Shown here: positions 1 through 64,000 of the stretch, in pieces | How positions within the stretch are numbered: position 1 is the first letter of the stretch | Layout: each line of letters opens with the position of its first letter | Source: Auraticoccus monumenti | Lineage (GTDB): Bacteria; Actinomycetota; Actinomycetes; Propionibacteriales; Propionibacteriaceae | Reading direction: 5' to 3' | Assembly (NCBI RefSeq): GCF_900101785.1 | Contig: NZ_LT629688.1 | Span: 2,666,001-2,730,000, forward strand | Length of the DNA stretch: 64,000 bases | The notes under the pieces: generated by a model | What the model saw: the letters and a program-made list of their open reading frames with translations, nothing else | Told to the model about the DNA's origin: nothing | The model's database searches: none | Translations under genes and position numbers: made by a program

Positions 1-409
1 CGTGACCACCGAGCAGATCGAGGGCTCCGCCCGCTACGTGCTGGACTGGATGGACGGCGCGGGGCTGACCGCGCCGGTCGGGATCCTCGGCTTCTCCCAG
101 GGCGCGTGCACGGCGCTGGAGGCCGTCCGCCAGGCGCCGGGGCGGTTCCGCTACGCGGTGAACCTCTCCGGCTTCGTCTCCCCGCTGGTTCCCGACGACG
201 CCGCCCTGCAGCAGCAGCGGCTGCCCGCCCTGTACGCCCGCGGTTCGGTCGACCCCCTGGTGCCGCAGGTCGTGGTGGGCTGGACGCGGCGCTGGATGCA
301 GGCCAACCTGCAGCTGACCGAGCGGGTGTACCCCGGGCTGGGGCACAACGTGAACCCCGAGGAGATCGCCGACCTGTCGGCCTTCCTGAGCGAGCAGCTT
401 GCCGGCTGA
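1..409 (+). CDS. alpha/beta hydrolase (phospholipase/carboxylesterase type), 5'-truncated
   Basis: This is the C-terminal part of a small serine esterase; the reading frame is open at the window edge and the GTG at base 2 is probably internal. Counting from that GTG, the nucleophile elbow GFSQG (Ser32), an acid in the GSVDPLVP strand (Asp84) and a histidine in GLGHN (His115) form the catalytic triad in the order and spacing of the carboxylesterase/phospholipase family. No signal peptide can be assessed. Substrate is unknown; family members hydrolyse short acyl or lysophospholipid esters in the cytoplasm. It converges on the ROK kinase with a shared hairpin over both stop codons. Confidence 0.8.
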   Translation, partial: VTTEQIEGSARYVLDWMDGAGLTAPVGILGFSQGACTALEAVRQAPGRFRYAVNLSGFVSPLVPDDAALQQQRLPALYARGSVDPLVPQVVVGWTRRWMQANLQLTERVYPGLGHNVNPEEIADLSAFLSEQLAG

Positions 410-441
410 GGACCGCTGCTGAGACCGTCGTCGTCCTCAGC
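405..441. terminator. bidirectional hairpin between convergent genes
   Basis: GCTGAGGAC (405-413) and GTCCTCAGC (433-441) are perfect inverted arms of 9 bp around a 19-base loop. Each arm contains the stop codon of one of the two convergent genes. No U-tract is present, as is common in GC-rich actinobacteria, so termination function is inferred. Confidence 0.5.
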
Positions 442-1351
442 GCTGGTCGGCGGCGCCGAGCACGGCGCCCCAGGCCCCGGCCCACGGACCCAGCGCGCTC
501 GGCACCACCGGGGGCACGGAGTGGAAGGTGGCCCGCTCGGTGAGCTTGACCACCGCCGGGGCCACCACCACGTCCGCGGCCTGACCAAGGCCACCGCCGA
601 CCACGACCAGACCCGGGTCGACGGTGGCCAGCAGGGCCAGCAGCGCCCGGGCCAGCGCGGTGGTGGCCTGGTCGAGGACGGCGCTGGCGCCCGGGTGGCC
701 CGCGCGGGCGGCCTCCACCAGGTCGCGGGCCGTCGGAGCCGTTTGCGGGGTGCTGCCCTCGGCGGCCAGCACCTCCTGCCAGCGCCGGGCCAGGTGCTCG
801 GCACCGACCAGGGTCTCCAGGCAGCCGCGCTGCCCGCAGGAGCAGAGCCGTCCGTGGTCGTCCTGGCTCACGTGCCCCACCTCGCCGGCGGACAGATGGG
901 CCCCGGCCAGCACCTGGCCGCCGATCACCTGCGCCCCGGCGATCCCGGTGCCCAGCGTGAGCACGTACACGTCGGCGTGCCCGCGCCCGGCACCGAGGAC
1001 GGCCTCGGCCCGGGCGGCGGCCCGCCCGTCGTGGACGGCCACCACCGGGACCCCGAGCGCGGTGCCGAGGACGTCCCCGACCGCCACGCCGTCGAGCCAG
1101 GGCAGGTTCACCGACCGGGTCACTACGCCGTCGCCGTCCAGCAGGCCGGGCACGGTGACGCCCGCGGCGGCCACCGTCCGTCCGGCCAGGAAGGCCTGCA
1201 CCCGGTCGGCGAGCAGGTCCAGCGCGCCCGGCCCTCGCGGGGTGGGGACCTGGGTCTGCTCCAGCGGTTCCGCGCCGTCGGGACCGGGCCGGCCCAGCAG
1301 CAGCTTGGTGGACGTCCCGCCGAGGTCGACGCCCAGCAGCGGCGCGCTCAA
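437..1351 (-). CDS. ROK family sugar kinase (glucokinase-like)
   Basis: A 304-residue ROK kinase, expected to phosphorylate a hexose or amino sugar with ATP in the cytoplasm. The N-terminal phosphate-binding motif DLGGTSTK is at residues 9-16, the probable catalytic base is Asp108, and the ROK signature GEVGH (156-160) is followed by the zinc ligands Cys170, Cys172 and Cys177 in a CSCGQRGCLE stretch. There is no N-terminal helix-turn-helix, so it is a kinase rather than an NagC-type repressor. The start is TTG, overlapping the cutC stop as TTGA, so the two genes are translationally coupled. The exact sugar is not determined by the sequence. Confidence 0.85.
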   Translation of the reverse strand: MSAPLLGVDLGGTSTKLLLGRPGPDGAEPLEQTQVPTPRGPGALDLLADRVQAFLAGRTVAAAGVTVPGLLDGDGVVTRSVNLPWLDGVAVGDVLGTALGVPVVAVHDGRAAARAEAVLGAGRGHADVYVLTLGTGIAGAQVIGGQVLAGAHLSAGEVGHVSQDDHGRLCSCGQRGCLETLVGAEHLARRWQEVLAAEGSTPQTAPTARDLVEAARAGHPGASAVLDQATTALARALLALLATVDPGLVVVGGGLGQAADVVVAPAVVKLTERATFHSVPPVVPSALGPWAGAWGAVLGAADQR

Positions 1352-2103
1352 CGGGCGGCCCGCACCGCGGCCATCAGGTGGCGGGCCAGGTCCTCGTCGG
1401 TGGTGGCGTGACGGGTCGACTCCGGGGAGGAGCCCAGGCCGAGGTCGAGCACGTCGGCCCCGTCGCGGCTGGCGGAGGCGTGCACCGCGTGCACCCCCAC
1501 CGCGGAGAGCGCGGCGACGAACTCCGGCCGGACCCCGCCGCCGGCCATCACCTCGATCTCACCGCCCGCGGCGGCCACCACGTCGCGCAGCGTGGCGAGC
1601 CCGTCGACCGCCCGGGGCGCGCCCCCGGAGGTGAGCACCCGACGGACGCCGGTGCCCCGCAGGGCCGCCACGGCCTCGGCGGGGGAGCGCAGGGTGTCCA
1701 GCACCCGGTGCACGGTCACCTCCAGCCCCGGCACCGCCGCGACCACCTCGGCCACCCCGTCCAGGTCGAGCTCGGGAGCACCGTCCGGGCCGGTCCGGGT
1801 CAGCCCCACCACCACCCCGTCGGCCCCGTGGGCGGCGGCGGCCCGGCAGTCGGCGAGCAGCACGGCCCGCTCGTGCTGGTCGTAGTCGAAGCCGCCCGAG
1901 CGCGGGCGGATCAGGACGTGGACGGCGGGTCCGCCGGCTCCGCGGGCCGCGACGGCCGCGTCGACCAGCCCGGTCGAGGGGGTCAGTCCGCCCAGGGCGA
2001 GGGCGGTGCAGAGCTCGATCCGGGTCGGGCCCACCCGGGAGGCCACCGCGATGCCTCGCGGGTCGTGGACGGCGAGCTCGAGCGCGAGGGTCACGGGGTG
2101 CAC
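1348..2103 (-). CDS. cutC: CutC family protein
   Basis: A 251-residue TIM-barrel protein of the CutC family, named for copper tolerance in E. coli, though its biochemical role remains unsettled. The family signature RIELCTALALGGLTPS lies at residues 28-43, preceded by a first beta strand LALELAV. Length matches the family. The GTG start at the distal end is used; a second GTG four codons later is also possible. It is the first gene of a two-gene unit with the downstream ROK kinase. CutC homologues next to ROK sugar kinases suggest a link to sugar metabolism rather than copper, but that is inference. Confidence 0.8.
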   Translation of the reverse strand: MHPVTLALELAVHDPRGIAVASRVGPTRIELCTALALGGLTPSTGLVDAAVAARGAGGPAVHVLIRPRSGGFDYDQHERAVLLADCRAAAAHGADGVVVGLTRTGPDGAPELDLDGVAEVVAAVPGLEVTVHRVLDTLRSPAEAVAALRGTGVRRVLTSGGAPRAVDGLATLRDVVAAAGGEIEVMAGGGVRPEFVAALSAVGVHAVHASASRDGADVLDLGLGSSPESTRHATTDEDLARHLMAAVRAAR

Positions 2104-2247
2104 GCTAGCCGTGATCGACCCGGCCCGGCCGCGCGTCCGGCCCCGGGGGTGGGACGGGTCCCGCGCCCGGCGCCCGGCAGCGTGCTGCGGTGCCTCTGCC
2201 TAGACTGACCGCGACGTGGACCGGCGGTGCTCCCTGGAGGTGACGTG

Positions 2248-2631
2248 GTGAACCTGTTCAAGAAGCTGTTCGGACGCGACGAGGAGTCGGGCGAGGACCT
2301 GCCGATCGCCCTGGACCTGGAGGAGAGGCGCCGCCAGCTGCTGCAGCTGGAGAAGGCCCTGGACGCCCTGGTCAACGCCATGCGCGAGCACCCCGAGCTG
2401 GCCAGCAACCCCGGCTGGCAGGGCCGGACGGCCGAGTACGGCCGGCTGGCCGGCGAGGCGATGGTGCTGCGCAAGAGGGTCCCCACCCGCGAGGAGCTGC
2501 TGGACCTGGCCTTCGAGGTCCGTCCGGTCTTCAAGGACGTGCCGCCCGGGCTGGAGGGGTTGGTCGGCCTGCAGGACGCGGCGATGCGCTCGGCGGAGTC
2601 GCTGGTCACCGTGCTCCCCGGCGAGCGCTGA
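2248..2631 (+). CDS. small hypothetical protein upstream of kynA
   Basis: A 127-residue, charged, mainly helical soluble protein with no signal peptide or membrane segment. It opens with VNLFKKLFGRDEES and carries heptad-like LEERRRQLLQLEKALDAL, suggesting a short coiled coil near residues 25-50. The start was set at GTG 2248 because GGAGG at 2236-2240 sits seven bases upstream; an in-frame GTG at 2245 is too close and one at 2227 precedes the ribosome site. I do not recognise a family. It is co-directional with kynA and separated by only a few tens of bases, so it may be co-transcribed with the kynurenine genes. Confidence 0.6.
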   Translation: MNLFKKLFGRDEESGEDLPIALDLEERRRQLLQLEKALDALVNAMREHPELASNPGWQGRTAEYGRLAGEAMVLRKRVPTREELLDLAFEVRPVFKDVPPGLEGLVGLQDAAMRSAESLVTVLPGER

Positions 2632-2668
2632 GCTCGTGCCCCCTGGACCCCGCGGCGTCGAGCCGGGG

Positions 2669-3484
2669 ATGGCCACCGATTTCCGCGCCGAGATGGGCTA
2701 CGGCTCCTACCTGGACCTGGACACCCTGCTCACCGCCCAGCACCCGGTCAGCGAGCCCGAGCACCACGACGAGCTGCTGTTCATCATCCAGCACCAGACC
2801 TCCGAGCTCTGGCTCAAGCTGGTGCTGCACGAGCTGCGCTCGGCGGTCGCCCTGCTGCAGGCCGACCGGCTGCGGGTTGCGCTGAAGCGGATCGCCCGGG
2901 TGAAGCACATCCAGCGCACCCTGACCGACCAGTGGTCGGTGCTGGCCACGCTGACCCCGACCGAGTACTCCGAGTTCCGCGACTTCCTCGGCCGCGCCTC
3001 GGGCTTCCAGTCCTGGCAGTACCGCGCCTTCGAGTTCGTCCTCGGCAACAAGGACGCCGCCACCCTCGCGGTGCACGCCCACCACCCGGAGGGGACGCGG
3101 GTGCTGACCGAGCTGCTGGAGGGACCGAGCCTCTACGACGCGTTCCTCGGCTGCCTGGCCCGCCAGGGCCATCCGGTGCCGGCGCGGGTGCTCGAGCGCG
3201 ACCTCACCCGGCCGCACACCGAGGACGACGAGCTGACCGAGGTGCTCTGCGCCGTCTACGCCGACGCAGAGACGCACTGGGACGCCTACGAGGCCTGCGA
3301 GGAGCTGGTCGACCTGGAGGACGCCGTTCAGCTCTGGCGCTTCCGCCACCTGACCACCGTCCAGCGCACGATCGGGCTGAAGACCGGCACCGGCGGCTCG
3401 TCCGGGGTCGGCTTCCTGCGCCGGGCGCTGGACGTCACCTTCTTCCCCGAGCTCTACGCCGTCCGCACCAGGATCGGCCGGTGA
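2669..3484 (+). CDS. kynA: tryptophan 2,3-dioxygenase
   Basis: Heme dioxygenase that opens the indole ring of L-tryptophan to N-formyl-L-kynurenine, the first step of tryptophan catabolism. The 271-residue product has the diagnostic features in order: YGSYL near the N-terminus, HQTSELW (42-48, substrate-binding His42), GFQSWQYR (112-119), FRH with the proximal heme ligand His227, and the closing GTGGSSG loop (240-246). ATG 2669 was preferred because it places YGSYL at the usual distance; an in-frame GTG at 2636 would add 11 residues. The stop overlaps the kynU start as GTGA, so the pair is coupled. No kynurenine formamidase gene is nearby. Confidence 0.93.
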   Translation: MATDFRAEMGYGSYLDLDTLLTAQHPVSEPEHHDELLFIIQHQTSELWLKLVLHELRSAVALLQADRLRVALKRIARVKHIQRTLTDQWSVLATLTPTEYSEFRDFLGRASGFQSWQYRAFEFVLGNKDAATLAVHAHHPEGTRVLTELLEGPSLYDAFLGCLARQGHPVPARVLERDLTRPHTEDDELTEVLCAVYADAETHWDAYEACEELVDLEDAVQLWRFRHLTTVQRTIGLKTGTGGSSGVGFLRRALDVTFFPELYAVRTRIGR

Positions 3485-4713
3485 GCGGCCGGCTGCCCGG
3501 GGTGGCCGAGCGGGCGGCGGCCCTGGACGCCGCCGACCCGCTGGCCTGGTGCCGGGCGGAGTTCGTCGAGGGCGAGCCGCCGGTGCGGGCCTACCTCGAC
3601 GGCAACTCCCTCGGTCGCCCGCTGCGGGCCACGGCCGCGCGGCTGCAGGAGCTGGTGGTCGGGGCCTGGGGCACCCGGCTGATCCGCTCCTGGGACGAGC
3701 AGTGGATGCAGCTGCCCCTCGAGCTCGGTGACCACCTCGGCCGGGTCTGCCTCGGCGCCGCCCCCGGGCAGGTGTTCGTCGGCGACTCCACCACGGTGCT
3801 GCTCTACAAGCTGCTGCGTGCCGCGGTGGCTGACGCGATGGAGCGGGGACGTCCCCAGCTGGTGCTGGACACCGAGAACTTCCCGACCAACCGCTACGTC
3901 GCCGAGGGCGTGGCCGCGGAGACCGGTGCCGAGCTGGTGTGGCTCAGCCCGGACCCGGCGCGGGGGGTGGAGCTGGAGCACCTGCGCGAGCACCTCGGTG
4001 AGCGGACCGGGGTGGTGCTGGTGTCCCACGTCGCCTACAAGTCCTCCTGGCGCGCCGACCTGGCGGAGATCACCGCCGCGGCGCGGGAGCACGGTGCGCT
4101 GGTGCTCTGGGACCTCTGCCACTCCGCCGGCGTGCTCCCGGTCGACCTCGACGCCGCGGACGTCGACCTCGCGGTGGGGTGCAGCTACAAGTTCCTCAAC
4201 GCCGGCCCCGGCGGCCCGGCCTTCGGGTACGTCGCCACGCGCCTGCAGCAGCGGCTGTCCCAGCCCGTGCAGGGCTGGATGGGTCACGCGGAGCCGTTCG
4301 TGATGGGTCCGGGCTACCGACCGGCCGAGGGGGTCCGCCGCTTCATCTCCGGGACGCCGCCGGTGCTGGCCATGGCCGGCCTGGCCGACACCGTGGAGCT
4401 GGTCGACCGGGTGGGGCTGGAGGCCGTCACCACCAAGGCGCTGGCCCTGGGCGCCTTCGTGGTGGAGGTGGTGGACGAGCACCTGGCCGGGCTGGGGGTC
4501 GGCGTCGCCTCACCCCGGGACCCAGGCCGGCGCGGCGCGCACGTCACCCTCACCCACCCCGACGCCCGCGAGCTCTGCCGCCGGCTGTGGGAGGTCGACG
4601 TGGTCCCCGACTTCCGCGAACCCGACGTCGTCCGCCTCGGGCTCGCACCGCTGAGCACCAGCTACGCCGAGGTGGCGACCGCGCTGGAGGAGATCGCCCG
4701 GCTGCTGGACTGA
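3481..4713 (+). CDS. kynU: kynureninase
   Basis: PLP enzyme cleaving L-kynurenine to anthranilate and alanine. The 410-residue protein has the fold-type I layout: YLDGNSLGRP (38-47), the cofactor-contacting DxxH at Asp211-His214 (WDLCHSAG) and the Schiff-base lysine Lys237 in CSYKFLNAGPGG. Length fits bacterial kynureninases. The GTG start lies within the kynA stop. With kynA it makes anthranilate, which can feed tryptophan resynthesis or aromatic catabolism; no 3-hydroxylase or 3-hydroxyanthranilate dioxygenase is seen, so de novo NAD synthesis by this route is not supported within the window. Confidence 0.95.
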   Translation: MSGRLPGVAERAAALDAADPLAWCRAEFVEGEPPVRAYLDGNSLGRPLRATAARLQELVVGAWGTRLIRSWDEQWMQLPLELGDHLGRVCLGAAPGQVFVGDSTTVLLYKLLRAAVADAMERGRPQLVLDTENFPTNRYVAEGVAAETGAELVWLSPDPARGVELEHLREHLGERTGVVLVSHVAYKSSWRADLAEITAAAREHGALVLWDLCHSAGVLPVDLDAADVDLAVGCSYKFLNAGPGGPAFGYVATRLQQRLSQPVQGWMGHAEPFVMGPGYRPAEGVRRFISGTPPVLAMAGLADTVELVDRVGLEAVTTKALALGAFVVEVVDEHLAGLGVGVASPRDPGRRGAHVTLTHPDARELCRRLWEVDVVPDFREPDVVRLGLAPLSTSYAEVATALEEIARLLD

Positions 4714-4722
4714 CACCCGTGT

Positions 4723-4754
4723 GGCACCCGCACCTCCTCGCCAGCTCGGGTGCC
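4723..4754. terminator. bidirectional hairpin after kynU
   Basis: GGCACCCG (4723-4730) pairs perfectly with CGGGTGCC (4747-4754), loop 16 bases. It lies between the convergent kynU and SpoIIM-like genes and could stop transcription from both sides. No poly-U follows. Confidence 0.45.
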
Positions 4755-4758
4755 CGGG

Positions 4759-5385
4759 TCAGCGGAGGAGGGGCATGAGGTGGATGACCTCGACGGCCTC
4801 GTAGCCGGCGGTGAGGAGGAGCACCCCGATGATGACGGGGTACAGACGCGCGTTCGCCCTGAGCCCCTCGCGGTATCCCGCCCAGGCGGAGGGGAGTCCC
4901 CGGCGTCGGTAGGTCGTGGTCCGGCGCCAGAGGATCACCGATCCCAGCGCCGCCAGGACGTAGGCCTGGAACTCCACGACCACCACGGGAGCGTGGGGGA
5001 TGAGCGCCAGCGCCTCGCCCGGGGACCCGGGGGCGAGCCACATCCCGATCAGCCCGGCACGTCCCACCGTCGCGACGACCCCGAGGAAGGGGATCACGAG
5101 CGACGGCAGGGTGGTGGTGAGCACCGCCGCGAGGAGGAGGTTGGCGAGGAAGGTGAGGAGGGCTGCCTGCACCACGTCACCGGCGGCGTAGGCGTCGGTG
5201 ACGGCCGAGAGCCCCGGCAGGTTCCCGAAGGCCGTCGACCCCTCGAGCCCTCCCTCGCGCAACCGGGGTACCAGCGAGGTCGCGATCATCATCGCGACGA
5301 GTGCGCCGTAGGTCGCGGCGTTGATGACCAGGTAGGTCCGCCAGTTCTCGCGCAGCACCGTCCGGAGGCTGGTCAGGGTCTTCAT
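4759..5385 (-). CDS. SpoIIM-like (stage II sporulation M) integral membrane protein
   Basis: A 208-residue polytopic protein with about five hydrophobic segments (near residues 20-38, 75-100, 105-118, 130-150 and 183-198). The loop GLIGMWLAPGSPGEALALIPHAPVVVVEFQ resembles the conserved P-H-x-x-x-E/F region of the SpoIIM/DUF95 family. Such homologues are common in non-sporulating actinobacteria and their role is unknown. An AGAGGA ribosome site precedes ATG 5385. It sits 27 bases behind the MFS exporter gene on the same strand, so the two probably form an operon and the protein could support that exporter; this is inference. Confidence 0.65.
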   Translation of the reverse strand: MKTLTSLRTVLRENWRTYLVINAATYGALVAMMIATSLVPRLREGGLEGSTAFGNLPGLSAVTDAYAAGDVVQAALLTFLANLLLAAVLTTTLPSLVIPFLGVVATVGRAGLIGMWLAPGSPGEALALIPHAPVVVVEFQAYVLAALGSVILWRRTTTYRRRGLPSAWAGYREGLRANARLYPVIIGVLLLTAGYEAVEVIHLMPLLR

Positions 5386-5412
5386 GTGTCGTCCTCTCTG
5401 GTCGGGCCGGTG

Positions 5413-6615
5413 TCAGGCCGCGGTGGAGCCGAGTCGGCGGAGTGGGGGAGTCAGGAGCGCGGCGACGACCGAGACGACCCACAGGGCCGCGAGCGCGATG
5501 GTGGTCAGCTGCAGACCGCCGGCCTCGATCAGCACGGCGGCCGCGCCGATGCCGACTGCGGGGACCAGGGTCAGCAGCGCGTTCTGAGCGCCGAGCACCG
5601 TCCCGCGCTGGGAGTCGGCGACGACGTCGACGAGGGCCAGTCCGACGACGGCGTTCATGCACCCGGCGCCGAGGCCGACGACGGCTGCTCCGGTGAGGAC
5701 CGACCACGCCGGGCCGAGGACCGCGATGACGGAGAAGCCGACCGCGACCAGGACCAGACCGACGACGAGCCAGACGCGGTGCGGGACCCGGTGCCCGAGG
5801 ACGGCGAAGCCCCCGCGACCGACCAGCAGACCCGCGGCCAGGGCGCTGAGGACGAACCCGACGAGCTGCGGGTCGCCCTGGAACGCGAAGTGGACCGGGA
5901 TGACCATGCCCTGGGTGGCGGCCAGCACGATAGCCAGGGCCAGTCCGAGGAGGACCAGCCCGCGCAGCAGCGGCGAGCGGAAGATGATCACCAGGCCGCG
6001 GAACATCGACCGCTGGGCGGGAGCCGGGACGCCGCCGCCGACGAGCACGGTCGCGCGTGCGGGGAGGGCGAGGGTGAGCAGCGCCGCCAGTGCCGCCAGG
6101 CCGGAGGTGATCCAGAGCACCGTGACGGGTTCGAGGGTGGCGACCAGGATGCCGGCGGCGGCGGGACCGAGCAGGAACGACGCCCCGGACAACGACTCCC
6201 GGATGCCGATCAGTTTGGCGGGGTCCAGCCCGGCGGCGTCCGCGACCGCCGGCAGCATGGCCTCACGGGCGGTGATGCCCGGGACGTCCCCGAACGAGCT
6301 CAGGACGGCCACGGCGACGAACCAGCCGAGCTCCAACCCCACCGTCAGGTGCACGACCGGCAGGATCAGCAGCGCCACCGCCGAGATGACGTCGGAGAGG
6401 ACGGCGGCGGTGCGGCGGTTGACGCGGTCGACCAGCGCGCCCATGAGCAGCCCCGCGACGGCTGCGGGTACCGCCGCGGCGATGGCCACGATCCCCGCGC
6501 CCAGGGGGCTGCCGGTGGTGAGCAGCACCACCAGCGGCAGGGCGATGGCGGTGATGGAGTTCCCCAGCAGCGAGACGGAGAAGCCGGCTAGGTAGAAGAA
6601 GCGGATCCGGTGCAT
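5413..6615 (-). CDS. MFS transporter
   Basis: A 400-residue major facilitator protein with twelve predicted membrane helices and the usual two six-helix halves. The start MHRIRFFYLAGFSVSLLGNS places the first helix at residues 6-25; a longer arginine/proline-rich frame extends upstream but looks noncoding. The loop MGALVDRVNRRTAAVLSD matches the family's cytoplasmic motif A between helices 2 and 3. The arrangement resembles drug/macrolide-type MFS exporters (MefA-like), but the substrate cannot be told. It is first in a likely two-gene unit with the SpoIIM-like protein. Confidence 0.8.
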   Translation of the reverse strand: MHRIRFFYLAGFSVSLLGNSITAIALPLVVLLTTGSPLGAGIVAIAAAVPAAVAGLLMGALVDRVNRRTAAVLSDVISAVALLILPVVHLTVGLELGWFVAVAVLSSFGDVPGITAREAMLPAVADAAGLDPAKLIGIRESLSGASFLLGPAAAGILVATLEPVTVLWITSGLAALAALLTLALPARATVLVGGGVPAPAQRSMFRGLVIIFRSPLLRGLVLLGLALAIVLAATQGMVIPVHFAFQGDPQLVGFVLSALAAGLLVGRGGFAVLGHRVPHRVWLVVGLVLVAVGFSVIAVLGPAWSVLTGAAVVGLGAGCMNAVVGLALVDVVADSQRGTVLGAQNALLTLVPAVGIGAAAVLIEAGGLQLTTIALAALWVVSVVAALLTPPLRRLGSTAA

Positions 6616-6919
6616 GCCACCCACCCCAGACCATGACGTCGCGTCGGGCTCAAGTCGGCGTCCACCGGCGTGGGCGGCGGTTTGCGTCCGAGAGCGGTGG
6701 CGCGGGGTGGCTTGGCTGAGACGGCTCGGGCCGCACCGACGACCCGCAGAACCGGTCACCCAGCCCGACGGCCCCGGCCGTGAGGCCGGGCCGTCGGGCT
6801 CAGTGACCGCTTCTGCGAGTGGCCCCCAGTTCGGTGGCGCTCGTCGCCCTGGTCCAGATCCGCCGGCTCACCCGTTCCGGTCGCTCCCTCGAGCGCTCCG
6901 GCGCCGTCGTCGCCGGTGG
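6616..6919. other. intergenic region holding a long hairpin, otherwise empty
   Basis: This 304-base gap between two minus-strand genes has no credible coding frame. Its only clear structure is the hairpin element at 6745-6817, listed separately. The promoter of the MFS gene should lie on the minus strand just left of 6745, but no convincing -35/-10 pair was found. Confidence 0.6.
6745..6817. repeat. long hairpin element, copy 1 (GCAGAACCGG ends)
   Basis: A 73-base nearly complete palindrome. The outer arms CGCAGAACCGGTCAC (6745-6759) and GTGACCGCTTCTGCG (6803-6817) pair at 14 of 15 positions. The inner arms AGCCCGACGGCCCCGGCC (6762-6779) and GGCCGGGCCGTCGGGCT (6784-6800) pair with one bulged C, leaving a four-base GTGA (GNRA) loop. 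The outer ends match a second element at 32345-32416 of almost the same length, so this is a repeated intergenic hairpin rather than a one-off terminator. Confidence 0.7.
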
Positions 6920-8686
6920 TCAGGCGGGCTGGCCGAGCCGCAGGGTGACGCTTCCCCAGGCCGGCACGGCGAGCTCCAGCAGACCGGGGCCCGTCGGGCT
7001 GAGCCCACCCGTCTCAGCGCCGGAGCTGGACCGGACGACGCCGCCGAGGACCTGCCGTGACGTCCGCGCGAGCAGCACGGGCTCGGGGGTGGCGTTGACC
7101 ACCGACACCCCGGTCACCGGCTGGGTGTCGAGATCGACCACCACCGGGGCGCTGCGCACCGTGACGGACCGGTCGAGGTCGGCGCGGGTGGCGGTGACGA
7201 CGTCGTAGCCTCGCTCGGGGCCGAGCACCTGCAGCTCCCCGTGCAGGGTGACCTCGGAGTGCTCGCGCCACAGCCGCAGCAGCCCGCGCAGCGCCGTCCG
7301 CTGCTCCTGGTCCAGGGTCGCCAGCCGCATCGAGATCTGCGGGACCGCGAACCAGCCGGCGTAGAGCTGCTGGGCGACCGCCGCCGCGCCGCCCGCGGGT
7401 CCCCACATCATCGGGTCGGCGTGGATCACCTGGCCCACGGCGAGCAGCCGGGCGTTGACGCTGGCCGCCCGGTTGGTCACGCTGTCGGCCGGGCAGTCGT
7501 GGGCGCGCAGGATCTCGCCGTAGCGGGCGATGGCCGGGCTGACGTAGGGCTGGCGGAACTCGAAGGCGACCCCCGGTCTGCCGGCCCGCGTCAGCCCCTC
7601 CCGCAGCTCACCCAGCAGCCGGGCCATCGCCTCGCCGACGTAGGCGACGTCGCCGGCCGGGGGTGCGTCGCGGTAGGCCATGGCCTGCTCGAGGAAGTCG
7701 ATCTTGAGCAGGTCGGCGCCGTGCTCGGTGACCAGCCGCAGGCAGGTGTCGACGACGAAGGCACGCGTCTCGGGCCGACGGGGGTCGAGGACGTGGCAGC
7801 TGAGACGGTCCTCGCGGTGCGGGGCGAACGGCGCCATGGTGGCGAAGGCGTCGCTCTCCTCGCCCAGCAGCAGGGGCGCGACCCACAGAGCGACCCCCAG
7901 ACCGGTGGCACGGAGGTCGCGCACCGTGGCGGCGAGGTCGGGGAACTTGGCGGGGTCGGGCACCCAGTCGCCGCACCCCTGGTAGCCGCGGCCGTGCGCC
8001 AGCCGCTGCCAGCCGTCGTCGACGAAGACCGAGCCGCACCCGAGCTCGGCGGCGAGGCGGGCCTCGCCGGTGACGAGCTCGGCGTCGACGTCCTGGGTGA
8101 ACGTGTACCAGGTCGAGTAGACCGGCTGCTCGGCCACCGGCGGCACCGGGAGCGGGGAGCCCGGCAACCGGTCGGACACCCACGTGGCGAGACGGCTCAG
8201 CGTCGCGGCGAGGGGACCGCCGCTGGTGTCCAGGACGACCTGCAGCGGCGCACTCGACGGGCGGACCGTCCGGACGTCGACCACGAACGTCTTGCGCTCC
8301 TCCGACACCCCGGTGGTGACGCACAGCTCGGCGACGGCCTCGCTGGCCGCCCAGGCCAGCAGCACGCTCCCGCTGGCGTCGTACAGGGCGCCCACCGGCG
8401 CGGAGGAGACCAGACCGGTGGCCGAGGACCCGGCCCAGTCCGGCTGGAGCAGCTGGGCGCTGTCCGCGCCGGGGTGCCAGTAGCCGACCGCAGCCCCCAG
8501 GTCCACCTCGACGCGGAGCCCCGGCCGGTCGTCGGCGGCCCTCGCCGTCAGCTCCACGACGTCGGCGCCGACCTGCCGGGTCCGGAGGACCGTCCCGCCG
8601 GAGGCGGCCAGTGCCGTCACGCCGGTGAGCTGCACGTCGCCGGTCCCCGCAGAGGTGGGGCGCGAGGGGTCTGCTGCACGTTCCAT
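6920..8686 (-). CDS. alpha-galactosidase, GH36-type
   Basis: A 588-residue clan-D glycoside hydrolase predicted to release terminal alpha-galactosyl residues from raffinose-type oligosaccharides. After an N-terminal beta-sandwich region (1-185) the TIM barrel shows VDDGWQ (222-227), the nucleophile motif LLKIDF with Asp330, and the acid/base region RAHDCPADS (Asp396 or Asp401). There is no signal peptide, so it is cytoplasmic and would act on imported sugar. ATG 8686 is chosen; the frame is open farther upstream but that part runs through the operator region. It diverges from an ABC sugar importer across about 190 bases with palindromic operator candidates, so joint regulation is likely. Confidence 0.85.
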   Translation of the reverse strand: MERAADPSRPTSAGTGDVQLTGVTALAASGGTVLRTRQVGADVVELTARAADDRPGLRVEVDLGAAVGYWHPGADSAQLLQPDWAGSSATGLVSSAPVGALYDASGSVLLAWAASEAVAELCVTTGVSEERKTFVVDVRTVRPSSAPLQVVLDTSGGPLAATLSRLATWVSDRLPGSPLPVPPVAEQPVYSTWYTFTQDVDAELVTGEARLAAELGCGSVFVDDGWQRLAHGRGYQGCGDWVPDPAKFPDLAATVRDLRATGLGVALWVAPLLLGEESDAFATMAPFAPHREDRLSCHVLDPRRPETRAFVVDTCLRLVTEHGADLLKIDFLEQAMAYRDAPPAGDVAYVGEAMARLLGELREGLTRAGRPGVAFEFRQPYVSPAIARYGEILRAHDCPADSVTNRAASVNARLLAVGQVIHADPMMWGPAGGAAAVAQQLYAGWFAVPQISMRLATLDQEQRTALRGLLRLWREHSEVTLHGELQVLGPERGYDVVTATRADLDRSVTVRSAPVVVDLDTQPVTGVSVVNATPEPVLLARTSRQVLGGVVRSSSGAETGGLSPTGPGLLELAVPAWGSVTLRLGQPA

Positions 8687-8704
8687 GGGAGCGAGTATGT
8701 CGCA

Positions 8705-8718
8705 TCTACACCTGTAGA
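8705..8718. promoter_or_regulatory. operator-like palindrome TCTACA-CC-TGTAGA
   Basis: Perfect 6-bp inverted arms separated by CC, centred about 25 bases before the alpha-galactosidase start. A further TCTACA half-site occurs at 8783-8788, next to the -35 box of the divergent importer operon. The LacI-type regulator encoded at the end of that operon is the obvious candidate binder; binding is inferred. Confidence 0.45.
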
Positions 8719-8768
8719 GCGATGAGGCGCTTTCGGACCAATATTGCCGCTGTGACAGGGTGTAAAGC

Positions 8769-8785
8769 AGATCCGGCGCGGATCT
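8769..8785. promoter_or_regulatory. palindrome AGATCCG-GCG-CGGATCT upstream of importer promoter
   Basis: Perfect 7-bp inverted arms with a 3-base centre end six bases before the TTGACA box of the sugar importer operon. The position suits an activator or repressor site. It shares the bases TCT with the adjoining TCTACA half-site (8783-8788), so two overlapping sites may exist here. Confidence 0.4.
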
Positions 8786-8790
8786 ACACG

Positions 8791-8820
8791 TTGACACTCC
8801 GGGTCACGCGACCGCATGAT
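8791..8820 (+). promoter_or_regulatory. sigma-70-type promoter of the sugar importer operon
   Basis: A consensus -35 TTGACA at 8791-8796 is followed after 18 bases by CATGAT (8815-8820), matching four of six -10 positions. It would give a leader of roughly 50 bases before the binding-protein gene. The TCTACA half-site abuts the -35 box. Confidence 0.5.
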
Positions 8821-8879
8821 GCAGAGGCGTCACGGACCGGTGGCACCCGGGCAGCGGTCAGCATTCAGAGAGGAATGAG

Positions 8880-10235
8880 ATGACTGGAAGCAACAACCAC
8901 CCCTCGGTCGGGGGTGCCCTGAGCCGGCGTCGTCTGCTCGGTGGCGCCGGCCTGGCGGCCGCCGCGGCGGGCTCGGGCTCGCTGCTCACCGCCTGCGCGG
9001 GCGGCAGCAGCGGCGGTCCCGGCGGCGGCAGCGGAGGCGGCGGCGGTGGGGACGCCGGTGGCGCCGTCACCTGGGGGTCCTGGGCGAACCCGGGCGAGGG
9101 CGAGCGCTACAAGCAGTACTCGAAGGACTACCAGGCTGCCCACGGCGCCGAGGTGACCTGGCAGCAGGTCGTCGGCGACTACCAGGCCAAGCTGCTGACC
9201 CAGCTGGCCGGCGGCTCGGCCCCCGACGCCTTCTACGTCGGTGACACCTCGATGGCGCCCCTGATCGCCTCGGGCAAGCTGGTGGAGCTCAGCGACTTCC
9301 TCGCCGGCCCCGACTCCGCCATCACGGCGGACTCGACCTTTCCCGGCCTGCTCGAGTGGTGCAAGGACGCCGACGGCGGCCTGTACGGCGTCCCGGTGGA
9401 CTGCAACCCCAAGGTGTTCTGGTTCAACAAGGGTCTCCTCGAGGAGGCCGGTGTGACCACGAACCCGGCCCAGGCCTTCGAGGGCGGCACCTGGGACCAG
9501 GCCGCCCTGGACGACCTGCTGGTCAAGGTCAAGGGCACCGGCAAGCGCGGCCTGGTCTTCGAGTCCGGTTGGGCCGACCTCAGCAGCTACATCACCAGCT
9601 TCGGTGGCACCGCCTTCGACGAGGAGGAGGCCGTGTTCGACACCGACCCGAGGGCGATGGAGGTGATCGAGTGGCTCTTCGACCACTTCGCGGCGGAGAC
9701 CATCAGCTACGGCGGCTCGCTGCCCAAGGGTCAGGGCGTGGACGCGCTGTTCTACGGCGGTCAGCTGGCCAGCTGCCAGTACGGGCGCTGGATCCTGCCC
9801 AACCTCAAGAAGCTCGAGGACCTCCAGTACGACATCGCGCCGCTGCCCTCGGACACCGGTGACGTGATCAAGCCGGTCGCGGTGTTCTGCGCAGCCATGT
9901 CGGTCAACACCGACGCCCAGGACCAGCAGGCGGCCCTGCAGTTCATGAGCCGTTTCGTGAGCGCCGACGGCCAGCGGGCGCGTCTGTCCGGCGGTGGCAA
10001 CGCGGTGGCGTCGACGGCCGGTCTGGAGGAGGTCGTGACCGAGGGCGGGCTGCCCGAGCACGGCGCCTGGTTCACCGAGATCGCCAGCCAGGGCTACGCC
10101 GTGCCCCTGCCCGTCGCGCGCAACGCCAAGGTCTCGACCAACCTGGCCACCGAGATGGACAAGTCGATCAAGGGCGGCGACGACGCGAAGACCTTCGCCA
10201 GCAAGATCGCGGCCTACATCAACAGCCAGGGCTGA
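8880..10235 (+). CDS. ABC sugar-binding lipoprotein (Tat-exported)
   Basis: A 451-residue extracellular solute-binding protein of the sugar family (SBP_bac_1 type). The N-terminus carries a twin-arginine motif SRRRLLGG (15-22) and a lipobox LTAC ending at Cys39, followed by a Gly-rich linker to about residue 60, so it is exported folded by Tat and lipid-anchored. The mature part starts AVTWGSWANPGEGERY. AGAGAGGA at 8867-8874 precedes ATG 8880 by five bases. It heads an operon with two permeases and is divergent from an alpha-galactosidase, which suggests an alpha-galactoside such as raffinose or melibiose as ligand; that is inferred from context. Confidence 0.88.
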   Translation: MTGSNNHPSVGGALSRRRLLGGAGLAAAAAGSGSLLTACAGGSSGGPGGGSGGGGGGDAGGAVTWGSWANPGEGERYKQYSKDYQAAHGAEVTWQQVVGDYQAKLLTQLAGGSAPDAFYVGDTSMAPLIASGKLVELSDFLAGPDSAITADSTFPGLLEWCKDADGGLYGVPVDCNPKVFWFNKGLLEEAGVTTNPAQAFEGGTWDQAALDDLLVKVKGTGKRGLVFESGWADLSSYITSFGGTAFDEEEAVFDTDPRAMEVIEWLFDHFAAETISYGGSLPKGQGVDALFYGGQLASCQYGRWILPNLKKLEDLQYDIAPLPSDTGDVIKPVAVFCAAMSVNTDAQDQQAALQFMSRFVSADGQRARLSGGGNAVASTAGLEEVVTEGGLPEHGAWFTEIASQGYAVPLPVARNAKVSTNLATEMDKSIKGGDDAKTFASKIAAYINSQG

Positions 10236-10237
10236 CC

Positions 10238-11185
10238 GTGGCCGTCCTCGACGAGGTCGGGCCGGCTCCCGACGTGCTCGCCCCGCCCCGGGACACCGGG
10301 GCGGGTCGGGCCCGCCGGCGGAGGGACAGCCTGCTGGCCTTCGGGTTCCTGACCCCGCAGCTGGTCGGGCTGCTGGTCTTCATGCTCGGTCCGCTGGTCT
10401 TCGCGGTGGTCCTGGCCTTCAGCAACTGGGACGGGTTCGGCACCCGCTCCTTCGCCGGGCTGGACAACTTCCGCTGGGTGTTCACCGACCCGCAGATCCT
10501 GACGTCGATGCGGAACACGCTGTGGTTCACCGTGCTGCAGGTGCCCGGTCTGCTCGCCGCCGGCTTCGTCGCCGCCTACCTGCTGCAGAAGGTCGGGAGG
10601 ATCAAGAACCTCTACCGGATCTTCTTCTTCGCCCCGGTCGTCACCTCCGCGGTGGCGGTCTCGGCGATCTGGCTCTGGCTGCTCAACCCCGAGCTCTCAC
10701 CGATCAACAACCTGCTGCTGGAGGTCGGCGTCGTCGCGCCGGACTGGCTGCAGGACTCCCGCACCGTCATCCCCGCGCTGGCCGCGGTCAGCATCTGGCA
10801 GGGCCTGGGCTACCAGATGGTGATGTTCATGGCGGGGCTGGAGAACGTCCCGAGGTCCATGCTGGAGGCCGCCGACATCGACGGTGCGGGGGAGTGGCAG
10901 AAGCTGCGCAGGATCACCCTGCCGCTGCTGTCGCCGACGATCCTGTTCCTCTCGATCACCGGCATCATCGGCTCCTTCCAGGTCTTCGACTACATCTACG
11001 TGTTCTTCGAGACCACAGCACCGTCCTCGGCCCGGACGATCGTCTACGAGATCGTCCAGATCGCGTTCCGCGAGTTCAACTTCGGCCGCGGAGCCGCCCT
11101 GGCCCTGGTGCTCTTCCTGATCCTGATGGCGGTCACCGGCCTGCAGCTGCTGGCCCAGAAGAGATGGGTCCACTACACAGAATGA
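10238..11185 (+). CDS. ABC sugar transporter permease 1 (MalF/UgpA type)
   Basis: A 315-residue inner-membrane permease with six hydrophobic segments and the ATPase-docking EAA loop, here MLEAADIDGAGEWQKLRRITLP near residues 208-229. The GTG start lies two bases after the binding-protein stop. It pairs with the next gene to form the translocation pore. The ends overlap the second permease start as ATGA. No ATP-binding subunit follows, as is usual for actinobacterial sugar importers that borrow a shared MsiK-type ATPase. Confidence 0.9.
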   Translation: MAVLDEVGPAPDVLAPPRDTGAGRARRRRDSLLAFGFLTPQLVGLLVFMLGPLVFAVVLAFSNWDGFGTRSFAGLDNFRWVFTDPQILTSMRNTLWFTVLQVPGLLAAGFVAAYLLQKVGRIKNLYRIFFFAPVVTSAVAVSAIWLWLLNPELSPINNLLLEVGVVAPDWLQDSRTVIPALAAVSIWQGLGYQMVMFMAGLENVPRSMLEAADIDGAGEWQKLRRITLPLLSPTILFLSITGIIGSFQVFDYIYVFFETTAPSSARTIVYEIVQIAFREFNFGRGAALALVLFLILMAVTGLQLLAQKRWVHYTE

Positions 11186-12081
11186 CGATCGCGACCGACA
11201 TCACGACCCAGGCCCTCGAGGCCACGAAGAACGACAGGAAGGGCCCGGTCCGGCGCCGGCCCTTCACCTGGAGGCGGATCCCGCTCCACCTCCTCCTCAT
11301 CGTCGGCGGCGTGCTGATGGCGCTGCCCTTCATCTGGATGCTGCTGTCCTCGCTGAAGCCGCTGGACGAGATCTTCGTCCGGCCGCCGAAGCTGTTCCCG
11401 GTGGACCCCACCGTGCAGAACTACGAGACGGCCTTCGGCACCGGCACGTTCGGGTCGGCGTTCCTCAACAGCGTCTACATCGCGGCCGTGGTCACGCTGG
11501 TGTCGCTGCTGACCTGCGCCATGGCCGCCTACGCGTTCGCACGGATGCGGTTCCCCGGGAACAACCTGCTCTTCGCCGTCTTCCTGGCCACGATGATGGT
11601 GCCGGTCCAGCTGACCATCATCCCGCTCTACATCATCCTCGGACAGCTCCGGTGGATCGACACCCACCTGGCGCTCATCGTGCCGGCTGCGCTGTTCAAC
11701 GCCTTCGGGGTCTTCCTGCTGCGCCAGTACGTGCGGGGCATCCCGCTGGAGCTGGAGGAGGCCGCCGCCATCGACGGCGCGAGCCGGGTCAAGATCTTCG
11801 TCACGATGATCCTGCCGCTGCTCCGCACCCCGATGGTGGCGCTCGGCATCTTCATCTTCCTCGGGCAGTGGAACAACTTCTTCACCCCGTTGATCTTCCT
11901 CAACAGCGAGAGCCTGTTCACGCTGCCGCTGTGGGTGACCCAGTTCAAGGGCGCCTACTCCTCCGACTGGGGTGGTCTGATGGCTGCGGCCTCCCTGGCG
12001 GCCGTCCCCTTCCTCGTCCTGTTCATCCTCGCCCAGCGTCAGATCGTCGAGGGCATCGCGCTCTCGGGCTCCAAGACCTGA
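11182..12081 (+). CDS. ABC sugar transporter permease 2 (MalG/UgpE type)
   Basis: A 299-residue permease with a cytoplasmic N-terminus of about 35 residues, six membrane segments and the EAA loop ELEEAAAIDGASRVKIFVTMILP (about residues 190-212). ATG 11182 overlaps the preceding stop as ATGA, which rules out the much longer upstream frame. It completes the pore with the preceding permease. The operon is followed, after about 150 bases, by a LacI-family regulator gene on the same strand. Confidence 0.9.
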   Translation: MTIATDITTQALEATKNDRKGPVRRRPFTWRRIPLHLLLIVGGVLMALPFIWMLLSSLKPLDEIFVRPPKLFPVDPTVQNYETAFGTGTFGSAFLNSVYIAAVVTLVSLLTCAMAAYAFARMRFPGNNLLFAVFLATMMVPVQLTIIPLYIILGQLRWIDTHLALIVPAALFNAFGVFLLRQYVRGIPLELEEAAAIDGASRVKIFVTMILPLLRTPMVALGIFIFLGQWNNFFTPLIFLNSESLFTLPLWVTQFKGAYSSDWGGLMAAASLAAVPFLVLFILAQRQIVEGIALSGSKT

Positions 12082-12232
12082 GGCCGCGGGAGGGCTGGAG
12101 CCTGCGGCGACGACGTCCGCGGGCCCGGCCCGGCGGAGTGGTAACGTCCGCCGGACCGGGTCCTGAGGGATCGACGGAGCCCACCGTCCGCCGACGGTCG
12201 GGCAGAGATCCTCGAGAAGGCGAGACCTGGCC

Positions 12233-13276
12233 TTGGGGCGACGCATCACGCCGGAAGGGTCGCGGCGACCGGTCACCCGCGACGACGTGGCCCGCTACGC
12301 CGGGGTGAGCTCCGCGGTGGTCAGCTACGTCGTCAACGGGGGCCCGAGACCGGTCTCGGAGGAGACGTCGGCCCGTGTCCGGTCCGCGATCGACCTGCTC
12401 GGCTACCGGCCCAACGTCAGCGCCCGCGCTCTGAGGATCGGCAGCACCAGCACCCTCGGGCTCGTCCTCGGCGGACTGGAGAACCCCTACTTCACCGAGC
12501 TCGCGCTCAGCATCCAGGCCGCGGCCAACGAGGCGGGGTACGCCGTCGTGATGGGGAACGTCGACCGGAACCGGAGCGCGGCCTCGAGCCGCCACATCCT
12601 CGACGACCTGATCGGTCGGCAGGTCGACGGGTTCCTGGTGGCCAGCGAGAACGCCACGGCCGACACCCTCGAGCACCTGCAGCGCAACAACGCCCGGTCG
12701 GTCGTCTTCGACGCCCCCTCCCCGATCCCCGGCCACTCGACCGTGGGTCCGGACGCGGCCCAGGGTGCCCGGTCGGCGGTGGAGCACCTGGTCTCCGTGC
12801 ACGGCCACCGTGACGTGGGTCTGGTCATCGGCGACGACGGCCGCGCCGGTGCCGACGCGCGTGAGCGCGGGTGGCAGGACGCCCTCCGCTCGGCCCGGCT
12901 GCTGGACGGACCTCTCGCCCGCGCCGACTTCACCCGCGCCGGGGGCTACGAGGGGGCCCGCCGGCTGCTGGAGGCGGCCAACCCGCCGTCCGCGGTGTTC
13001 GCCAGCTCCGAGCTGCAGGGCATCGGGGTGCTGTACGCGCTGCACGAGGCCGGCGTCCGGGTACCGGAGGACGTCGCCGTGGTCACCTTCGACGGCACCG
13101 CCGAGTGCGAGTACTCCTGGCCCTCGCTGACCGTCGCCCGCCAGCCGGTCGACAGCATGGCCGCCGCCGCCGTGCGGCAGCTGCTGACCCCGGGCGCGTC
13201 CCACCACGAGACCTTCCCGATGGAGCTCGTCGTGCGCCGGTCCTGCGGTTGCGTCCCGCAGCCCACCACCGGCTAG
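12233..13276 (+). CDS. LacI family transcriptional regulator
   Basis: A 347-residue repressor-type regulator: N-terminal helix-turn-helix (residues 14-40, VTRDDVARYAGVSSAVVSYV), hinge helix ending near residue 62 (NVSARALR), then a periplasmic-binding-protein-like effector domain opening with TLGLVLGGLENPYF. The start is TTG with AAGG about 12 bases upstream; no better start exists before the DNA-binding domain. Location directly after the sugar importer and the palindromes in the divergent alpha-galactosidase/importer control region suggest that it controls this locus in response to a galactoside, which is inferred. Confidence 0.88.
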   Translation: MGRRITPEGSRRPVTRDDVARYAGVSSAVVSYVVNGGPRPVSEETSARVRSAIDLLGYRPNVSARALRIGSTSTLGLVLGGLENPYFTELALSIQAAANEAGYAVVMGNVDRNRSAASSRHILDDLIGRQVDGFLVASENATADTLEHLQRNNARSVVFDAPSPIPGHSTVGPDAAQGARSAVEHLVSVHGHRDVGLVIGDDGRAGADARERGWQDALRSARLLDGPLARADFTRAGGYEGARRLLEAANPPSAVFASSELQGIGVLYALHEAGVRVPEDVAVVTFDGTAECEYSWPSLTVARQPVDSMAAAAVRQLLTPGASHHETFPMELVVRRSCGCVPQPTTG

Positions 13277-13295
13277 ACCGGCAGCCCGAGCGGGG

Positions 13296-15167
13296 TCAGG
13301 CCGGGGTGGGCGCCTCGGCGAACTGGGTGCGGTACAGCTCGGCGTAGCGCCCGTCCAGGGCCAGCAGCTCGGTGTGGGTGCCGCGCTCCAGCACCCGGCC
13401 GCCCTCGATCACGCAGATCTGGTCCGCCGCCCGGATGGTGGAGAGACGGTGGGCGATGACCACCGACGTCCGCCCGGTGAGCGCCGTGGCCAGGGCTGCC
13501 TGGACCGCCGCCTCGGAGGTGGAGTCCAGGTGGGCGGTGGCCTCGTCCAGGACGACCACCCGCGGGCGGGCCAGCAGCAGCCGGGCGATGGTGAGGCGCT
13601 GCCGCTCCCCGCCGGAGAGGCGGTAGCCGCGCTCGCCGACCACGGTGTCCAGGCCGGCGGGCAGCGTGTGCACCAGGTTCTCCAGACGGGCCTGGCGCAG
13701 CGCCTCCCAGATCTCCTCGTCGGTGGCCTCCGGTCGGGCCAGCTGGAGGTTGGTCCGGATCGAGTCGTGGAACAGGTGGCCGTCCTGGCTCACCAGCGAG
13801 ACCGCCTGCCGCATCGAGGCCAACCGGGCGTCGCGGACGTCCACCCCGCCCAGGCGCACGGCCCCGCCGTCGACGTCCTGCAGCCGGGTGGCCAGCGCGG
13901 CGATGGTGGACTTGCCGGCGCCGGAGGAGCCGACCAGCGCGGTCATGGTGCCAGCGGGCACGGTGAAGTCGACCTGGTGCAGCACCTGCTCGTCGGCCCG
14001 GTTGTCCAGCACCGCGACGTCCTCCAGCGAGGCCAGCGAGACCTGCTCGGCGGTGGGGTAGCTGAAGTCGACGGACTCGAAGCGCAGCTCCAGCGGCCCC
14101 TCGGGGAGGTCGACGGCGTCCTCGCGCTCGCGGATCATCGGCACCAGGTCCAGCACCTCGAAGACCCGCTCGAAGCTGACCAGGGCGCTGCTCACCTCGA
14201 CCCGCGCGCTGGCCAGACCGGTCATCGGCACGTACAGGCCGGTGATCAGCAGGGCCAGCGAGACGACGGTCCCGGCGTCCAGGCGCCCGTCGGAGGCCAG
14301 CACGCCCCCGATCCCGTACACCATGGCCAGCGCGAGCGCGGAGACCAGGGTCAGGGCGGTGACGAAGATCGACTGGGCCATCGCGGTGCGGACGCCGATG
14401 GCCCGCACGGCGTCGGCGCGCGCGGTGAACTCGGCGGTCTCCACGTCGGGGTCGGCGAAGAGCTTGACCAGCTGGGCGCCGGGGGCGGAGAAGCGCTCGG
14501 TCATCCGGTTGCCCATGGCGGCGTTGTGGTCGGCGGCCTCCCGCTGCAGGGCGGCCATCCGGCGTCCCATCCGCTTGGCCGGCAGCACGAACAGCGGCAG
14601 CAGCAGCAGGGCGCAGACCGTGATCGGCCAGCTCAGGCTGAGCATCACCCCGACCGTCAGCAGCAGCGCCACCACGTTGGTGACCAGCCCCGACAGCGTC
14701 GAGCTGAAGGCGCGCTGGGCGCCGATCACGTCGTTGTTGAGGCGGGAGACCAGCGCGCCGGTGCGGGTGCGGTTGAAGAAGGCGACGGGCATCGTGAGCA
14801 CGTGGCCGAAGACCTCACGGCGCAGGTCCAGGATCAGGCCCTCACCCAGCCGGGAGGACAGCCAGCGGGCCAGCAGTCCCAGCATCGCGGCAGCCACCGC
14901 GACCACGGCGATCAGCAGCGCCCAGCGGACCACCACCGAGGACGGCTGCTGCTCGGTGATGGCGTTGACCACCCGTCCGGCCATCACCGGGGTCGTCACG
15001 CCCAGCGCGGCGGTGACCACGCTGGTGGCCACGAACGCCGCCACCCGGGCGCGGTGCGGGTGCACGAACCGCCAGACCCGTCGCAACGTCTCCCGGGTCA
15101 CCCGTCGTCGCTCGCTGCCGCGCGAGCTGGCCCACATCGCGTGGTAGGCCGTCATCTCCATGCTCAT
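13296..15167 (-). CDS. ABC exporter, fused membrane and ATPase domains
   Basis: A 623-residue half-transporter of the MdlB/MsbA-like type that would work as a dimer. The six-helix exporter domain spans roughly residues 35-330; the ATPase domain has Walker A GSSGAGKST (413-421), the signature LSGGERQ (518-524) and Walker B VVVLDE with catalytic Glu542. A GAGGAGGGTGG ribosome site precedes the ATG, and TAGGGT on the minus strand about 30 bases upstream could be its -10 box. Substrate is unknown (lipid, peptide or drug). It converges on the LacI gene and has no obvious partner. Confidence 0.88.
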   Translation of the reverse strand: MSMEMTAYHAMWASSRGSERRRVTRETLRRVWRFVHPHRARVAAFVATSVVTAALGVTTPVMAGRVVNAITEQQPSSVVVRWALLIAVVAVAAAMLGLLARWLSSRLGEGLILDLRREVFGHVLTMPVAFFNRTRTGALVSRLNNDVIGAQRAFSSTLSGLVTNVVALLLTVGVMLSLSWPITVCALLLLPLFVLPAKRMGRRMAALQREAADHNAAMGNRMTERFSAPGAQLVKLFADPDVETAEFTARADAVRAIGVRTAMAQSIFVTALTLVSALALAMVYGIGGVLASDGRLDAGTVVSLALLITGLYVPMTGLASARVEVSSALVSFERVFEVLDLVPMIREREDAVDLPEGPLELRFESVDFSYPTAEQVSLASLEDVAVLDNRADEQVLHQVDFTVPAGTMTALVGSSGAGKSTIAALATRLQDVDGGAVRLGGVDVRDARLASMRQAVSLVSQDGHLFHDSIRTNLQLARPEATDEEIWEALRQARLENLVHTLPAGLDTVVGERGYRLSGGERQRLTIARLLLARPRVVVLDEATAHLDSTSEAAVQAALATALTGRTSVVIAHRLSTIRAADQICVIEGGRVLERGTHTELLALDGRYAELYRTQFAEAPTPA

Positions 15168-15246
15168 CGTCGTGCCACCCTCCTCGGGTCGTCAGCACGA
15201 CCCTAGGACGTCAAGCACGGTGGAGGTCCAGCTGTTCCCGGCCCCC

Positions 15247-16344
15247 TCAGCCCAGCGTGGCCGCGGCCAGCGCGTCCACCACGTCGGGCCAGGAGCCGGC
15301 GGCCAGCGTGGCCCGCTGCAGGGCGGCCCCGGTGCCCCGCTGACGCAGGGTGGCCAACCCCTCCTGCACCGGCTCGAGGTCGCCGGCCTGCTCCAGGGCC
15401 GGACCGACCCGCGCCACCAACCTGCCCACCACGTCCCAGGCCGGCGCGAGGGAGAGGGTGGTGGGGTCGAGCAGGTGCTCGTGGACGCCGAACCGTGCCG
15501 CCCGCCAGTAGCTGGCCCGGAGCACCTCCGCCCGCAGGTCGTGGGCCAGGACGCCGTCGGCCTCGTCGCGGACCGCGGTCTCCACCATGGCGCGCACCAG
15601 GGCCGCCAGGCTGACCGCGTCCTCGGAGGAGGCGCACACGTCGGAGACCCGCACCTCGACGGTGGGGTAGCGCGGGGACAACCGGGCCGGGTAGTAGACC
15701 CCTCCCTCGTCCAGCGCACCCCCGAGCCCGACCAGGGTCGAGGTGGTGTCGCGGTAGGTCGCCAGGTCCCCGAAGCGGGCGGTGGGGCCGGACGTCGGCC
15801 ACTGCCCCCAGGTCAGGGAGCGGAAGCTGTCGTACCCGGTGTCCTCCCCGCCCCAGAACGGGGAGTTGCCGCTGAGGGCGACCAGCACCGGCAGCCACGG
15901 CTGCAGGCGGTCCACCACCGCGACCCGCTCCCGGTCGGAGTCCACCTGGACGTGCACGTGCATGCCGCAGGACAGCTGGTGGCGGGCGACGTGGCCGAAG
16001 TGGCCCTCCATCCGCTGGTACCGCTCGTCGGGGGTGGTGAGCGCGTCCTGCTCCACGGGGCTGATCCCCACGGCGACCAGCCGGGCCCCGTGCTCGGCGG
16101 CCGCGGCCGCCAGGTGGGTCCGGCGCTCGCGCAGCTGCTGGCGCACGTCGGCCAGGTCGGTGGACGGCCGGGTCCCCAGCTCCACCTGCACCTGCTTGAA
16201 CTCGTGGTCGTACTGGTGGCCGGCGCCGGCGAGGGTGGCCGCGGTGGCCACGGCGTCGCCCACCGGTCGCAGGCCGGGGCCCTGGGCGTCGAAGAGCAGG
16301 AACTCCTCCTCGACCCCGAGGTTGCGGGCGGCGGGTGCAGCCAT
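15247..16344 (-). CDS. glutamate-cysteine ligase-like carboxylate-amine ligase (YbdK family)
   Basis: A 365-residue member of the GCS2 family of ATP-dependent ligases that join an amino acid to a carboxylate through an acyl phosphate. The hallmark GVEEEFLL lies at residues 10-17, and a HVHVQ metal/nucleotide strand occurs near residue 130. ATG 16344 is supported by AGGAGG six bases upstream; a longer frame toward the divergent VOC gene is Arg/Pro-rich and rejected. Family members make gamma-glutamyl compounds, but the exact substrates are uncertain and actinobacteria use mycothiol in place of glutathione. Confidence 0.82.
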   Translation of the reverse strand: MAAPAARNLGVEEEFLLFDAQGPGLRPVGDAVATAATLAGAGHQYDHEFKQVQVELGTRPSTDLADVRQQLRERRTHLAAAAAEHGARLVAVGISPVEQDALTTPDERYQRMEGHFGHVARHQLSCGMHVHVQVDSDRERVAVVDRLQPWLPVLVALSGNSPFWGGEDTGYDSFRSLTWGQWPTSGPTARFGDLATYRDTTSTLVGLGGALDEGGVYYPARLSPRYPTVEVRVSDVCASSEDAVSLAALVRAMVETAVRDEADGVLAHDLRAEVLRASYWRAARFGVHEHLLDPTTLSLAPAWDVVGRLVARVGPALEQAGDLEPVQEGLATLRQRGTGAALQRATLAAGSWPDVVDALAAATLG

Positions 16345-16498
16345 GGGGTTCCTCCTGGTGGTCGGTGGTGGTCGCCGGTGACCAGGTGCCGGCCCGGGTG
16401 TGCGGAGATGATGGGCCTGGCTGCGATGAGTATGCCGGTCCGGGCGGGTCGGAGCAGCCAGAGCCCCGCACCGGGCGGGGCGGCGAGAGGAGACCCCC

Positions 16499-16966
16499 GT
16501 GCCCGACATGACCACCTGCCTCTGGTTCGACTCCGAGGCCGAGGAGGCCGCTCGGCTCTACACCTCGATCTTCCCGGGCTCGGAGATCGTCCGGGTGGAC
16601 CGCTTCGTGGCCGGCCCGCGGGTGGGGGAGGTGCTGACGGTCTCCTTCACCCTGGACGGACGTCCCTTCCTCGCCCTCAACGGCGGACCGCAGCGGGGCT
16701 TCACCGAGGCGGTCTCGATCCAGGTCCACACCGAGGACCAGGCCGAGACCGACCGCTACTGGGACGCCCTGGTCGCCGACGGCGGGGAGGAGTCCATGTG
16801 CGGCTGGCTCAAGGACCGCTTCGGCTTCTCCTGGCAGGTGCTGCCCCGGCGGATGGAGGAGCTGCTGTCCTCCTCCGAGCCGGGCGTCGCCCAGCGGGCC
16901 ACCGAGGCGATGATGCGCATGCGACGCATCGACGTCGCCGCCATGGAGCGCGCCGCCGTCGGGTGA
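16499..16966 (+). CDS. VOC family protein (PhnB-like)
   Basis: A 155-residue vicinal-oxygen-chelate fold protein of the PhnB/3-demethylubiquinone-methyltransferase-like group. It opens with TTCLWFDSEAEEAARLYTSIFPGS, typical for this group, and carries the strands SFTLDGRPFLALNGGP and DRFGFSWQVLPR. GAGAGGAG lies a few bases upstream of GTG 16499. These proteins often act in resistance or in isomerase-type reactions, but many are unassigned. The C-terminal AMMRMRRIDVAAMERA segment is the usual conserved tail. It stands alone between the divergent ligase gene and DUF1206. Confidence 0.85.
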   Translation: MPDMTTCLWFDSEAEEAARLYTSIFPGSEIVRVDRFVAGPRVGEVLTVSFTLDGRPFLALNGGPQRGFTEAVSIQVHTEDQAETDRYWDALVADGGEESMCGWLKDRFGFSWQVLPRRMEELLSSSEPGVAQRATEAMMRMRRIDVAAMERAAVG

Positions 16967-17011
16967 GCACGCGCGGTGGCCGCGACGGCCACCGGCGCGG
17001 CGACGCGCGGA

Positions 17012-17017
17012 TAAGGT
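17012..17017 (+). promoter_or_regulatory. -10 box TAAGGT, predicted leaderless start
   Basis: TAAGGT ends six bases before ATG 17024. A transcript starting about seven bases after the box would begin at the start codon itself, and no ribosome site is present. Confidence 0.45.
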
Positions 17018-17023
17018 CAGCCC

Positions 17024-17875
17024 ATGAACGCCCAGCGCAAGGCCCAGCAGGCCCGAGACACCGCCGGAGACGTCCAGGACAAGGCCGAGGACGCGGGTCA
17101 GGCCATCCAGGACAACCCGGCCTACCGCTGGCTGGTGAGGCTGGGCCTGGGGGCCTACGGCGTCGTGCACCTGCTGGTGGCCTGGCTGGCCCTGCAGCTG
17201 GCCCTCGGTGGTGGTGGTTCGGAGGAGGCCTCGAACAGCGGGGCCCTGCGCCAGCTCGCCGAGCAGCCGCTGGGCGGCGTCCTGCTGGGCGCGGTGGCCC
17301 TCGGTCTGCTCACCCTCACCCTGTGGCAGGTCATCGAGGCGGCCTTCGGACACCTGCACCGCACCGGTGCCTCGCGCGTCCGCAAGCGGCTGTCCTCGCT
17401 GGGCCGCGCGGTGGTCTACGCCGTCCTCGGCGTCAGCGCGGTCCGGGTGGCCCTCGGCGGTGGTGGTGGCGGTGAGTCGGAGGAGACCCTGACCGGGCGG
17501 CTGCTCGGCCACCCGGCCGGCTTCCTGCTGGTCCTGCTGGTCGCCGCCGCGGTGGCCGCGGTGGGCGTGAGCCAGGCGGTGAAGGGGGTGCGTCGCAAGT
17601 TCCGCGAGGACCTCTCCGGGTCGACCGGTCGCGCCGGTGAGCTGCTGGGGGTCGTCGGCCACGTGGCCAAGGGCATCGCCTTCGTCGTGGTGGGCAGCCT
17701 CTTCGCCGCCGCCGCACTGACCCACGACGCCGAGCGCGCCGGCGGTCTCGACAGCGCCCTGCAGGCCGTCCGCGCCCAGCCCTTCGGTGTCGTGCTGCTC
17801 ACCGTGATGGCGCTCGGACTGGCCGCCTACGGGCTCTACTGCTTCGTCTGGGCCCGTCGCCCCCGTCACACCTGA
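17024..17875 (+). CDS. DUF1206 integral membrane protein
   Basis: A 283-residue actinobacterial membrane protein with an amphipathic N-terminal helix (residues 1-32, rich in Ala, Gln and charges) and three repeated two-helix units, each starting with a pattern like LVRLGLGAYGVVHL, LGRAVVYAVLGVSAV and VGHVAKGIAFVVVGSL. This triplicated layout defines DUF1206; function is unknown. A TAAGGT box lies six bases before the ATG. The last codons lie inside a direct repeat whose second copy lies beyond the next gene, so the 3' end of this gene looks like an insertion point. Confidence 0.85.
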   Translation: MNAQRKAQQARDTAGDVQDKAEDAGQAIQDNPAYRWLVRLGLGAYGVVHLLVAWLALQLALGGGGSEEASNSGALRQLAEQPLGGVLLGAVALGLLTLTLWQVIEAAFGHLHRTGASRVRKRLSSLGRAVVYAVLGVSAVRVALGGGGGGESEETLTGRLLGHPAGFLLVLLVAAAVAAVGVSQAVKGVRRKFREDLSGSTGRAGELLGVVGHVAKGIAFVVVGSLFAAAALTHDAERAGGLDSALQAVRAQPFGVVLLTVMALGLAAYGLYCFVWARRPRHT

Positions 17876-17879
17876 GGGC
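17848..17879 (+). repeat. left direct repeat of a putative insert (gene end of DUF1206)
   Basis: CTGGGCCCGTCGCCCC, then CGTCACACCTG, A and GGGC. The copy at 19397-19429 differs by one inserted G and one A-to-G change. The left copy encodes the last residues and stop of the DUF1206 gene; the interval between the copies holds only the broken nuclease-like gene. Confidence 0.6.
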
Positions 17880-17978
17880 CGACGTCCATAACGATTATCT
17901 GAGTGCATGGGGGATGTGGTGGCTCTCCCCGCGCAGGGCAACTAGCCTCCGCAGCAGATCAACCTCGAAGGAGAGGTC

Positions 17979-19341
17979 ATGGGCGACGAGAAGTCGTGGA
18001 ATGCCGCGCGTCTGATTCCGACGTCGGGTATCAATGGGGCGGACGAGCAGGAGCGGGGGGCGACCTCGGCGCTCTTGGCTGTCATGGGAGCAGTCCGGGA
18101 GTACGCCAAGGCCCTGACGGGACCACTCGGGGCGCCAGCAAGCCAGCTGGAGACGTTCATCGAAGTGCCTTTCGACCTCGCCGGTAACCGGTAAAAGGTT
18201 GTACCCCGACGGCCTCATCCGTGCCAAGCGCGGTAACCGCGTCTGGGTGGCTCTGGTCGAGGTGAAGACGGGCTCCAACCAGCTGACTGCGGAACAGATC
18301 GAGAACTACCTCGACGTGGCGCGGGAGCAGGGATTCGATGCGGTCATCACCATCTCGAACGAGATTCCGCCGGCTCCGGGATTGCACCCGACCACCGTCG
18401 ACCGCAGAAAGCTCCGCCGGGTGGAGCTGCACCACTGGTCGTGGACGGAGGTCCTCACCCAGGCCGTCATGCAGAAGGAGTTCCGCGGTGTCGCGGACCC
18501 CGAGCAGGCATGGATCCTCGGAGAGCTCATCAGGTACCTCGAGCACCCTAAATCGGGGGCGATGTCTTTCGACGACATGGGCGCGGACTGGGTTCGCGTG
18601 AGGGACGCCGTGGCGTCGGGCACCCTGCGGCCGACTGATCAGTCCGCAGGCGAACTGGCTTCTCGCTTCGAGGCCCTCATCCGTTTCGCGTGTCTGCGCC
18701 TCGGGCGCAACTTGGGCACCGAGGTCGTACCCGTGCTGACGCGTCAGCAGGTGGCGGAGCCACAGCTTCGACTCAACGTGGTCACAGCGGAGCTCGTCGA
18801 GCACGGGGTCTTGCGGTCGCAGATCCGCATTCCCAACGCCGTCTCTCCCATGACCGTCGAAGCAGACTTGAGGGCGAACAAGGTCACGTGCTCGTTCTCG
18901 TTCGAAGCGCCAGCGACAGGCCGCCCGACGACGCGGGTGAACTGGCTCGTGCGCCAGCTGAAGGACGCACCGGATGGGCTTCGGGTCGAGGCGTTCGTGC
19001 CACGAAGCCGAGTGGGCACCGCAGAGCTCCTCCGTGACGTCCGCGAAGATGCGACCAAGCTGGTGGCCGACCCTCAGAAGGAGATCAAGTCCTTCACCGT
19101 GGCGCAGATCCAGAAGCTGGGGACGAAGCGAGGTGTTGGTCGAGGGAGCTTCATCGACTCGCTGCTGGATTCCATCGACCTGACCTACGGGGATGTGGGT
19201 CAGCGACTCAAGGCATGGTCTGCGGCGCCTCCAAAGCTGCGTTCTCCCGAGCAGATCGAGACCGAGGCGGAGGTCAAGCCCGAGCTCGTCTCCGCCGCGC
19301 TGTCATCACAGGACGACGAAGGTCCCGGATCGACAGCCTGA
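17979..19341 (+). pseudogene. PD-(D/E)XK nuclease-like protein gene, frameshifted by a 7-bp tandem duplication
   Basis: The first frame starts at ATG 17979 with AAGGAG upstream and runs 71 codons to FIEVPFDLAGNR and a TAA. The second frame continues from 18199 with LYPDGLIRAKRGN and ends at 19341. The junction is (CCGGTAA)2 at 18181-18194; removing one unit restores DLAGKRLYPDGLIRA and gives a continuous 451-residue protein. PD at the junction and EVKTG about 18 residues later match the PD-(D/E)XK endonuclease core. The rest resembles an uncharacterised actinobacterial family. Codon use is less GC-biased than in neighbours and the gene is flanked by direct repeats, so it is probably acquired. 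It may be a pseudogene, phase-variable, or a sequencing error. Confidence 0.75.
18181..18194 (+). repeat. 7-bp tandem duplication CCGGTAA x2 causing a frameshift
   Basis: Two exact adjacent copies of CCGGTAA, followed by AAGG. Two copies put a TAA in frame at 18192-18194; a single copy would read GCC GGT AAA AGG and join both halves of the gene. Strand slippage at such a repeat is reversible in principle. Confidence 0.8.
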
Positions 19342-19396
19342 TTCTCACGACGGCTCCCCGCGATTCGGCCTGTCGCTGCGAGGCCCGGCCCTGGGA

Positions 19397-19429
19397 CTGG
19401 GCCCGTCGCCCCGCGTCACACCTGGGGGC
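19397..19429 (+). repeat. right direct repeat of the putative insert
   Basis: CTGGGCCCGTCGCCCCG, then CGTCACACCTG, G and GGGC: near-identical to the tail of the DUF1206 gene at 17848-17879, with one indel and one substitution. It lies just before the tenA stop codon and is noncoding here. Confidence 0.6.
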
Positions 19430-19434
19430 GCCGC

Positions 19435-20115
19435 TCACCGGGCCTGGTCGAAGAAGGCGAGCTCGAGCTCGACGGTGCGCACGCCGAGGGCCACCAGCTC
19501 CCCCCGCTCGGCGGGGTGGCAGGTGGCAGCCACCCGCTCGAGCTCGTCCACCAGCCACTGGCACCAGCGGGTGAAGTCCGGTCCCCGGTGCAGCTCCACC
19601 CAGCCCAGGTGCTCCGGACGGGTCGGCTCGCCGAGGTCGGTCCGGCTGCCCCAGTCGAGGTAGAGGACCTCCATCACGACCAGCAGCACCAGCAGCCGTG
19701 GGTAGCTGCGGGAGGCCACCACCTCGGCCATCAGCGTCTGGAACGCCGCGGTGGTGCCCAGCAGCGGAGGGTGGCGGCGGACGTCGGCGGGGACGCCCAG
19801 GGCGGCGAGCGAGTCCTCGAAGTAGCCCTGCTCGTCGTCGGCCAGCATCCCCAGCTGACGGGCGAGCACCAACCGGGACGCCGGCGCGTCCGCGGAGGCG
19901 AGGGCCTGGCCCAGCAGCCGGAGGAAGCCGTCGAGGAACTGCTGGTCCTGCAGCAGGTACCCGGCCAGCGCGTCGTCGGGGACGGTGCCGGCGAGGAGCT
20001 CACGCACGAACCGGTGGTCCACCGCCGCCTGCCAGGGGGTCGCCCCCTCGCCCCGGATGCGGGCGGTGATCCCGTCGGTGGGCAGGGTCAGGGGAGTGCT
20101 CGTCACGGTCACCAT
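19435..20115 (-). CDS. tenA: TenA family protein (thiaminase II/aminopyrimidine hydrolase-like)
   Basis: A 226-residue all-helical TenA/PQQC-fold protein, expected to act on thiamin breakdown products in pyrimidine salvage. The opening W28QAAVDHRFVREL and the segment DALAGYLLQDQQFLDGFLRLL (48-68) fit the family. At the position of the catalytic cysteine of TenA_C enzymes (around residue 150) I read VVMEVLYLDWG, with Met and Glu but no Cys, so it looks like the Cys-lacking TenA_E group. It is downstream of, and overlaps by a few bases, the fructosamine kinase gene. No TPP riboswitch-like structure was recognised upstream. Confidence 0.8.
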   Translation of the reverse strand: MVTVTSTPLTLPTDGITARIRGEGATPWQAAVDHRFVRELLAGTVPDDALAGYLLQDQQFLDGFLRLLGQALASADAPASRLVLARQLGMLADDEQGYFEDSLAALGVPADVRRHPPLLGTTAAFQTLMAEVVASRSYPRLLVLLVVMEVLYLDWGSRTDLGEPTRPEHLGWVELHRGPDFTRWCQWLVDELERVAATCHPAERGELVALGVRTVELELAFFDQAR

Positions 20116-20933
20116 CCTGGCCCGACGGCCCCGGAGTCGCGTCCCCGCCCCTCAGCGGCACGGCGCGCCGCCTGCAGCAGCGGGGCGACGTAGGAGTCGC
20201 CGAAGAGCAGCACGTGCACCGCCAGCGGGTGGAGCTGGTGCAGGGCCACCCGCTCGCGCCAGCCGTCAGCCAGCGGGGAGGCCTCGTGGTAGCCGGCCAG
20301 CACGTGCTCCAGGTGCGGCAGGCCGAACAGGGCCAGCATGGCCAGGTCGGTCTCGGCGTGCCCGCCGTGCGCCGCAGGGTCGATCAGCACCGCCTCGACG
20401 GGGTCGCCGGTCCACACCACGTTCCCGCTCCACAGGTCACCGTGCAGCCGGGCGGCGACGTGGCCGGAGGAGCGCACCAGGGCCGGCTGGTCGTGGTCGT
20501 GGTGGCCGTCGGCGATCCGGGACAGCAGCCGGTCCAGCTCCTGGCTCGCGGCGGCGTCGAGGGTGCCGGCGTCGCGGGCGGCACGGAGGTAGGGCTGCAG
20601 CCGCCAGCCGGCGTAGAACGCACCCCAGCCCGCCGGTGGGGTCGACGGGGTGGGCAGCGCGGCGGCGCCCAGCTGCCCGTCGCCCTCGGTGCCCGGCGGG
20701 GGAGCTCCCCACCAGGGCGCCCCGGCGGCGTGGGTCCGGGCCAGCGCCACCCCGAGGGCCTCGGCGGCGGGGGCGTCGGCGCGTCGGGGCGACAGCCGCT
20801 CCAGCAGCAGGTCGTCCTCAGCACCCAGCACCCGCACGACGCGGCAACCGCCGGCCCCGGCGAGCCAGCGCAGCCCGGCGGCCTCGCGCGCGGCCTGCCC
20901 GGGCGGGCAGGGCTTGCGCCAGGGTGCGGTCAC
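20109..20933 (-). CDS. fructosamine kinase family protein
   Basis: A 274-residue member of the FN3K/aminoglycoside-phosphotransferase-like kinases that phosphorylate ketosamines (glycated amines) for deglycation. Motifs: WRKP near the start, where Lys7 is the likely ATP-binding lysine, LHGDLWSGN (163-171) with catalytic Asp166, and the metal-binding DPAAHGGHAETDLAM from Asp185. The start is GTG. The gene lies upstream of and slightly overlaps tenA, and itself follows the membrane-anchored unknown by 16 bases, so all three could be one transcript. Confidence 0.88.
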   Translation of the reverse strand: MTAPWRKPCPPGQAAREAAGLRWLAGAGGCRVVRVLGAEDDLLLERLSPRRADAPAAEALGVALARTHAAGAPWWGAPPPGTEGDGQLGAAALPTPSTPPAGWGAFYAGWRLQPYLRAARDAGTLDAAASQELDRLLSRIADGHHDHDQPALVRSSGHVAARLHGDLWSGNVVWTGDPVEAVLIDPAAHGGHAETDLAMLALFGLPHLEHVLAGYHEASPLADGWRERVALHQLHPLAVHVLLFGDSYVAPLLQAARRAAEGRGRDSGAVGPGW

Positions 20934-20949
20934 CGGCCGGCGGTGGGGC

Positions 20950-22284
20950 TCAGTCCCACTCGACCACGGGCTCCTCGGCGGCCAGGTCGAGGGAGGGGCG
21001 GCCGAAGGCAGGGGCTCCGAAGAGCGCCTCGCAGTCGTACTCCTTCTTCCCGTCCTTGCAGCGGGCCTGGAAGTTCACCGTGCCCAGGTAGCCGTCGTGG
21101 GTGACCAGGGTGGGGTCGTCGTAGCTCGGGGCGGGCTTGAGCTCCTTGAGGTTCTTGCGGGTCTCCGCCGGCGCCGAGCGCTTCACGGTCCCGTCCACGA
21201 TGGGGGTGCCGTCGTCGAACTTCTCGGGCAGGTCGAGCCCGCAGCCGGCCTTCAGCTTGTTCGAGGACAGGCACGTGTCAGCCGCCTCGGTGACCATCGT
21301 GGTGAAGAGCTTGGTGCCCTCCTTGTCCAGCACCGGCTCGACGTCGAAGTAGCTCTCCGTGGACCGCGGGTCGGTGACCACCCGCTCACCGCCCTCGATG
21401 GTGAAGTACTCCTGGGTGGTGGTGACCTCGTAGCCGCCGGGGAACAGCGAGAAGGACGTGGGGTCGGCGGGCGCGACCCCGTTGACCAGCACGTCCAGGC
21501 CCTCCACCCGACTCATCGAGGCACGGACGACGCCGCTGATGATGGTGAAGCCACGGTCCTCGTCACCGACCACGGTGAAGTCGTACCTCGCCTGCTCCTC
21601 ACCGACCTGGTAGGTGGCGGTGACCTCGCCCGCGTCCGGCGAGGCGGGCGGGGTGACGGTGATGGCGGTGATCGGGGCGATCTCGGCGGCCTCAGCCAGC
21701 ACCTCGTCGGTCAGCAGGTCGTCGTCCTCGGGACGCTCGTACAGGTACCCGAGGGCCTCCTCGGCCCGACCGCCGGCGAGAGCGTCCAGGTACCCCTGGA
21801 CCGCCTGCTCGGGCGTGGACGTGCTCGGCGCCTGGGGCTCGACGGGGGCGGCGGTCTCACGCCCCTCGCCGCGGCCGGTCAGCACGGCCACCGCCACACC
21901 GACCACGAGGAGCAGGGCCAGCACGCCGGCACCGATCAGCAGACCGGTCTTCCTCCCACCGGATCCGGAGCCACCGCCGGGGGCGGGGGAGAAGCCCTGG
22001 CCCGGCACGGGCTGGCCGGGCCGCGGCGGCTGGCCGTAGGGACCGGGCTGGCCGGGGAGCTGGCCCTGGTGGGGGTGGGGTCCGCCCGGGAAGGGGCCGC
22101 CCGGCTGGCCGGGGTAGCCGCCCGGCTGCTGGGGGGCGCCGTGGGGAGCCGGGCCGGGGCCCTGGCCGGGCTGGGCCCAGCTGGGACGCGGCAGCTCGCC
22201 GTGGGGTCCGCCCTGCGGGCCCCACTGCGGGCCCGGCTGCGGGCCCGGCTGGCCGGGTCGTCCCTCGGGCGGGTTCGTGCTCAT
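20950..22284 (-). CDS. membrane-anchored protein with Pro/Gly-rich cytoplasmic tail
   Basis: A 444-residue protein of three parts: a cytoplasmic tail (1-110) made almost only of Pro, Gly, Gln and aromatic residues, one membrane helix (about 113-136, KTGLLIGAGVLALLLVVGVAVAVL), and an extracytoplasmic region. The latter starts with EQAVQGYLDALAGGRAEEALGYL, like the helical unit of DUF4878/lumazine-binding-type proteins, and ends in an acidic tail with two pairs of cysteines (CLSSNKLKAGC and CKDGKKEYDC) that may form disulfides. Function is unknown; Pro-rich tails often serve as docking sites. Confidence 0.65.
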   Translation of the reverse strand: MSTNPPEGRPGQPGPQPGPQWGPQGGPHGELPRPSWAQPGQGPGPAPHGAPQQPGGYPGQPGGPFPGGPHPHQGQLPGQPGPYGQPPRPGQPVPGQGFSPAPGGGSGSGGRKTGLLIGAGVLALLLVVGVAVAVLTGRGEGRETAAPVEPQAPSTSTPEQAVQGYLDALAGGRAEEALGYLYERPEDDDLLTDEVLAEAAEIAPITAITVTPPASPDAGEVTATYQVGEEQARYDFTVVGDEDRGFTIISGVVRASMSRVEGLDVLVNGVAPADPTSFSLFPGGYEVTTTQEYFTIEGGERVVTDPRSTESYFDVEPVLDKEGTKLFTTMVTEAADTCLSSNKLKAGCGLDLPEKFDDGTPIVDGTVKRSAPAETRKNLKELKPAPSYDDPTLVTHDGYLGTVNFQARCKDGKKEYDCEALFGAPAFGRPSLDLAAEEPVVEWD

Positions 22285-22419
22285 CGGTCAGGGCTCCCCG
22301 TGGTCGGTCGACAGGTCGTGACGAGGTCGTCGTCGCGGGAGCACCGTAGTCCCTGCCGGTGTCAGCGGCGGCCCCTCGCGCTAGCGTGGGGAACCCGTCG
22401 CCCCTCGTGAGGTCCGCCC

Positions 22420-23214
22420 ATGCCGTACACCCCCGCCCTCGCCCTCGTCACCGGCGCCAGCTCCGGGCTGGGGGCCCTGGTGGCGCGTCGGATGGCCGAG
22501 CGCGGCACCGACCTCGTCCTCGTCGCCCGGCGCCGGGACCGCCTGGACGAGCTGGCCGGGGAGCTGCGACGCCGCCACGGGGTGACCGTGCACCCGGTGG
22601 TGATGGACCTCGGACGCGCCGGGGCCGGTCCCGCCCTGCTCGAGGCCCTCGCCGCGGAGGCGCCCGGGCGCTCCCCGGACCTGGTGGTCAACAACGCCGG
22701 CTTCGGGATCTACGGACCCCTGGTCGAGAACGACCCCGAGAAGCTCGAGGCGATGCTGACCCTCAACGTCACCGCCCTCACCTCCATCACGCGCGCGGTG
22801 CTGGAGCCGATGGTGCGCCGGGGCAGCGGCACCCTGGTCAACGTGGCCTCCACCGGTGGGTTCCAGCCGGCCCCCGGGCTGGCCGCCTACGTGGCCACGA
22901 AGGCCTACGTGCTGCACCTGAGCGAGGCCCTCTGGCAGGAGGTCAAGGGCACCGGGGTCCGGGTCACCGCGCTCTGCCCCGGGCCCACGTCGACGGAGTT
23001 CTTCGACGTCGCCGGCAGCGAGCACGGCGTCCTCGGGGGGAACGTGACCACGCCGGAGCAGGTGGTGGACGCCCTGGTGGCCGCGCTCGACCGGCGTCGG
23101 CTCCCTCCCTACCTGGTGCCGGACGTCCCCAACCGGATCCAGTCGGTGGCCGCCCGCGTGCTGCCGCGACGACTGGCCCTGCCGGTGGCGGCCCGGGTGA
23201 TGCGCCAGTCCTGA
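22420..23214 (+). CDS. SDR family NAD(P)-dependent oxidoreductase
   Basis: A 264-residue classical short-chain dehydrogenase/reductase: cofactor motif TGASSGLG (9-16), VNNAG (89-93), a catalytic serine in VASTGG, YVATK, and CPGPTSTEFF after the active site. The C-terminus VPNRIQSVAARVLPRRLALPVAARVM is typical of the DltE/YqjQ-type SDRs. GTGAGG lies upstream of the ATG and a TAGCGT box 32 bases away may be the -10. Substrate is unknown. Downstream a perfect GC hairpin follows the stop. Confidence 0.85.
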   Translation: MPYTPALALVTGASSGLGALVARRMAERGTDLVLVARRRDRLDELAGELRRRHGVTVHPVVMDLGRAGAGPALLEALAAEAPGRSPDLVVNNAGFGIYGPLVENDPEKLEAMLTLNVTALTSITRAVLEPMVRRGSGTLVNVASTGGFQPAPGLAAYVATKAYVLHLSEALWQEVKGTGVRVTALCPGPTSTEFFDVAGSEHGVLGGNVTTPEQVVDALVAALDRRRLPPYLVPDVPNRIQSVAARVLPRRLALPVAARVMRQS

Positions 23215-23221
23215 GCCGCGT

Positions 23222-23238
23222 CCCCCGGCGACCGGGGG
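23222..23238 (+). terminator. hairpin CCCCCGG-CGA-CCGGGGG
   Basis: A perfect 7-bp stem with a 3-base loop starts eight bases after the SDR stop. It lacks a U-tract but is placed as a terminator between the SDR and the MFS gene. Confidence 0.5.
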
Positions 23239-23360
23239 CGCCGTGTCCCGCTGACCGGCCGCCGTGGTCGCCGCTCCGGCGACGGGGGACACGGAGGTAA
23301 CCTCACCTCCCGGGGCGCCCCGCGCGTCCCGACCGTCCGACCTCGAGCCCGGGAGCCGTC

Positions 23361-24743
23361 GTGAGCAGCCACGCCACCCAGCAGCGGCTGAGCCGCTCCG
23401 AACGCCTCGACCGGCTGCCCTTCACCCGGCGCCACGCCCGGCTGCTGGGCGGCTCGGGGCTGGGCTGGGCGCTGGACGCCATGGACGTCGGGCTGATCTC
23501 GTTCGTGATGGCCGCCTTGGCCCAGCAGTGGTCGCTGAGCGCCGGTCAGGTGTCGCTGGTCGGCTCCATCGGCTTCGTCGGGATGGCCATCGGCGCCTCG
23601 GTCGGCGGACTGCTGGCCGACCGGCTCGGACGCCGCCAGGTCTTCGCGCTGACCCTGCTGGTCTACGGTCTCGCCACCGGCGCCGCCGCGCTCTCGGTCG
23701 GGCTGGCGATGCTGGTCGCGCTGCGGTTCGTGGTCGGGCTGGGGCTCGGTGCCGAGCTCCCGGTGGCCTCGACGCTGGTCAGCGAGTACGCGCCCAAGGC
23801 CATCCGCGGCCGGGTGGTGGTGGCGCTGGAGGCCTTCTGGGCGCTGGGCTGGATCCTGGCCGCGCTGATCGGCTACTTCGTGGTGCCCACCAGCGACGAC
23901 GGCTGGCGGTGGGCGCTGGCGATCGGGGCCGTGCCGGCGGTCTACGCCGCCGTGGTCCGCTTCGGGCTGCCGGAGTCGGTGCGCTTCCTGGAGGGGAAGG
24001 GACGCCACGAGGAGGCCGAGGCGGCCGTGCGCGGCTACGAGGAGGCGGCCGGGGTGGCCGCACCCGAGCCCGCCACGGCGACCGGGCCCGTCCCGTCGAC
24101 CGAGCCCGCCCCGGCGCGCGCCGAGGGCGAGGGGTCCGGCGCCGCGGCCACGGCGGGGGAGTCCATCTGGTCACCGGCGCTGCGGCGGCGGACGGGGGCG
24201 CTGTGGGTGGTCTGGTTCTGCATCAACCTGTCCTACTACGGCGCCTTCCTCTGGCTGCCCAGCCTGCTGGTGGCCGACGGGTTCTCGCTGGTGAAGTCCT
24301 TCCAGTACACCCTGATCATCACCCTGGCCCAGCTCCCCGGCTACGCGGTGTCGGCCTGGCTGATCGAGGTCTGGGGCCGGCGGGCCACGCTGGCGACGTT
24401 CCTGCTCGGCTCGGCCCTCAGCGCGCTGCTCTTCGGCACCGCGGACTCGGTGACCACCATCATCGGCTTCGGCATGATGCTGTCCTTCTTCAACCTGGGT
24501 GCCTGGGGTGCGCTGTACGCCGTCGGCCCGGAGCTGTACCCGACCCGGGTGCGGGGGACCGGTGCCGGGGCGGCGGCCGCCTTCGGGCGCCTCGCCTCGA
24601 TCGCGGCCCCGTTCGTGGTGCCCCCGCTGGTGGGGCTGGGCGGCAGCTGGGCCGTCTTCGCCGTCTTCGGGGCCGCCTTCGCGGTGGCCGCCGGGGCGGC
24701 CCTGCTGCTGCCGGAGCTGAAGGGCCGCGCGCTGACGGAGTAG
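23361..24743 (+). CDS. MFS transporter, NiaP-like (niacin permease family)
   Basis: A 460-residue twelve-helix transporter. The N-terminal RLDRLPFTRRHARLLGGSGLGWALDAMDVGLISF and the stretch ELPVASTLVSEYAPKAIRGR follow the pattern of NiaP/YceI niacin permeases closely, as do FCINLSYYGAFLWLPSLL and FNLGAWGALYAVGPELYPTRVRGTG in the C-terminal half. A longer, charged Ala/Pro/Glu-rich central loop (about 215-275) separates the two halves. The start is GTG. Import of nicotinate or a related aromatic acid is likely but not proved; no NAD gene is adjacent. Confidence 0.78.
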   Translation: MSSHATQQRLSRSERLDRLPFTRRHARLLGGSGLGWALDAMDVGLISFVMAALAQQWSLSAGQVSLVGSIGFVGMAIGASVGGLLADRLGRRQVFALTLLVYGLATGAAALSVGLAMLVALRFVVGLGLGAELPVASTLVSEYAPKAIRGRVVVALEAFWALGWILAALIGYFVVPTSDDGWRWALAIGAVPAVYAAVVRFGLPESVRFLEGKGRHEEAEAAVRGYEEAAGVAAPEPATATGPVPSTEPAPARAEGEGSGAAATAGESIWSPALRRRTGALWVVWFCINLSYYGAFLWLPSLLVADGFSLVKSFQYTLIITLAQLPGYAVSAWLIEVWGRRATLATFLLGSALSALLFGTADSVTTIIGFGMMLSFFNLGAWGALYAVGPELYPTRVRGTGAGAAAAFGRLASIAAPFVVPPLVGLGGSWAVFAVFGAAFAVAAGAALLLPELKGRALTE

Positions 24744-24761
24744 CGACGCGGCCCCGGGTGG

Positions 24762-26183
24762 TCAGCGCGGGCGGCGCAGGGCCGCCAGCGGCACCTGGTG
24801 CAGCGGGACGGTCGGCCACTCCGCGACGGCGCTGCCGTCGGCGGAGCAGGTGAGGCGCAGCCGGTGCGGGGTCTCCAGGAACAGCACCTCCAGGACGAGG
24901 GTGCCCGGGTCGCTCCAGCCGGCGGCGGCGGCCACCGGCACCGGGCCGTCGGTGCCGTCGGCCTCCTGCACCAGCCAGCCGTCCAGACCGGCCCGCGCCC
25001 GGAGCCCGTCGGCCCGGTCGGTCAGCTCCAGCGTGAGGGCGTCCTCGTCGGGGGTGATGGTGACCGCGCTGACCCTGGCGGGGTTGCGGTCGCTCTCGCT
25101 GGTGGCCTCGAACCGCCGGCTCCACGGACCCAGGTCGTCCGGGCGGTCGGTCGTCGACGGGTCCGCCAGGCGCAGGCCGGCCAGGCGGTCGAGCAGCTCC
25201 TGCTCCGCCGCTCGGTCCGACGGGCCGGCGCCGAGACCGGGGAGCAGGTGGGCCCAGACGGCCTCCAGCAGCACCTGCATCTGGTCGGTGGCCGCGGTGG
25301 TGACCACCACCGCGTCCTGCTCGGGCAGCACCAGGCAGAACTGGCCGTAGGCGCCGTCGCCGCGGAACCCGTGCTGGCTGACCCAGAACTGGAAGCCGTA
25401 GCCCTGCTGCCAGTCCGGACCGACCGTCGGGTCGTCGGTGCGGTTGTCGACGTGGCTGCGGGTGGCCTCCTCGACCCAGGCCTCGGGCAGCAGCTGCTGG
25501 CCCTCCCAGGCGCCGCGCTTCAGGTAGAGCTGGCCCAGCCGGGCGACGTCCTCGGTGCGGGCGTGCAGACCGCTGAACCCGAGCTCGTCCTCGCCGTGGC
25601 GCAGCCAGCCGACCTCGCCGATGCCCAGCGGCTCGAACAGCCGGGGCCGCAGGTACTCGGTCAGCCGCTGCCCGGAGTGGCGCTGGACCACCTTGCCCAG
25701 CGAGTAGGTGCAGGGCTGGTTGTAGGCGAAGACCGTGCCCGGCTCGGCGTCGGGCCGGATCCTCAGGAAGCCGCGGACGACGTCGACCGGGTCGATCGCC
25801 AGCGCCCGCTGCAGGGTCTCCTCGGCGTGCCCGCTGGCCATCGCGGCCACGTGCCGCAGCCGGATGGAGCGGCTGCGGGGGTCGGTGGCGTCGGCGTCGA
25901 GCTCGGGGAAGTGCGACAGCAGGGTGTCGTCGAGGTCGAGCAGCCCCTCGGCCGCGGCGAGCCCGGCGGCGGTGGAGGTGAAGCTCTTGCTCAGGGAGTA
26001 GAGCAGGTGGGGCCGGTCCGCGGTGTAGGGCGCCCACCAGCCCTCGGCGACGACGTGGCCGTGGCGCAGGACCATCAGGCTGTGCAGCTCGACGCCGGCG
26101 GCCTCGACGGCGTCCAGCAGGGCGAGCACGCTGCCCGGGTCGACGTCCTGCTCCGAGGGGGTGCTGCGGGGGAGTGGGGTCAT
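24762..26183 (-). CDS. beta-lactamase family serine hydrolase
   Basis: A 473-residue class C-like penicillin-recognising hydrolase. The nucleophile motif SLSK (Ser63 to Lys66) and a second motif with Tyr154-Asn155 (FAYNQP) are in place; the catalytic domain covers about residues 15-350, and a C-terminal beta-rich domain (370-470) follows. There is no signal peptide, so it acts in the cytoplasm, probably as an esterase or peptidase rather than an antibiotic-resistance enzyme. A TAGGGT box seven bases before the ATG suggests a leaderless mRNA. It converges with the NiaP-like gene. Confidence 0.82.
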   Translation of the reverse strand: MTPLPRSTPSEQDVDPGSVLALLDAVEAAGVELHSLMVLRHGHVVAEGWWAPYTADRPHLLYSLSKSFTSTAAGLAAAEGLLDLDDTLLSHFPELDADATDPRSRSIRLRHVAAMASGHAEETLQRALAIDPVDVVRGFLRIRPDAEPGTVFAYNQPCTYSLGKVVQRHSGQRLTEYLRPRLFEPLGIGEVGWLRHGEDELGFSGLHARTEDVARLGQLYLKRGAWEGQQLLPEAWVEEATRSHVDNRTDDPTVGPDWQQGYGFQFWVSQHGFRGDGAYGQFCLVLPEQDAVVVTTAATDQMQVLLEAVWAHLLPGLGAGPSDRAAEQELLDRLAGLRLADPSTTDRPDDLGPWSRRFEATSESDRNPARVSAVTITPDEDALTLELTDRADGLRARAGLDGWLVQEADGTDGPVPVAAAAGWSDPGTLVLEVLFLETPHRLRLTCSADGSAVAEWPTVPLHQVPLAALRRPR

Positions 26184-26190
26184 GGCACCG

Positions 26191-26196
26191 ACCCTA
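26191..26196 (-). promoter_or_regulatory. -10 box TAGGGT (minus strand), predicted leaderless start
   Basis: Read on the minus strand, TAGGGT ends seven bases before ATG 26183 of the serine hydrolase, with no ribosome site between. Confidence 0.45.
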
Positions 26197-26237
26197 GGGC
26201 GGGCCCGGTCCGCCTCCGAGCCCGGGTGAGCGGACGG

Positions 26238-27293
26238 TCACCGTCGGGTCGGCTCGTCGACGACGCGCCGGCCGCCGACGGCACCGGGGAGAGCGCGACC
26301 GTCGGGGAAGACGAGCAGCAGCACCAGGGTCGTCACCAGCAGCAGCAGCGCCAGCGTGCTCCACGGGGTGGGCAGCGCGGCGAGCGCGGCGTACCCGCCG
26401 GCCCCGGCGGCGAAGCGGACGACGCGCGCCAGCCACTCGGGCAGCGCACCGCGCGTGAAGCGCACCTGCACGGCGTGGTCGCCGACCGAGCGACCGGTCG
26501 TGAGGACGACGGCCAACCACGCGCCGACGCCGACCGACGTGCCGATGAACGACGCCGACGTGCCCGCGGCGACCGCGGCGGGGTCCTTCGCCACGAGCTC
26601 CAGCCACAGCTGCACCAGGAGGCCCACGGAGAAGATCACGGAGTACACACCGAGGCCGTCGCACGCCATCCCCACCGCACGTCGGCGCCGCGTGACGGGC
26701 CGCGGCCGGTCGGCTGCCGGGTCCCCGCCCCCGCCACGCGGGCGTCGGGGCACGGCGAGCGCCAGGAGCGACCCGACGACCGCGCCGACGGTGTTGAGGA
26801 ACAGGTCGTCGACGTCGAAGACGCGGTAGGCGCACCGGTACGCGCCCCACACCCCGGTGAGCTGGGTCAGCTCCACCAGCAGGCTGAGGGCGAGCCCGAC
26901 CAGGCCCGCGGCGGGGACGCCGCGGCGGCCGAGCACGCGCAGGAGGAAGCCCAGCGGGACGAAGAGCGCCACGTTGAGCACGACCTGCAGCACCCCGGGG
27001 GCGGTGAGGGCGGTGCCGGGTCCGCTGATCGCCTCCCCGATGTCGTCGAGGAACGCGCCGAGCCGCACGTTGGTCCCCGCGCACCGGACGGCGTCGGGGC
27101 TGGGCAGCGGCAGCAGCGTGTAGGTCCAGATCGCCCAGAAGTACACCAGTGCGGCGAACCACAGCAGGAGCCGCCGGGTCGACAGGCCACCGCGCCAGCG
27201 GTAGCTGGCGGCGACGAAGGGCACGAACAGCGCCGCGCCCACGAAGGCACCGAGGAGGACGGCCGCCAGGGCGGAGGTGAGGATCCCGGACAC
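26238..27293 (-). CDS. VanZ-family membrane protein with C-terminal RDD-like domain
   Basis: A 351-residue polytopic protein. The N-terminal half (about 1-180) fits VanZ: a YFWAIWTYTLLPLP helix, NVALFVPLGFLLRVL, and the acidic signature VELTQLTG...RVFDVDDLFLNTVGAVVGSLL. After a cytoplasmic Arg/Pro-rich linker (185-205) come three helices with GRSVGDHAVQVRF, which resembles the RDD domain. VanZ proteins are tied to glycopeptide tolerance but mostly unassigned. It lies 12 bases downstream of the FtsX-type permease gene on the same strand and may belong to that operon. Confidence 0.75.
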   Translation of the reverse strand: MSGILTSALAAVLLGAFVGAALFVPFVAASYRWRGGLSTRRLLLWFAALVYFWAIWTYTLLPLPSPDAVRCAGTNVRLGAFLDDIGEAISGPGTALTAPGVLQVVLNVALFVPLGFLLRVLGRRGVPAAGLVGLALSLLVELTQLTGVWGAYRCAYRVFDVDDLFLNTVGAVVGSLLALAVPRRPRGGGGDPAADRPRPVTRRRRAVGMACDGLGVYSVIFSVGLLVQLWLELVAKDPAAVAAGTSASFIGTSVGVGAWLAVVLTTGRSVGDHAVQVRFTRGALPEWLARVVRFAAGAGGYAALAALPTPWSTLALLLLVTTLVLLLVFPDGRALPGAVGGRRVVDEPTRR

Positions 27294-27305
27294 GGTTCGC
27301 CCCGC

Positions 27306-28700
27306 TCAGTCGTTGCGGCGGGAGGTCTGCGCGAGGACGGCGCGCTGCAGCGGCCGGCAGGCCTCGGCCACCCCGAGCGTCAGCAGCAGGCCGACGACCA
27401 CGGTGAGGAGGACGAGCAGGACCCCGGAGGCCTGGATGCCGAACATGCCGGTGAAGGGCGTCACCAGGAGGAACCCGACGCCGACGGAGACCGCGAGCGT
27501 GAACACCAGCGGCGCGAGGACGTGGTAGCGGCGGACGGCGTCGAGCACCGGTCGCGGCACTCCTGCGCGGTCCATCGCCACGCTCTCCTCGGCCCGGTCC
27601 ACCACCGTGGCGGCCTGGTTGACCAGGGTCGAGACGGCCGCGACCACGAGCCCGACGGCCAGGGCGATCAGCACCCCGGTGCGCAGGTCGGTGACGGCGG
27701 TGAGGTCCCGGGGGTCGTCGCCCAGGGCTGCCGGGTCGGTGGGGACGATGGCGGCGTAGGCGGAGACCGTCCCGAGCAGCGCGACGGCGGAGACGTTGCG
27801 CCACGCGCCCCGGGGGTCGTCGACGATCCGTCGCATCGCGATCAGTCGCGGCACCGAGGCGGTGCGGGCGAAGGGTCGCGCCAGGAGCTGGAGGATCCAG
27901 GGGCCGACGAGGTTCACGGCGCCGACGACGAGGAGGACCATGGCGGCGAAGAAGACGTAGATCCCGAGCTCGAGCGTCCCCACCCTGAAGAACCGGCTGA
28001 AGACCGCGAAGGCCGTCAGCGCCAGGGCGAACGCGCCGAGCCGCCAGAGCCGCAGCGACCGGGGCGTCTGCTGCAGCGCGACCCCCAGCGGCGAGATGTG
28101 CACCCGCCGCAGGCCGACGGCGGCCGACAGCGCACCCAGGGAGAGCAGCGCCGCCACGAGGGCGAGCACCACCCACCACGGGAGCAGCAGCTCCCCGGCG
28201 GCGACGGGCTGCTCCTGGAAGGTCACCACCTGCCAGGCGGGCAGGCTGATCGTCCACAGCACGCTGCCCAGGGCGGTGCCGGCCGCTGCCTGGACCAGGG
28301 TCTCGATCACCGACATCGTGACGACCTCGGGGCCGGTCATCCCGATCAGACGCAGCGAGGCCAGGCGACGGGCGCGGCCCCGGGCACCGAGACGGGCGGC
28401 CGCCGCGCCGAGGTTGAGCACCGGCACGACCAGGAGCGCGCAGGCGACGGCGGCCAGGATGACGTAGCCCTCGAGGACCCTCGCGGCCGCCGGGGCGTCC
28501 AGGTCGAAGGCGGCGAGCGTCGCCGCGGTGGGGTGCTGCCAGCGCTGGACGAACATCCAGGTGCCACCGGCGACGGTCAGGGCGAGGAACGCCGAGACGG
28601 TGAAGGCGGCGACGGCGAGGACGTCGAGGACGGCCCCGCCCCGGGCTCCGCGCAGCCGCGCGATCGCCAGGCGTGGCGCGAGGGTGACGGCGATGCTCAT
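27306..28700 (-). CDS. FtsX-like ABC permease
   Basis: A 464-residue permease with about ten hydrophobic segments arranged as two FtsX-like units, one near residues 100-210 and the other in the last 130 residues (LVFTLAVSVGVGFLLVTPF...LVLLTVVVGLLLTLGVAEACRPLQR). The start overlaps the stop of the ATPase gene by four bases, so the two form one transporter of the MacB/LolCDE type. The permease is followed by VanZ-RDD and preceded divergently by a two-component system, an arrangement typical of envelope-stress or antimicrobial-peptide sensing modules. Confidence 0.82.
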   Translation of the reverse strand: MSIAVTLAPRLAIARLRGARGGAVLDVLAVAAFTVSAFLALTVAGGTWMFVQRWQHPTAATLAAFDLDAPAAARVLEGYVILAAVACALLVVPVLNLGAAAARLGARGRARRLASLRLIGMTGPEVVTMSVIETLVQAAAGTALGSVLWTISLPAWQVVTFQEQPVAAGELLLPWWVVLALVAALLSLGALSAAVGLRRVHISPLGVALQQTPRSLRLWRLGAFALALTAFAVFSRFFRVGTLELGIYVFFAAMVLLVVGAVNLVGPWILQLLARPFARTASVPRLIAMRRIVDDPRGAWRNVSAVALLGTVSAYAAIVPTDPAALGDDPRDLTAVTDLRTGVLIALAVGLVVAAVSTLVNQAATVVDRAEESVAMDRAGVPRPVLDAVRRYHVLAPLVFTLAVSVGVGFLLVTPFTGMFGIQASGVLLVLLTVVVGLLLTLGVAEACRPLQRAVLAQTSRRND

Positions 28701-29401
28701 CGCGGCTCTCCCGTCAGCGGGCGGTCCGCGTGCACCATGGCGTCACGCAGCTCGACGAGCCGGGAGCACCAGCCGGCCACCTGCAGGTCGTGGGTCACCA
28801 CCACCAGCGTGGTGCCCGCCATGGCCGCGGTGGTGGTCAGGATCTGCATCACCTCGTGGCCGGTGGCCTGGTCGAGCGCGCCGGTGGGCTCGTCGGCGAA
28901 GACGACGGCCGGCGAGTGGACCATGGCCCGGGCGATCGCCACGCGCTGGGCCTGACCGCCCGACATCTCCCCCGGGCGACGGTCCCCGGCCCCGGACAGG
29001 CCCAGCCGCTCCAGCCACTCCCCGGCCGTCCGGAGCGCAGCTCCGCGGGAGGAGCCGTTGAGCAACAGCGCCAGGGCGACGTTCTCCCGGGCGGACAGCT
29101 CGGGCAGCAGCTGGCCGTCCTGGAACACGAAACCGAGCTGCTCCCGGCGCAGCCGCGACCGCCGGGCATCGGGCAGCCCGGAGACGGCGACGTCCCCGAG
29201 GTGGACCTCGCCGGAGTCGGGCACCAGGATGCCGGCCAGGCAGTGCAGCAGGGTGGACTTGCCCGAGCCCGACGGGCCCATGATCGCCACGGACTGCCCG
29301 GCCGGGATGTCGATGTCGACGCCGGCGAGGGCCCTGACGCGGCCGAAGGACTTCGAGACGCCCCGTGCTGCGAGTGCGGGGGTGGTGGTACGTGTTCGCA
29401 T
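28697..29401 (-). CDS. ABC transporter ATP-binding protein (MacB/LolD type)
   Basis: A 234-residue ATPase of the MacB/LolD group. Walker A GPSGSGKST, the Q-loop FVFQDGQLLPE, the signature MSGGQAQR, Walker B VVFADEPTGALD and the H-loop VVTHD are all intact. ATG 29401 is used; a longer Pro/Arg-rich frame upstream runs into the divergent kinase promoter. Its stop overlaps the permease start, so both are coupled. With the FtsX-type permease it probably handles a peptide, lipoprotein or drug at the membrane, under control of the adjacent two-component system. Confidence 0.9.
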   Translation of the reverse strand: MRTRTTTPALAARGVSKSFGRVRALAGVDIDIPAGQSVAIMGPSGSGKSTLLHCLAGILVPDSGEVHLGDVAVSGLPDARRSRLRREQLGFVFQDGQLLPELSARENVALALLLNGSSRGAALRTAGEWLERLGLSGAGDRRPGEMSGGQAQRVAIARAMVHSPAVVFADEPTGALDQATGHEVMQILTTTAAMAGTTLVVVTHDLQVAGWCSRLVELRDAMVHADRPLTGEPR

Positions 29402-29496
29402 GACCTCATCCCACCCTGTCGTGGCCGGCCCGACCATGGCGCCAGGACCCGACCAGGGGTGGACCCAGGTCCACCCGGTTCCCCGCTGGTCGCTCG

Positions 29497-29502
29497 TAGT
29501 CT
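29497..29502 (+). promoter_or_regulatory. -10 box TAGTCT, predicted leaderless start
   Basis: TAGTCT ends six bases before ATG 29509 of the sensor kinase; no ribosome site is visible between. It lies in the short region divergent to the ABC ATPase gene. Confidence 0.45.
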
Positions 29503-29508
29503 GGGCGC

Positions 29509-30465
29509 ATGGTCCCCAGGGTCTCGCGCGAGCCGCTCGCCCCTCGAGGCCTCTTCCTGCTCCAGCTGTGCCTCGGGGCGGTCGCGGGTCTCGGCGCCGT
29601 CGCCTGCTGGTGGGCGGCCGACGGGCCCGGGGGTGGCGCGCCGGTGGCGGTGGTCGCCCTGGTGACGTGGCTGGGGCTGTGCACCGCGGCGGTGGTGGCG
29701 TTGGAGCGACGCAAGCCGCTCGCCGTACCGCCGCGGGACCCGGCGGAGTGGGCACGCCACGTCGGCGACCTGCGCTCCTCGCGGTTGGAGATCGTCAACG
29801 CCTTCGAGATCGAGCGACGTCGCATCGAGCGGGACCTGCACGACGGCTCCCAGCAGCACATCGTCGCGTCCTCGCTGAAGATCGGGGAGGCGGCGCTGCT
29901 CCTCAGCACGGTGGTCGCCCCGCCCCGGGAGGTCCGCCAGGTCACCGAGCTGCTGGCGGAGGCCCAGGACGCGACCGACGCCGCGCTGGCCGCGCTGCGC
30001 GCGACCGTCGCCGGCATCCACCCCAAGGTCCTGTCCGACGTCGGCCTCGACGCGGCGGTCCGCGACCTGGCCCGCCGCTCGGGGCTGCCCGCGGTGGTCC
30101 GTGTCCCGCACCCCCTTCCGCCCGTTCCCCAGGGGGTTGCCGCGGCGGCGTACTTCTTCGTCTCCGAGGCGCTGACCAACGTCGCCAAGCACGCGCCGGG
30201 CGCCCGGGTCACCGTCCTGCTCAGCGCCGACGACACGCTGCACGTCTCCGTCGTCGACGACGGTCCCGGCGGGGCCCGGGTCCGTCCCGGTCACGGCCTC
30301 GCCGGCATGTCCGAACGGCTCGCCGCCTTCGGTGGGGGCCTACAGGTGGCCAGCCCAGCCGGCGGCCCCACGTCACTGGTCGCCCGGGTGCCCCTCCTGC
30401 TCCCCGAGGGCGAGCCCGGCGTCACCGGTGCCGGCTCGCCGACCTGGCAGCAGGTCGGGCGGTGA
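29509..30465 (+). CDS. two-component sensor histidine kinase (NarL-partner, HisKA_3)
   Basis: A 318-residue membrane kinase with only two membrane helices (about 14-34 and 44-65) and almost no extracytoplasmic loop, an intramembrane-sensing layout. The HisKA_3 motif ERRRIERDLHDGSQQ places the phospho-accepting histidine at 111. The ATPase domain shows SEALTNVAKHA (N-box) and DDGPGG...GHGLAGMSERL (G-boxes). It ends overlapping the response regulator start by GTGA. Short-loop kinases next to MacB-type transporters usually sense the transporter state or envelope damage; that is inferred here. Confidence 0.9.
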   Translation: MVPRVSREPLAPRGLFLLQLCLGAVAGLGAVACWWAADGPGGGAPVAVVALVTWLGLCTAAVVALERRKPLAVPPRDPAEWARHVGDLRSSRLEIVNAFEIERRRIERDLHDGSQQHIVASSLKIGEAALLLSTVVAPPREVRQVTELLAEAQDATDAALAALRATVAGIHPKVLSDVGLDAAVRDLARRSGLPAVVRVPHPLPPVPQGVAAAAYFFVSEALTNVAKHAPGARVTVLLSADDTLHVSVVDDGPGGARVRPGHGLAGMSERLAAFGGGLQVASPAGGPTSLVARVPLLLPEGEPGVTGAGSPTWQQVGR

Positions 30466-31148
30466 GACTCGTGGTCGCCGACGACGCGGCCCTGCTCCGG
30501 GAGGGTCTGGTCGGGCTGCTCGAGCGGCAGGGCCACCAGGTGCTCGCCCAGGCGGCGAGCGCCCCCGAGCTCGAGGCCGTCGTCGACCACGCCGTCACCA
30601 GCGGGCAGCCGCCCGACGTCGTCCTCACCGACGTGCGGATGCCACCCACCATGACGGTCGACGGGCTCGACGCCGCGGTGCGGATCCGCGCCCGGCACCC
30701 GGGGATCGGCATCATGGTGCTGTCCCAGTACGTGGCCTCGGCGTACGCGACGGAGCTGTTCGACGGTGGAGCGGGTCCGGCGGCGCCGGGGGACCCCGGC
30801 ACCGGCGGTCTGGGCTACCTCCTCAAGGAACGGGTGTCCCGGGTCGCGGACTTCCTGCACTCGCTGCAGATCGTCGCCGCAGGTGGCGTCGTGATCGACC
30901 CCGAGGTGGCCTCGCTGCTCGTGCTGGACCGTCGCACCGCCCTGGACGCCCTCTCGCCCCGGGAACGCGAGGTCCTGGAGCTGATGGCCCGCGGGCTCAG
31001 CAACGCCCAGATCGCCCAGCAGCTGGTGCTCTCCGCAGGCGCGGTCTCCAAGCACGTCGCCAACCTCTTCACCAAGCTGGACCTCCCACCCGGGGAGGAG
31101 AACCGCCGCGTGCGGGCCGTCCTGGCCTACCTCACCGCCCGGGGCTGA
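30462..31148 (+). CDS. NarL/LuxR-type response regulator
   Basis: A 228-residue regulator partnered with the preceding kinase. Receiver domain: acidic pair Asp7-Asp8, phospho-acceptor Asp58 (VVLTDVRMPP), and Lys123 (GYLLKERV). A LuxR-type DNA-binding domain covers about residues 158-222 (LSPREREVLELMARGLSNAQIAQQL). Unusually, a Gly/Pro/Ala stretch GGAGPAAPGDPGTGG (103-117) is inserted between the fourth helix and the last strand, where relatives have only a short GA(R/G)G turn. Probable targets are the divergent ABC transporter genes. Confidence 0.9.
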   Translation: MRLVVADDAALLREGLVGLLERQGHQVLAQAASAPELEAVVDHAVTSGQPPDVVLTDVRMPPTMTVDGLDAAVRIRARHPGIGIMVLSQYVASAYATELFDGGAGPAAPGDPGTGGLGYLLKERVSRVADFLHSLQIVAAGGVVIDPEVASLLVLDRRTALDALSPREREVLELMARGLSNAQIAQQLVLSAGAVSKHVANLFTKLDLPPGEENRRVRAVLAYLTARG

Positions 31149-31229
31149 CGCCCGCACGACGAGAGGCGGATGAGGTCACCGCGAAGACCCTGGACGCCCC
31201 GGGTGCGCCGCCGCGGGTGGTCTCGCCGC

Positions 31230-32300
31230 TCACCCGGCCCGGCGTCCCTCCTGGGTGACGGCCTCGGCCAGCTGGTCGCGGGTCATCGAGGAGCGGCCGT
31301 CGACGTCCAGCTCCTGGGCCAGCGCGTACAGCTCGGACTTCGACATCGACGCCACGTCCTCGTCCCGGCGGCGCTCGCCCTTGCCCTCGCCCTTGCCCTC
31401 GCCCTTCCCGGGACTCCTGCCGCCCTTCCCGGACCCCGTGCTGCCCTCCGCCGAGCCCTGACCGGAGCCCGCAGCGCGGGTGGTCAGCGTGCCGCCGCGG
31501 TGCTCGTTGCCCGCCTTGTGCCCGCGCGCCCTCTCCAGCGAGGCCCGCAGCGCGGCGACGAGGTCGACCACCTGGCCGGTGTCCTCCTCGGGCGCCTCGG
31601 TGACCACCTCGCGGTCCTGCTGCTTGGCCTCCACCAGCTGCTGGACCCGTTCGGTGTAGTGGTCGCGGTAGCTGGCCGGGTCCCAGGGGCTGGTCATCGC
31701 CTCGATCAGGTCGATGGCCATCTGCACGTCCTTGCTCCGCGAGGACGGCGCGGAGGGCAGGGTGTCCAGCTCCTCGGCGGGGTCGCGCACCTCGTCGGCG
31801 AAGTACATCGTCTCCAGCACCAGCACGTCGCCGGAGGGCCGGATGGCGGCCAGGTACTCCTTGTTCCGCATCACGAAGGAGGCGATGGCGATCTTCCCGG
31901 CCTTCTCCAGGGCCGCCACCAGCAGCCCGTACGGCTTCTGGGCGGTCTCGTCGGTGGGGGCCAGGTAGTAGCTCTTCTGGTAGTAGATCGGGTCGATCTC
32001 GGCGGCGTCGACGAAGTCGCTGATGTCGATGGTGCGGCTCCGCCCGGGCTCGACGGACGCCAGCTCCTCCTCGGTCAGCACCACCGAGCGGCCGTCGCCC
32101 AGGTCGGCACCCTTCACGATGTCGGCGTGGGCCACCTCCTCACCGGTGTCCTCGTTGACCCGCTTGTAGCGGATCCGGGAGGTGGTGCCGCGCTCGAACT
32201 GGTGGAAGCGCACCTCGTGCTCGGAGGTGGCCGAGTGCAGCCCGACCGGGACGCTCACCAGCCCGAACGACAGGGCCCCTGACCAGATCGACCGTGCCAC
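31230..32300 (-). CDS. ku: Ku, DNA end-binding protein for NHEJ
   Basis: A 356-residue bacterial Ku that forms a homodimeric ring on double-strand ends and recruits LigD. The core starts RSIWSGALSFGLVSVPVGL and covers about 1-255. GTG 32300 is chosen because AAGGAG lies seven bases upstream. A basic tail follows, including GKGEGKGEGKGE encoded by three 12-base repeats (31375-31410), and then a SAP/Rho-N-like helix pair SMSKSELYALAQELDVDGRSSMTRDQLAEAV near the C-terminus, a DNA-binding extension known from some actinobacterial Ku proteins. It lies downstream of ligD on the same strand with a 115-base gap that holds a hairpin element. Confidence 0.93.
   Translation of the reverse strand: MARSIWSGALSFGLVSVPVGLHSATSEHEVRFHQFERGTTSRIRYKRVNEDTGEEVAHADIVKGADLGDGRSVVLTEEELASVEPGRSRTIDISDFVDAAEIDPIYYQKSYYLAPTDETAQKPYGLLVAALEKAGKIAIASFVMRNKEYLAAIRPSGDVLVLETMYFADEVRDPAEELDTLPSAPSSRSKDVQMAIDLIEAMTSPWDPASYRDHYTERVQQLVEAKQQDREVVTEAPEEDTGQVVDLVAALRASLERARGHKAGNEHRGGTLTTRAAGSGQGSAEGSTGSGKGGRSPGKGEGKGEGKGERRRDEDVASMSKSELYALAQELDVDGRSSMTRDQLAEAVTQEGRRAG
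31375..31410 (-). repeat. 12-bp tandem repeat in ku (GKGE repeats)
   Basis: Two exact copies of TCGCCCTTGCCC and a third diverged copy (TCGCCCTTCCCG). They encode the Lys/Gly/Glu linker between the Ku core and its C-terminal helices. The unit length keeps the frame, so copy number may vary between strains. Confidence 0.7.
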
Positions 32301-32344
32301 CGGCTGCTCCTTCCTGCTCGACGTCGCCCCAGTCCTACCCCACC

Positions 32345-32416
32345 AGCAGAACCGGACGCTCACCCGACACCTCTCGCGCATGGTCCGGAGACGTCAGGTC
32401 AGCGACCGGTTCTGCT
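32345..32416. repeat. hairpin element, copy 2, between ligD and ku
   Basis: AGCAGAACCGGACGCT (32345-32360) and AGCGACCGGTTCTGCT (32401-32416) pair at 15 of 16 positions around a 40-base centre that itself has a partial inverted repeat. The length is 72 bases and the outer motif matches the element at 6745-6817. Its right end touches the ligD stop codon. Confidence 0.65.
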
Positions 32417-34032
32417 CAGGTGACCGTCGGCAGGTCCTGGTCGTGGTCCAGCACGTCGGCGAAGAGGTCACCGCGCTCGAGCAGCCGGGGGACCACGTCG
32501 CGGAGCAGGAACCCGTCGGGGCGCAGCGCGGGGTCGTCGAGCTCGTCCCACTCGATCGGCACCGAGACCGGCGCTCCGGCCGACGGCCGTGGGCTGTACG
32601 GCGCGACCAGCGTCTTGTTGACCGCGTTCTGGGTGTAGTCCAGCCGGGCCAGCCCGCCGCGGTCGCGGACGGTCCACTTCCAGCTGACCAGCTCCGGCAC
32701 CACCGCGCCGACGCTGCGGGAGACGGTCTCGGCCCAGGCCCGGGTCTGGTCGAAGGTGGGTCCGGGCCGGATCGGCACCCAGATCTGGACGCCCCGCCGA
32801 CCGGTCACCTTGGGGCGTCCGCGCACGCCGAGGTGCTCCAGCGCGGTCCGGTGCAGCCGCGCCATCACCAGCACCTCCTCCCAGGTCGTCTGCTCCCCGG
32901 GGTCGATGTCGAACAGCACGTAGGAGGGACGGTCAGGGGCGGCGGTCGGGCTGGTCCAGGGGTGCCACTCCAGGGCCCCGAAGTTGGCCGCCCAGACCAG
33001 CGCGGCCGCCTCGTCCACCACCAGGTAGGTGCGGGTCTCGCCCGGGTCGGCGGCCGGGTTCTCCCAGCGGGGCACCCACTCCGGGGCGTGGGTGGGCAGC
33101 TCCTTGTGCCAGAATCCCTTGGTCTGCGCGCCGCCGGGGAAGCGGTTCATGTTCAGCGCCCGCCCGGCGAGGTAGGGCAGCAGCGTGGGCGCGACCTGGG
33201 CGGCGTAGCGGACGAGGTCGCGCTTGGTCACGGGCGGCTGCCCGTCGCGACCGGGGAACAGCTCCTTGTCCAGGTTGGTCACCTTGAGCGTGCGCCCCAG
33301 CACCTCCCAGCGGCCCTGCTTCTCCAGCGCGTCGAGCGCTGCCAGCTCCTCCTCGCCGGGAGGGTCGGGCACGGGCACCTTGAGCTCCACCGAGGCCTCG
33401 TCGGCCGGCAGGTCCGAGCGCCACAGCCGGTCCGGGTCGGCCTGGACCTCCTCGTTGGTCCGCCCGCTCAGAACCGAGAGGGGGTGGTCGGCGGCGTCCC
33501 AGCCGGTGACGGCGTCCTCGTCGTGCTTGTGCAGCATCATCCACTGCTCCTTGCCGCCGCTGGACGACCCCTGGCGGCGGGTGCGGACCAGCACGAACTG
33601 CCCGCGCAGCTTCTCCCCGTGCATGCGGGCGTGCAGGGTGCCGGTGGCCAGCTCCTCGACCGGGTCGACGCCCTCGGCGGGTTCCCAGGTGCCGGCGTCC
33701 CAGACGATGACGTCCCCGCCGCCGTACTCACCGGAGGGGATCACCCCCTCGAAGTCGATGTACTCCAGCGGGTGGTCCTCGACGTGGACGGCGAGCCGGC
33801 GGACGTCGGGGTCCAGCGTCGGGCCCTTGGGCACCGCCCAGCTGACCAGGACGCCGCCGATCTCGAACCGGACGTCGTAGTGCAGCGCCCGCGCCCGGTG
33901 CCGCTGCACCACGAACCGCGGCGTCCCCTCCGGTGCCGTGCCGGGGCGACCGGCCGGTTCCGGCGTCCGGTCGAAGTGGCGCATCGACTGGTACCGCTGC
34001 AGCGGACGCTCATCCTCACCACGGCCGGCCAT
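32416..34032 (-). CDS. ligD: LigD-type NHEJ protein: 3'-phosphoesterase plus polymerase, no ligase domain
   Basis: A 538-residue end-processing protein. The N-terminal 3'-phosphoesterase domain (about 38-200) has HYDVR (His51, Asp53, Arg55), HVEDHP (83-88), GEYGGGD (101-107) and KEQWMMLHKHD (161-171). The C-terminal primase-like polymerase domain (about 245-535) has the metal-binding DIDPG (Asp375, Asp377) and LDYTQNAVNKT with Asp465; KVTGRRGVQIW replaces the usual final His of this loop by Gln416. No ATP-dependent ligase module (KYDG motif) is present, so a separate ligase must complete joining. ku follows on the same strand. Confidence 0.9.
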   Translation of the reverse strand: MAGRGEDERPLQRYQSMRHFDRTPEPAGRPGTAPEGTPRFVVQRHRARALHYDVRFEIGGVLVSWAVPKGPTLDPDVRRLAVHVEDHPLEYIDFEGVIPSGEYGGGDVIVWDAGTWEPAEGVDPVEELATGTLHARMHGEKLRGQFVLVRTRRQGSSSGGKEQWMMLHKHDEDAVTGWDAADHPLSVLSGRTNEEVQADPDRLWRSDLPADEASVELKVPVPDPPGEEELAALDALEKQGRWEVLGRTLKVTNLDKELFPGRDGQPPVTKRDLVRYAAQVAPTLLPYLAGRALNMNRFPGGAQTKGFWHKELPTHAPEWVPRWENPAADPGETRTYLVVDEAAALVWAANFGALEWHPWTSPTAAPDRPSYVLFDIDPGEQTTWEEVLVMARLHRTALEHLGVRGRPKVTGRRGVQIWVPIRPGPTFDQTRAWAETVSRSVGAVVPELVSWKWTVRDRGGLARLDYTQNAVNKTLVAPYSPRPSAGAPVSVPIEWDELDDPALRPDGFLLRDVVPRLLERGDLFADVLDHDQDLPTVT

Positions 34033-34097
34033 GGGCCAACGCTGCCACGAGCGGCCCGGGACCGGTCAGGCAGGTGCCCGACCGGTCCGGGGTGCGC

Positions 34098-35099
34098 TCA
34101 GCGGAGGGCCGGGATGACCTCGTTCTCGAACAGCTCGATGCCGGAGGTGTCGTAGGCGGCCTCGGGGAAGTAGAAGATCCCGTAGGTCATGCCGAGGTCG
34201 CGCACCGCGGTCAGCTTCTCGACCACCTGCTCCACGGTGCCGGTGCCGGCCAGCCCGTCGAAGCCCTTGAGCTGGGCCTGCACCCGCTCCTCGCCCAGGT
34301 GCGGGGTGACCCGGTCGACGTAGGCCCGGCGGCGCTCGGCCACCTCGGCCTCGTCGCGGCCGATGAAGACGTTGTAGTTGGAGGAGCGGGTGATGGCGTC
34401 GAAGTCGGTGCCCACCTCGCGGCAGTGGTCGGCCAGCAGCGCCGACTTGTGGGTGAAGCCCTCCGGTGAGCCGTCGAAGTTGGTGTAGCGGGCGTACTTC
34501 GCGGCGATCTTGAGGGTGACCTTCTCCCCGCCGCCCGCGATCCACAGCGGCGGCCCGCCGGCCTGGCGCGGCAGCGGGAAGCAGAGGGCGTCGTCGACCT
34601 GGTAGTGGGTGCCGTCGAGGGTGGCGTGCCCGGTCTCCCAGGCCTGCTTGAAGATCTGGACACCCTCGTCCAGCATCCCGAGCCGGACGCCGGCGCGGGG
34701 GAACCCGTAGCCGTAGGCGCGCCACTCGTGCTCGTACCAGCCGCCGCCGATGCCCATCTCCAGCCGGCCGGCGCTGACGTGGTCGATGGTGGCGGCCACC
34801 TTGGCCAGGTACATCGGGTTGCGGTAGGCCATGCAGGTGCACATCTGACCGAGCCGGATCCGGTCCGTGCTGGCAGCCAGCGCGGCCATCAGCGTCCAGG
34901 CCTCGTGGGTCGCCTCCTCGCTGTGCACCGGGGTGGTGTGGAAGTGGTCGTAGACCCACAGGCTCTGCCAGTGGTCGCCGCGGTCGGCCCGCTGGGCGAG
35001 GTCACGCATCACCGACCACTGGTCCGCCTCGGCCACCTCGGTCAGGTCGAAACGCCAGCCCTGGGGGATGAACAGCCCGAACTCCATCGTCGCAGTCAT
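34098..35099 (-). CDS. LLM class F420-dependent oxidoreductase
   Basis: A 333-residue luciferase-like TIM-barrel oxidoreductase. The start MEFGLFIPQGWRFDL, the VYDHFHT strand, RIRLGQMCTCMAYRNPMYLAKVAATIDHVSAGRLEMGIGGGW and GGGEKVTLKIAAKYA fit an F420-dependent LLM subfamily of actinobacteria. ATG 35099 is preceded, seven bases away, by a minus-strand TAGGGT box and no ribosome site, suggesting a leaderless mRNA. Substrate is unknown. It lies between ligD and an Eis-type acetyltransferase gene, all on one strand. Confidence 0.87.
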   Translation of the reverse strand: MTATMEFGLFIPQGWRFDLTEVAEADQWSVMRDLAQRADRGDHWQSLWVYDHFHTTPVHSEEATHEAWTLMAALAASTDRIRLGQMCTCMAYRNPMYLAKVAATIDHVSAGRLEMGIGGGWYEHEWRAYGYGFPRAGVRLGMLDEGVQIFKQAWETGHATLDGTHYQVDDALCFPLPRQAGGPPLWIAGGGEKVTLKIAAKYARYTNFDGSPEGFTHKSALLADHCREVGTDFDAITRSSNYNVFIGRDEAEVAERRRAYVDRVTPHLGEERVQAQLKGFDGLAGTGTVEQVVEKLTAVRDLGMTYGIFYFPEAAYDTSGIELFENEVIPALR

Positions 35100-35106
35100 G
35101 TCCCGA

Positions 35107-35112
35107 ACCCTA
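35107..35112 (-). promoter_or_regulatory. -10 box TAGGGT (minus strand), predicted leaderless start
   Basis: On the minus strand TAGGGT ends seven bases before ATG 35099 of the LLM oxidoreductase gene. Confidence 0.45.
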
Positions 35113-35166
35113 GACCGGCGCTCCGGGGAGGTGACCGGAGGGCCGGGGGTGCACCGGGGACCTGGC

Positions 35167-36342
35167 TCAGAAGTGGTCGCGGACGTGGAAGTCCCCGGTG
35201 AACAGGGCGTCCAGCAGCGGGTCGCTGCCGGCGTCCCCGTGCAGCAACCCGGCCTGCCGCAGCGCGTGGCAGCTCCAGCTCCCGGCGTAGCGGGCGGCGA
35301 GGCCACGGCGGGTGAGGACCGGGGCCCCCGGCCGCACCGGTGCGGGCTCGCAGGTGGCCGAGCCGGACCCGTCCAGCTCCAGGGACCAGCCCTGCTCACC
35401 GTCGCGGTCGGCCACGGTGAGGTCGAGCCGGACCGCGAGCTGGGGCCAGCGCCGCTGGGTGCAGGCGCCGGCGACGTCGAGCACGGCCAGCATGTAGGGC
35501 GCGCGGTCGACCACCTCCCAGTCCGAGGAGCGGGTCAGCAGCCGGACCACGTCGTCGCCGCTGGTGTGGATCTCCACCCGCCCCACCACGGACGCGCTGC
35601 TGCCCAGCGAGGCCAGCAGGGCCAGGTAGCCGTCGGGCTCCAGGGCCACCAGGTCGCGGACGCCGATGGCGGCCCGGGGGCTGACCTCGTGCCCGCGGTC
35701 GAAGGAGCAGCTGCCGATCAGCTCCCCGTCGCGCTCGACCAGGGTGGTGCCGCTGGGGGCGGCGAGCAGCTCGGCGTCGGTGGCGGGGAAGGCCGGCCCG
35801 GTGCGGGTGAGGGGACCGTTGTAGCCGGCCGCCCAGCGACGGTAGAGGTCCCGGACGGCGGGCACGTCGGCCAGCTCGGCCCGCCGCAGCCGGACGCCGT
35901 CGGGGACCCGGACCTGGGCCAGCACCGCGGTGGGGACGGCCAGGGTGAGCACGTGCCCGACCACCTCATAGCCCAGCCCGCGGTAGATGCCGGGGGCGCT
36001 GGGGTAGAGCGTGGCGAGCGCGACGCCGGCGGAGCGGGCGGTGTCGTGGACGTCGGTGAGCAGGCCGGCCAGCAGCCCGCTGCCGCGGTGCTCCACGGCG
36101 ACGCTGACCCCGCCGATGCCGAGGCTGGGGACCTCGGTGCGGTGCCAGTACGAGCGGTGGTCGATGCCGCTGGCCGCGGCCAGCACGCGACCGTCCTCCA
36201 CCACGCCGACCACCCGGTGCCCCGGTCGCAGCGGGTCGGGCTCGGCGTCCTCGGCGAGTCGGGGGATGCCGAAGGCCTCGTGGCCGAGCGCGTGCAACGC
36301 CCGGAGGTCCTCGGAGGTGAGCTGACGGGTCTCGGTGGTCAC
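35167..36342 (-). CDS. Eis-type GNAT N-acetyltransferase (paralogue 1)
   Basis: A 391-residue protein of the enhanced-intracellular-survival family: N-terminal GNAT domain with the acetyl-CoA loop VEHRGSGLLAGLL (about 90-102), a central second GNAT-like domain, and a sterol-carrier-like C-terminal domain ending LDALFTGDFHVRDHF. The free C-terminal Phe carboxylate acts as catalytic base in known Eis enzymes. Family members acetylate aminoglycosides or other amines, as hexamers. The start is GTG. A second 391-residue homologue ends the same way (ALFTGECHVRDYF) at 39961-41136, so this is a local duplication. Confidence 0.85.
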   Translation of the reverse strand: MTTETRQLTSEDLRALHALGHEAFGIPRLAEDAEPDPLRPGHRVVGVVEDGRVLAAASGIDHRSYWHRTEVPSLGIGGVSVAVEHRGSGLLAGLLTDVHDTARSAGVALATLYPSAPGIYRGLGYEVVGHVLTLAVPTAVLAQVRVPDGVRLRRAELADVPAVRDLYRRWAAGYNGPLTRTGPAFPATDAELLAAPSGTTLVERDGELIGSCSFDRGHEVSPRAAIGVRDLVALEPDGYLALLASLGSSASVVGRVEIHTSGDDVVRLLTRSSDWEVVDRAPYMLAVLDVAGACTQRRWPQLAVRLDLTVADRDGEQGWSLELDGSGSATCEPAPVRPGAPVLTRRGLAARYAGSWSCHALRQAGLLHGDAGSDPLLDALFTGDFHVRDHF

Positions 36343-36403
36343 ACCGACATCCTGCTGGTGCCGACGTGCTCCGGCCACCCCGATACCGCCTCTGGGCCCG
36401 GGC

Positions 36404-37909
36404 TCAGATGTCCTGACGTCCCCGGGCCCGGACCTTGTTGACCACCGAGAGCAGGACCGCACCGATCAGCATCAGGTACAGCACCACGGTGATCGGGCTG
36501 CTGACCAGGGTGAGCGGGTTGTTCTCGGAGTTGTTCATCGCCTCGCGCAGCGACTCCTCGGCCAGCGGGCCGAGGATCACCGCGATCAGCACCGGGGCGA
36601 CGGGGAAGTCGTAGCGGCGCATCAGGTAGCCGACGATCCCCAGCCCCAGCAGCAGCACCTGGTCGACCAGGGAGCCGGTGGAGGCGTAGACCCCGAAGCA
36701 GGCCAGCACGGCGATCCCGGCGTAGAGGTAGGGCTTGGGCACCCGGAGCAGCCGGGCCCAGAGCGGGGCGAAGGGCAGGTTCAGGATCAGCAGCACCACC
36801 ATGCCGATGAACAGGCTGGCCAGCAGCGCCCAGACCAGCTCCCCGCTGCGCTCGAACAGCAGCGGCCCGGGCTGGATGCCGTACTGCTGGAAGGCCGCCA
36901 GCAGCACCGCGGCGGTGGCCGAGGTCGGCAGACCCAGGGCCAGCAGCGCCCCCATCGCCGTACCCGCGGTGGCGTTGCCCGCGGCCTCGGGCCCGGCGAC
37001 CCCGCGGATGGCGCCCTTGCCGAACATCGGGTTCTTCCGACGCCGGTCCAGCCGGCGCTCGGTGCCGTAGGCCAGGAAGGTCGGCACCTCCGCACCACCG
37101 GCCGGGATGACCCCGAAGGGGACGCCGAAGGCCGTGCCGCGCAGCCAGGCCGGCAGCGCCTCGCGGAACTCCGCACCCGAGAGGAACGGACGTCCCTGGC
37201 TGGCGATCAGGCTGCGGTCCTCGGGATGACCGACCCGGGAGGCGACGTGGAAGACCTCGCCCAGAGCCAGCAGGGCCACGGTGAGGACGACGATGGACAC
37301 GCCGTCGAAGAGCTCCAGCACCCCGAAGGTGAAGCGCTGGGCGCCGCTGACGGAGTCGATGCCGACCACCGAGATGGCCAGTCCCAGCCCCAGGGCGGCG
37401 AGCCCGCGGAGCGCGGAGTCGGCCACCACCGCGGACGTCGCGACGAAGGCGAACACGGCCAGCGCGAAGTACTCCCCGGGACCGAACCGGTTGGCCAGGC
37501 TGGCCAGCGTGGGGGCGAAGAAGACCACCAGCGTGGTGGCCAGGATGCCTCCGGTGAAGGCGCCGATGGCCGAGGTGGCCAGCGCCTGCGGGGCACGCCC
37601 GGTGAGTGCCATCCGGTGGCCCTCGAACGCGCCGGCGATCGCGGTGGAGTTGCCGGGGGTGTTCATCAGGATGCCGGCGATGGAGTCCCCGAACAGCCCG
37701 CCGAAGTAGACCCCGGCGAACATGATCAGCGCCGACAGGGGCTCCAGGGTGAAGGTGAGCGGCAGCAGCAGCGCCACCGCCATCGCCGAGCCGAGACCGG
37801 GGAGCACGCCCACGGCCGTCCCCAGCACGGCCCCGATCAGCACGTAGAGCAGGTTGGTCGGCGTCAGCACCTCGCCGAACCCCTGCAGCAGGCTCATCAG
37901 CTGGTCCAT
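36404..37909 (-). CDS. tctA: tripartite tricarboxylate transporter large permease TctA
   Basis: A 501-residue, about eleven-helix permease of the TctA family. It contains the family regions [20 protein letters not shown] (35-54), [21 protein letters not shown] (68-88), and [33 protein letters not shown] in the second half. It is last in tctC-tctB-tctA, whose coding ends overlap (1-4 bases), so the three are translationally coupled. The complex imports a carboxylate, often citrate or a dicarboxylate, driven by ion gradients; the exact substrate is unknown. Confidence 0.93.
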
Positions 37910-38439
37910 CAGAAGACCCCCATGATCCCGGCCGGCAGGGCGAGGCCCAGCAGCCCGACGAAGACCAGCTGGACCACCGAGGAGATGGCCAGCCCGATCC
38001 CGATGTTGAGCAGGTAGCGCCGGCTGCCCAGCCCGGTGGCCACCCCGGCGAACAGGATCGCGGCCGCGACGATCCAGCCGGCGGTCTCGAGCAGGGCGAT
38101 GAACACGGCGACGCTGCCCACGGTGACGGCCATGGCCCGCCAGTTGGTGGTCGGGACGACCTCACCGTCGGCGCCCTCGACCGGCGCCGGCACCTCGGGG
38201 TTGCGCAGGATGCTGACGGTGAGCAGCACCGCCACCACCAGCAGCACCACCACGACCAGGGTCGGGAACGCCTTGGGCCCGAAGAGCTCGGAGTCGTCGG
38301 CGACCTCCATCTGCACGATGCCGACCACCAGGAACACCGCCACCGCGACCAGCAGCGCCGGCATCACCAGGGCCGAGCGGCTGCTCCAGAACGGGGTGCT
38401 CGGCGTCGCCGGTGCGGCGGGCGTCGTCGCGGTGCTCAC
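37909..38439 (-). CDS. tctB: tripartite tricarboxylate transporter small subunit TctB
   Basis: A 176-residue four-helix subunit of the TctABC importer. After a Thr/Ala/Pro-rich N-terminus, membrane segments occur at about 22-42, 55-75, 100-130 and 145-170. The LFGPKAFPTLV motif between the first two helices (FPxxV) is typical of TctB. GTG 38439 overlaps the tctC stop and the gene ends on the first base of the tctA start codon. A longer upstream frame exists but lies within tctC. Confidence 0.88.
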   Translation of the reverse strand: MSTATTPAAPATPSTPFWSSRSALVMPALLVAVAVFLVVGIVQMEVADDSELFGPKAFPTLVVVVLLVVAVLLTVSILRNPEVPAPVEGADGEVVPTTNWRAMAVTVGSVAVFIALLETAGWIVAAAILFAGVATGLGSRRYLLNIGIGLAISSVVQLVFVGLLGLALPAGIMGVF

Positions 38440-39437
38440 ACCAGCCCCAGGTCGGTGAGGATGACGTCGACGCGTTCCTGCTCCTCGACGAGGAACTCGG
38501 TGAACTCGTCCCCGGTCAGCACCCACGGCTGCCAGCGGTTGCGGGTCACGGCCTCCTGCCAGTGCTCGGTCGCCACCATCTCCAGCACCACGGACTCCAG
38601 CTCGGCGCGCTCCTCGGCGGTGATGCCGGCCGGGGCGACCAGACCGCGCCAGTTGACCAGGTCGACCGACTCGTAGCCGAGCTCGGTCATGGTGGGGGCG
38701 TCCAGGCCCTCCAGCCGCTCCGGGGCGACCACGGCGAGCGCCCTCAGCGAGCCGTTGATCAGCAGGTCGCGGAAGTCGTTGTAGCCGGAGATGCCCACCT
38801 CGACGGTGCCCGCGGCGGTCGACAGCAGGCTGATGGTGAGCTCGCCGCCGCCGGCGTGGGCGGCGTACTCCAGGTCGCCGGGCTCGACGCCCGCCTCGCG
38901 GGCCAGCTGGCCGGCCACCATGTGGTCGATGCCGCCGGCGGAGCCGCCACCGATCGGCAGGGCCGCCGGGTTCTCCTCCCACGCGGCGAAGAAGTCGTCC
39001 AGGGTCTGGAAGGGGGAGTCGGCCGGCACGGCGACGACCTCGAAGTCCTGGGCCAGCCGGGCCACCGGGGTCAGCTCGTCCAGCGTGGTCTCCGCCTTGT
39101 TGCGGGTGATGCCGCCCATCATCACGGTGCCGGTGACCATCATGAAGGAGGCCTGCCCGTCCATCTGGGCGAGCGTGGCCAGCCCGATGGTGCCGCCGGC
39201 GCCGGGGATGTTGTTGACCGAGACGTTGCCGACGATGCTCTCCGAGCGGAGCGCCTGCTGCGCCTCGCGGGCCACCAGGTCCCAGCCGCCGCCGGGGGAG
39301 GCGGGGGCGATCAGCGTGGTCTTGGTCCGCAGGTCCGCGCCCGCCCCGGACTGGTTGGCGTTGATGCCGGCCGCCACCACCAGCACGGCGACCGCGACCG
39401 CGCCACCGATGGTGCGCGCGGCTCGTGGGATTCTCAT
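38436..39437 (-). CDS. tctC: tripartite tricarboxylate transporter substrate-binding protein TctC
   Basis: A 333-residue Bug/TctC-family binding protein with a Sec-type signal peptide (MRIPRAARTIGGAVAVAVLVVAAGINA); no lipobox is evident. The mature part opens with LIAPASPGGGWDLVAREAQ, the canonical carboxylate-binding region, followed by NIPGAGGTIGLATL. AAGGAG lies five bases before ATG 39437. It delivers a carboxylate to TctAB. The gene is divergent from the universal stress protein. Confidence 0.92.
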   Translation of the reverse strand: MRIPRAARTIGGAVAVAVLVVAAGINANQSGAGADLRTKTTLIAPASPGGGWDLVAREAQQALRSESIVGNVSVNNIPGAGGTIGLATLAQMDGQASFMMVTGTVMMGGITRNKAETTLDELTPVARLAQDFEVVAVPADSPFQTLDDFFAAWEENPAALPIGGGSAGGIDHMVAGQLAREAGVEPGDLEYAAHAGGGELTISLLSTAAGTVEVGISGYNDFRDLLINGSLRALAVVAPERLEGLDAPTMTELGYESVDLVNWRGLVAPAGITAEERAELESVVLEMVATEHWQEAVTRNRWQPWVLTGDEFTEFLVEEQERVDVILTDLGLV

Positions 39438-39524
39438 CGGGCTCCTTCGCTCGGTGCGGTGAGGGTAGCCCGCGGGTGCTGTCCGGGGCCACGTCGGGCC
39501 GGAGCCCCGCCAGGCGCCTGGGGC

Positions 39525-39530
39525 TACAGT
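39525..39530 (+). promoter_or_regulatory. -10 box TACAGT, predicted leaderless start
   Basis: TACAGT ends six bases before ATG 39537; no ribosome site intervenes. Confidence 0.45.
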
Positions 39531-39536
39531 CCCGTC

Positions 39537-39935
39537 ATGACCGTCGCCGCCGCCCGTTCCCGCACCGCCGCCGGACACGCCGCCCTCGCCGCCGCGGTCG
39601 AGGAGGCCCGCCTGCGCCGGACCGACCTCGTCGTGCTGCACGTCATCGAGGGGCTGACCACCGAGGCCGGGGACGAGGCCGCGGTCCACGCCGAGGTGGC
39701 CGGCGAGCTGGCCGGGCTCGAGGTCGGTGACCTGTCCTGGACGCTGCGCACCACCGCCGGCGGTCGGGACACCGCCGGCTCCCTGGTCGACCTGGCCGTC
39801 GAGGTGGACGCGGAGATGCTGGTGGTCGGCACCCGTCGCCGCTCGCCGGTGGGCAAGCTGCTGCTCGGCTCGGTGGTGCAGCGGGTGCTGCTGGACTCCC
39901 CGGTGCCGGTGATGGTGGTCAAGCCGGCGGTGTGA
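39537..39935 (+). CDS. universal stress protein (UspA family)
   Basis: A 132-residue single-domain UspA protein. The C-terminal ATP-binding pattern GxxG-9x-G(S/T) is read in VVGTRRRSPVGKLLLGSVVQRVLLDSPVPVMVVK. The N-terminus is shorter than usual: instead of a first strand with a DGS-type loop it begins TVAAARSRTAAGHAALAAAVEEA, which keeps the first helix. Role is inferred as stress-related nucleotide binding. It lies between the divergent tctC and a convergent Eis-type gene. Confidence 0.85.
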   Translation: MTVAAARSRTAAGHAALAAAVEEARLRRTDLVVLHVIEGLTTEAGDEAAVHAEVAGELAGLEVGDLSWTLRTTAGGRDTAGSLVDLAVEVDAEMLVVGTRRRSPVGKLLLGSVVQRVLLDSPVPVMVVKPAV

Positions 39936-39960
39936 GGCTCCGGCCCGGCGGAGGTCCGGG

Positions 39961-41136
39961 TCAGAAGTAGTCGCGGACGTGGCACTCGCCGGTGAACAGC
40001 GCGTCCAGCAGCCAGTCGTGGCGGCTGTCTCCCGCGAGCTGCCCGGCGCCGCGCAGGCTGGCGCAGGACCAGTGGCCGGAGAACCGGGCGGCGAGCCCGC
40101 GCCGGGTGAGCACGGGGGCGTCGGGAGCCGGCTCGGTCGTGGTGCAGGTGGCACCGCCCTCGCCGTCCAGCTCCAGCCTCAGTCCCCGGGTGCCGTCGGC
40201 GTCGGCGAGGACCAGGGGGAGCGACACGTCCATCGGCGGCCAGCGCCGGCCCTCCAGCGCGGCGACGGGGTCGAGCACGGCCAGCATGTAGGGGCTGCGC
40301 TCGAGCACCGACCAGTCCGCGGTCCGGGTCAGCAGCCGCAGCAGGTCGTCACCGGAGGTCTGCAGCTCGACCCGTCCGACCACCGAGGCGTGCCGGCCCA
40401 GCGAGGCCAGCAGCGCCAGGTGGGCGCCGGGGTCGACGGCGAGCAGGTCGGTCACCTCGATCCTGGACTCCGGGCCGTAGCCCGTGCCGCGCTCGAAGCT
40501 GCACCAGCCCACCACCCGGCCGTCGCGCTCGGCCAGGGTGATGCCGCTGAACTCGCCCAGCAGCTCCTCGTCGGTCTCGGGGAAGGCCGGCCCGGTGCGG
40601 GTCAGCGGGCCGTTGCGGGTGCGGGCCCACTCCCGGTACGCCTCCCGGACCGCGGGCACGTCGGCCACCTCGGCGCGCCGCAGCCGGACGCCGTCGGGGG
40701 CGCGCAGCTGGGCCAGGGCCGAGGTGGGGACGGCGACGGTCAGCAGGTCGGTGACGATCTCGTACCCCAGCCGGCGGTAGATGGCCGGTGCGGTGGGGTA
40801 GAGCGTCGAGAGCGCGGCGCCGTCGGCCTCCGCCCCGGCGCGGGCCTCGGCGAAGAGCCGTCCGACCAGACCCGCACCGCGGTGCTCCACCTCGACCGCG
40901 ACCCCGCCGATGCCGAGGGTGGGCACGTCCGCCCCGTGCCACCAGGAGCGGTGCGACACCGCGCTCAGCTTGGCCACCAGCCGGCCGTCGACGAGGGCGC
41001 CGAGGAACCGCCGTCCGGGTGCCGCGGGGACGGGCCCGCCGTCGTCGGAGGGCCGTGGGGAGCCGAACGCCTCGTGCCCCAGCCGCTGGGCCGAAGCCAT
41101 CTCGTCGGGGGCCAGCTCACGGATCTCGGTGCTCAC
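39961..41136 (-). CDS. Eis-type GNAT N-acetyltransferase (paralogue 2)
   Basis: A 391-residue Eis-family acetyltransferase, similar in length and residue pattern throughout to the one at 35167-36342: shared stretches include TLGIGGVAVEVEHRGAGL, GPLTRTGPAFP, SGDDLLRLLTR and the C-terminal ALFTGECHVRDYF. The acetyl-CoA loop is VEHRGAGLVGRLF. GTG 41136 is preferred since GAGAGG lies nine bases upstream; ATG 41145 is in frame but abuts that site. The two paralogues bracket tctCBA and the stress protein gene. Substrate is unknown; aminoglycoside or polyamine acetylation is possible. Confidence 0.85.
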   Translation of the reverse strand: MSTEIRELAPDEMASAQRLGHEAFGSPRPSDDGGPVPAAPGRRFLGALVDGRLVAKLSAVSHRSWWHGADVPTLGIGGVAVEVEHRGAGLVGRLFAEARAGAEADGAALSTLYPTAPAIYRRLGYEIVTDLLTVAVPTSALAQLRAPDGVRLRRAEVADVPAVREAYREWARTRNGPLTRTGPAFPETDEELLGEFSGITLAERDGRVVGWCSFERGTGYGPESRIEVTDLLAVDPGAHLALLASLGRHASVVGRVELQTSGDDLLRLLTRTADWSVLERSPYMLAVLDPVAALEGRRWPPMDVSLPLVLADADGTRGLRLELDGEGGATCTTTEPAPDAPVLTRRGLAARFSGHWSCASLRGAGQLAGDSRHDWLLDALFTGECHVRDYF

Positions 41137-41240
41137 GCGGGTCATCCTCTCGGAGGGGTGACGTGGAGGCGAGGGGTTTCGCGCCGGACGTCTGGAGGTC
41201 ACGATTGTGTTGCGCTGTGCCCGGCCCGCCGCCTCGGTCC

Positions 41241-41269
41241 TTGCAGCGCCTGCACCAGTCGACTAGAAA
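41241..41269 (+). promoter_or_regulatory. promoter of the peptide transporter operon
   Basis: TTGCAG (41241-41246) and TAGAAA (41264-41269) are separated by 17 bases, and match four of six positions in each consensus box. The predicted leader is about 85 bases up to the binding-protein gene. Confidence 0.4.
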
Positions 41270-41363
41270 GTTGGTCACCTGCACCGGGATGTGCGAGAGG
41301 TTTCGTCGTCCCACGTCATCTGGACGTTCGCGATCCGGACGCCCACCCACTAGGAGGCACCCC

Positions 41364-43013
41364 ATGCGAGCACGCTCTCGCGCGATGGTCGCCGCCACCT
41401 TCACCTCGGTCGCCCTGCTGGCGAGCGCGTGTGGCGGCGGTGGCTCGACCCCTGATCCCCAGGCCCCCGGCACCGGCGGGGGTGGTGGCGGCGGCGAGAT
41501 CACCGTCAACGGCTGCACCCCGGAGAACCCGCTGGTCCCCGGCAACACCTCCGAGGTCTGCGGTGGCAACGTCCTCGACGTGTTCGTGTCGAAGCTGGTG
41601 CACTACAACGCCGACACCGCCGCCCCCGAGCTCGACATCGCCGAGGCGATCGAGACCGAGGACAACCAGAACTTCACCGTCACCCTCAAGGAGGGTTACA
41701 AGTTCCACGACGGCACCGAGGTCAAGGCCGCGAACTTCGTGGACGCCTGGAACTACACCGCCGCGGCCGAGAACGGCCAGACCGGCTCGTACTTCTACTC
41801 CGCCATCGACGGCTACGCCGCCACCCAGTGCGGCGACGAGGGCGACTGCGAGGCGACCCCGGCCGAGACCAACGAGCTGAGCGGGCTGGCCGTCGTCGAC
41901 GACTACACCTTCACCATCAAGACCACCGACAAGGTGTCCAACCTGCCGGTCCGCCTGGGCTACACCGCCTTCGCGCCGCTGCCGGACGCCTTCTTCGACG
42001 ACCAGGACGCCTACGAGGCCAAGCCGATCGGCGCCGGCCCGTTCCAGGTGGAGTCCATCTCCAGCACCGAGATGGTGCTGACCAAGTTCGCCGACTACTC
42101 CGGTGAGTTCCCCGCCAGCACGGACAAGCTGACCTTCCGCATCTACGAGGACCTGGGTGCGGCGTACAACGACGTCGTGGCCGGCAACCTCGACGTGATC
42201 GACTCGATCCCGCCGGACCAGCTGGTGGGCGACCTCTACCAGACCGACCTGCAGGACCGCTGGGCCCAGAAGGAGACCGGCAGCATGCGCTGGATCACCT
42301 TCTCCCCGGCCGACGAGCAGCTCAAGGACAACACCGACCTGAAGAAGGCGCTGTCCATGGCGGTCGACCGCCAGGCCATCGCCGACACCCTGTTCAGCGG
42401 CTCGGCCACCCCGGCCACCGGCTGGGTGTCCCCGGTCGTGGACGGCTACAAGGCCGACCAGTGCGGTGAGGCCTGCGTCTTCGACGTGGCCAAGGCCAAG
42501 GCCCTCTACGAGCAGGCCGGCGGCTACGAGGGCACGCTGACCTACTCCAGCAACACCAAGGAGAGCCCGATCAACCAGCAGGTCGGCGAGGCCATCTGCA
42601 ACCAGATCAGCAACAACCTCGGTGTGGAGTGCACCTTCAACCCCGTCATCGACTTCGCCACCTACAACAAGGGCATCGACGAGGACGAGTACAAGGGCAT
42701 GCTGCGGGCCGGCTGGCAGATGGACTACCCGTCCATCGAGAACTTCCTGACCCCGATCCACGCCAAGGGCGCGGACTCGAACTGGGCCGACTACGACAGC
42801 CCCGAGTTCGAGGAGCTCCTCACCCAGGCCGCCGCGGCCGAGGGCGAGGAGGCCAACACCCTCTACCAGCAGGCTGAGTCCAAGCTGGCCGAGGACTTCC
42901 CGGTGGCCCCGCTGCTCTACGGCAAGACCCAGATGGGGTGGAGCGAGCGCGTGGACAACGTGAAGATCACCGCCTTCGGCACCCCCGACCTGGCGAGCAT
43001 CACCGTCAAGTGA
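41364..43013 (+). CDS. peptide ABC transporter substrate-binding lipoprotein (DppA/OppA type)
   Basis: A 549-residue SBP_bac_5-family lipoprotein. The signal peptide ends with lipobox LASAC (Cys23), then a Gly/Pro linker to about residue 48. The mature protein has the family regions EGYKFHDGTEVKAANFVDAWNY and PIGAGPFQV. TAGGAGG ends six bases before ATG 41364, which excludes a longer upstream frame. It captures oligopeptides or similar ligands outside the cell for the downstream permeases. Paired cysteines (CTPENPLVPGNTSEVC; CGDEGDC; CGEAC) suggest disulfides. Confidence 0.92.
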   Translation: MRARSRAMVAATFTSVALLASACGGGGSTPDPQAPGTGGGGGGGEITVNGCTPENPLVPGNTSEVCGGNVLDVFVSKLVHYNADTAAPELDIAEAIETEDNQNFTVTLKEGYKFHDGTEVKAANFVDAWNYTAAAENGQTGSYFYSAIDGYAATQCGDEGDCEATPAETNELSGLAVVDDYTFTIKTTDKVSNLPVRLGYTAFAPLPDAFFDDQDAYEAKPIGAGPFQVESISSTEMVLTKFADYSGEFPASTDKLTFRIYEDLGAAYNDVVAGNLDVIDSIPPDQLVGDLYQTDLQDRWAQKETGSMRWITFSPADEQLKDNTDLKKALSMAVDRQAIADTLFSGSATPATGWVSPVVDGYKADQCGEACVFDVAKAKALYEQAGGYEGTLTYSSNTKESPINQQVGEAICNQISNNLGVECTFNPVIDFATYNKGIDEDEYKGMLRAGWQMDYPSIENFLTPIHAKGADSNWADYDSPEFEELLTQAAAAEGEEANTLYQQAESKLAEDFPVAPLLYGKTQMGWSERVDNVKITAFGTPDLASITVK

Positions 43014-43020
43014 CACCTGC

Positions 43021-43054
43021 TCACGGCCGGTCCCCCCCAGGGGGCCGGCCGTGA
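43021..43054 (+). terminator. GC-rich hairpin after the binding-protein gene
   Basis: TCACGGCCGG (43021-43030) pairs with CCGGCCGTGA (43045-43054); an inner five-base C/G stem with a bulged T closes a short loop. It lies between the binding protein and the permease genes, so it may reduce read-through and make more binding protein than permease. Confidence 0.6.
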
Positions 43055-43093
43055 GTCTGTCCCGGGTGTGGTCTGATAAGCCGACCACGTGAG

Positions 43094-43109
43094 AGCGCTG
43101 TGAAGCGCT
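43094..43109 (+). other. small hairpin AGCGCT-GTGA-AGCGCT before permease gene
   Basis: A six-base stem closed by a GTGA (GNRA) loop ends just before the ribosome site AAGGAG of the first permease gene. It could protect or modulate the mRNA after processing at the upstream hairpin. Role is a guess. Confidence 0.3.
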
Positions 43110-43124
43110 AGGAAGGAGCGGCTC

Positions 43125-44045
43125 GTGGGGACCTACATCATCCGACGGCTCCTGCAGATGATCCCCGTCTTCATCGGGGCGACCTTCATGATCTTCGTGA
43201 TGGTCTTCGCCCTCGGCGACCCGGCCGCCGGCCGGTGCGGCGAGCGGGCCTGCCCGCCGGCCTACATCAACAAGTTCCGGGCCGACTACAACCTCGACGA
43301 GCCGCTGCTCGTGCAGTACGGGCTGTACCTGGCCAAGCTGTTCCAGGGCAACTTCGGGGAGACCTTCAGCGGCATCTCGGTCGCCGGCGAGCTGCTGCTC
43401 CGCTGGCCCACGACGCTCAAGCTGGCGGTCATCGCGCTGGTGGTGGAGGCCGTGATCGGCATCCTCGCCGGGGTGCTGGCCGGTATCCGCCGGGGCCGGT
43501 TCCTGGACTACCTGGTGACGCTGTCCAGCCTGGTCGTGCTGTCGATCCCGGTCTTCGTCATCGGTGGCCTGGCCCAGCTGGTGCTCGGGGTGCGGCTGTC
43601 GCTCTTCCCGGTCACGGCCTCGACCGGCACCTGGTACGAGCTGCTGCTCCCGGGTCTGGTCCTGGGCTCCTTCTCGGTGGCCTACATCGCCCGGCTGATG
43701 CGCGGCACGCTGGTGGAGAACCTGCGCGCGGACTACGTCCGGACCGCGCGGGCCAAGGGCCTCGGCCCCGGCCGGACCATCGGCATCCACACCCTGCGCA
43801 ACTCGCTGATCCCGGTGATCACCTTCATCGGCTACGACGTCGGCGCGCTGCTCGGCGGCGCGGTCGTCACCGAGCGGATCTTCAACATCAACGGCATCGG
43901 CGGGTTCCTCTTCCGCGGCATCAACTCCAAGGACGGGTCGATCGTGGTCGGCACCGTCACCTGCCTGGTGATCGTGTACCTGCTCGTCAACCTGTTCGTG
44001 GACATCCTGTACGGCGTCCTGGACCCGAGGATCGCTCATGACTGA
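43125..44045 (+). CDS. dppB: peptide ABC transporter permease DppB
   Basis: A 306-residue permease with six membrane helices, starting GTYIIRRLLQMIPVFIGATFMIF as is usual for DppB/OppB, and carrying the docking loop DYVRTARAKGLG (about 204-215). AAGGAG precedes GTG 43125 by eight bases. It overlaps the dppC start by eight bases. It forms the inner-membrane pore for peptide uptake together with DppC. Confidence 0.92.
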   Translation: MGTYIIRRLLQMIPVFIGATFMIFVMVFALGDPAAGRCGERACPPAYINKFRADYNLDEPLLVQYGLYLAKLFQGNFGETFSGISVAGELLLRWPTTLKLAVIALVVEAVIGILAGVLAGIRRGRFLDYLVTLSSLVVLSIPVFVIGGLAQLVLGVRLSLFPVTASTGTWYELLLPGLVLGSFSVAYIARLMRGTLVENLRADYVRTARAKGLGPGRTIGIHTLRNSLIPVITFIGYDVGALLGGAVVTERIFNINGIGGFLFRGINSKDGSIVVGTVTCLVIVYLLVNLFVDILYGVLDPRIAHD

Positions 44046-45012
44046 CCCGATCGCCCCGACCGAGTCGCTACGGCCCAACCCGGTCGACGCAGCGGCGAAC
44101 ACGGGCGCCCCCACCGCAGACACCAAGAACACCAAGGACGCCGTCCGCTCCCCGGGCGCGGACGCCTGGCGCGAGCTCCGCAGCAACCCGCTGTTCTGGA
44201 TCTCCTCGATCCTGATCCTGGTGCTGGTCGTGATGGCGATCGCGCCCCAGCTGTTCACCCGCACCGACCCGCTCTACGGCGACCTCGGCGTCGCCCGGCA
44301 GCCACCCTCGGCCGAGCACCCCTTCGGCACCACCAGCCAGGGCTACGACGTCTACGCGCGCACCATCTACGGGGCTCGCGCCTCGATCATGGTCGGCCTG
44401 CTGACCACCATCGGCACGGCCCTGGTCGGCTCGGTGGCCGGTCTGCTGTCCGGGTTCTACGGCGGATGGCTGGACGCCGTGCTGTCGCGGGTCGGGGAGA
44501 TCTTCTTCGCCATCCCGCTGCTGCTGGCCGGCATCCTGTTCCTCTACCTGTTCCCGCCGAACCTCGACACCCCGTTCGTGGTCCAGGTGCTCCAGGTGGT
44601 GGGGGTGCTGGTGCTCTTCGGCTGGCCCTCGATCGCGCGGATGATGCGCTCCAGCGTGATGCAGGTCAAGCCCAACGACTACGTCAACGCCGCACGGGCG
44701 CTGGGGGCGGGCTCGGGGCGGTTGATCACCAACCACATCCTGCCCAACGCCGTCGCCCCGATGATCGTGGTGGCCACGCTGAACCTGGGCACCTACATCG
44801 CCGTCGAGGCCACCCTGGCCTTCCTCGGCATCGGGCTGCGCCCGCCGGCCATCTCCTGGGGCATCGACATCTCGCTGGCCTCCTCCCTGGGGCTGATCCG
44901 GGTGGCGCCGCACATGCTGATCTTCCCGTCCATCTTCCTGTCCGTGACGATCCTCGCCTTCATCATGCTGGGCGACGCCGTCCGGGACGCCCTCGACCCG
45001 AAGCTGCGGTGA
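44038..45012 (+). CDS. dppC: peptide ABC transporter permease DppC
   Basis: A 324-residue permease with a cytoplasmic N-terminal tail of about 50 residues, the OppC-type N-terminal helix (LFWISSILILVLVVMAIAPQLF), and the docking loop DYVNAARALGAGSGRLITNHILPN. The start overlaps dppB and its stop overlaps the next ATPase start (GTGA). Partner of DppB. Confidence 0.92.
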   Translation: MTDPIAPTESLRPNPVDAAANTGAPTADTKNTKDAVRSPGADAWRELRSNPLFWISSILILVLVVMAIAPQLFTRTDPLYGDLGVARQPPSAEHPFGTTSQGYDVYARTIYGARASIMVGLLTTIGTALVGSVAGLLSGFYGGWLDAVLSRVGEIFFAIPLLLAGILFLYLFPPNLDTPFVVQVLQVVGVLVLFGWPSIARMMRSSVMQVKPNDYVNAARALGAGSGRLITNHILPNAVAPMIVVATLNLGTYIAVEATLAFLGIGLRPPAISWGIDISLASSLGLIRVAPHMLIFPSIFLSVTILAFIMLGDAVRDALDPKLR

Positions 45013-46127
45013 CCGACGTGAGCGAGACCCTGGAGAACACCACCCCCGCCGCGCGGGCGATCAGCAGCGACTCCTCCTGGACGCCGGTCGACGGCCGGCT
45101 GCTGGAGGTCGAGGACCTGCAGGTGGAGTTCCGCACCCGCGAGGGGGTGGCCAAGGCGATCAACGGCGTCACGTTCCACCTGGACGAGGGCGAGACCCTG
45201 GCCATCCTGGGCGAGTCGGGCTCGGGGAAGTCGGTGACGGCCCAGGCCATCATGGGCATCCTCGACACCCCGCCGGGCTTCGTCACCGGTGGGGCGGTGC
45301 GCTACTGCGGCACCGACCTGCTGACCCTGGACGAGAAGCGTCGGCGCGAGGTCCGCGGCCCGGAGCTCTCGATGATCTTCCAGGACGCGCTCAGCTCGCT
45401 GAACCCGGTCTTCCCGGTCGGCTGGCAGATCGCGGAGATGCTGCGGGTCCACCGCGGCGCCAACCGCAGCGACGCCAAGGAGGCGGCGATCCGGCTGATG
45501 GAGCGGGTGAACATCCCCGGCGCCCGGCAGCGGGTCAACGCCTTCCCGCACCAGTTCTCCGGCGGCATGCGCCAGCGCATCATGATCGCGATGGCCATCG
45601 CCCTGGACCCGGCGGTGCTGATCGCCGACGAGCCGACCACGGCCCTGGACGTCACCGTCCAGGCCCAGATCATGGCGCTGCTGGCCGAGCTGCAGGAAGA
45701 GCGCCGGATGGGGCTGATCCTGATCACCCACGACCTCGGCGTGGTGGCCGACGTGGCCGACCGGATCGCGGTGATGTACGCCGGGCGGCTGGTCGAGACC
45801 GCCGACGTGCACCCGATCTACGCCGCCCCGGCCCACCCCTACACCCAGGGGCTGCTGGCCTCCATCCCGCGGCTGGACCAGAAGGGCCAGGAGCTGCAGG
45901 CCATCGGCGGGCTGCCGCCGAACCTGACCCGGATCCCGGCGGGCTGCCCGTTCAACCCCCGCTGCCGCTACGCCGAGGACGTCTGCCGCCACGACCCGCC
46001 GCCGCCGCTGATCCAGGTGCGCCCGGACCGCTGGTCGGCCTGCCACTTCACCGAGCTGGTGCTGGCCGACAGCGCCGCGGGGGCCGTCCCGAACCAGACC
46101 CAGACCGATGAGGAGGAGCTGCGATGA
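45009..46127 (+). CDS. dppD: peptide ABC transporter ATPase DppD
   Basis: A 372-residue ATPase. Walker A GESGSGKS, the Q-loop IFQDALSSLNP, signature FSGGMRQR, Walker B VLIADEPTTALD and the H-loop LITHD are intact. After the ATPase domain comes the oligopeptide-specific C-terminal region with four cysteines (GCPFNPRCRYAEDVC and a later C), which binds an iron-sulfur cluster in some homologues. GTG 45009 overlaps the dppC stop; a second GTG three codons on is possible. Confidence 0.92.
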   Translation: MTDVSETLENTTPAARAISSDSSWTPVDGRLLEVEDLQVEFRTREGVAKAINGVTFHLDEGETLAILGESGSGKSVTAQAIMGILDTPPGFVTGGAVRYCGTDLLTLDEKRRREVRGPELSMIFQDALSSLNPVFPVGWQIAEMLRVHRGANRSDAKEAAIRLMERVNIPGARQRVNAFPHQFSGGMRQRIMIAMAIALDPAVLIADEPTTALDVTVQAQIMALLAELQEERRMGLILITHDLGVVADVADRIAVMYAGRLVETADVHPIYAAPAHPYTQGLLASIPRLDQKGQELQAIGGLPPNLTRIPAGCPFNPRCRYAEDVCRHDPPPPLIQVRPDRWSACHFTELVLADSAAGAVPNQTQTDEEELR

Positions 46128-47146
46128 GCGGCGAGGTGATCCTGAGCGCGGTCGACCTGGTGAAGCACTACCCGATCAAGACCGGGGTGCTGCGCCGGAC
46201 AACCGGCCACGTCAGGGCCGTGGACGGGGTGAGCTTCGACCTCCTCAAGGGCGAGACGCTGGGCATCGTGGGGGAGTCCGGCTGCGGCAAGTCCACCCTG
46301 GGACGCATGCTGGTGCAGCTGGAGCGGCCCACCAGCGGCTCGCTGGTCTTCGACGGCGTCGACATGGTGGCCGAGTCCGGTGCGGCGCTGCGGGCCATGC
46401 GCCGCAACATCCAGATCGTCTTCCAGGACCCCTACACCTCGCTCAACCCGCGCAAGACGGTGGGCGACATCATCCAGGAGCCCTTCGACATCCACCCCGA
46501 GGTGGAGCCCAAGGGCGGCCGGCGCCGTCGGGTGCAGGAGCTGCTGGACCTGGTCGGGCTGAACCCCGAGCACATCAACCGCTACCCCCACCAGTTCTCC
46601 GGCGGGCAGCGTCAGCGGATCGGGATCGCCCGCGGCATCGCGCTCAACCCGAAGGTGCTGGTCTGCGACGAGCCGGTCTCGGCGCTGGACGTCTCGGTGC
46701 AGGCGCAGGTGGTCAACCTGATGGAGCGGCTGCAGGACGAGCTGGGGCTCTCCTACGTCTTCATCGCCCACGACCTCTCGGTGGTCCGCCACATCTCCGA
46801 CCGCGTCGGGGTGATGTACCTGGGCCGGATGGTCGAGATCGGGGACGAGACCCAGATCTACGAGCGTCCGACCCACCCCTACACCCAGGCGCTGCTGTCG
46901 GCCGTGCCGGTGCCGGACCCGACCCTGCGCGGCAAGCGCGAGGAGATCGTCCTCAGCGGGGACGTCCCCAGCCCGGCCAACCCGCCGTCGGGGTGCCGCT
47001 TCCACACGCGCTGCTTCAAGATGCAGGACGTGTGCCGGGTGGAGGACCCGGCGCTGGACCCGCGCGGGGACGGCGTCAGCGCCCACCCGTCGGCCTGCCA
47101 CTTCGCCGAGCCGCGGGAGATCGTGCACACGGTCGACGTCAGCTGA
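46124..47146 (+). CDS. dppF: peptide ABC transporter ATPase DppF
   Basis: A 340-residue ATPase paired with DppD. Motifs: Walker A GESGCGKST, IVFQDPYTSLNPRKTV, signature FSGGQRQR, Walker B VLVCDEPVSALD, H-loop FIAHD; C-terminal cysteines in SGCRFHTRCFKMQDVC as in DppD. ATG 46124 overlaps the dppD stop as ATGA. The 3' end overlaps the convergent unknown gene by eight bases. It completes the operon. Confidence 0.92.
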   Translation: MSGEVILSAVDLVKHYPIKTGVLRRTTGHVRAVDGVSFDLLKGETLGIVGESGCGKSTLGRMLVQLERPTSGSLVFDGVDMVAESGAALRAMRRNIQIVFQDPYTSLNPRKTVGDIIQEPFDIHPEVEPKGGRRRRVQELLDLVGLNPEHINRYPHQFSGGQRQRIGIARGIALNPKVLVCDEPVSALDVSVQAQVVNLMERLQDELGLSYVFIAHDLSVVRHISDRVGVMYLGRMVEIGDETQIYERPTHPYTQALLSAVPVPDPTLRGKREEIVLSGDVPSPANPPSGCRFHTRCFKMQDVCRVEDPALDPRGDGVSAHPSACHFAEPREIVHTVDVS

Positions 47147-48083
47147 GCCGGTCCCCGTGCGGTGCCGGGTCGCAGGGCTCGACGCGGAACCGCAGCGGGC
47201 GCAGGGGCCGGTAGGGCTCGATCACCTCGACGTTCTCGAAGGCGATGCCCCCGGGGATCGGTGACCGGCTGGCCCAGTAGACGACCCGGCCGTTGACCGC
47301 GGCCACCAGGTGGCGGCTGGGGTCCGGCACCACCCAGGACTGCTCGGCCCGGCGGCCGTACCAGTGCCAGTGCGGGGCGACGTCGGCGGCGTAGGCGGCC
47401 TGCTCCGGTGCCGGCTCGTCGCCGAGCACCGTGACCACCGCAGCGCCCTCGACGTCGCGGGGGAGCCGGTGCAGCCCGAAGCGGGCCCGGCGCGTGAACC
47501 GGCTGCTCCGGTGCCTCGGCCACAGCTCGCCGGCCCGCACCGGGCCGTCCAGCAGCCGCAGGGTCCGCAGCCGGGCGAAGTTGCCCATGGTGGCGCTGAG
47601 CACGCAGTGGCGCAGCGGGACCGAGCCTGGTCGGGTCACCGCGGCCAGCTCCACCTCGTGCGGCCGGTCGGCCCGGAACCGGACCCGGACGTCGACCTCC
47701 GCTCCGCCGGCGAAGCGCTCGCAGTGCACCAGCACGGTCAGGCACTCGACACCGGCGACGACCTCCACGACCCCGGGGTCGTGCCCCGGGCCGGGCTCCC
47801 CTGTCCACAGCCGCAGCCCGGGCTCGTCGTCCAGGCGGCTGCGCTCCAGCTCGGAGTACCCCCGGCGCACGCTCCGCCGCGGCCGCGGCTCGATCGCCAC
47901 GTAGTTGACCATCCGGTCCGGGTCGTGGCCGAGGTAGGGGGTGTAGACCCGCAGCAGGCCACGCGGCCCGAGCAGCGGCGGCAGCCCCACCCGCATCCCG
48001 TCGCGGTGCCCCCACAGCGGGGACCCGTCGGGGCCTGGTCGGACCCACTCGTGGGGCCGGGTCCCGGGGTGCGGCGCGGTCAC
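47139..48083 (-). CDS. conserved-looking protein of unknown function
   Basis: A 314-residue soluble protein that I do not recognise. It is rich in beta strands and Arg, with no signal peptide or membrane segment. Readable features are RVYTPYLGHDPDRMVNYVAIEP (40-60), CVLSATMGNFARLRTLRL, HWHWYGRRAEQSWVVPDPS, and ISR-like SPIPGGIAFENVEVIEPYRP near the C-terminus; it may be a carbohydrate-related beta-sandwich, which is a guess. A minus-strand TAGGCT box seven bases before GTG 48083 suggests a leaderless mRNA. It is divergent from mshB across 58 bases and converges on dppF. Confidence 0.65.
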   Translation of the reverse strand: MTAPHPGTRPHEWVRPGPDGSPLWGHRDGMRVGLPPLLGPRGLLRVYTPYLGHDPDRMVNYVAIEPRPRRSVRRGYSELERSRLDDEPGLRLWTGEPGPGHDPGVVEVVAGVECLTVLVHCERFAGGAEVDVRVRFRADRPHEVELAAVTRPGSVPLRHCVLSATMGNFARLRTLRLLDGPVRAGELWPRHRSSRFTRRARFGLHRLPRDVEGAAVVTVLGDEPAPEQAAYAADVAPHWHWYGRRAEQSWVVPDPSRHLVAAVNGRVVYWASRSPIPGGIAFENVEVIEPYRPLRPLRFRVEPCDPAPHGDRLS

Positions 48084-48090
48084 GGCCGTC

Positions 48091-48096
48091 AGCCTA
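48091..48096 (-). promoter_or_regulatory. -10 box TAGGCT (minus strand), predicted leaderless start
   Basis: On the minus strand TAGGCT ends seven bases before GTG 48083 of the unknown gene. The opposite-strand mshB box lies only about 35 bases away, so two back-to-back promoters share this gap. Confidence 0.45.
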
Positions 48097-48129
48097 CGGG
48101 CGCGGGCGCCCGGGTGCGGGGGAGCGTCC

Positions 48130-48135
48130 TACAGT
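48130..48135 (+). promoter_or_regulatory. -10 box TACAGT, predicted leaderless start of mshB
   Basis: TACAGT ends six bases before GTG 48142, with no ribosome site between. Confidence 0.45.
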
Positions 48136-48141
48136 GGGCCG

Positions 48142-49059
48142 GTGACCTCCTCCTCCACGCCGGCGGACCGCCGGTTGATGTTCGTGCACGCCCACCCCGA
48201 CGACGAGGCCAGCCAGACGGCGGCCGCGATGGCCCGCTACGCCGCCGAGGGCGCGCAGGTGACGCTGGTCACCTGCACCCTGGGTGAGGAGGGCGAGATC
48301 GTGGTCGACGACCTCGCCCACCTCCGCGAGGGTGACGCGCTCGGCCGGCACCGGATCGGTGAGCTGACCGAGGCGATGGCCGTGCTCGGCGTCACCGACT
48401 TCGTCCGCCTGGGCGGCGACGGCACCTACCGCGACTCGGGCATGGCCTACGACGAGTCCGGTGGCGTGGTGCCCACCGCCGAGCTCAAGGACGGCTCCTT
48501 CTGGACCACGGACCTGCTCGAGGCGGCGAACCACCTGGTGCAGCTGCTCCGCGACCGGCGTCCGCAGGTGCTGGTGACCTACGACCAGTACGGCGGCTAC
48601 GGCCACCCCGACCACATCCAGGCCCACCGCGCCGCGACCTATGCCGTCGCCCTGGCCGGTGTCGCCGGCTACCGCCGCGACCTCGGCGAGCCGTGGGTGG
48701 TGTCGCGGCTGATGTGGTCGGCGATGTCGGCCTCGGCCATGCGCCGGGCGCTGCGCCGGCTGCGCGAGTCCGGGGACACCGAGACCTTCAAGGAGTGGGG
48801 GGACCTCGAGGGCGACCTGCTGCCCCCGATGCTGGTGGCCGACGAGGACATCTCGGTGCGCGTCGACGGTGCCCCCTGGGCGGCGCACAAGCTCGGGGCG
48901 CTGCGGGCCCACCGCAGCCAGGTGAGCATGGACGACCCGTGGTGGAAGATGTTCACCAGCGGCGAGGAGTGGTCCGACGAGTTCTACCGGCTGGCCCAGG
49001 GCGTCCCCTTCGAGGGCGAGGGCATGGCCGAGGACCTCTTCGCCGGCCTCACCCGGTGA
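48142..49059 (+). CDS. mshB: mycothiol biosynthesis deacetylase MshB
   Basis: A 305-residue zinc deacetylase of the LmbE fold that converts GlcNAc-Ins to GlcN-Ins, a committed step in mycothiol synthesis. The zinc site reads AHPDDE (His18, Asp21) and GHPDHI (His158). LMFVHAHPDDE, YAAEGAQVTLVTCTLGEEGE and ALRAHRSQV match the actinobacterial enzyme rather than the paralogous amidase Mca, although that close relative remains an alternative. The start is GTG, apparently leaderless. The stop overlaps the flavin reductase start (GTGA). Confidence 0.88.
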   Translation: MTSSSTPADRRLMFVHAHPDDEASQTAAAMARYAAEGAQVTLVTCTLGEEGEIVVDDLAHLREGDALGRHRIGELTEAMAVLGVTDFVRLGGDGTYRDSGMAYDESGGVVPTAELKDGSFWTTDLLEAANHLVQLLRDRRPQVLVTYDQYGGYGHPDHIQAHRAATYAVALAGVAGYRRDLGEPWVVSRLMWSAMSASAMRRALRRLRESGDTETFKEWGDLEGDLLPPMLVADEDISVRVDGAPWAAHKLGALRAHRSQVSMDDPWWKMFTSGEEWSDEFYRLAQGVPFEGEGMAEDLFAGLTR

Positions 49060-49610
49060 GCGTCCCCGTCCCGGCCCAGCCAGTCCCCTTCGAGCACTCC
49101 GCCGACCAGGTGGCCGGGGACGACCTGCGCCGGGTGATGAGCCACCTCGGGGCCGGGGTCAGCGTCGTCGCCGCGCTCGGCGGCCCGGGCAGCGACATCG
49201 AGCAGGGCGAGTTCGACGCGATGACCTGCACCTCGTTCACGTCGCTGTCGCTGGAGCCGCCGCTGGTGATGGTCAGCGTCCGCCAGGAGGGCAGCTTCCG
49301 GCAGCACCTGAGCGCGGCCGGGCACTGGGTGGTCTCGCTGCTGTCCGGGGACCAGGAGCCGGTGGCGCGGGCCCTGTCGCGGCGACGTCCGGAGCGGTTG
49401 GCCGCTCTGCCCTCGATCACGTTCCGCCCGAGCCCGGTCTCGGGGACGCCGGTGGTGGTCGGTGCGCTGAGCTGGCTGGAGTGCCGCACCGAGCGGGTGG
49501 TGGAGGCGGGGGACCACACGGTGGTGATCGGACGCGTCGTCGCCACCGACCCGACCGAGCGCGACGACCACGCGCTGCTCTACCGCCGCCGCCGCTTCCT
49601 GACCGGCTGA
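49056..49610 (+). CDS. flavin reductase family protein
   Basis: A 184-residue FMN-binding split-barrel protein of the flavin reductase group that supplies reduced flavin to partner oxygenases. The core VMSHLGAGVSVVAAL, AMTCTSFTSLSLEPPLVMVSV and HWVVSLLSG matches the family. GTG 49056 overlaps the mshB stop, so the two genes are coupled; a partner monooxygenase is not seen next to it. Physiological partner unknown. Confidence 0.85.
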   Translation: MSVPVPAQPVPFEHSADQVAGDDLRRVMSHLGAGVSVVAALGGPGSDIEQGEFDAMTCTSFTSLSLEPPLVMVSVRQEGSFRQHLSAAGHWVVSLLSGDQEPVARALSRRRPERLAALPSITFRPSPVSGTPVVVGALSWLECRTERVVEAGDHTVVIGRVVATDPTERDDHALLYRRRRFLTG

Positions 49611-49641
49611 GCGGGACGGTCGTCACGCGTCCTGGGGTGGC

Positions 49642-50724
49642 TCAGGGGACGCGCGCCAGCCAGGCGGGGTCGGAGTACTTCGACCCCGCCAGCTCACCGG
49701 CCTCCTCGAGGGTGCCTTGGTCGACGTCGACCGGGTGCAGGCCGTAGCTGTCGCGGAAGTGGCTGGTCATGGCCTCGACCACGGCCTCGCGGCTCAGCCC
49801 GGTCTGGGAGCGGATCGGGTCGACCCGCTTGCCGGCGCTCACCACGCCCTTGTCCGACACCTTCTCCCGCCCGATCCGCAGGATGTCGAGCATCTTGGCC
49901 GCGTCCATGTCGTAGGACATGGTCACGTGGTGCAGCACCACCCCGCTGGCCAGCCGCTTCTGGGCGGCGCCCCCGATCTTGCCGGCCGGGGAGGTGATGT
50001 CGTTGAGCGGGACGTAGCGCGCGTCCACCCCGAGCCCGCGCAGCGCGCGCACCACCCAGGCGTCGAGGAAGGCGTAGGACTCGGCGAAGCTCAGCCCCTC
50101 GACCAGCGTCGCCGGGACGTAGAGGGAGTAGGTGATGGTGTTCCCCGGCTCGACGAACATCGCCCCGCCGCCGGACATCCGCCGCACCACCGTGGTGTCG
50201 TGACGGGCGGCGGCGGTCAGGTCGACCTCGTTGGACAGGGACTGGAACGAGCCGATGATCACCGCGTTGGAGGCCCACTGCCAGACCCGCAGGGCCGGGG
50301 CGCGCAGGCCCTCGCCCAGCTGGCGGGCGATCACCTCGTCCAGGGCCATCTGCATCGCCGGGTGCTGCGGACCGGTCTCGACCAGCTCGAAGCGGTGGTC
50401 CGACCAGCCGGTCGAGCGGCCCAGCGCCCGCAGCACGGCCAGCGCGACCGCCCGGGCGTCGAAGCCCACCAGCACCGCGGCCCCGGCGGCCCGGTCCACC
50501 ACAGCGGTCAGCTCAGCGACCGGTAGGTCGGTCGGCAGCCCGACCAGCGCCCGGCTCATCCAACCCAGCGCCTCGTCGGGCTCCAGGAAGAAGTCCCCGG
50601 AGAGGACCACCGCGGTGATCCTCCCGTCCAGCACCTCCAGGTCGGCCACCACCAGCTTCCCCTCGGTGACCTTGTACTCGCCGTGACGGCGCTCGGGACG
50701 GGTGGACGGCTGGTTCGGCTGCAC
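49642..50724 (-). CDS. lplA: lipoate-protein ligase with N-terminal accessory (LplB-like) domain
   Basis: A 360-residue ligase that activates lipoate with ATP and attaches it to E2 or GcvH lysines. Residues 15-100 (KVTEGKLVVADLEVLDGRITAVVLSGDFFLEP) resemble the accessory domain usually found at the C-terminus of LplA or as separate LplB; here it leads. The catalytic domain (about 110-345) carries RRMSGGGA (181-188) and GKIGG with Lys249. The domain order is therefore circularly permuted relative to E. coli LplA. The start lies beside the 0.8-kb repeat-rich gap. Confidence 0.85.
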   Translation of the reverse strand: MQPNQPSTRPERRHGEYKVTEGKLVVADLEVLDGRITAVVLSGDFFLEPDEALGWMSRALVGLPTDLPVAELTAVVDRAAGAAVLVGFDARAVALAVLRALGRSTGWSDHRFELVETGPQHPAMQMALDEVIARQLGEGLRAPALRVWQWASNAVIIGSFQSLSNEVDLTAAARHDTTVVRRMSGGGAMFVEPGNTITYSLYVPATLVEGLSFAESYAFLDAWVVRALRGLGVDARYVPLNDITSPAGKIGGAAQKRLASGVVLHHVTMSYDMDAAKMLDILRIGREKVSDKGVVSAGKRVDPIRSQTGLSREAVVEAMTSHFRDSYGLHPVDVDQGTLEEAGELAGSKYSDPAWLARVP

Positions 50725-51523
50725 GCCCGGACAACACTGGACCGCCGTCGCTTATGCCGACGCCCCCCTCCAGCTCACGCGGCAGCCCGTCCCTGGCCAG
50801 GCGGCGACTCGCCGCCAGACGTCGCCTCACCCGACCCCCACCCGACCCATCGGGGCCACTCGCCACCCGTGACGAGGGCAGCGCCGGCCCGGGCCCCGGC
50901 GACGAACGCGGCGACTCGCCGTCAGTCGTCGTCTCACCCGACGCCCACCCGACCCGTCGGGGCGACTCGCCACCCTTGACGACGGCAGCGCCAGCCCGGG
51001 CCCCGGCGACGAACGCGGCGACTCGCCGCCAGACGTCGCCTAATCTCACCCCCACCCGACTCGTCGGGGCCACTCGTCGCCCGTGACGACGGCAGCGCCC
51101 GCCCCGGGGCCCGGCCTGGAGCGACGGAAGTGGCGACTCGCCGCCAGTCGTCGTCTCACCCGAGGCCCACCCGACTCATCGGGGCGACTCGCCACGGCAG
51201 ACAGGGACGACCGGGCGTCGGGTGGCGGTGTCGTCCTGGGCGTCCGGGGGAGCGGCCAGGGGCTCGTCAGGACCAGCGGTACGGGACGCGGCGACTGGCC
51301 GCCGGACGTCGCCTCACCCGACCGCGACTCGACACATCGCGCCCACTCGCCACCTGCGCTCGAGGTGGCTCCGACCAGGGCGCGGACGGGCGGGGCCAGG
51401 GTCGTCGCGCGCGCCCGGTCGGCGGCACGAAGGGGCGACTCGCACCGACCACCGCCCACGCGGCTGCCGAGGACCAGCGTCAACTCGCTGGTGCCAGGCG
51501 CCCAGGTCGGCCAGCATGGCCGC
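50725..51523. other. noncoding region dominated by a minisatellite
   Basis: About 800 bases lie between the divergent lplA and SDR starts. Frames on both strands are open in places, but none has actinobacterial codon bias or a recognisable protein. The repeats occupy 50801 to about 51365; the rest (50725-50800, 51366-51523) contains only degenerate fragments such as GGGGCGACTCGC at 51432 and presumably the promoters of the flanking genes. Confidence 0.7.
50801..51365 (+). repeat. five imperfect copies of a ~107-bp minisatellite unit
   Basis: Units start at 50801, 50908, 51015, 51130 and 51288. The first two steps are exactly 107 bases, the third 115, the fourth 158 with extra sequence. Each unit opens with G(C/T)GGCGACT(C/G)GCC, itself a GGCGA-C-TCGCC palindrome in the first four copies, then a CGTCG(C/T)CTCACCCGA stretch. 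In copies 1-4 a stem CCCGA/TCGGG flanks a variable loop (CCCA, CCCG, CTCG, CTCA). Because 107 is not a multiple of three, the array cannot encode a repeated peptide. Confidence 0.8.
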
Positions 51524-52366
51524 GTGCACACCGACTCGACGCTCCCGCTGCAGGGCCGTACCGCGCTGGTCACCGGCGTCAGCCGGCACCGCGGCATCGC
51601 CTTCGCCGTCGCCTCCCGGCTGGCCCGGATGGGCGCCTCGCTGGCCCTCACCCACCACGGCGCCCACGACGCCACCCAGCCCTGGGGGGCCGACGACCAG
51701 GCCTCGGTGACCGCAGCCCTGCGAGAGCAGCTGGCTCCCGGGGCCCGGCTGGCCGAGGTGCCCGCCGACCTGGCCGACCCCGCCGCCCCGGACCGCGTCG
51801 TCGGCGAGCTGGCCGCCGAGCTCGGCCACCTGGACGCCCTGGTCTGCGTGCACGCCCGCTCCGGCGGGGACGCGGCGCTGCCCGAGCAGACCGCGGACCT
51901 GCTCGACGGGCACTGGCAGGTGAACGCCCGCTCCACGCTGCTGCTGACCCGCGCCTTCGCCGCCCAGCCCGGATTCGACCGGTGGCGGCCGGGGGAGGAG
52001 CCACCGGGTCGGGTGGTGTGGATCTCCTCGGGCCAGCACCTGGGCCCGATGCGGGAGGAGATCGCCTACACCGCCTCCAAGGGGGCGCTGCTGGGGGCGC
52101 TGAGGTCGGTGGCCGACCACCTGCTGGAGCGGGGCATCGTGGTGAACGCGGTCAACCCCGGCCCGGTCAACACCGGCTACCTGGACGTCGAGGGCGGGGA
52201 CCGGAGCGCGGAGGTGATCACCCAGGTGGCAAGTGCCTTCCCCACCGGCCGGATGGGTGAACCCGACGACCCGGCCCGGCTGATCGCCTGGCTGGTCAGC
52301 GACGAGGGGCGCTGGGTGGTCGGCCAGGTGCTCGACACCGAGGGCGGCTTCCGGCGCTGGGCGTGA
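51524..52366 (+). CDS. SDR family oxidoreductase
   Basis: A 280-residue short-chain dehydrogenase with a modified cofactor loop TGVSRHRGIA (17-26), in place of TGxxxGxG, a form known in a FabG/YgfF-like subgroup. The active site is SS (168-169) and YTASK (182-186), followed by NAVNPGPVNTGYLD and a C-terminal GQVLDTEGGF. The start is taken at GTG 51524 just before the first strand; a GTG 33 bases upstream is an alternative. Substrate is unknown. It is the first gene after the minisatellite, which may contain its promoter. Confidence 0.82.
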   Translation: MHTDSTLPLQGRTALVTGVSRHRGIAFAVASRLARMGASLALTHHGAHDATQPWGADDQASVTAALREQLAPGARLAEVPADLADPAAPDRVVGELAAELGHLDALVCVHARSGGDAALPEQTADLLDGHWQVNARSTLLLTRAFAAQPGFDRWRPGEEPPGRVVWISSGQHLGPMREEIAYTASKGALLGALRSVADHLLERGIVVNAVNPGPVNTGYLDVEGGDRSAEVITQVASAFPTGRMGEPDDPARLIAWLVSDEGRWVVGQVLDTEGGFRRWA

Positions 52367-52480
52367 GCGGCCCAGCACGTCCGGACGGGACCGGGGCCCC
52401 GCTGGCGTAGGATCGGACGGTCCCTGTCCGGAGGGGCCGAGGGGGAGACCCTGGCGGCCCTGCGACCCGAGGCTCGTGAA

Positions 52481-54226
52481 TTGACCAAGAAGAGCACTGC
52501 TGCGACGTCCACGTCACGGCCGAAGCGCAGCCGCGCCCTGGTGGTGGGGGTGGCTGTGGCCACCGTCGTGCTGGTGCTGGGCGCGGTCTACGTCGCGGGC
52601 TACCTGCTCGCCGGTGACCGCGCACCGCGCAACGCCTCGGTCGGCGGGGTGCCCATCGGCGGGCTCCCCCGCGAGGAGGCCGTGGCCACGCTGGAGGAGC
52701 AGCTCGCCCCCCGGGCCGACGCCCCCATCACGCTCAGCGCCGGGGACACCGTCGAGGAGCTGCTGCCGGAGGAGGTCGGGCTGTCGATCGACAGCGCCGC
52801 GTCCGTCGAGGAGTCCGGGGCCGGACGGTCCTGGGACCCCACCCAGATCTGGCAGGTGCTGACCGGGGGCAGCGAGCGCGAGCCGGTGACCCGGGTCGAC
52901 GAGGCCCGCGTGGCCGAGGCCGTCGCCGCCTTCGCCGAGGGGGCCGACGGCGAGCCGGAGGACGCCACCCTGGCCTACGAGGGCACCGAGGTGCAGGTGG
53001 AGGAGGCCAGCACCGGGGTGACCGTGGACCAGCAGGCCACCGTGGAGCAGCTGGTGGAGGCCTACCCGCGCAGCACCACCGTGGAGGCCACCGCCGAGGT
53101 GACCCAGCCCGACGTCACCACCGAGGAGGCCGAGCAGGTGGCCGAGGAGGTGGCCGAGCCCGCGGTCAGCGCGCCCGTGGAGGTGGAGGCCGGTGACGCC
53201 GGCACCTTCGAGGTCAGCCCCGAGAGCATCGCCGCGGCCACCACCTTCGAGGTCGCCGAGGGCGGCTACGTGGCCCGCTACGACGCGGAGAAGCTGCTGG
53301 AGGGGAACGAGGAGGCCGTCGAGGAGCTCGACACCACCAGGGCCAAGGACGCCTACTGGACCCTCGAGGGCGGCACACCCGAGCTGGTCGAGGCCGTCGA
53401 CGGCACCTCCGTCGGCGCGGACGCGCTGCTCGAGGCCGTCCGCCCGGTGCTGACCACGTCCGGCTCGGAGCGGAAGGCCTCGGTCGAGCTGACCGAGAAG
53501 AAGGCCGAGTTCACCACCGAGGACGCCGAGAAGGCGAAGGTCACCGAGGTGACCGGTGAGTTCACCACCCGCTTCCCGGTCGCGAACGGCGGTGAGTACC
53601 GCAACACCAACCTGGGTCAGGTGGCCAAGCGGATCGACGGCTACTGGTTGGCCCCCGGCGAGACGTTCTCGATGAACGGCGTGGTGGGCGAGCGGTCGGC
53701 CGAGAACGGCTTCGTCGACGGCTACGTCATCCAGGGCGGGGTGCTCAAGAAGGAGTCCGGCGGCGGGGTCTCCCAGGGTGCCACCACCATCTTCAACGCC
53801 GCCTTCTTCGCCGGTCTCGAGGACGTCGAGCACCACCCCCACACGCTCTACTTCCCCCGCTACCCACCGGGCCGTGAGGCGACGGTCTACTACGGGTCGC
53901 TGGACCTGCGGTTCAAGAACGACACGCCCTACGGCGTGGTGATCGAGGCCGACCGGGTGCCTGGCTCGGGCAGCAAGCAGGGCTCGCTGACCGTCAAGAT
54001 CTGGTCCACGCCGGTCTACGACGAGATCCGCTCCCCGGACCCGGAGAAGTCCGACTTCACCTCCGGCCGCCGGCTGGAGAGCGACGACCCCGAGTGCGAG
54101 TACCAGGCACCCATCCAGGGCTTCACCGCCGACTTCCACCGCGCCTTCATCCAGGACGGCAAGGAGGTCAAGCGTGAGAACTACACCTGGACCTACGACC
54201 CCGGGGACGAGATCGTCTGCGAGTAG
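52481..54226 (+). CDS. VanW family membrane-anchored protein
   Basis: A 581-residue protein: short basic cytoplasmic end, one membrane helix (about 19-42), two repeated YoaR-like/PG_binding_4 domains (about 50-215 and 215-385), then a VanW domain (about 390-540) with the family stretches FSMNGVVGERSAENGFVDGYVIQGG, GGGVSQGATTIFNAAFFAGL and HHPHTLYFPRYPPGREATV. It ends with two cysteines that could pair. VanW proteins are cell-envelope proteins of unsettled role. The start is TTG with GAGG upstream. Glu and Ala dominate the middle region. Confidence 0.85.
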   Translation: MTKKSTAATSTSRPKRSRALVVGVAVATVVLVLGAVYVAGYLLAGDRAPRNASVGGVPIGGLPREEAVATLEEQLAPRADAPITLSAGDTVEELLPEEVGLSIDSAASVEESGAGRSWDPTQIWQVLTGGSEREPVTRVDEARVAEAVAAFAEGADGEPEDATLAYEGTEVQVEEASTGVTVDQQATVEQLVEAYPRSTTVEATAEVTQPDVTTEEAEQVAEEVAEPAVSAPVEVEAGDAGTFEVSPESIAAATTFEVAEGGYVARYDAEKLLEGNEEAVEELDTTRAKDAYWTLEGGTPELVEAVDGTSVGADALLEAVRPVLTTSGSERKASVELTEKKAEFTTEDAEKAKVTEVTGEFTTRFPVANGGEYRNTNLGQVAKRIDGYWLAPGETFSMNGVVGERSAENGFVDGYVIQGGVLKKESGGGVSQGATTIFNAAFFAGLEDVEHHPHTLYFPRYPPGREATVYYGSLDLRFKNDTPYGVVIEADRVPGSGSKQGSLTVKIWSTPVYDEIRSPDPEKSDFTSGRRLESDDPECEYQAPIQGFTADFHRAFIQDGKEVKRENYTWTYDPGDEIVCE

Positions 54227-54325
54227 GGCGCAGGTGGACCTTCGCTGCACCGCCGGTGGAGCGGGGTCCATACTGGACGGAGCCGCCACGGCGGTCACAG
54301 CACACGCACCAGAGGAGAATCAACA

Positions 54326-54652
54326 GTGACGTACGTCATCGCGCAGCCCTGTGTGGACCTGAAGGACCGTGCCTGCGTCGAGGAGTGCCCGGTTGACTGC
54401 ATCTACGAGGGCAACCGGATGCTGTACATCCACCCCGAGGAGTGCGTGGACTGCGGCGCGTGCGAACCGGTCTGCCCGGTGGAGGCCATCTTCTACGAGG
54501 ACGACACCCCCGAGGAGTGGAAGGACTACTACGACGCCAACGTCAAGTTCTTCGACGGCCTCGGGATGCCCGGTGGGGCGGCCAAGATGGGTCCGATCGA
54601 CAAGGACCACCCGCTGATCGAGGCGCTGCCGCCGCAGGAGCACGATGAGTGA
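54326..54652 (+). CDS. fdxA: 7Fe ferredoxin
   Basis: A 108-residue [3Fe-4S][4Fe-4S] ferredoxin. Cys9, Cys17 and Cys50 should hold the three-iron cluster and Cys21, Cys40, Cys43 and Cys46 the four-iron cluster, with Cys25 as the non-ligand cysteine; this is the Azotobacter FdI pattern. The C-terminal tail EEWKDYYDANVKFFDGLGMPGGAAKMG is typical of actinobacterial FdxA/FdxC. The start is GTG preceded by GAGGAG. It is followed directly by dapC, an order common in actinobacteria. Electron partner unknown. Confidence 0.93.
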   Translation: MTYVIAQPCVDLKDRACVEECPVDCIYEGNRMLYIHPEECVDCGACEPVCPVEAIFYEDDTPEEWKDYYDANVKFFDGLGMPGGAAKMGPIDKDHPLIEALPPQEHDE

Positions 54653-54685
54653 GCCCCGCGACCGCGGCGTGACGTCCCCTCCCGC

Positions 54686-55798
54686 GTGAGCGGGAGCCTC
54701 GCCACCGGCCTGCCGGACTTCCCCTGGGACTCCCTGGCCGGGGCCGCCGCCACCGCACGCTCCCACCCGGACGGTCTGGTCGACCTGTCGGTGGGCACAC
54801 CCGTGGACCGCACGCCCGCGCTGGCGCGCGAGGCGCTGGCCGCTGCCGCCGACGCACCCGGGTACCCGCAGACGGCGGGGACTCCGGAGCTGCGGCGGGC
54901 GATGGCCGGCTGGGCCGCCCGTCGCTGGGGCGTCCAGGGGCTGTCCCCGGAGGCCTGCCTGCCGGTGATCGGCACCAAGGAGCTGGTGGGCTGGCTGCCG
55001 ACCCTGCTCGGTGCGGGCACCGGGGACGCACCGCGCACCGTGGTCTTCCCCGAGGCTGCCTACCCCACGTACAAGGTGGGCGCGCTGGTCGCCGGGGCCA
55101 CCGCGGTCGCCGCGGACGACCCCGACCGGCTGGGGGACCTGCGTCCCGGGCTGGTCTGGATCAACTCCCCGTCCAACCCGACCGGTGCCGTGATGGCTCC
55201 GGAGCGGATGCGCGCCTGGGTCGAGTGGTGCCGCGAGCGGGGGGCCGTGCTGGCCTCCGACGAGTGCTACGGCGAGCTCGGCTGGGACGCCGAGCCGGTC
55301 TCGGTGCTGCACCCCGACGTGTGCGGCGGTGACCACACCGGGCTGCTGGCGGTGCACTCGCTCTCCAAGCGCTCCAACCTGGCCGGCTACCGCGCCGGGT
55401 TCGTGCTGGGCGACGCCGCCCTGGTCGCCTCGCTACTGGCCGTGCGCAAGCACCTGGGGATGATCGTGCCGGCCCCGGTCCAGGCCGCGATGACCGCGCT
55501 GCTCGACGACGACACCGAGATCGAGGCCCAGCGCGAGCGCTACCGGGCCCGGCGGGCCGTGCTGCGCCCCGCCCTCGAGGCCGCCGGGTTCACCGTCGAC
55601 CACTCCGAGGGCGGTCTTTACCTCTGGGCCACCCGCGGCGAGCCCTGCCGCGACACGGTGGACTGGCTGGCCGGGCGGGGCGTCCTGGTCGCGCCGGGTG
55701 ACTTCTACGGCGAGCCGGAGGTGACCGGGCGGCACGTCCGGATGGCCCTCACCGCCACCGACGAGCGCATCGCCGCCGCGGCCTCCCGGCTGGCCTGA
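54686..55798 (+). CDS. dapC: succinyldiaminopimelate transaminase DapC
   Basis: A 370-residue fold-type I aminotransferase for the lysine/diaminopimelate succinylase pathway, converting N-succinyl-2-amino-6-oxopimelate with glutamate. Landmarks: SPSNPTG (161-167), DECYGELG (192-199), and the PLP lysine Lys228 in HSLSKRSNLAGYRAGF. The start is GTG. Position next to fdxA and within 7 kb of dapD and dapE supports the DapC assignment over a generic class I aminotransferase. Confidence 0.9.
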   Translation: MSGSLATGLPDFPWDSLAGAAATARSHPDGLVDLSVGTPVDRTPALAREALAAAADAPGYPQTAGTPELRRAMAGWAARRWGVQGLSPEACLPVIGTKELVGWLPTLLGAGTGDAPRTVVFPEAAYPTYKVGALVAGATAVAADDPDRLGDLRPGLVWINSPSNPTGAVMAPERMRAWVEWCRERGAVLASDECYGELGWDAEPVSVLHPDVCGGDHTGLLAVHSLSKRSNLAGYRAGFVLGDAALVASLLAVRKHLGMIVPAPVQAAMTALLDDDTEIEAQRERYRARRAVLRPALEAAGFTVDHSEGGLYLWATRGEPCRDTVDWLAGRGVLVAPGDFYGEPEVTGRHVRMALTATDERIAAAASRLA

Positions 55799-55822
55799 GG
55801 CTCCTCGCGGCAGGCGCTCTGC

Positions 55823-56527
55823 TCAGTCCCCGGCCGGGTGGCGGGGGAGCGTGGCCTCCACCCCGTAGAGGTGCACCTCCATCCAGCTGCGGGCCCGGTC
55901 CGGGGCGCGCTCGGCCAGGGCGGCGAGGATGGCCTCGTGCTCGTGGTGGGTGGCGTGCAGCCGGGGGGAGTTGAACAGGGCCGCCCAGCGGGTTCCCACG
56001 GTGGGGGCGCTGATGGCGTCGATCAGGGCCGACAGCACCGGGTTGCCGGCCAGGTTGGCGATCATCCGGTGGAACTCCAGGTCGGCCTGCAGCATGACCT
56101 CGTGCTCGGGCGGGTCGGCGGCGATGGCCGCCGCGGCCCGGTCCAGCACGGCCCGGCCGCGCTCGGTGTCGGCGTCGGTGAACCGGCTCGCCGCCTGTCC
56201 GACCGCCTCCACCTCCAGCACCCGACGGACCTGGTGGGCGTGCACGGCCGAGGGCCCGGCCTGGAGCTTGACCCAGAACCCGAGGCCGCCCAGCAGCCGG
56301 TCCGGCGACAGCGTGGTGACGAAGGTGCCGGCCCCCTGGCGGGTCTCCAGCACCCCCAGCGCGGACAGGGCCCGGACGGCCTCGCGGAGCGATCCGCGGG
56401 AGACCCCGAGCTGCTCGGCCAGGTCCTTCTCGACCGGCAGCCGCTGGCCGGGACCGAGCCGGCCGTCGAGGATCATCTGCTGGACGGCGTCGACCACCAC
56501 ATCGGTCTGCGACCTCGGCTCATTCAT
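55823..56527 (-). CDS. FadR-subfamily GntR transcriptional regulator
   Basis: A 234-residue regulator: winged helix at about 8-70 (LPVEKDLAEQLGVSRGSLREAVRALSALGVLETRQGAGTFV) and an all-helical FCD effector domain (85-225), with metal-binding histidines in ADLEFHRMIANLAGN and HHEHEAI. The start is ATG 56527. It is divergent from the sugar-acid cassette and almost surely regulates it; FCD regulators usually respond to acids such as uronates or aldonates. Its binding site was not identified in the 125-base gap. Confidence 0.9.
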   Translation of the reverse strand: MNEPRSQTDVVVDAVQQMILDGRLGPGQRLPVEKDLAEQLGVSRGSLREAVRALSALGVLETRQGAGTFVTTLSPDRLLGGLGFWVKLQAGPSAVHAHQVRRVLEVEAVGQAASRFTDADTERGRAVLDRAAAAIAADPPEHEVMLQADLEFHRMIANLAGNPVLSALIDAISAPTVGTRWAALFNSPRLHATHHEHEAILAALAERAPDRARSWMEVHLYGVEATLPRHPAGD

Positions 56528-56652
56528 CGGACCAGTGTGGAGCACGGGCGCCCATCTCACTAGGGTGATGCCAGCGGTGGACGCAGTCCGACCCACCGGG
56601 GCCCGGGCAGAAGTCCAACCACCGCGGCCGTGACGTCGAGCGAAGGAGCCAC

Positions 56653-57519
56653 GTGGAGGTCGTCGACACCCACCTGCACCTGTGGGACCCGTCCGTGCTC
56701 GACTACCCGTGGCTGGCCGGTCTGGGTGCCCTGGAGGAGCCGCACCGCGTCGAGCGGGCGGCCGCCGCGGTGCCGGCCACCGCGTCGGTGGTGGTGCAGG
56801 CCGAGTCCCGTCCCGACCAGGCCCTGGCCGAGGTGGTCTGGGTCGAGGAGCAGGCCGCCGCCGGACGCCCGCTGGGGGTGGACGTGGTCGCCGTCGTGGC
56901 CGCGGCCCCGGTGGACTCCCCGGGGCTGGCCGACCACCTGGACCGGCTGGCCGAGCACCCGCTGGTCACCGGGGTGCGCCGGCTGCTGCAGGCCGAGCCC
57001 GCGGGCGCCGTGGTCGGTGAGGCGATGGCCGACGGGCTGCGGCTGGTGGGGGAGCGGGGCCTGACCTTCGACGTCTGCGTCCGCTCCGACCAGCTCGACG
57101 AGGTCACCGAGCTGGTCCGCCGGGCGCCCGGGACGCGGTGCGTGCTGGACCACCTCGGTAAGCCGCCGCTGCGCGAGCCCGGCTCCCGCGAGTCCTGGGC
57201 GCGCGCGCTGGAGACGCTGGCCGCCGCCTCGCCCGACCTCGTGCTCAAGCTCTCGGGTCTGGGCGCCGAGGCCGACCCCGACGGACCGCTGGCCGAGCAG
57301 GCGCTGTGGTTCCTCCGCCGGGGGGTGGAGGTCTTCGGCGCCGGGCGCTGCATGATCGGCTCTGACTGGCCGGTCTCCGCGCAGGGTCGCGGTGCCGGCT
57401 ACGACTGGACGAGCTGGGTGGCGCTGGTGCGGGAGGCCTGCGCCGGCGCCAGCACCGAGGAGTGGGCGGCGGTCAGCACCGGCACCGCCCGACGCACCTA
57501 CCTGGGAGGGGCAGCATGA
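56653..57519 (+). CDS. amidohydrolase-2 family lactonase (L-fuconolactonase-like)
   Basis: A 288-residue TIM-barrel metal hydrolase. It opens with VDTHLHLWDP (HxH at His7 and His9) and has DHLGKPP and IGSDWPVS, the layout of COG3618 lactonases that hydrolyse L-fuconolactone, L-rhamnonolactone or 2-pyrone-type lactones. AAGGAG precedes GTG 56653. The stop overlaps the aldo/keto reductase start. As the sugar dehydrogenase product is a lactone, this enzyme would make the aldonate. Confidence 0.85.
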   Translation: MEVVDTHLHLWDPSVLDYPWLAGLGALEEPHRVERAAAAVPATASVVVQAESRPDQALAEVVWVEEQAAAGRPLGVDVVAVVAAAPVDSPGLADHLDRLAEHPLVTGVRRLLQAEPAGAVVGEAMADGLRLVGERGLTFDVCVRSDQLDEVTELVRRAPGTRCVLDHLGKPPLREPGSRESWARALETLAAASPDLVLKLSGLGAEADPDGPLAEQALWFLRRGVEVFGAGRCMIGSDWPVSAQGRGAGYDWTSWVALVREACAGASTEEWAAVSTGTARRTYLGGAA

Positions 57520-58490
57520 GCACCGGATCACGGCTCGCGGCACGAGGGGTCCGGCTGAGCCGGGTCGCGCTGGGCACCGCCCAGCTGGGGAACCTGTACC
57601 GCGGGCTCAGCGACGAGGAGGCCACGGCCACCGTGCTGGAGGCGTGGCGCGGTGGCGTCCGCTACGTCGACACGGCCCCGCACTACGGGCTCGGGCTGTC
57701 CGAGCGCCGGGTGGGGGCGGCCCTGCAGGGGCTGCCGCGCGAGGAGGTGGTGGTCTCCAGCAAGGTCGGTCGCCTGATCCGACCCAACCCGCGGCCCGCC
57801 GAGCGCGACGACGACATCTTCGAGGTGCCGGGTGACGTGGTGCGGGTGCAGGACTACAGCGCCGCAGGGGTGCGCCGCAGCGTCGAGGAGTCGCTGCAGC
57901 GGATGGGGCTGGACCGCCTCGACATCGCCTACGTCCACGACGCCGACGACCACCTGGAGCAGGCGCTGACCCAGGCCGCACCGGAGATGTCGCGGATGCG
58001 CGACGAGGGGCTGTTCCGGGCCTGGGGTGCGGGCATGAACCAGGCCCCGGCGCTGGAGCGCTTCGCCACCGAGACCGACGCGGAGGTGGTGATGATGGCC
58101 GGCCGGCACACGCTGCTGAACCAGTCCGCCGGGTCGCTGTTCGAGGCCTGCCGCCGCACCGGCGTCGCGGTGGTGGCCGTCGGGGTGTTCAACTCCGGGG
58201 TGCTGGCCGAGGAGGAGCCGTCGGAGGACGCCTACTTCGACTACCACCGGGCGCCGGCCGACGTCCTGGAGCGGGCCCGGGCGATCGCCCGGGTCTGCCG
58301 CGAGCACGGGACCACGCTGCCGGCGGCCGCCATCGCCTACCCGCTGCGGGAGCCGGCGGTGGTCAGCGTCGCGCTCGGGGCCCAGTCCGCGGAGCAGGTG
58401 CGGGAGAACCTGGCCCGCGCGGAGGCGCAGGTCCCGGACGAGCTGTTCGACGCGCTGGCCGCGCAGGGCCTGGTGCCCGCCCGCGGCTGA
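57516..58490 (+). CDS. aldo/keto reductase (L-fucose/galactose dehydrogenase-like)
   Basis: A 324-residue aldo/keto reductase. The tetrad is visible: Asp52 and Tyr57 (VDTAPHYGLG), Lys83 (SSKVGRL) and His141 (AYVHDADDH). The DTAPHYGLGLSERRVG segment and overall length match AKRs acting as L-fucose or D-threo-aldose 1-dehydrogenases. GGGAGGGG sits just before ATG 57516, which overlaps the lactonase stop. The first pathway step, sugar to lactone, is the likely job. Confidence 0.87.
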   Translation: MSTGSRLAARGVRLSRVALGTAQLGNLYRGLSDEEATATVLEAWRGGVRYVDTAPHYGLGLSERRVGAALQGLPREEVVVSSKVGRLIRPNPRPAERDDDIFEVPGDVVRVQDYSAAGVRRSVEESLQRMGLDRLDIAYVHDADDHLEQALTQAAPEMSRMRDEGLFRAWGAGMNQAPALERFATETDAEVVMMAGRHTLLNQSAGSLFEACRRTGVAVVAVGVFNSGVLAEEEPSEDAYFDYHRAPADVLERARAIARVCREHGTTLPAAAIAYPLREPAVVSVALGAQSAEQVRENLARAEAQVPDELFDALAAQGLVPARG

Positions 58491-58548
58491 GCCGCCACCA
58501 CCCGTCGCGGCCACCCGGTCACGGCGGAGACGACGACGAGGGAGAACG

Positions 58549-59391
58549 ATGAGACTGCTGCGGATCGGTCAGCCGGGCGGGGAGCGTCCGGTGGTCGAGG
58601 TCGACGGGGTGCACTACGACGCCGGCGGCGTGGTGGAGGACTTCGGGCTCGGCTTCTGGGCCGAGGGGCCGGCGGCGCTGGCCGAGGCGGTCGCCAGCGG
58701 CGCCCTGCCCCGGGTGGACGTCGAGGGCCAGCGGGTGGGTGCGGCGCTGCCGCGTGGTGGGGCGCTGATCTGCATCGGCATGAACTACGCCGCCCACGCC
58801 GCCGAGAGCGGCTCCGCCCCGCCGGAGCGGCCCATCGTCTTCCTCAAGTCCCCCGCCACGCTGGCCGGGCCCGACGACGAGGTGACCATCCCGCGCGGCT
58901 CCACCAAGACCGACTGGGAGGTCGAGCTGGGGGTGGTGATCGGGCAGGAGGCCACGAACCTGGGCGAGGACGACGACCCGCTGGCCCACGTCGCCGGCTA
59001 CGTGCTGGCTAACGACCTGTCCGAGCGCACCTTCCAGCTGGAGGAGAGCGGCGGGCAGTGGAGCAAGGGCAAGTGCTGCCGCGGTTTCCTCCCGCTGGGG
59101 CCCTACGTGGCCACGCCGGACGAGGTCGACGCGACGTCGCTGCGGCTGCGCAGCTGGGTCAACGGCGAACCGCGCCAGGACTCCTCGACCGCCGACCTGG
59201 TGTTCTCCGTGGCGGAGCTGGTGCGCGACCTGAGCCAGTACATGACGCTGGAGCCCGGCGACCTGGTGCTGACCGGGACGCCCGAGGGGGTGGCGCTGTC
59301 CGGCCGCTTCCCCTACCTGGCTCCCGGTGACGTGGTGGAGCTGGAGATCGACGGCCTGGGCCGTCAGCGCCAGACCTACCGGGGCGCCTGA
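58549..59391 (+). CDS. FAH family hydrolase (2,4-diketo-3-deoxyaldonate hydrolase-like)
   Basis: A 280-residue fumarylacetoacetate-hydrolase-fold protein. The metal ligands are Glu124, Glu126 (DWEVELGVVIG) and Asp156 (ANDLSER); CIGMNYAAHAAE (75-86) and PGDLVLTGTPEGVALS are family signatures. Such enzymes hydrolyse 2,4-diketo-3-deoxy-L-fuconate or -rhamnonate to pyruvate and lactate. Its place between the aldo/keto reductase and SDR supports that role. ATG 58549 has GAGGGAG upstream; the stop overlaps the SDR start. Confidence 0.87.
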   Translation: MRLLRIGQPGGERPVVEVDGVHYDAGGVVEDFGLGFWAEGPAALAEAVASGALPRVDVEGQRVGAALPRGGALICIGMNYAAHAAESGSAPPERPIVFLKSPATLAGPDDEVTIPRGSTKTDWEVELGVVIGQEATNLGEDDDPLAHVAGYVLANDLSERTFQLEESGGQWSKGKCCRGFLPLGPYVATPDEVDATSLRLRSWVNGEPRQDSSTADLVFSVAELVRDLSQYMTLEPGDLVLTGTPEGVALSGRFPYLAPGDVVELEIDGLGRQRQTYRGA

Positions 59392-60143
59392 TGACCGGCG
59401 GGGAGTTCGAGTCGCTGGTCGCGGTGGTCACCGGCGGTGGGTCCGGCATCGGGGCGCGCACGGCGGAGGTGCTGGCGGGGCGGGGCTGCACCGTGGTGGT
59501 GCTGGACGTCCGCCCCGATCCCGACAGCCCGCACGAGTCGATCGTCTGCGACGTCTCCTCCACCGCGTCGGTGGAGGCGGCGGTGGCGCAGGTGGTGGAG
59601 CGGCACGGCCGGCTGGACGTGGTGGTCAACAACGCCGGCATCGGCGCCACCGGGGACGTCTCGGCCAACGACGACGCCGAGTGGCTGCGGGTGCTGGACC
59701 TGAACGTCGTCGGCATGGTGCGGGTGTCGCGGGCCGCGCTGCCGCACCTGCGACGCTCCCCGGCGGCGGCGATCGTCAACACGTCCTCGATCGCCGCGAC
59801 GGCGGGACTGCCGCAGCGGGCGCTGTACACCGCCAGCAAGGGGGCGGTGTCCGCGCTGACCCGGGCGATGGCCGCCGACCACCTGCGTGAGGGCATCCGG
59901 GTGAACTGCGTGAACCCCGGCACGGCCGACACCCCGTGGGTGCAGCGGCTGCTGGCCGGGGCCGACGACCCCGCCGCCGAGCGCAGGGCCCTGGAGGCCC
60001 GCCAGCCGCACGGCCGGCTGGTCAGCCCGGACGAGGTGGCCCAGGCGGTGGCCTACCTGGCCAGCCCGCTCAACGGCTCGACCACCGGTGTCGAGCTGGC
60101 CGTGGACGGGGGGATGCAGGCCCTCCGGCTCCGCCCGACCTGA
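59391..60143 (+). CDS. SDR oxidoreductase (2-keto-3-deoxyaldonate dehydrogenase candidate)
   Basis: A 250-residue classical SDR: TGGGSGIG (14-21), NNAG (80-83), catalytic Ser132/133, YTASK (146-150) and CVNPGTADTPW. In the cassette it would oxidise the 4-hydroxyl of 2-keto-3-deoxy-fuconate (or related acid) to the 2,4-diketo compound that the FAH enzyme then cleaves. It is the last gene of the operon, translationally coupled by TGATG to its neighbour. Confidence 0.87.
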   Translation: MTGGEFESLVAVVTGGGSGIGARTAEVLAGRGCTVVVLDVRPDPDSPHESIVCDVSSTASVEAAVAQVVERHGRLDVVVNNAGIGATGDVSANDDAEWLRVLDLNVVGMVRVSRAALPHLRRSPAAAIVNTSSIAATAGLPQRALYTASKGAVSALTRAMAADHLREGIRVNCVNPGTADTPWVQRLLAGADDPAAERRALEARQPHGRLVSPDEVAQAVAYLASPLNGSTTGVELAVDGGMQALRLRPT

Positions 60144-60154
60144 CCGGCGGCGGG

Positions 60155-61033
60155 TCAGCCGGCGAAGGTGATGGTGACGCTGTCCTGGGCGCCGGCGGGG
60201 CCGGGCAGCCAGTCGGCGAGGGCGTCCTCGTCGTGGGACCAGGTGAGGCCGCCGGTCTCCACGGACTGGACGCCGTGCCGCCCGCCGTTGCCCACCGCGT
60301 GCGCCGCGACCGCCCAGGCCAGGTCGGTGTCGCCGGCCTGGACGACCAGCGTGGCCGGGGTCTCCTCACCGGCGTCGGTGGTCGTCGTGTCGAGGTCGCC
60401 GAGGGTGGTGGTGAGGGAGTCGACCAGGCCCTCGGCGTCGGCGGCGTCGAGCTCGCCGTAGGAGCAGCGCAGGGCGGCGGGGGACTGCCCGGTGTAGACG
60501 CTGGCCAGCACCCGGGCGTCGGGCACGTGGTCGCGGTAGGCCTCGGGGTAGCCGCTGCGCTGGACCTCCTGGGCGACGTCGTTGATGTCGCCGCTCTCCC
60601 AGCCGTCGACCTGGACCAGGGCGTCGTAGAAGCGGCCCGTGCTGTAGTGCGGGTCCATGATCTCCTCGACGCTGCCCCACCCCTGGGAGGGCCGCTGCTG
60701 GAAGAGGCCGACGGAGTCCCGGTCACCGTGGTCGAGGTTCCGGATCCCGGTCTCCTGGTAGACCGTGGCCATGGCGATCGAGGCGGCGCGCGGGGAGAGC
60801 CCGCGGCGGACGGCCAGGCCGGTGATGATCGCGGTGTAGTGGGACTGGTCGGGGCTGACCGTCACGGAGAGGTCGTTGGCCGCCGCCACGCAGCGGGGCT
60901 GGAAGGGGGCCGGCTCGACCATCCCGCGGGACCGGAGCAGGGCGAAACCGCCGACCGCCAGGCCGACCAGGACCAGCACGGCCAGGCCGAGGCAGCCCAC
61001 GGAGCGCAGCGCCCGCGTCCGGTCGGTGGCCAT
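60155..61033 (-). CDS. membrane-anchored protein with lysozyme-like domain
   Basis: A 292-residue protein with one N-terminal membrane helix (about 11-33) and an extracytoplasmic domain. The segment AATVYQETGIRNLDHGDRDSVGLFQQRPSQGWGSVEEIMDPHYSTGRFYDAL resembles the lysozyme/transglycosylase-like fold, with Glu in YQETG as the possible catalytic acid. The C-terminal part (210-290) has a Thr-rich linker and a region of unknown type with VGNGGRHGVQSVETGG. Role in peptidoglycan turnover is inferred. It lies between the sugar-acid cassette and dapD. Confidence 0.7.
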   Translation of the reverse strand: MATDRTRALRSVGCLGLAVLVLVGLAVGGFALLRSRGMVEPAPFQPRCVAAANDLSVTVSPDQSHYTAIITGLAVRRGLSPRAASIAMATVYQETGIRNLDHGDRDSVGLFQQRPSQGWGSVEEIMDPHYSTGRFYDALVQVDGWESGDINDVAQEVQRSGYPEAYRDHVPDARVLASVYTGQSPAALRCSYGELDAADAEGLVDSLTTTLGDLDTTTTDAGEETPATLVVQAGDTDLAWAVAAHAVGNGGRHGVQSVETGGLTWSHDEDALADWLPGPAGAQDSVTITFAG

Positions 61034-61168
61034 GGGTGTCCTTCGGTCGGTCGGGCGGCTGGAACAGCCGGTCGGGGGTGGGCCGGTCGGCGGGGGGCGT
61101 CCAGTCTGCCGGGGCCGGGCAAGGAGGTCCGGTCCCCGGCGGGGGACGCGTGGCAGGTGCTGCCGGGG

Positions 61169-62089
61169 TCAGTTGGCGTGCAGGGCCTGGTTGAGCTCGA
61201 CGGTGCGGCCGTCGCGGCTGCGGGCCTCCACCACGCCGGTGGTGGAGTTGCGCCAGAGCTGCAGCCCGCTCCGTCCGGACAGCTCGCGGGCCTTGACCAC
61301 GGTGCCGTCGGGGAGGGTGACCTTGGTGCCGGCTGTGACGTAGAGGCCGGCCTCGACCACGCAGTCGTCGCCGAGGGCGATGCCGATGCCGGCCTGGGCG
61401 CCGAGCAGGCAGCGCTCACCGATGGAGACCACCTCGGTGCCGCCGCCGGAGAGGGTGCCCATGATGGAAGCGCCGCCGCCGATGTCGGAGCCGTCGCCGA
61501 CCACGACGCCGGCGCTGATGCGGCCCTCGACCATCGAGGTGCCCAGGGTGCCGGCGTTGAAGTTGACGAAGCCCTCGTGCATGACGGTGGTGCCGCTGGC
61601 CAGGTGGGCGCCGAGGCGGACGCGGTCGGCGTCGGCGATGCGGACGCCGGTGGGGAGCACGTAGTCGACCATCCGGGGGAACTTGTCGACGCCGAAGACG
61701 GTGACGTGGCCTTCGCGGACCCGGAGCGCGGCGCGGACGGTCTCGAACCCGTCGACGGCGCAGGGGCCGGCGCTGGTCCACACCACGTTGGGCAGGGCGC
61801 CGAAGATGCCGTCCAGGTTGAGCTCGCGGGGGCGCACCAGGCGGTGGCTGAGCAGGTGCAGCCGCAGGTAGGCGTCGGGGGTGCTGGCCGGGGCAGCGTC
61901 GAGGTCGATCGACACCTCGACCACCTCGGTGCGCACCCGGCGGGTGGCGTCGGTGCTCGGGGTCAGCTCGGCCGGCGGCTGCTCCGGGCCGGAGCCCAGC
62001 ACGGGCGCAGGGAACCAGGTGTCCAGCACCTGACCGTCGTCGGTGGTCGTGGCCAGGCCCCAGCCGTGGGCGGTACGGGTCTCAGACAT
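61169..62089 (-). CDS. dapD: tetrahydrodipicolinate N-succinyltransferase DapD
   Basis: A 306-residue actinobacterial-type DapD that succinylates tetrahydrodipicolinate in lysine/diaminopimelate synthesis. The left-handed beta-helix is visible from about residue 155 in hexapeptide repeats ([44 protein letters not shown]). ATG 62089 is preceded by a minus-strand TACGCT box seven bases away. It is divergent from dapE across 85 bases. Confidence 0.92.
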
Positions 62090-62096
62090 GGCGCCG

Positions 62097-62102
62097 AGCG
62101 TA
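62097..62102 (-). promoter_or_regulatory. -10 box TACGCT (minus strand), predicted leaderless start of dapD
   Basis: On the minus strand TACGCT ends seven bases before ATG 62089. The dapE box lies about 60 bases away on the other strand. Confidence 0.45.
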
Positions 62103-62161
62103 GTGGAGGCGGGCGGTCGAGCCGGTCGCCGCCGGATGGCGGTGCGGCACCGGTTGATCGG

Positions 62162-62167
62162 TAGGGT
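62162..62167 (+). promoter_or_regulatory. -10 box TAGGGT, predicted leaderless start of dapE
   Basis: TAGGGT ends seven bases before ATG 62175, with no ribosome site between. Confidence 0.45.
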
Positions 62168-62174
62168 CGCCGCC

Positions 62175-63251
62175 ATGAGCCTGGACCTGACTGCCGACCT
62201 GCCCGACCTGCTGCAGGCCCTGGTCGACATCGAGTCGGTGAGCGGGGACGAGGCGCGGATCGCCGACGAGGTCGAGACGGCGCTGAGGGCGCTGCCGCAC
62301 CTGGAGGTCGACCGCGACGGCGACACGGTGGTGGCGCGGACCCGGCTCGGCCGGGACGAGCGCGTGGTCGTGGCCGGTCACCTGGACACGGTCCCGGTGG
62401 CGGCGAACCTGCCGTCCCGACGGCTGGAGGTGGACGGCGTCGACGCCGTCTGGGGGCGGGGCAGCTGCGACATGAAGGGTGGGGTCGCGGTGGCGCTGGC
62501 GGTGGCCGCGGCGGCCCGCGAGCCCGTCCGCGACGTCACCTGGATCTTCTACGACCAGGAGGAGGTCGAGGCCGAGCGCAACGGCCTCGGACGGGTGGCG
62601 GCCAGCCACCCCGACTGGCTGGACGCCTCCTTCGCCGTGCTGGGCGAGCCCACCGGTGCCCGGGTGGAGGGCGGCTGCCAGGGGACGATGCGGGGCCGGA
62701 TCGAGCTGCGCGGGACCGCCGCCCACTCCGCGCGGGCCTGGATGGGCCACAACGCCATCCACGACGCGGCCGACGTGCTGAGCCGGTTGCGCGACTACGA
62801 GCCCCGGCAGGTCGAGGTGGACGGCCTGGGCTACCACGAGGGCCTCAACGCGGTGTCGGTCAGTGGGGGCATCGCCGGCAACGTCATCCCCGACCGCTGC
62901 GTGGTCGACGTCAACTTCCGCTTCGCCCCCGACCGGAGCCCGGAGGAGGCGGTGGACTTCGTGCGGGACCTCTTCGCCCCGCACGAGGTCGAGGTGATGG
63001 ACCTCTCCGCCGGAGCCCGGCCCGGACTGGACCAGCCGGCGGCGGCGGCGTTCGTGGCGGCGGTGGGTGGTGAGCCTCGGGCCAAGTTCGGCTGGACCGA
63101 CGTGGCGCGGTTCTCCGCGGTCGGGGTGCCGGCGGTCAACTTCGGCCCCGGGGACCCGAGCAAGGCCCACGCCGACGACGAGTTCTGCCCGGTCGCGGAC
63201 CTGCACACCTGCCACGACGCGCTGCTGAGGTGGCTGACCGACACCCGGTGA
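62175..63251 (+). CDS. dapE: succinyl-diaminopimelate desuccinylase DapE
   Basis: A 358-residue M20-family zinc hydrolase releasing LL-diaminopimelate from its N-succinyl form. Metal and catalytic residues: His69 and Asp71 (GHLDTVPV), Asp99 (GSCDMKGG), Glu129-Glu130 (YDQEEVEAE). [12 protein letters not shown] marks the dimerisation domain. ATG 62175 is chosen; the frame is open upstream into the dapD promoter. With dapC and dapD it gives three succinylase-route genes in the window. Confidence 0.92.
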
Positions 63252-63278
63252 CGTCGTGGGGCCCCGTGGCGTCGCGGC

Positions 63279-64000
63279 TCAGTCGGTCGGGTACTCCTCT
63301 GAGGTCCTGGTGCCCGCGCCGAGCAGCGCACGGGTGAGCTCCTCGGAGGAGGAGAGGAGCTGCTCCAGGGCGACCTCGAGGTCGCCGTCGCCGGGCTCGC
63401 CGCCCCGTTCCACGGCCCGCAGCACCACTCGACGCATCAGCTCCTTGGCGAAGGAGGCGGTCATGCCCTGCGCGCGCTCGGCGGCGGCGTGCAGCGCCTC
63501 GGCTCCGAGCGGAAGGCCCTCGGCGTAGAGGGTGAAGAGCCGGGCCCGGGCCTCGTCGTCGGGAAGGTCCACGGGCACCGCGAGGTCGACCCGTCCGGGG
63601 CGTTCGGCCAGGGCGCGCTCCAGCAGCTCGACCGGGTTGGTGGTCATGACGAAGGCGACGTCGGCGTCCCCGTCGAGGCCGTCCAGCGCGTCGAGCAGGG
63701 CGAAGAGCAGCGGCTGCGGTCCGTGCTCGTAGCGGTCCTGGGCGATCAGGTCGACGTCCTCGAGGACCACCATGGCCGGCTGCAGGGCGCGAGCCAGCTC
63801 GGTCGCCTCGCTGATCAGGGAGATGGCGGGACCGGTCAGCAGGACCACCGTCGTGCCCTCGGTGCGCGAGATCAGGTGGCGGACCGTGTGGGTCTTGCCG
63901 GTGCCGGGGGGACCGTAGAGCAGGATGCCCCGTTTGAGGTGGCGCCCTGCGGCGCGCAGGGCCTCGCGGTGCTCACCGATCCCGATGACGTGGTCGACGA
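63279..64000 (-). CDS. AAA+ ATPase, 5'-truncated by the window edge
   Basis: The C-terminal 240 or so residues of an AAA+ ATPase whose start lies beyond the window. Translating the minus strand from the edge gives GRHLKRGILLYGPPGTGKTHTV (Walker A), then VVLEDVDLIAQ (Walker B) and FVMTTNPVELLERALAERPGRVD (sensor 1 and arginine-finger region). The C-terminal lid is followed by an acidic tail. This looks like the FtsH/Cdc48-type core without a protease domain. Partners and substrate are unknown; it converges with dapE. Confidence 0.8.
   Translation of the reverse strand, partial: VDHVIGIGEHREALRAAGRHLKRGILLYGPPGTGKTHTVRHLISRTEGTTVVLLTGPAISLISEATELARALQPAMVVLEDVDLIAQDRYEHGPQPLLFALLDALDGLDGDADVAFVMTTNPVELLERALAERPGRVDLAVPVDLPDDEARARLFTLYAEGLPLGAEALHAAAERAQGMTASFAKELMRRVVLRAVERGGEPGDGDLEVALEQLLSSSEELTRALLGAGTRTSEEYPTD

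Follow-up and report, generated by a model that had tools for sequence, protein, structure and literature searches.

A dispersed 62-nt inverted-repeat element, probably a REPIN-like doublet, forms the intergenic array between lplA and an SDR gene of Auraticoccus monumenti

Between the divergent genes lplA and SDR of Auraticoccus monumenti lies an intergenic array whose conserved part is a dispersed element of 62 nt, and not a repeat of 107 bp. A small and probably mobile repeat is the most likely identity of the array, more so than an element dedicated to controlling lplA and the SDR gene, and the family to which it belongs is probably a non-autonomous, REPIN-like or MITE-like doublet repeat, 62 nt long, dispersed between genes and amplified locally.

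Coordinates refer, unless a locus is named, to the window, that is, the whole stretch of 64,000 nucleotides analysed (contig NZ_LT629688.1, positions 2,666,001 to 2,730,000). The five imperfect noncoding copies reported in the preliminary description are indeed present, and they start at 50801, 50908, 51015, 51130 and 51288 with identities to copy 1 of 100, 92, 81, 73 and 73%. The units within them span 50803-51351 with start-to-start spacings of 107, 107, 115 and 158. The period of about 107 bp that had been proposed therefore fits the first three copies, but not the later spacings of 115 and 158 or the conserved unit of 62 nt; it arises because the element is followed by a spacer of about 45 bp. 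Tandem Repeats Finder (TRF) gives the array a period of 107, 3.6 copies and a score of 529, all other rows in the window scoring 78 or less. A coding repeat, which had been excluded from the period already, was rejected because that period is not a multiple of three and because the congener lacks the array; CRISPR was rejected as well, the spacers inside the array being alike. The features are as follows, with scores from R1, a sequence-only model for which 55 of the initial 56 units were used.

49642-50724, minus strand: lipoate-protein ligase gene, LplAB-like (NCBIfam match)
50803-50864, plus strand: unit 1, 62-nt inverted-repeat element (R1 61.9 bits, the top genome score among the matches listed)
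50841-50854, no strand: CCCGA(CCCA)TCGGG hairpin of the preliminary description (equivalents at 50948, 51055 and 51170)
50865-50909, no strand: spacer of 45 nt between units 1 and 2 (alignment of 107-bp copies 1 and 2)
50910-50971, plus strand: unit 2 (R1 56.4 bits)
51017-51078, plus strand: unit 3 (R1 50.7-50.9 bits)
51132-51193, plus strand: unit 4 (R1 57.7 bits)
51290-51351, plus strand: unit 5, with left box GGCGACTGGCC and without the CCCGA/TCGGG stem (R1 53.1 bits)
51524-52366, plus strand: SDR-family oxidoreductase gene (NCBIfam match; congener comparison)

Copies 1-4 open with GGCGACTCGCC, and copy 5 has GGCGACTGGCC in its place. The lipoate-protein ligase scores 525 bits against NCBIfam LplAB, where the cut-off of 550 is not reached, and 70.7 bits against LplB, where that of 65 is passed; the SDR gene, at 282 bits, falls slightly below its cut-off of 286. 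An open frame (51083-52366) overlaps part of the array, and the GTG at 51524 is the probable start of the SDR gene because of the comparison with the congener, whose SDR region aligns only from window position 51544. The host genome encodes MshB (TIGR03445) above cut-off, which we take to mark a mycothiol producer and hence an actinobacterium.

Searching the bacterium's own genome (4.46 Mb, one contig) with the array returned at least 34 matches among 40 candidates scored, and 56 units could be aligned as an almost gap-free block of 62 nt with the consensus GGCGASTSGCC-nCnAG-nn-GTCGCCTC-~14 variable-CGAC-nnn-TC-nn-GGCSASTCGCC. The unit is an imperfect inverted repeat throughout, position i mirroring position 63-i; a degenerate 11-mer, GGCGASTSGCC, faces outward at both ends, inner boxes (GTCG...CGAC) follow, and the centre is variable. 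With R1, the same genome gave at least 151 matches (both strands counted, 150 candidates scored), and 29 fetched genome stretches gave 206 matches at E<=0.001 on both strands, which were reduced by hand to 107 units, one strand per place. The strand kept at L086:3094 is the one 0.2 bits lower, the rows L089:3182 and L097:3131 end one or two bases off the match listing, and partial rows overlap in two pairs (L086, L104) within the 107. Counts on 92 units omit the 15 of the 107 that are partial, gapped or of odd length.

These 107 units, a few of them partial, fall into 31 clusters of the 4.46-Mb genome when units with gaps below 700 bp are joined; 22 clusters hold two to ten units and nine hold one. 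The preliminary description of a local minisatellite does not survive this distribution, the element being dispersed and the periods of its clusters being different. The exact end boxes found in 28 cluster loci lie inside units in 150 of 156 cases. The pattern GGCGASTCGCC occurs 81 times in the genome, against 20 for the reversed pattern. The fetched loci contain 77 of the 81 and the units 73, and the highest count of the pattern in 395 other searched genomes of the phylum is 36. At the loci examined, what is repeated is the pair of boxes and not one box on its own.

All 31 clusters lie between called genes, and no called gene enters a cluster, arrays having been masked; the calls come from a crude script based on GC by codon position, with starts facing the arrays uncertain. 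The flanking genes are convergent at 10 clusters, co-directional at 16 and divergent at five, the lplA-SDR array among the last. Pfam was run on 59 of the 62 flanking gene calls (L082:3330-3575, L097:3850-4758 and L101:2490-2858 being omitted as doubtful), and dehydrogenases are the commonest shared families in the best 25 of 111 families. Neither a shared function, among the 59 genes, nor a shared orientation, across the 31 clusters, was seen. A tie of the array to lplA and the SDR gene finds no support, since the genes beside the other clusters are varied and lie in every orientation, and the corresponding site of the congener is without the array. An apparent strand bias of the units (76 versus 30) was dropped, near-symmetric units giving ambiguous strand calls.

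The spacing of units differs from array to array, with 107/107/115/158 between lplA and SDR, 93-112 at 2.337 Mb, 130-132 at 1.664 Mb, 115-126 at 2.585 Mb and 169-177 at 1.270 Mb; a lost unit may lie hidden in some gaps of 195-265, and those of 51-58 are a product of overlapping partial rows. Within arrays, element and spacer together align to the next copy, and the 107-bp copies 1 and 2, spacer counted in, are 92% identical. The arrays are most simply read as the outcome of local tandem duplication, at many sites, of the element with its flank; such duplication would proceed by slippage or unequal recombination. In nine pairs of cluster loci the two members have matching stretches of 53-426 bp that contain units (E<=1e-12), L095 and L103 for example sharing 275 bp at 80%, and from such sequence matches some clusters may have spread with their flanks rather than as bare 62-nt units. 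As a separate observation, two clusters (L095:2736-2835 and L103:3011-3110) carry, upstream of the unit, a second inverted repeat that measures about 85 nt by eye and has TTCCG...CGGAA ends. It has only two strong matches in the genome (2253231-2253330 and 3263009-3263119), and the end differences between its copies partly preserve pairing.

The stem CCCGA/TCGGG, kept in copies 1-4 with a changing loop, had been taken as a sign of selection on structure. The underlying observation is accurate: CCCGA-NNNN-TCGGG occurs four times on the plus strand of the window, always in the array, with loops CCCA, CCCG, CTCG and CTCA, and the palindrome GGCGA-C-TCGCC stands at the start of the same copies as described. 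The interpretation is not supported, since over 55 units the stem pairs in 69.5% of cells against 70.0% after shuffling, with 363 of 500 shuffles as high. In the array the stem is unchanged in copies 1-4 and broken in copy 5, and therefore there is no compensatory change. Its expected conservation in related arrays likewise fails for the small stem; it is the larger inverted repeat whose sequence is conserved across them. What stands of the structural suggestion is that the palindromic boxes have the capacity to fold, whether as RNA or as single-stranded DNA, or to be bound by protein; the stem as a selected structure lacks support.

On either strand, the folds of single units are more stable than those of dinucleotide shuffles (92 units, each against 60 shuffles), with mean z of -3.4 and -3.6 and 75% of units below -2 per strand. 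The mirrored positions pair in 78.9% of cells, where slid partners reach 28-44%, an excess due in part to the structure having been taken from the consensus; with the 3' letters shuffled, pairing is still 78.1%. For the long hairpin, the covariation score is 0.080 where shuffling gives 0.072 (39 of 500 shuffles reach the observed value), doubly changed pairs number six, fewer than the 8.0 of the shuffles, and single-pair tests over 92 units place one of 33 mirrored pairs (13-50) at p 0.02 and two in deficit. The compensatory signal is at most weak. Plain conservation is seen for a set of sequence boxes arranged in dyad symmetry; the hairpin follows from these and is not necessarily the acting form. 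An RNA element kept by selection, such as a bidirectional terminator or a stabiliser of mRNA ends, would suit the folding on both strands and the placement of the single-unit clusters, of which six of nine lie between convergent genes, three between co-directional ones and none between divergent ones; such a role is nevertheless highly improbable, given that compensatory changes are not clear, that Rfam has no match at gathering score in the 64-kb window, and that five of the 31 clusters, the one beside lplA included, separate divergent genes.

Sequence variation in the end boxes is itself constrained. Positions 4, 6 and 8 vary at each end, with C and G as nearly the sole alternatives. Among 92 units, 54 have C at position 6, 38 have G and none has A or T; at its mirror, position 57, four have A or T. 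Between neighbouring units of an array, C/G exchanges make up 43 of 56 changes at these box positions, against 133 of 496 in the interior (Fisher p 3e-13, uncorrected for shared descent). The boxes at window positions 51183-51193 and 50854-50864 offer an example of this switching. Inversion of the end box as its cause was rejected, only five of 69 changed boxes being exact flips in a recount on the physical strand; a first count (12 of 78 changed boxes exact, seven of the changes triple) had been inflated in part by ambiguous strand calls of near-symmetric units. The tolerance of C and G almost alone at set positions, the fixed length of 62 nt around a variable centre, and boxes conserved with little or no compensatory change would all be expected of sites for a host DNA-binding protein, nucleoid-associated or regulatory, which would read the GGCGA/TCGCC boxes at their dyad spacing and reach a higher local occupancy at arrays. 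We regard such sites as rather unlikely, because the congener and 55 members of the family have no match, the flanking genes are without a seen common function or orientation, and the distribution is very uneven, from one to ten units per place.

The comparison with relatives suggests an apparently recent gain. Searching the genome and its relatives for the unit, as had been proposed, found many units in the former and, with R1 at E<=0.001 under stricter filters by which weak matches are lost, none in the one congener genome or in 55 other genomes of the family. Among 39 genomes of the same order the same filters left one partial match (49 nt, 22 bits), and under a lax cut-off the congener reached no more than 19.3 bits over 44 nt, with four other genomes alike. 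At the array site the congener, whose lplA protein is 88% identical, is collinear for the gene beyond lplA, lplA, the SDR gene and the start of the next gene, and its lplA-SDR gap is without the array; the same anchors are 149 bp apart in the congener and 858 bp apart at the array. The sequences are compatible with an addition in the A. monumenti lineage or a loss in the congener, and addition is favoured because the family is absent from the relatives searched. This empty site is demonstrated at one locus only, and the congener is too diverged there for a target-site duplication to be read. Elsewhere, the L096 flank has no match in the congener, the L087 flank meets only paralogues of about 30% identity, and at L085 the left gene has a congener orthologue but the DNA downstream cannot be aligned. 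By eye, the TTATGCC of the congener's compact divergent gap is also found on the lplA side of the array (window about 50751-50760), a likeness by which the array may have shifted the SDR gene away; the alignment does not place the two stretches together.

Confinement of the family to one species is based on one genome of that species. Across the 84,980 species of the genome_contigs collection, own genome excluded, a pattern of the ends only, which recognises 45 of the 92 aligned units, spread over 17 of the cluster loci, and would thus see many arrays but miss diverged units, was found in two places, and in viral_contigs in none. In Jiangella anatolica (L070:1349-1640) there is a 51-bp tandem repeat with GGCGACTCGCC palindromes, apparently just past a gene end, and in an Opitutaceae metagenome-assembled genome (L071:6620-6820) a tandem array of CGTGGGCGACTCGCCCACG units with GGCGACTCGCC palindromes. 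Both were rejected as relatives, with 8.2 bits at best under R1, and resemble the family in the box only.

A REPIN-like doublet remains the preferred reading. Its working parts would be two outward palindromic boxes (GGCGASTSGCC plus an inner GTCG box) at fixed spacing around a variable centre, and dispersal would call for an enzyme or a recombination process that recognises both ends, possibly as a hairpin of single-stranded DNA. At the lplA-SDR site about 700 extra bp now part two genes that lie almost next to each other in the congener, and an effect on their expression, if any, would be a by-product and not the reason for the array. The Y1 transposase (PF01797) has no match in the A. monumenti genome, the same search being positive in five of 14 control genomes, and no transposase appears in the best 25 of 111 Pfam families of the 59 flanking genes. 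It is possible, though we suggest it tentatively, that a doublet family has spread in a high-GC, mycothiol-producing (actinobacterial) lineage without Y1/RAYT, and that some other enzyme reads end boxes in which C or G is tolerated at three positions per end and A or T hardly ever. Terminal inverted repeats, lack of coding capacity and dispersal between genes would equally describe a MITE of the classical kind, derived by deletion from an insertion sequence (IS) and moved by a DDE transposase that recognises its ends. Tandem arrays, however, are atypical for MITEs. No parent IS was seen in those same 25 families, and 62 nt is below the 70-300 bp given in the available part of PMC3733652; a MITE origin of this kind is distinctly improbable.

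For the REPIN-like doublet, the wider meaning lies in the combination of a large family, apparently gained recently, with a genome in which no Y1 was found, which raises the question of what else mobilises such elements; the fixed unit length and free centre make a clear target for finding the protein. The lead is also corrected, in that the array probably does not serve to regulate lplA and the SDR gene in particular.

It is in proteobacteria that paired palindromic repeats are best known, and the spread of many of them there is tied to RAYT transposases. The MIRU-type VNTR arrays of mycobacteria are, like the 62-nt family, tandem arrays that lie between genes at many places in a high-GC genome, but the A. 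monumenti unit is an inverted repeat and its spacers differ between arrays. In the literature searched, the 11-mer end-box string had no match and no actinobacterial REPIN family was seen among the listed titles and openings of abstracts, which is no proof of absence from print; the word ‘actinobacteria’ is absent from the main text of PMC3733652. According to the accessible portion of that paper (Di Nocera 2013), REPs lie mainly between co-directional and convergent genes, and those tagged with GTAG/CGTC are, like the present element, palindromic, often dimeric and mostly intergenic; the 62-nt unit, however, has no terminal GTAG, its end reading G-N-GGCGA, and its internal GTCG is no tag directly before a stem of 8-9 bp, the preceding position 18 being C in 53 and not C in 39 of 92 units. 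The MITEs RUP, NEMIS and ERIC, as far as they are covered there, share terminal inverted repeats, noncoding character and dispersal between genes, whereas the 62-nt unit is shorter, forms tandem arrays and has no partner transposase seen at its flanks. The likeness is closest in outline to REPINs, which the available text of PMC3116915 and PMC8049555 presents as two inverted short palindromic boxes around a diverse spacer, the pair being the repeated unit, and as extragenic, with hairpin potential and tandem clusters that include flanks; ordered clusters are described in just this way, as tandem repeats with their flanks, by Bertels and Rainey (2011, PMC3116915, in the part available). The differences are that RAYT/Y1 was not found in the A. 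monumenti genome, that the ends read G-N-GGCGASTSGCC and that the host is of the mycothiol type with high GC. E. coli genomes with REPINs but without a RAYT gene exist, according to the available part of PMC8049555, so that a lost RAYT is conceivable in A. monumenti. Membership of the REPINs is not claimed, because neither a PF01797 transposase nor a GTAG/CGTC tag was found; by analogy, it is the design of the 62-nt family that matches theirs.
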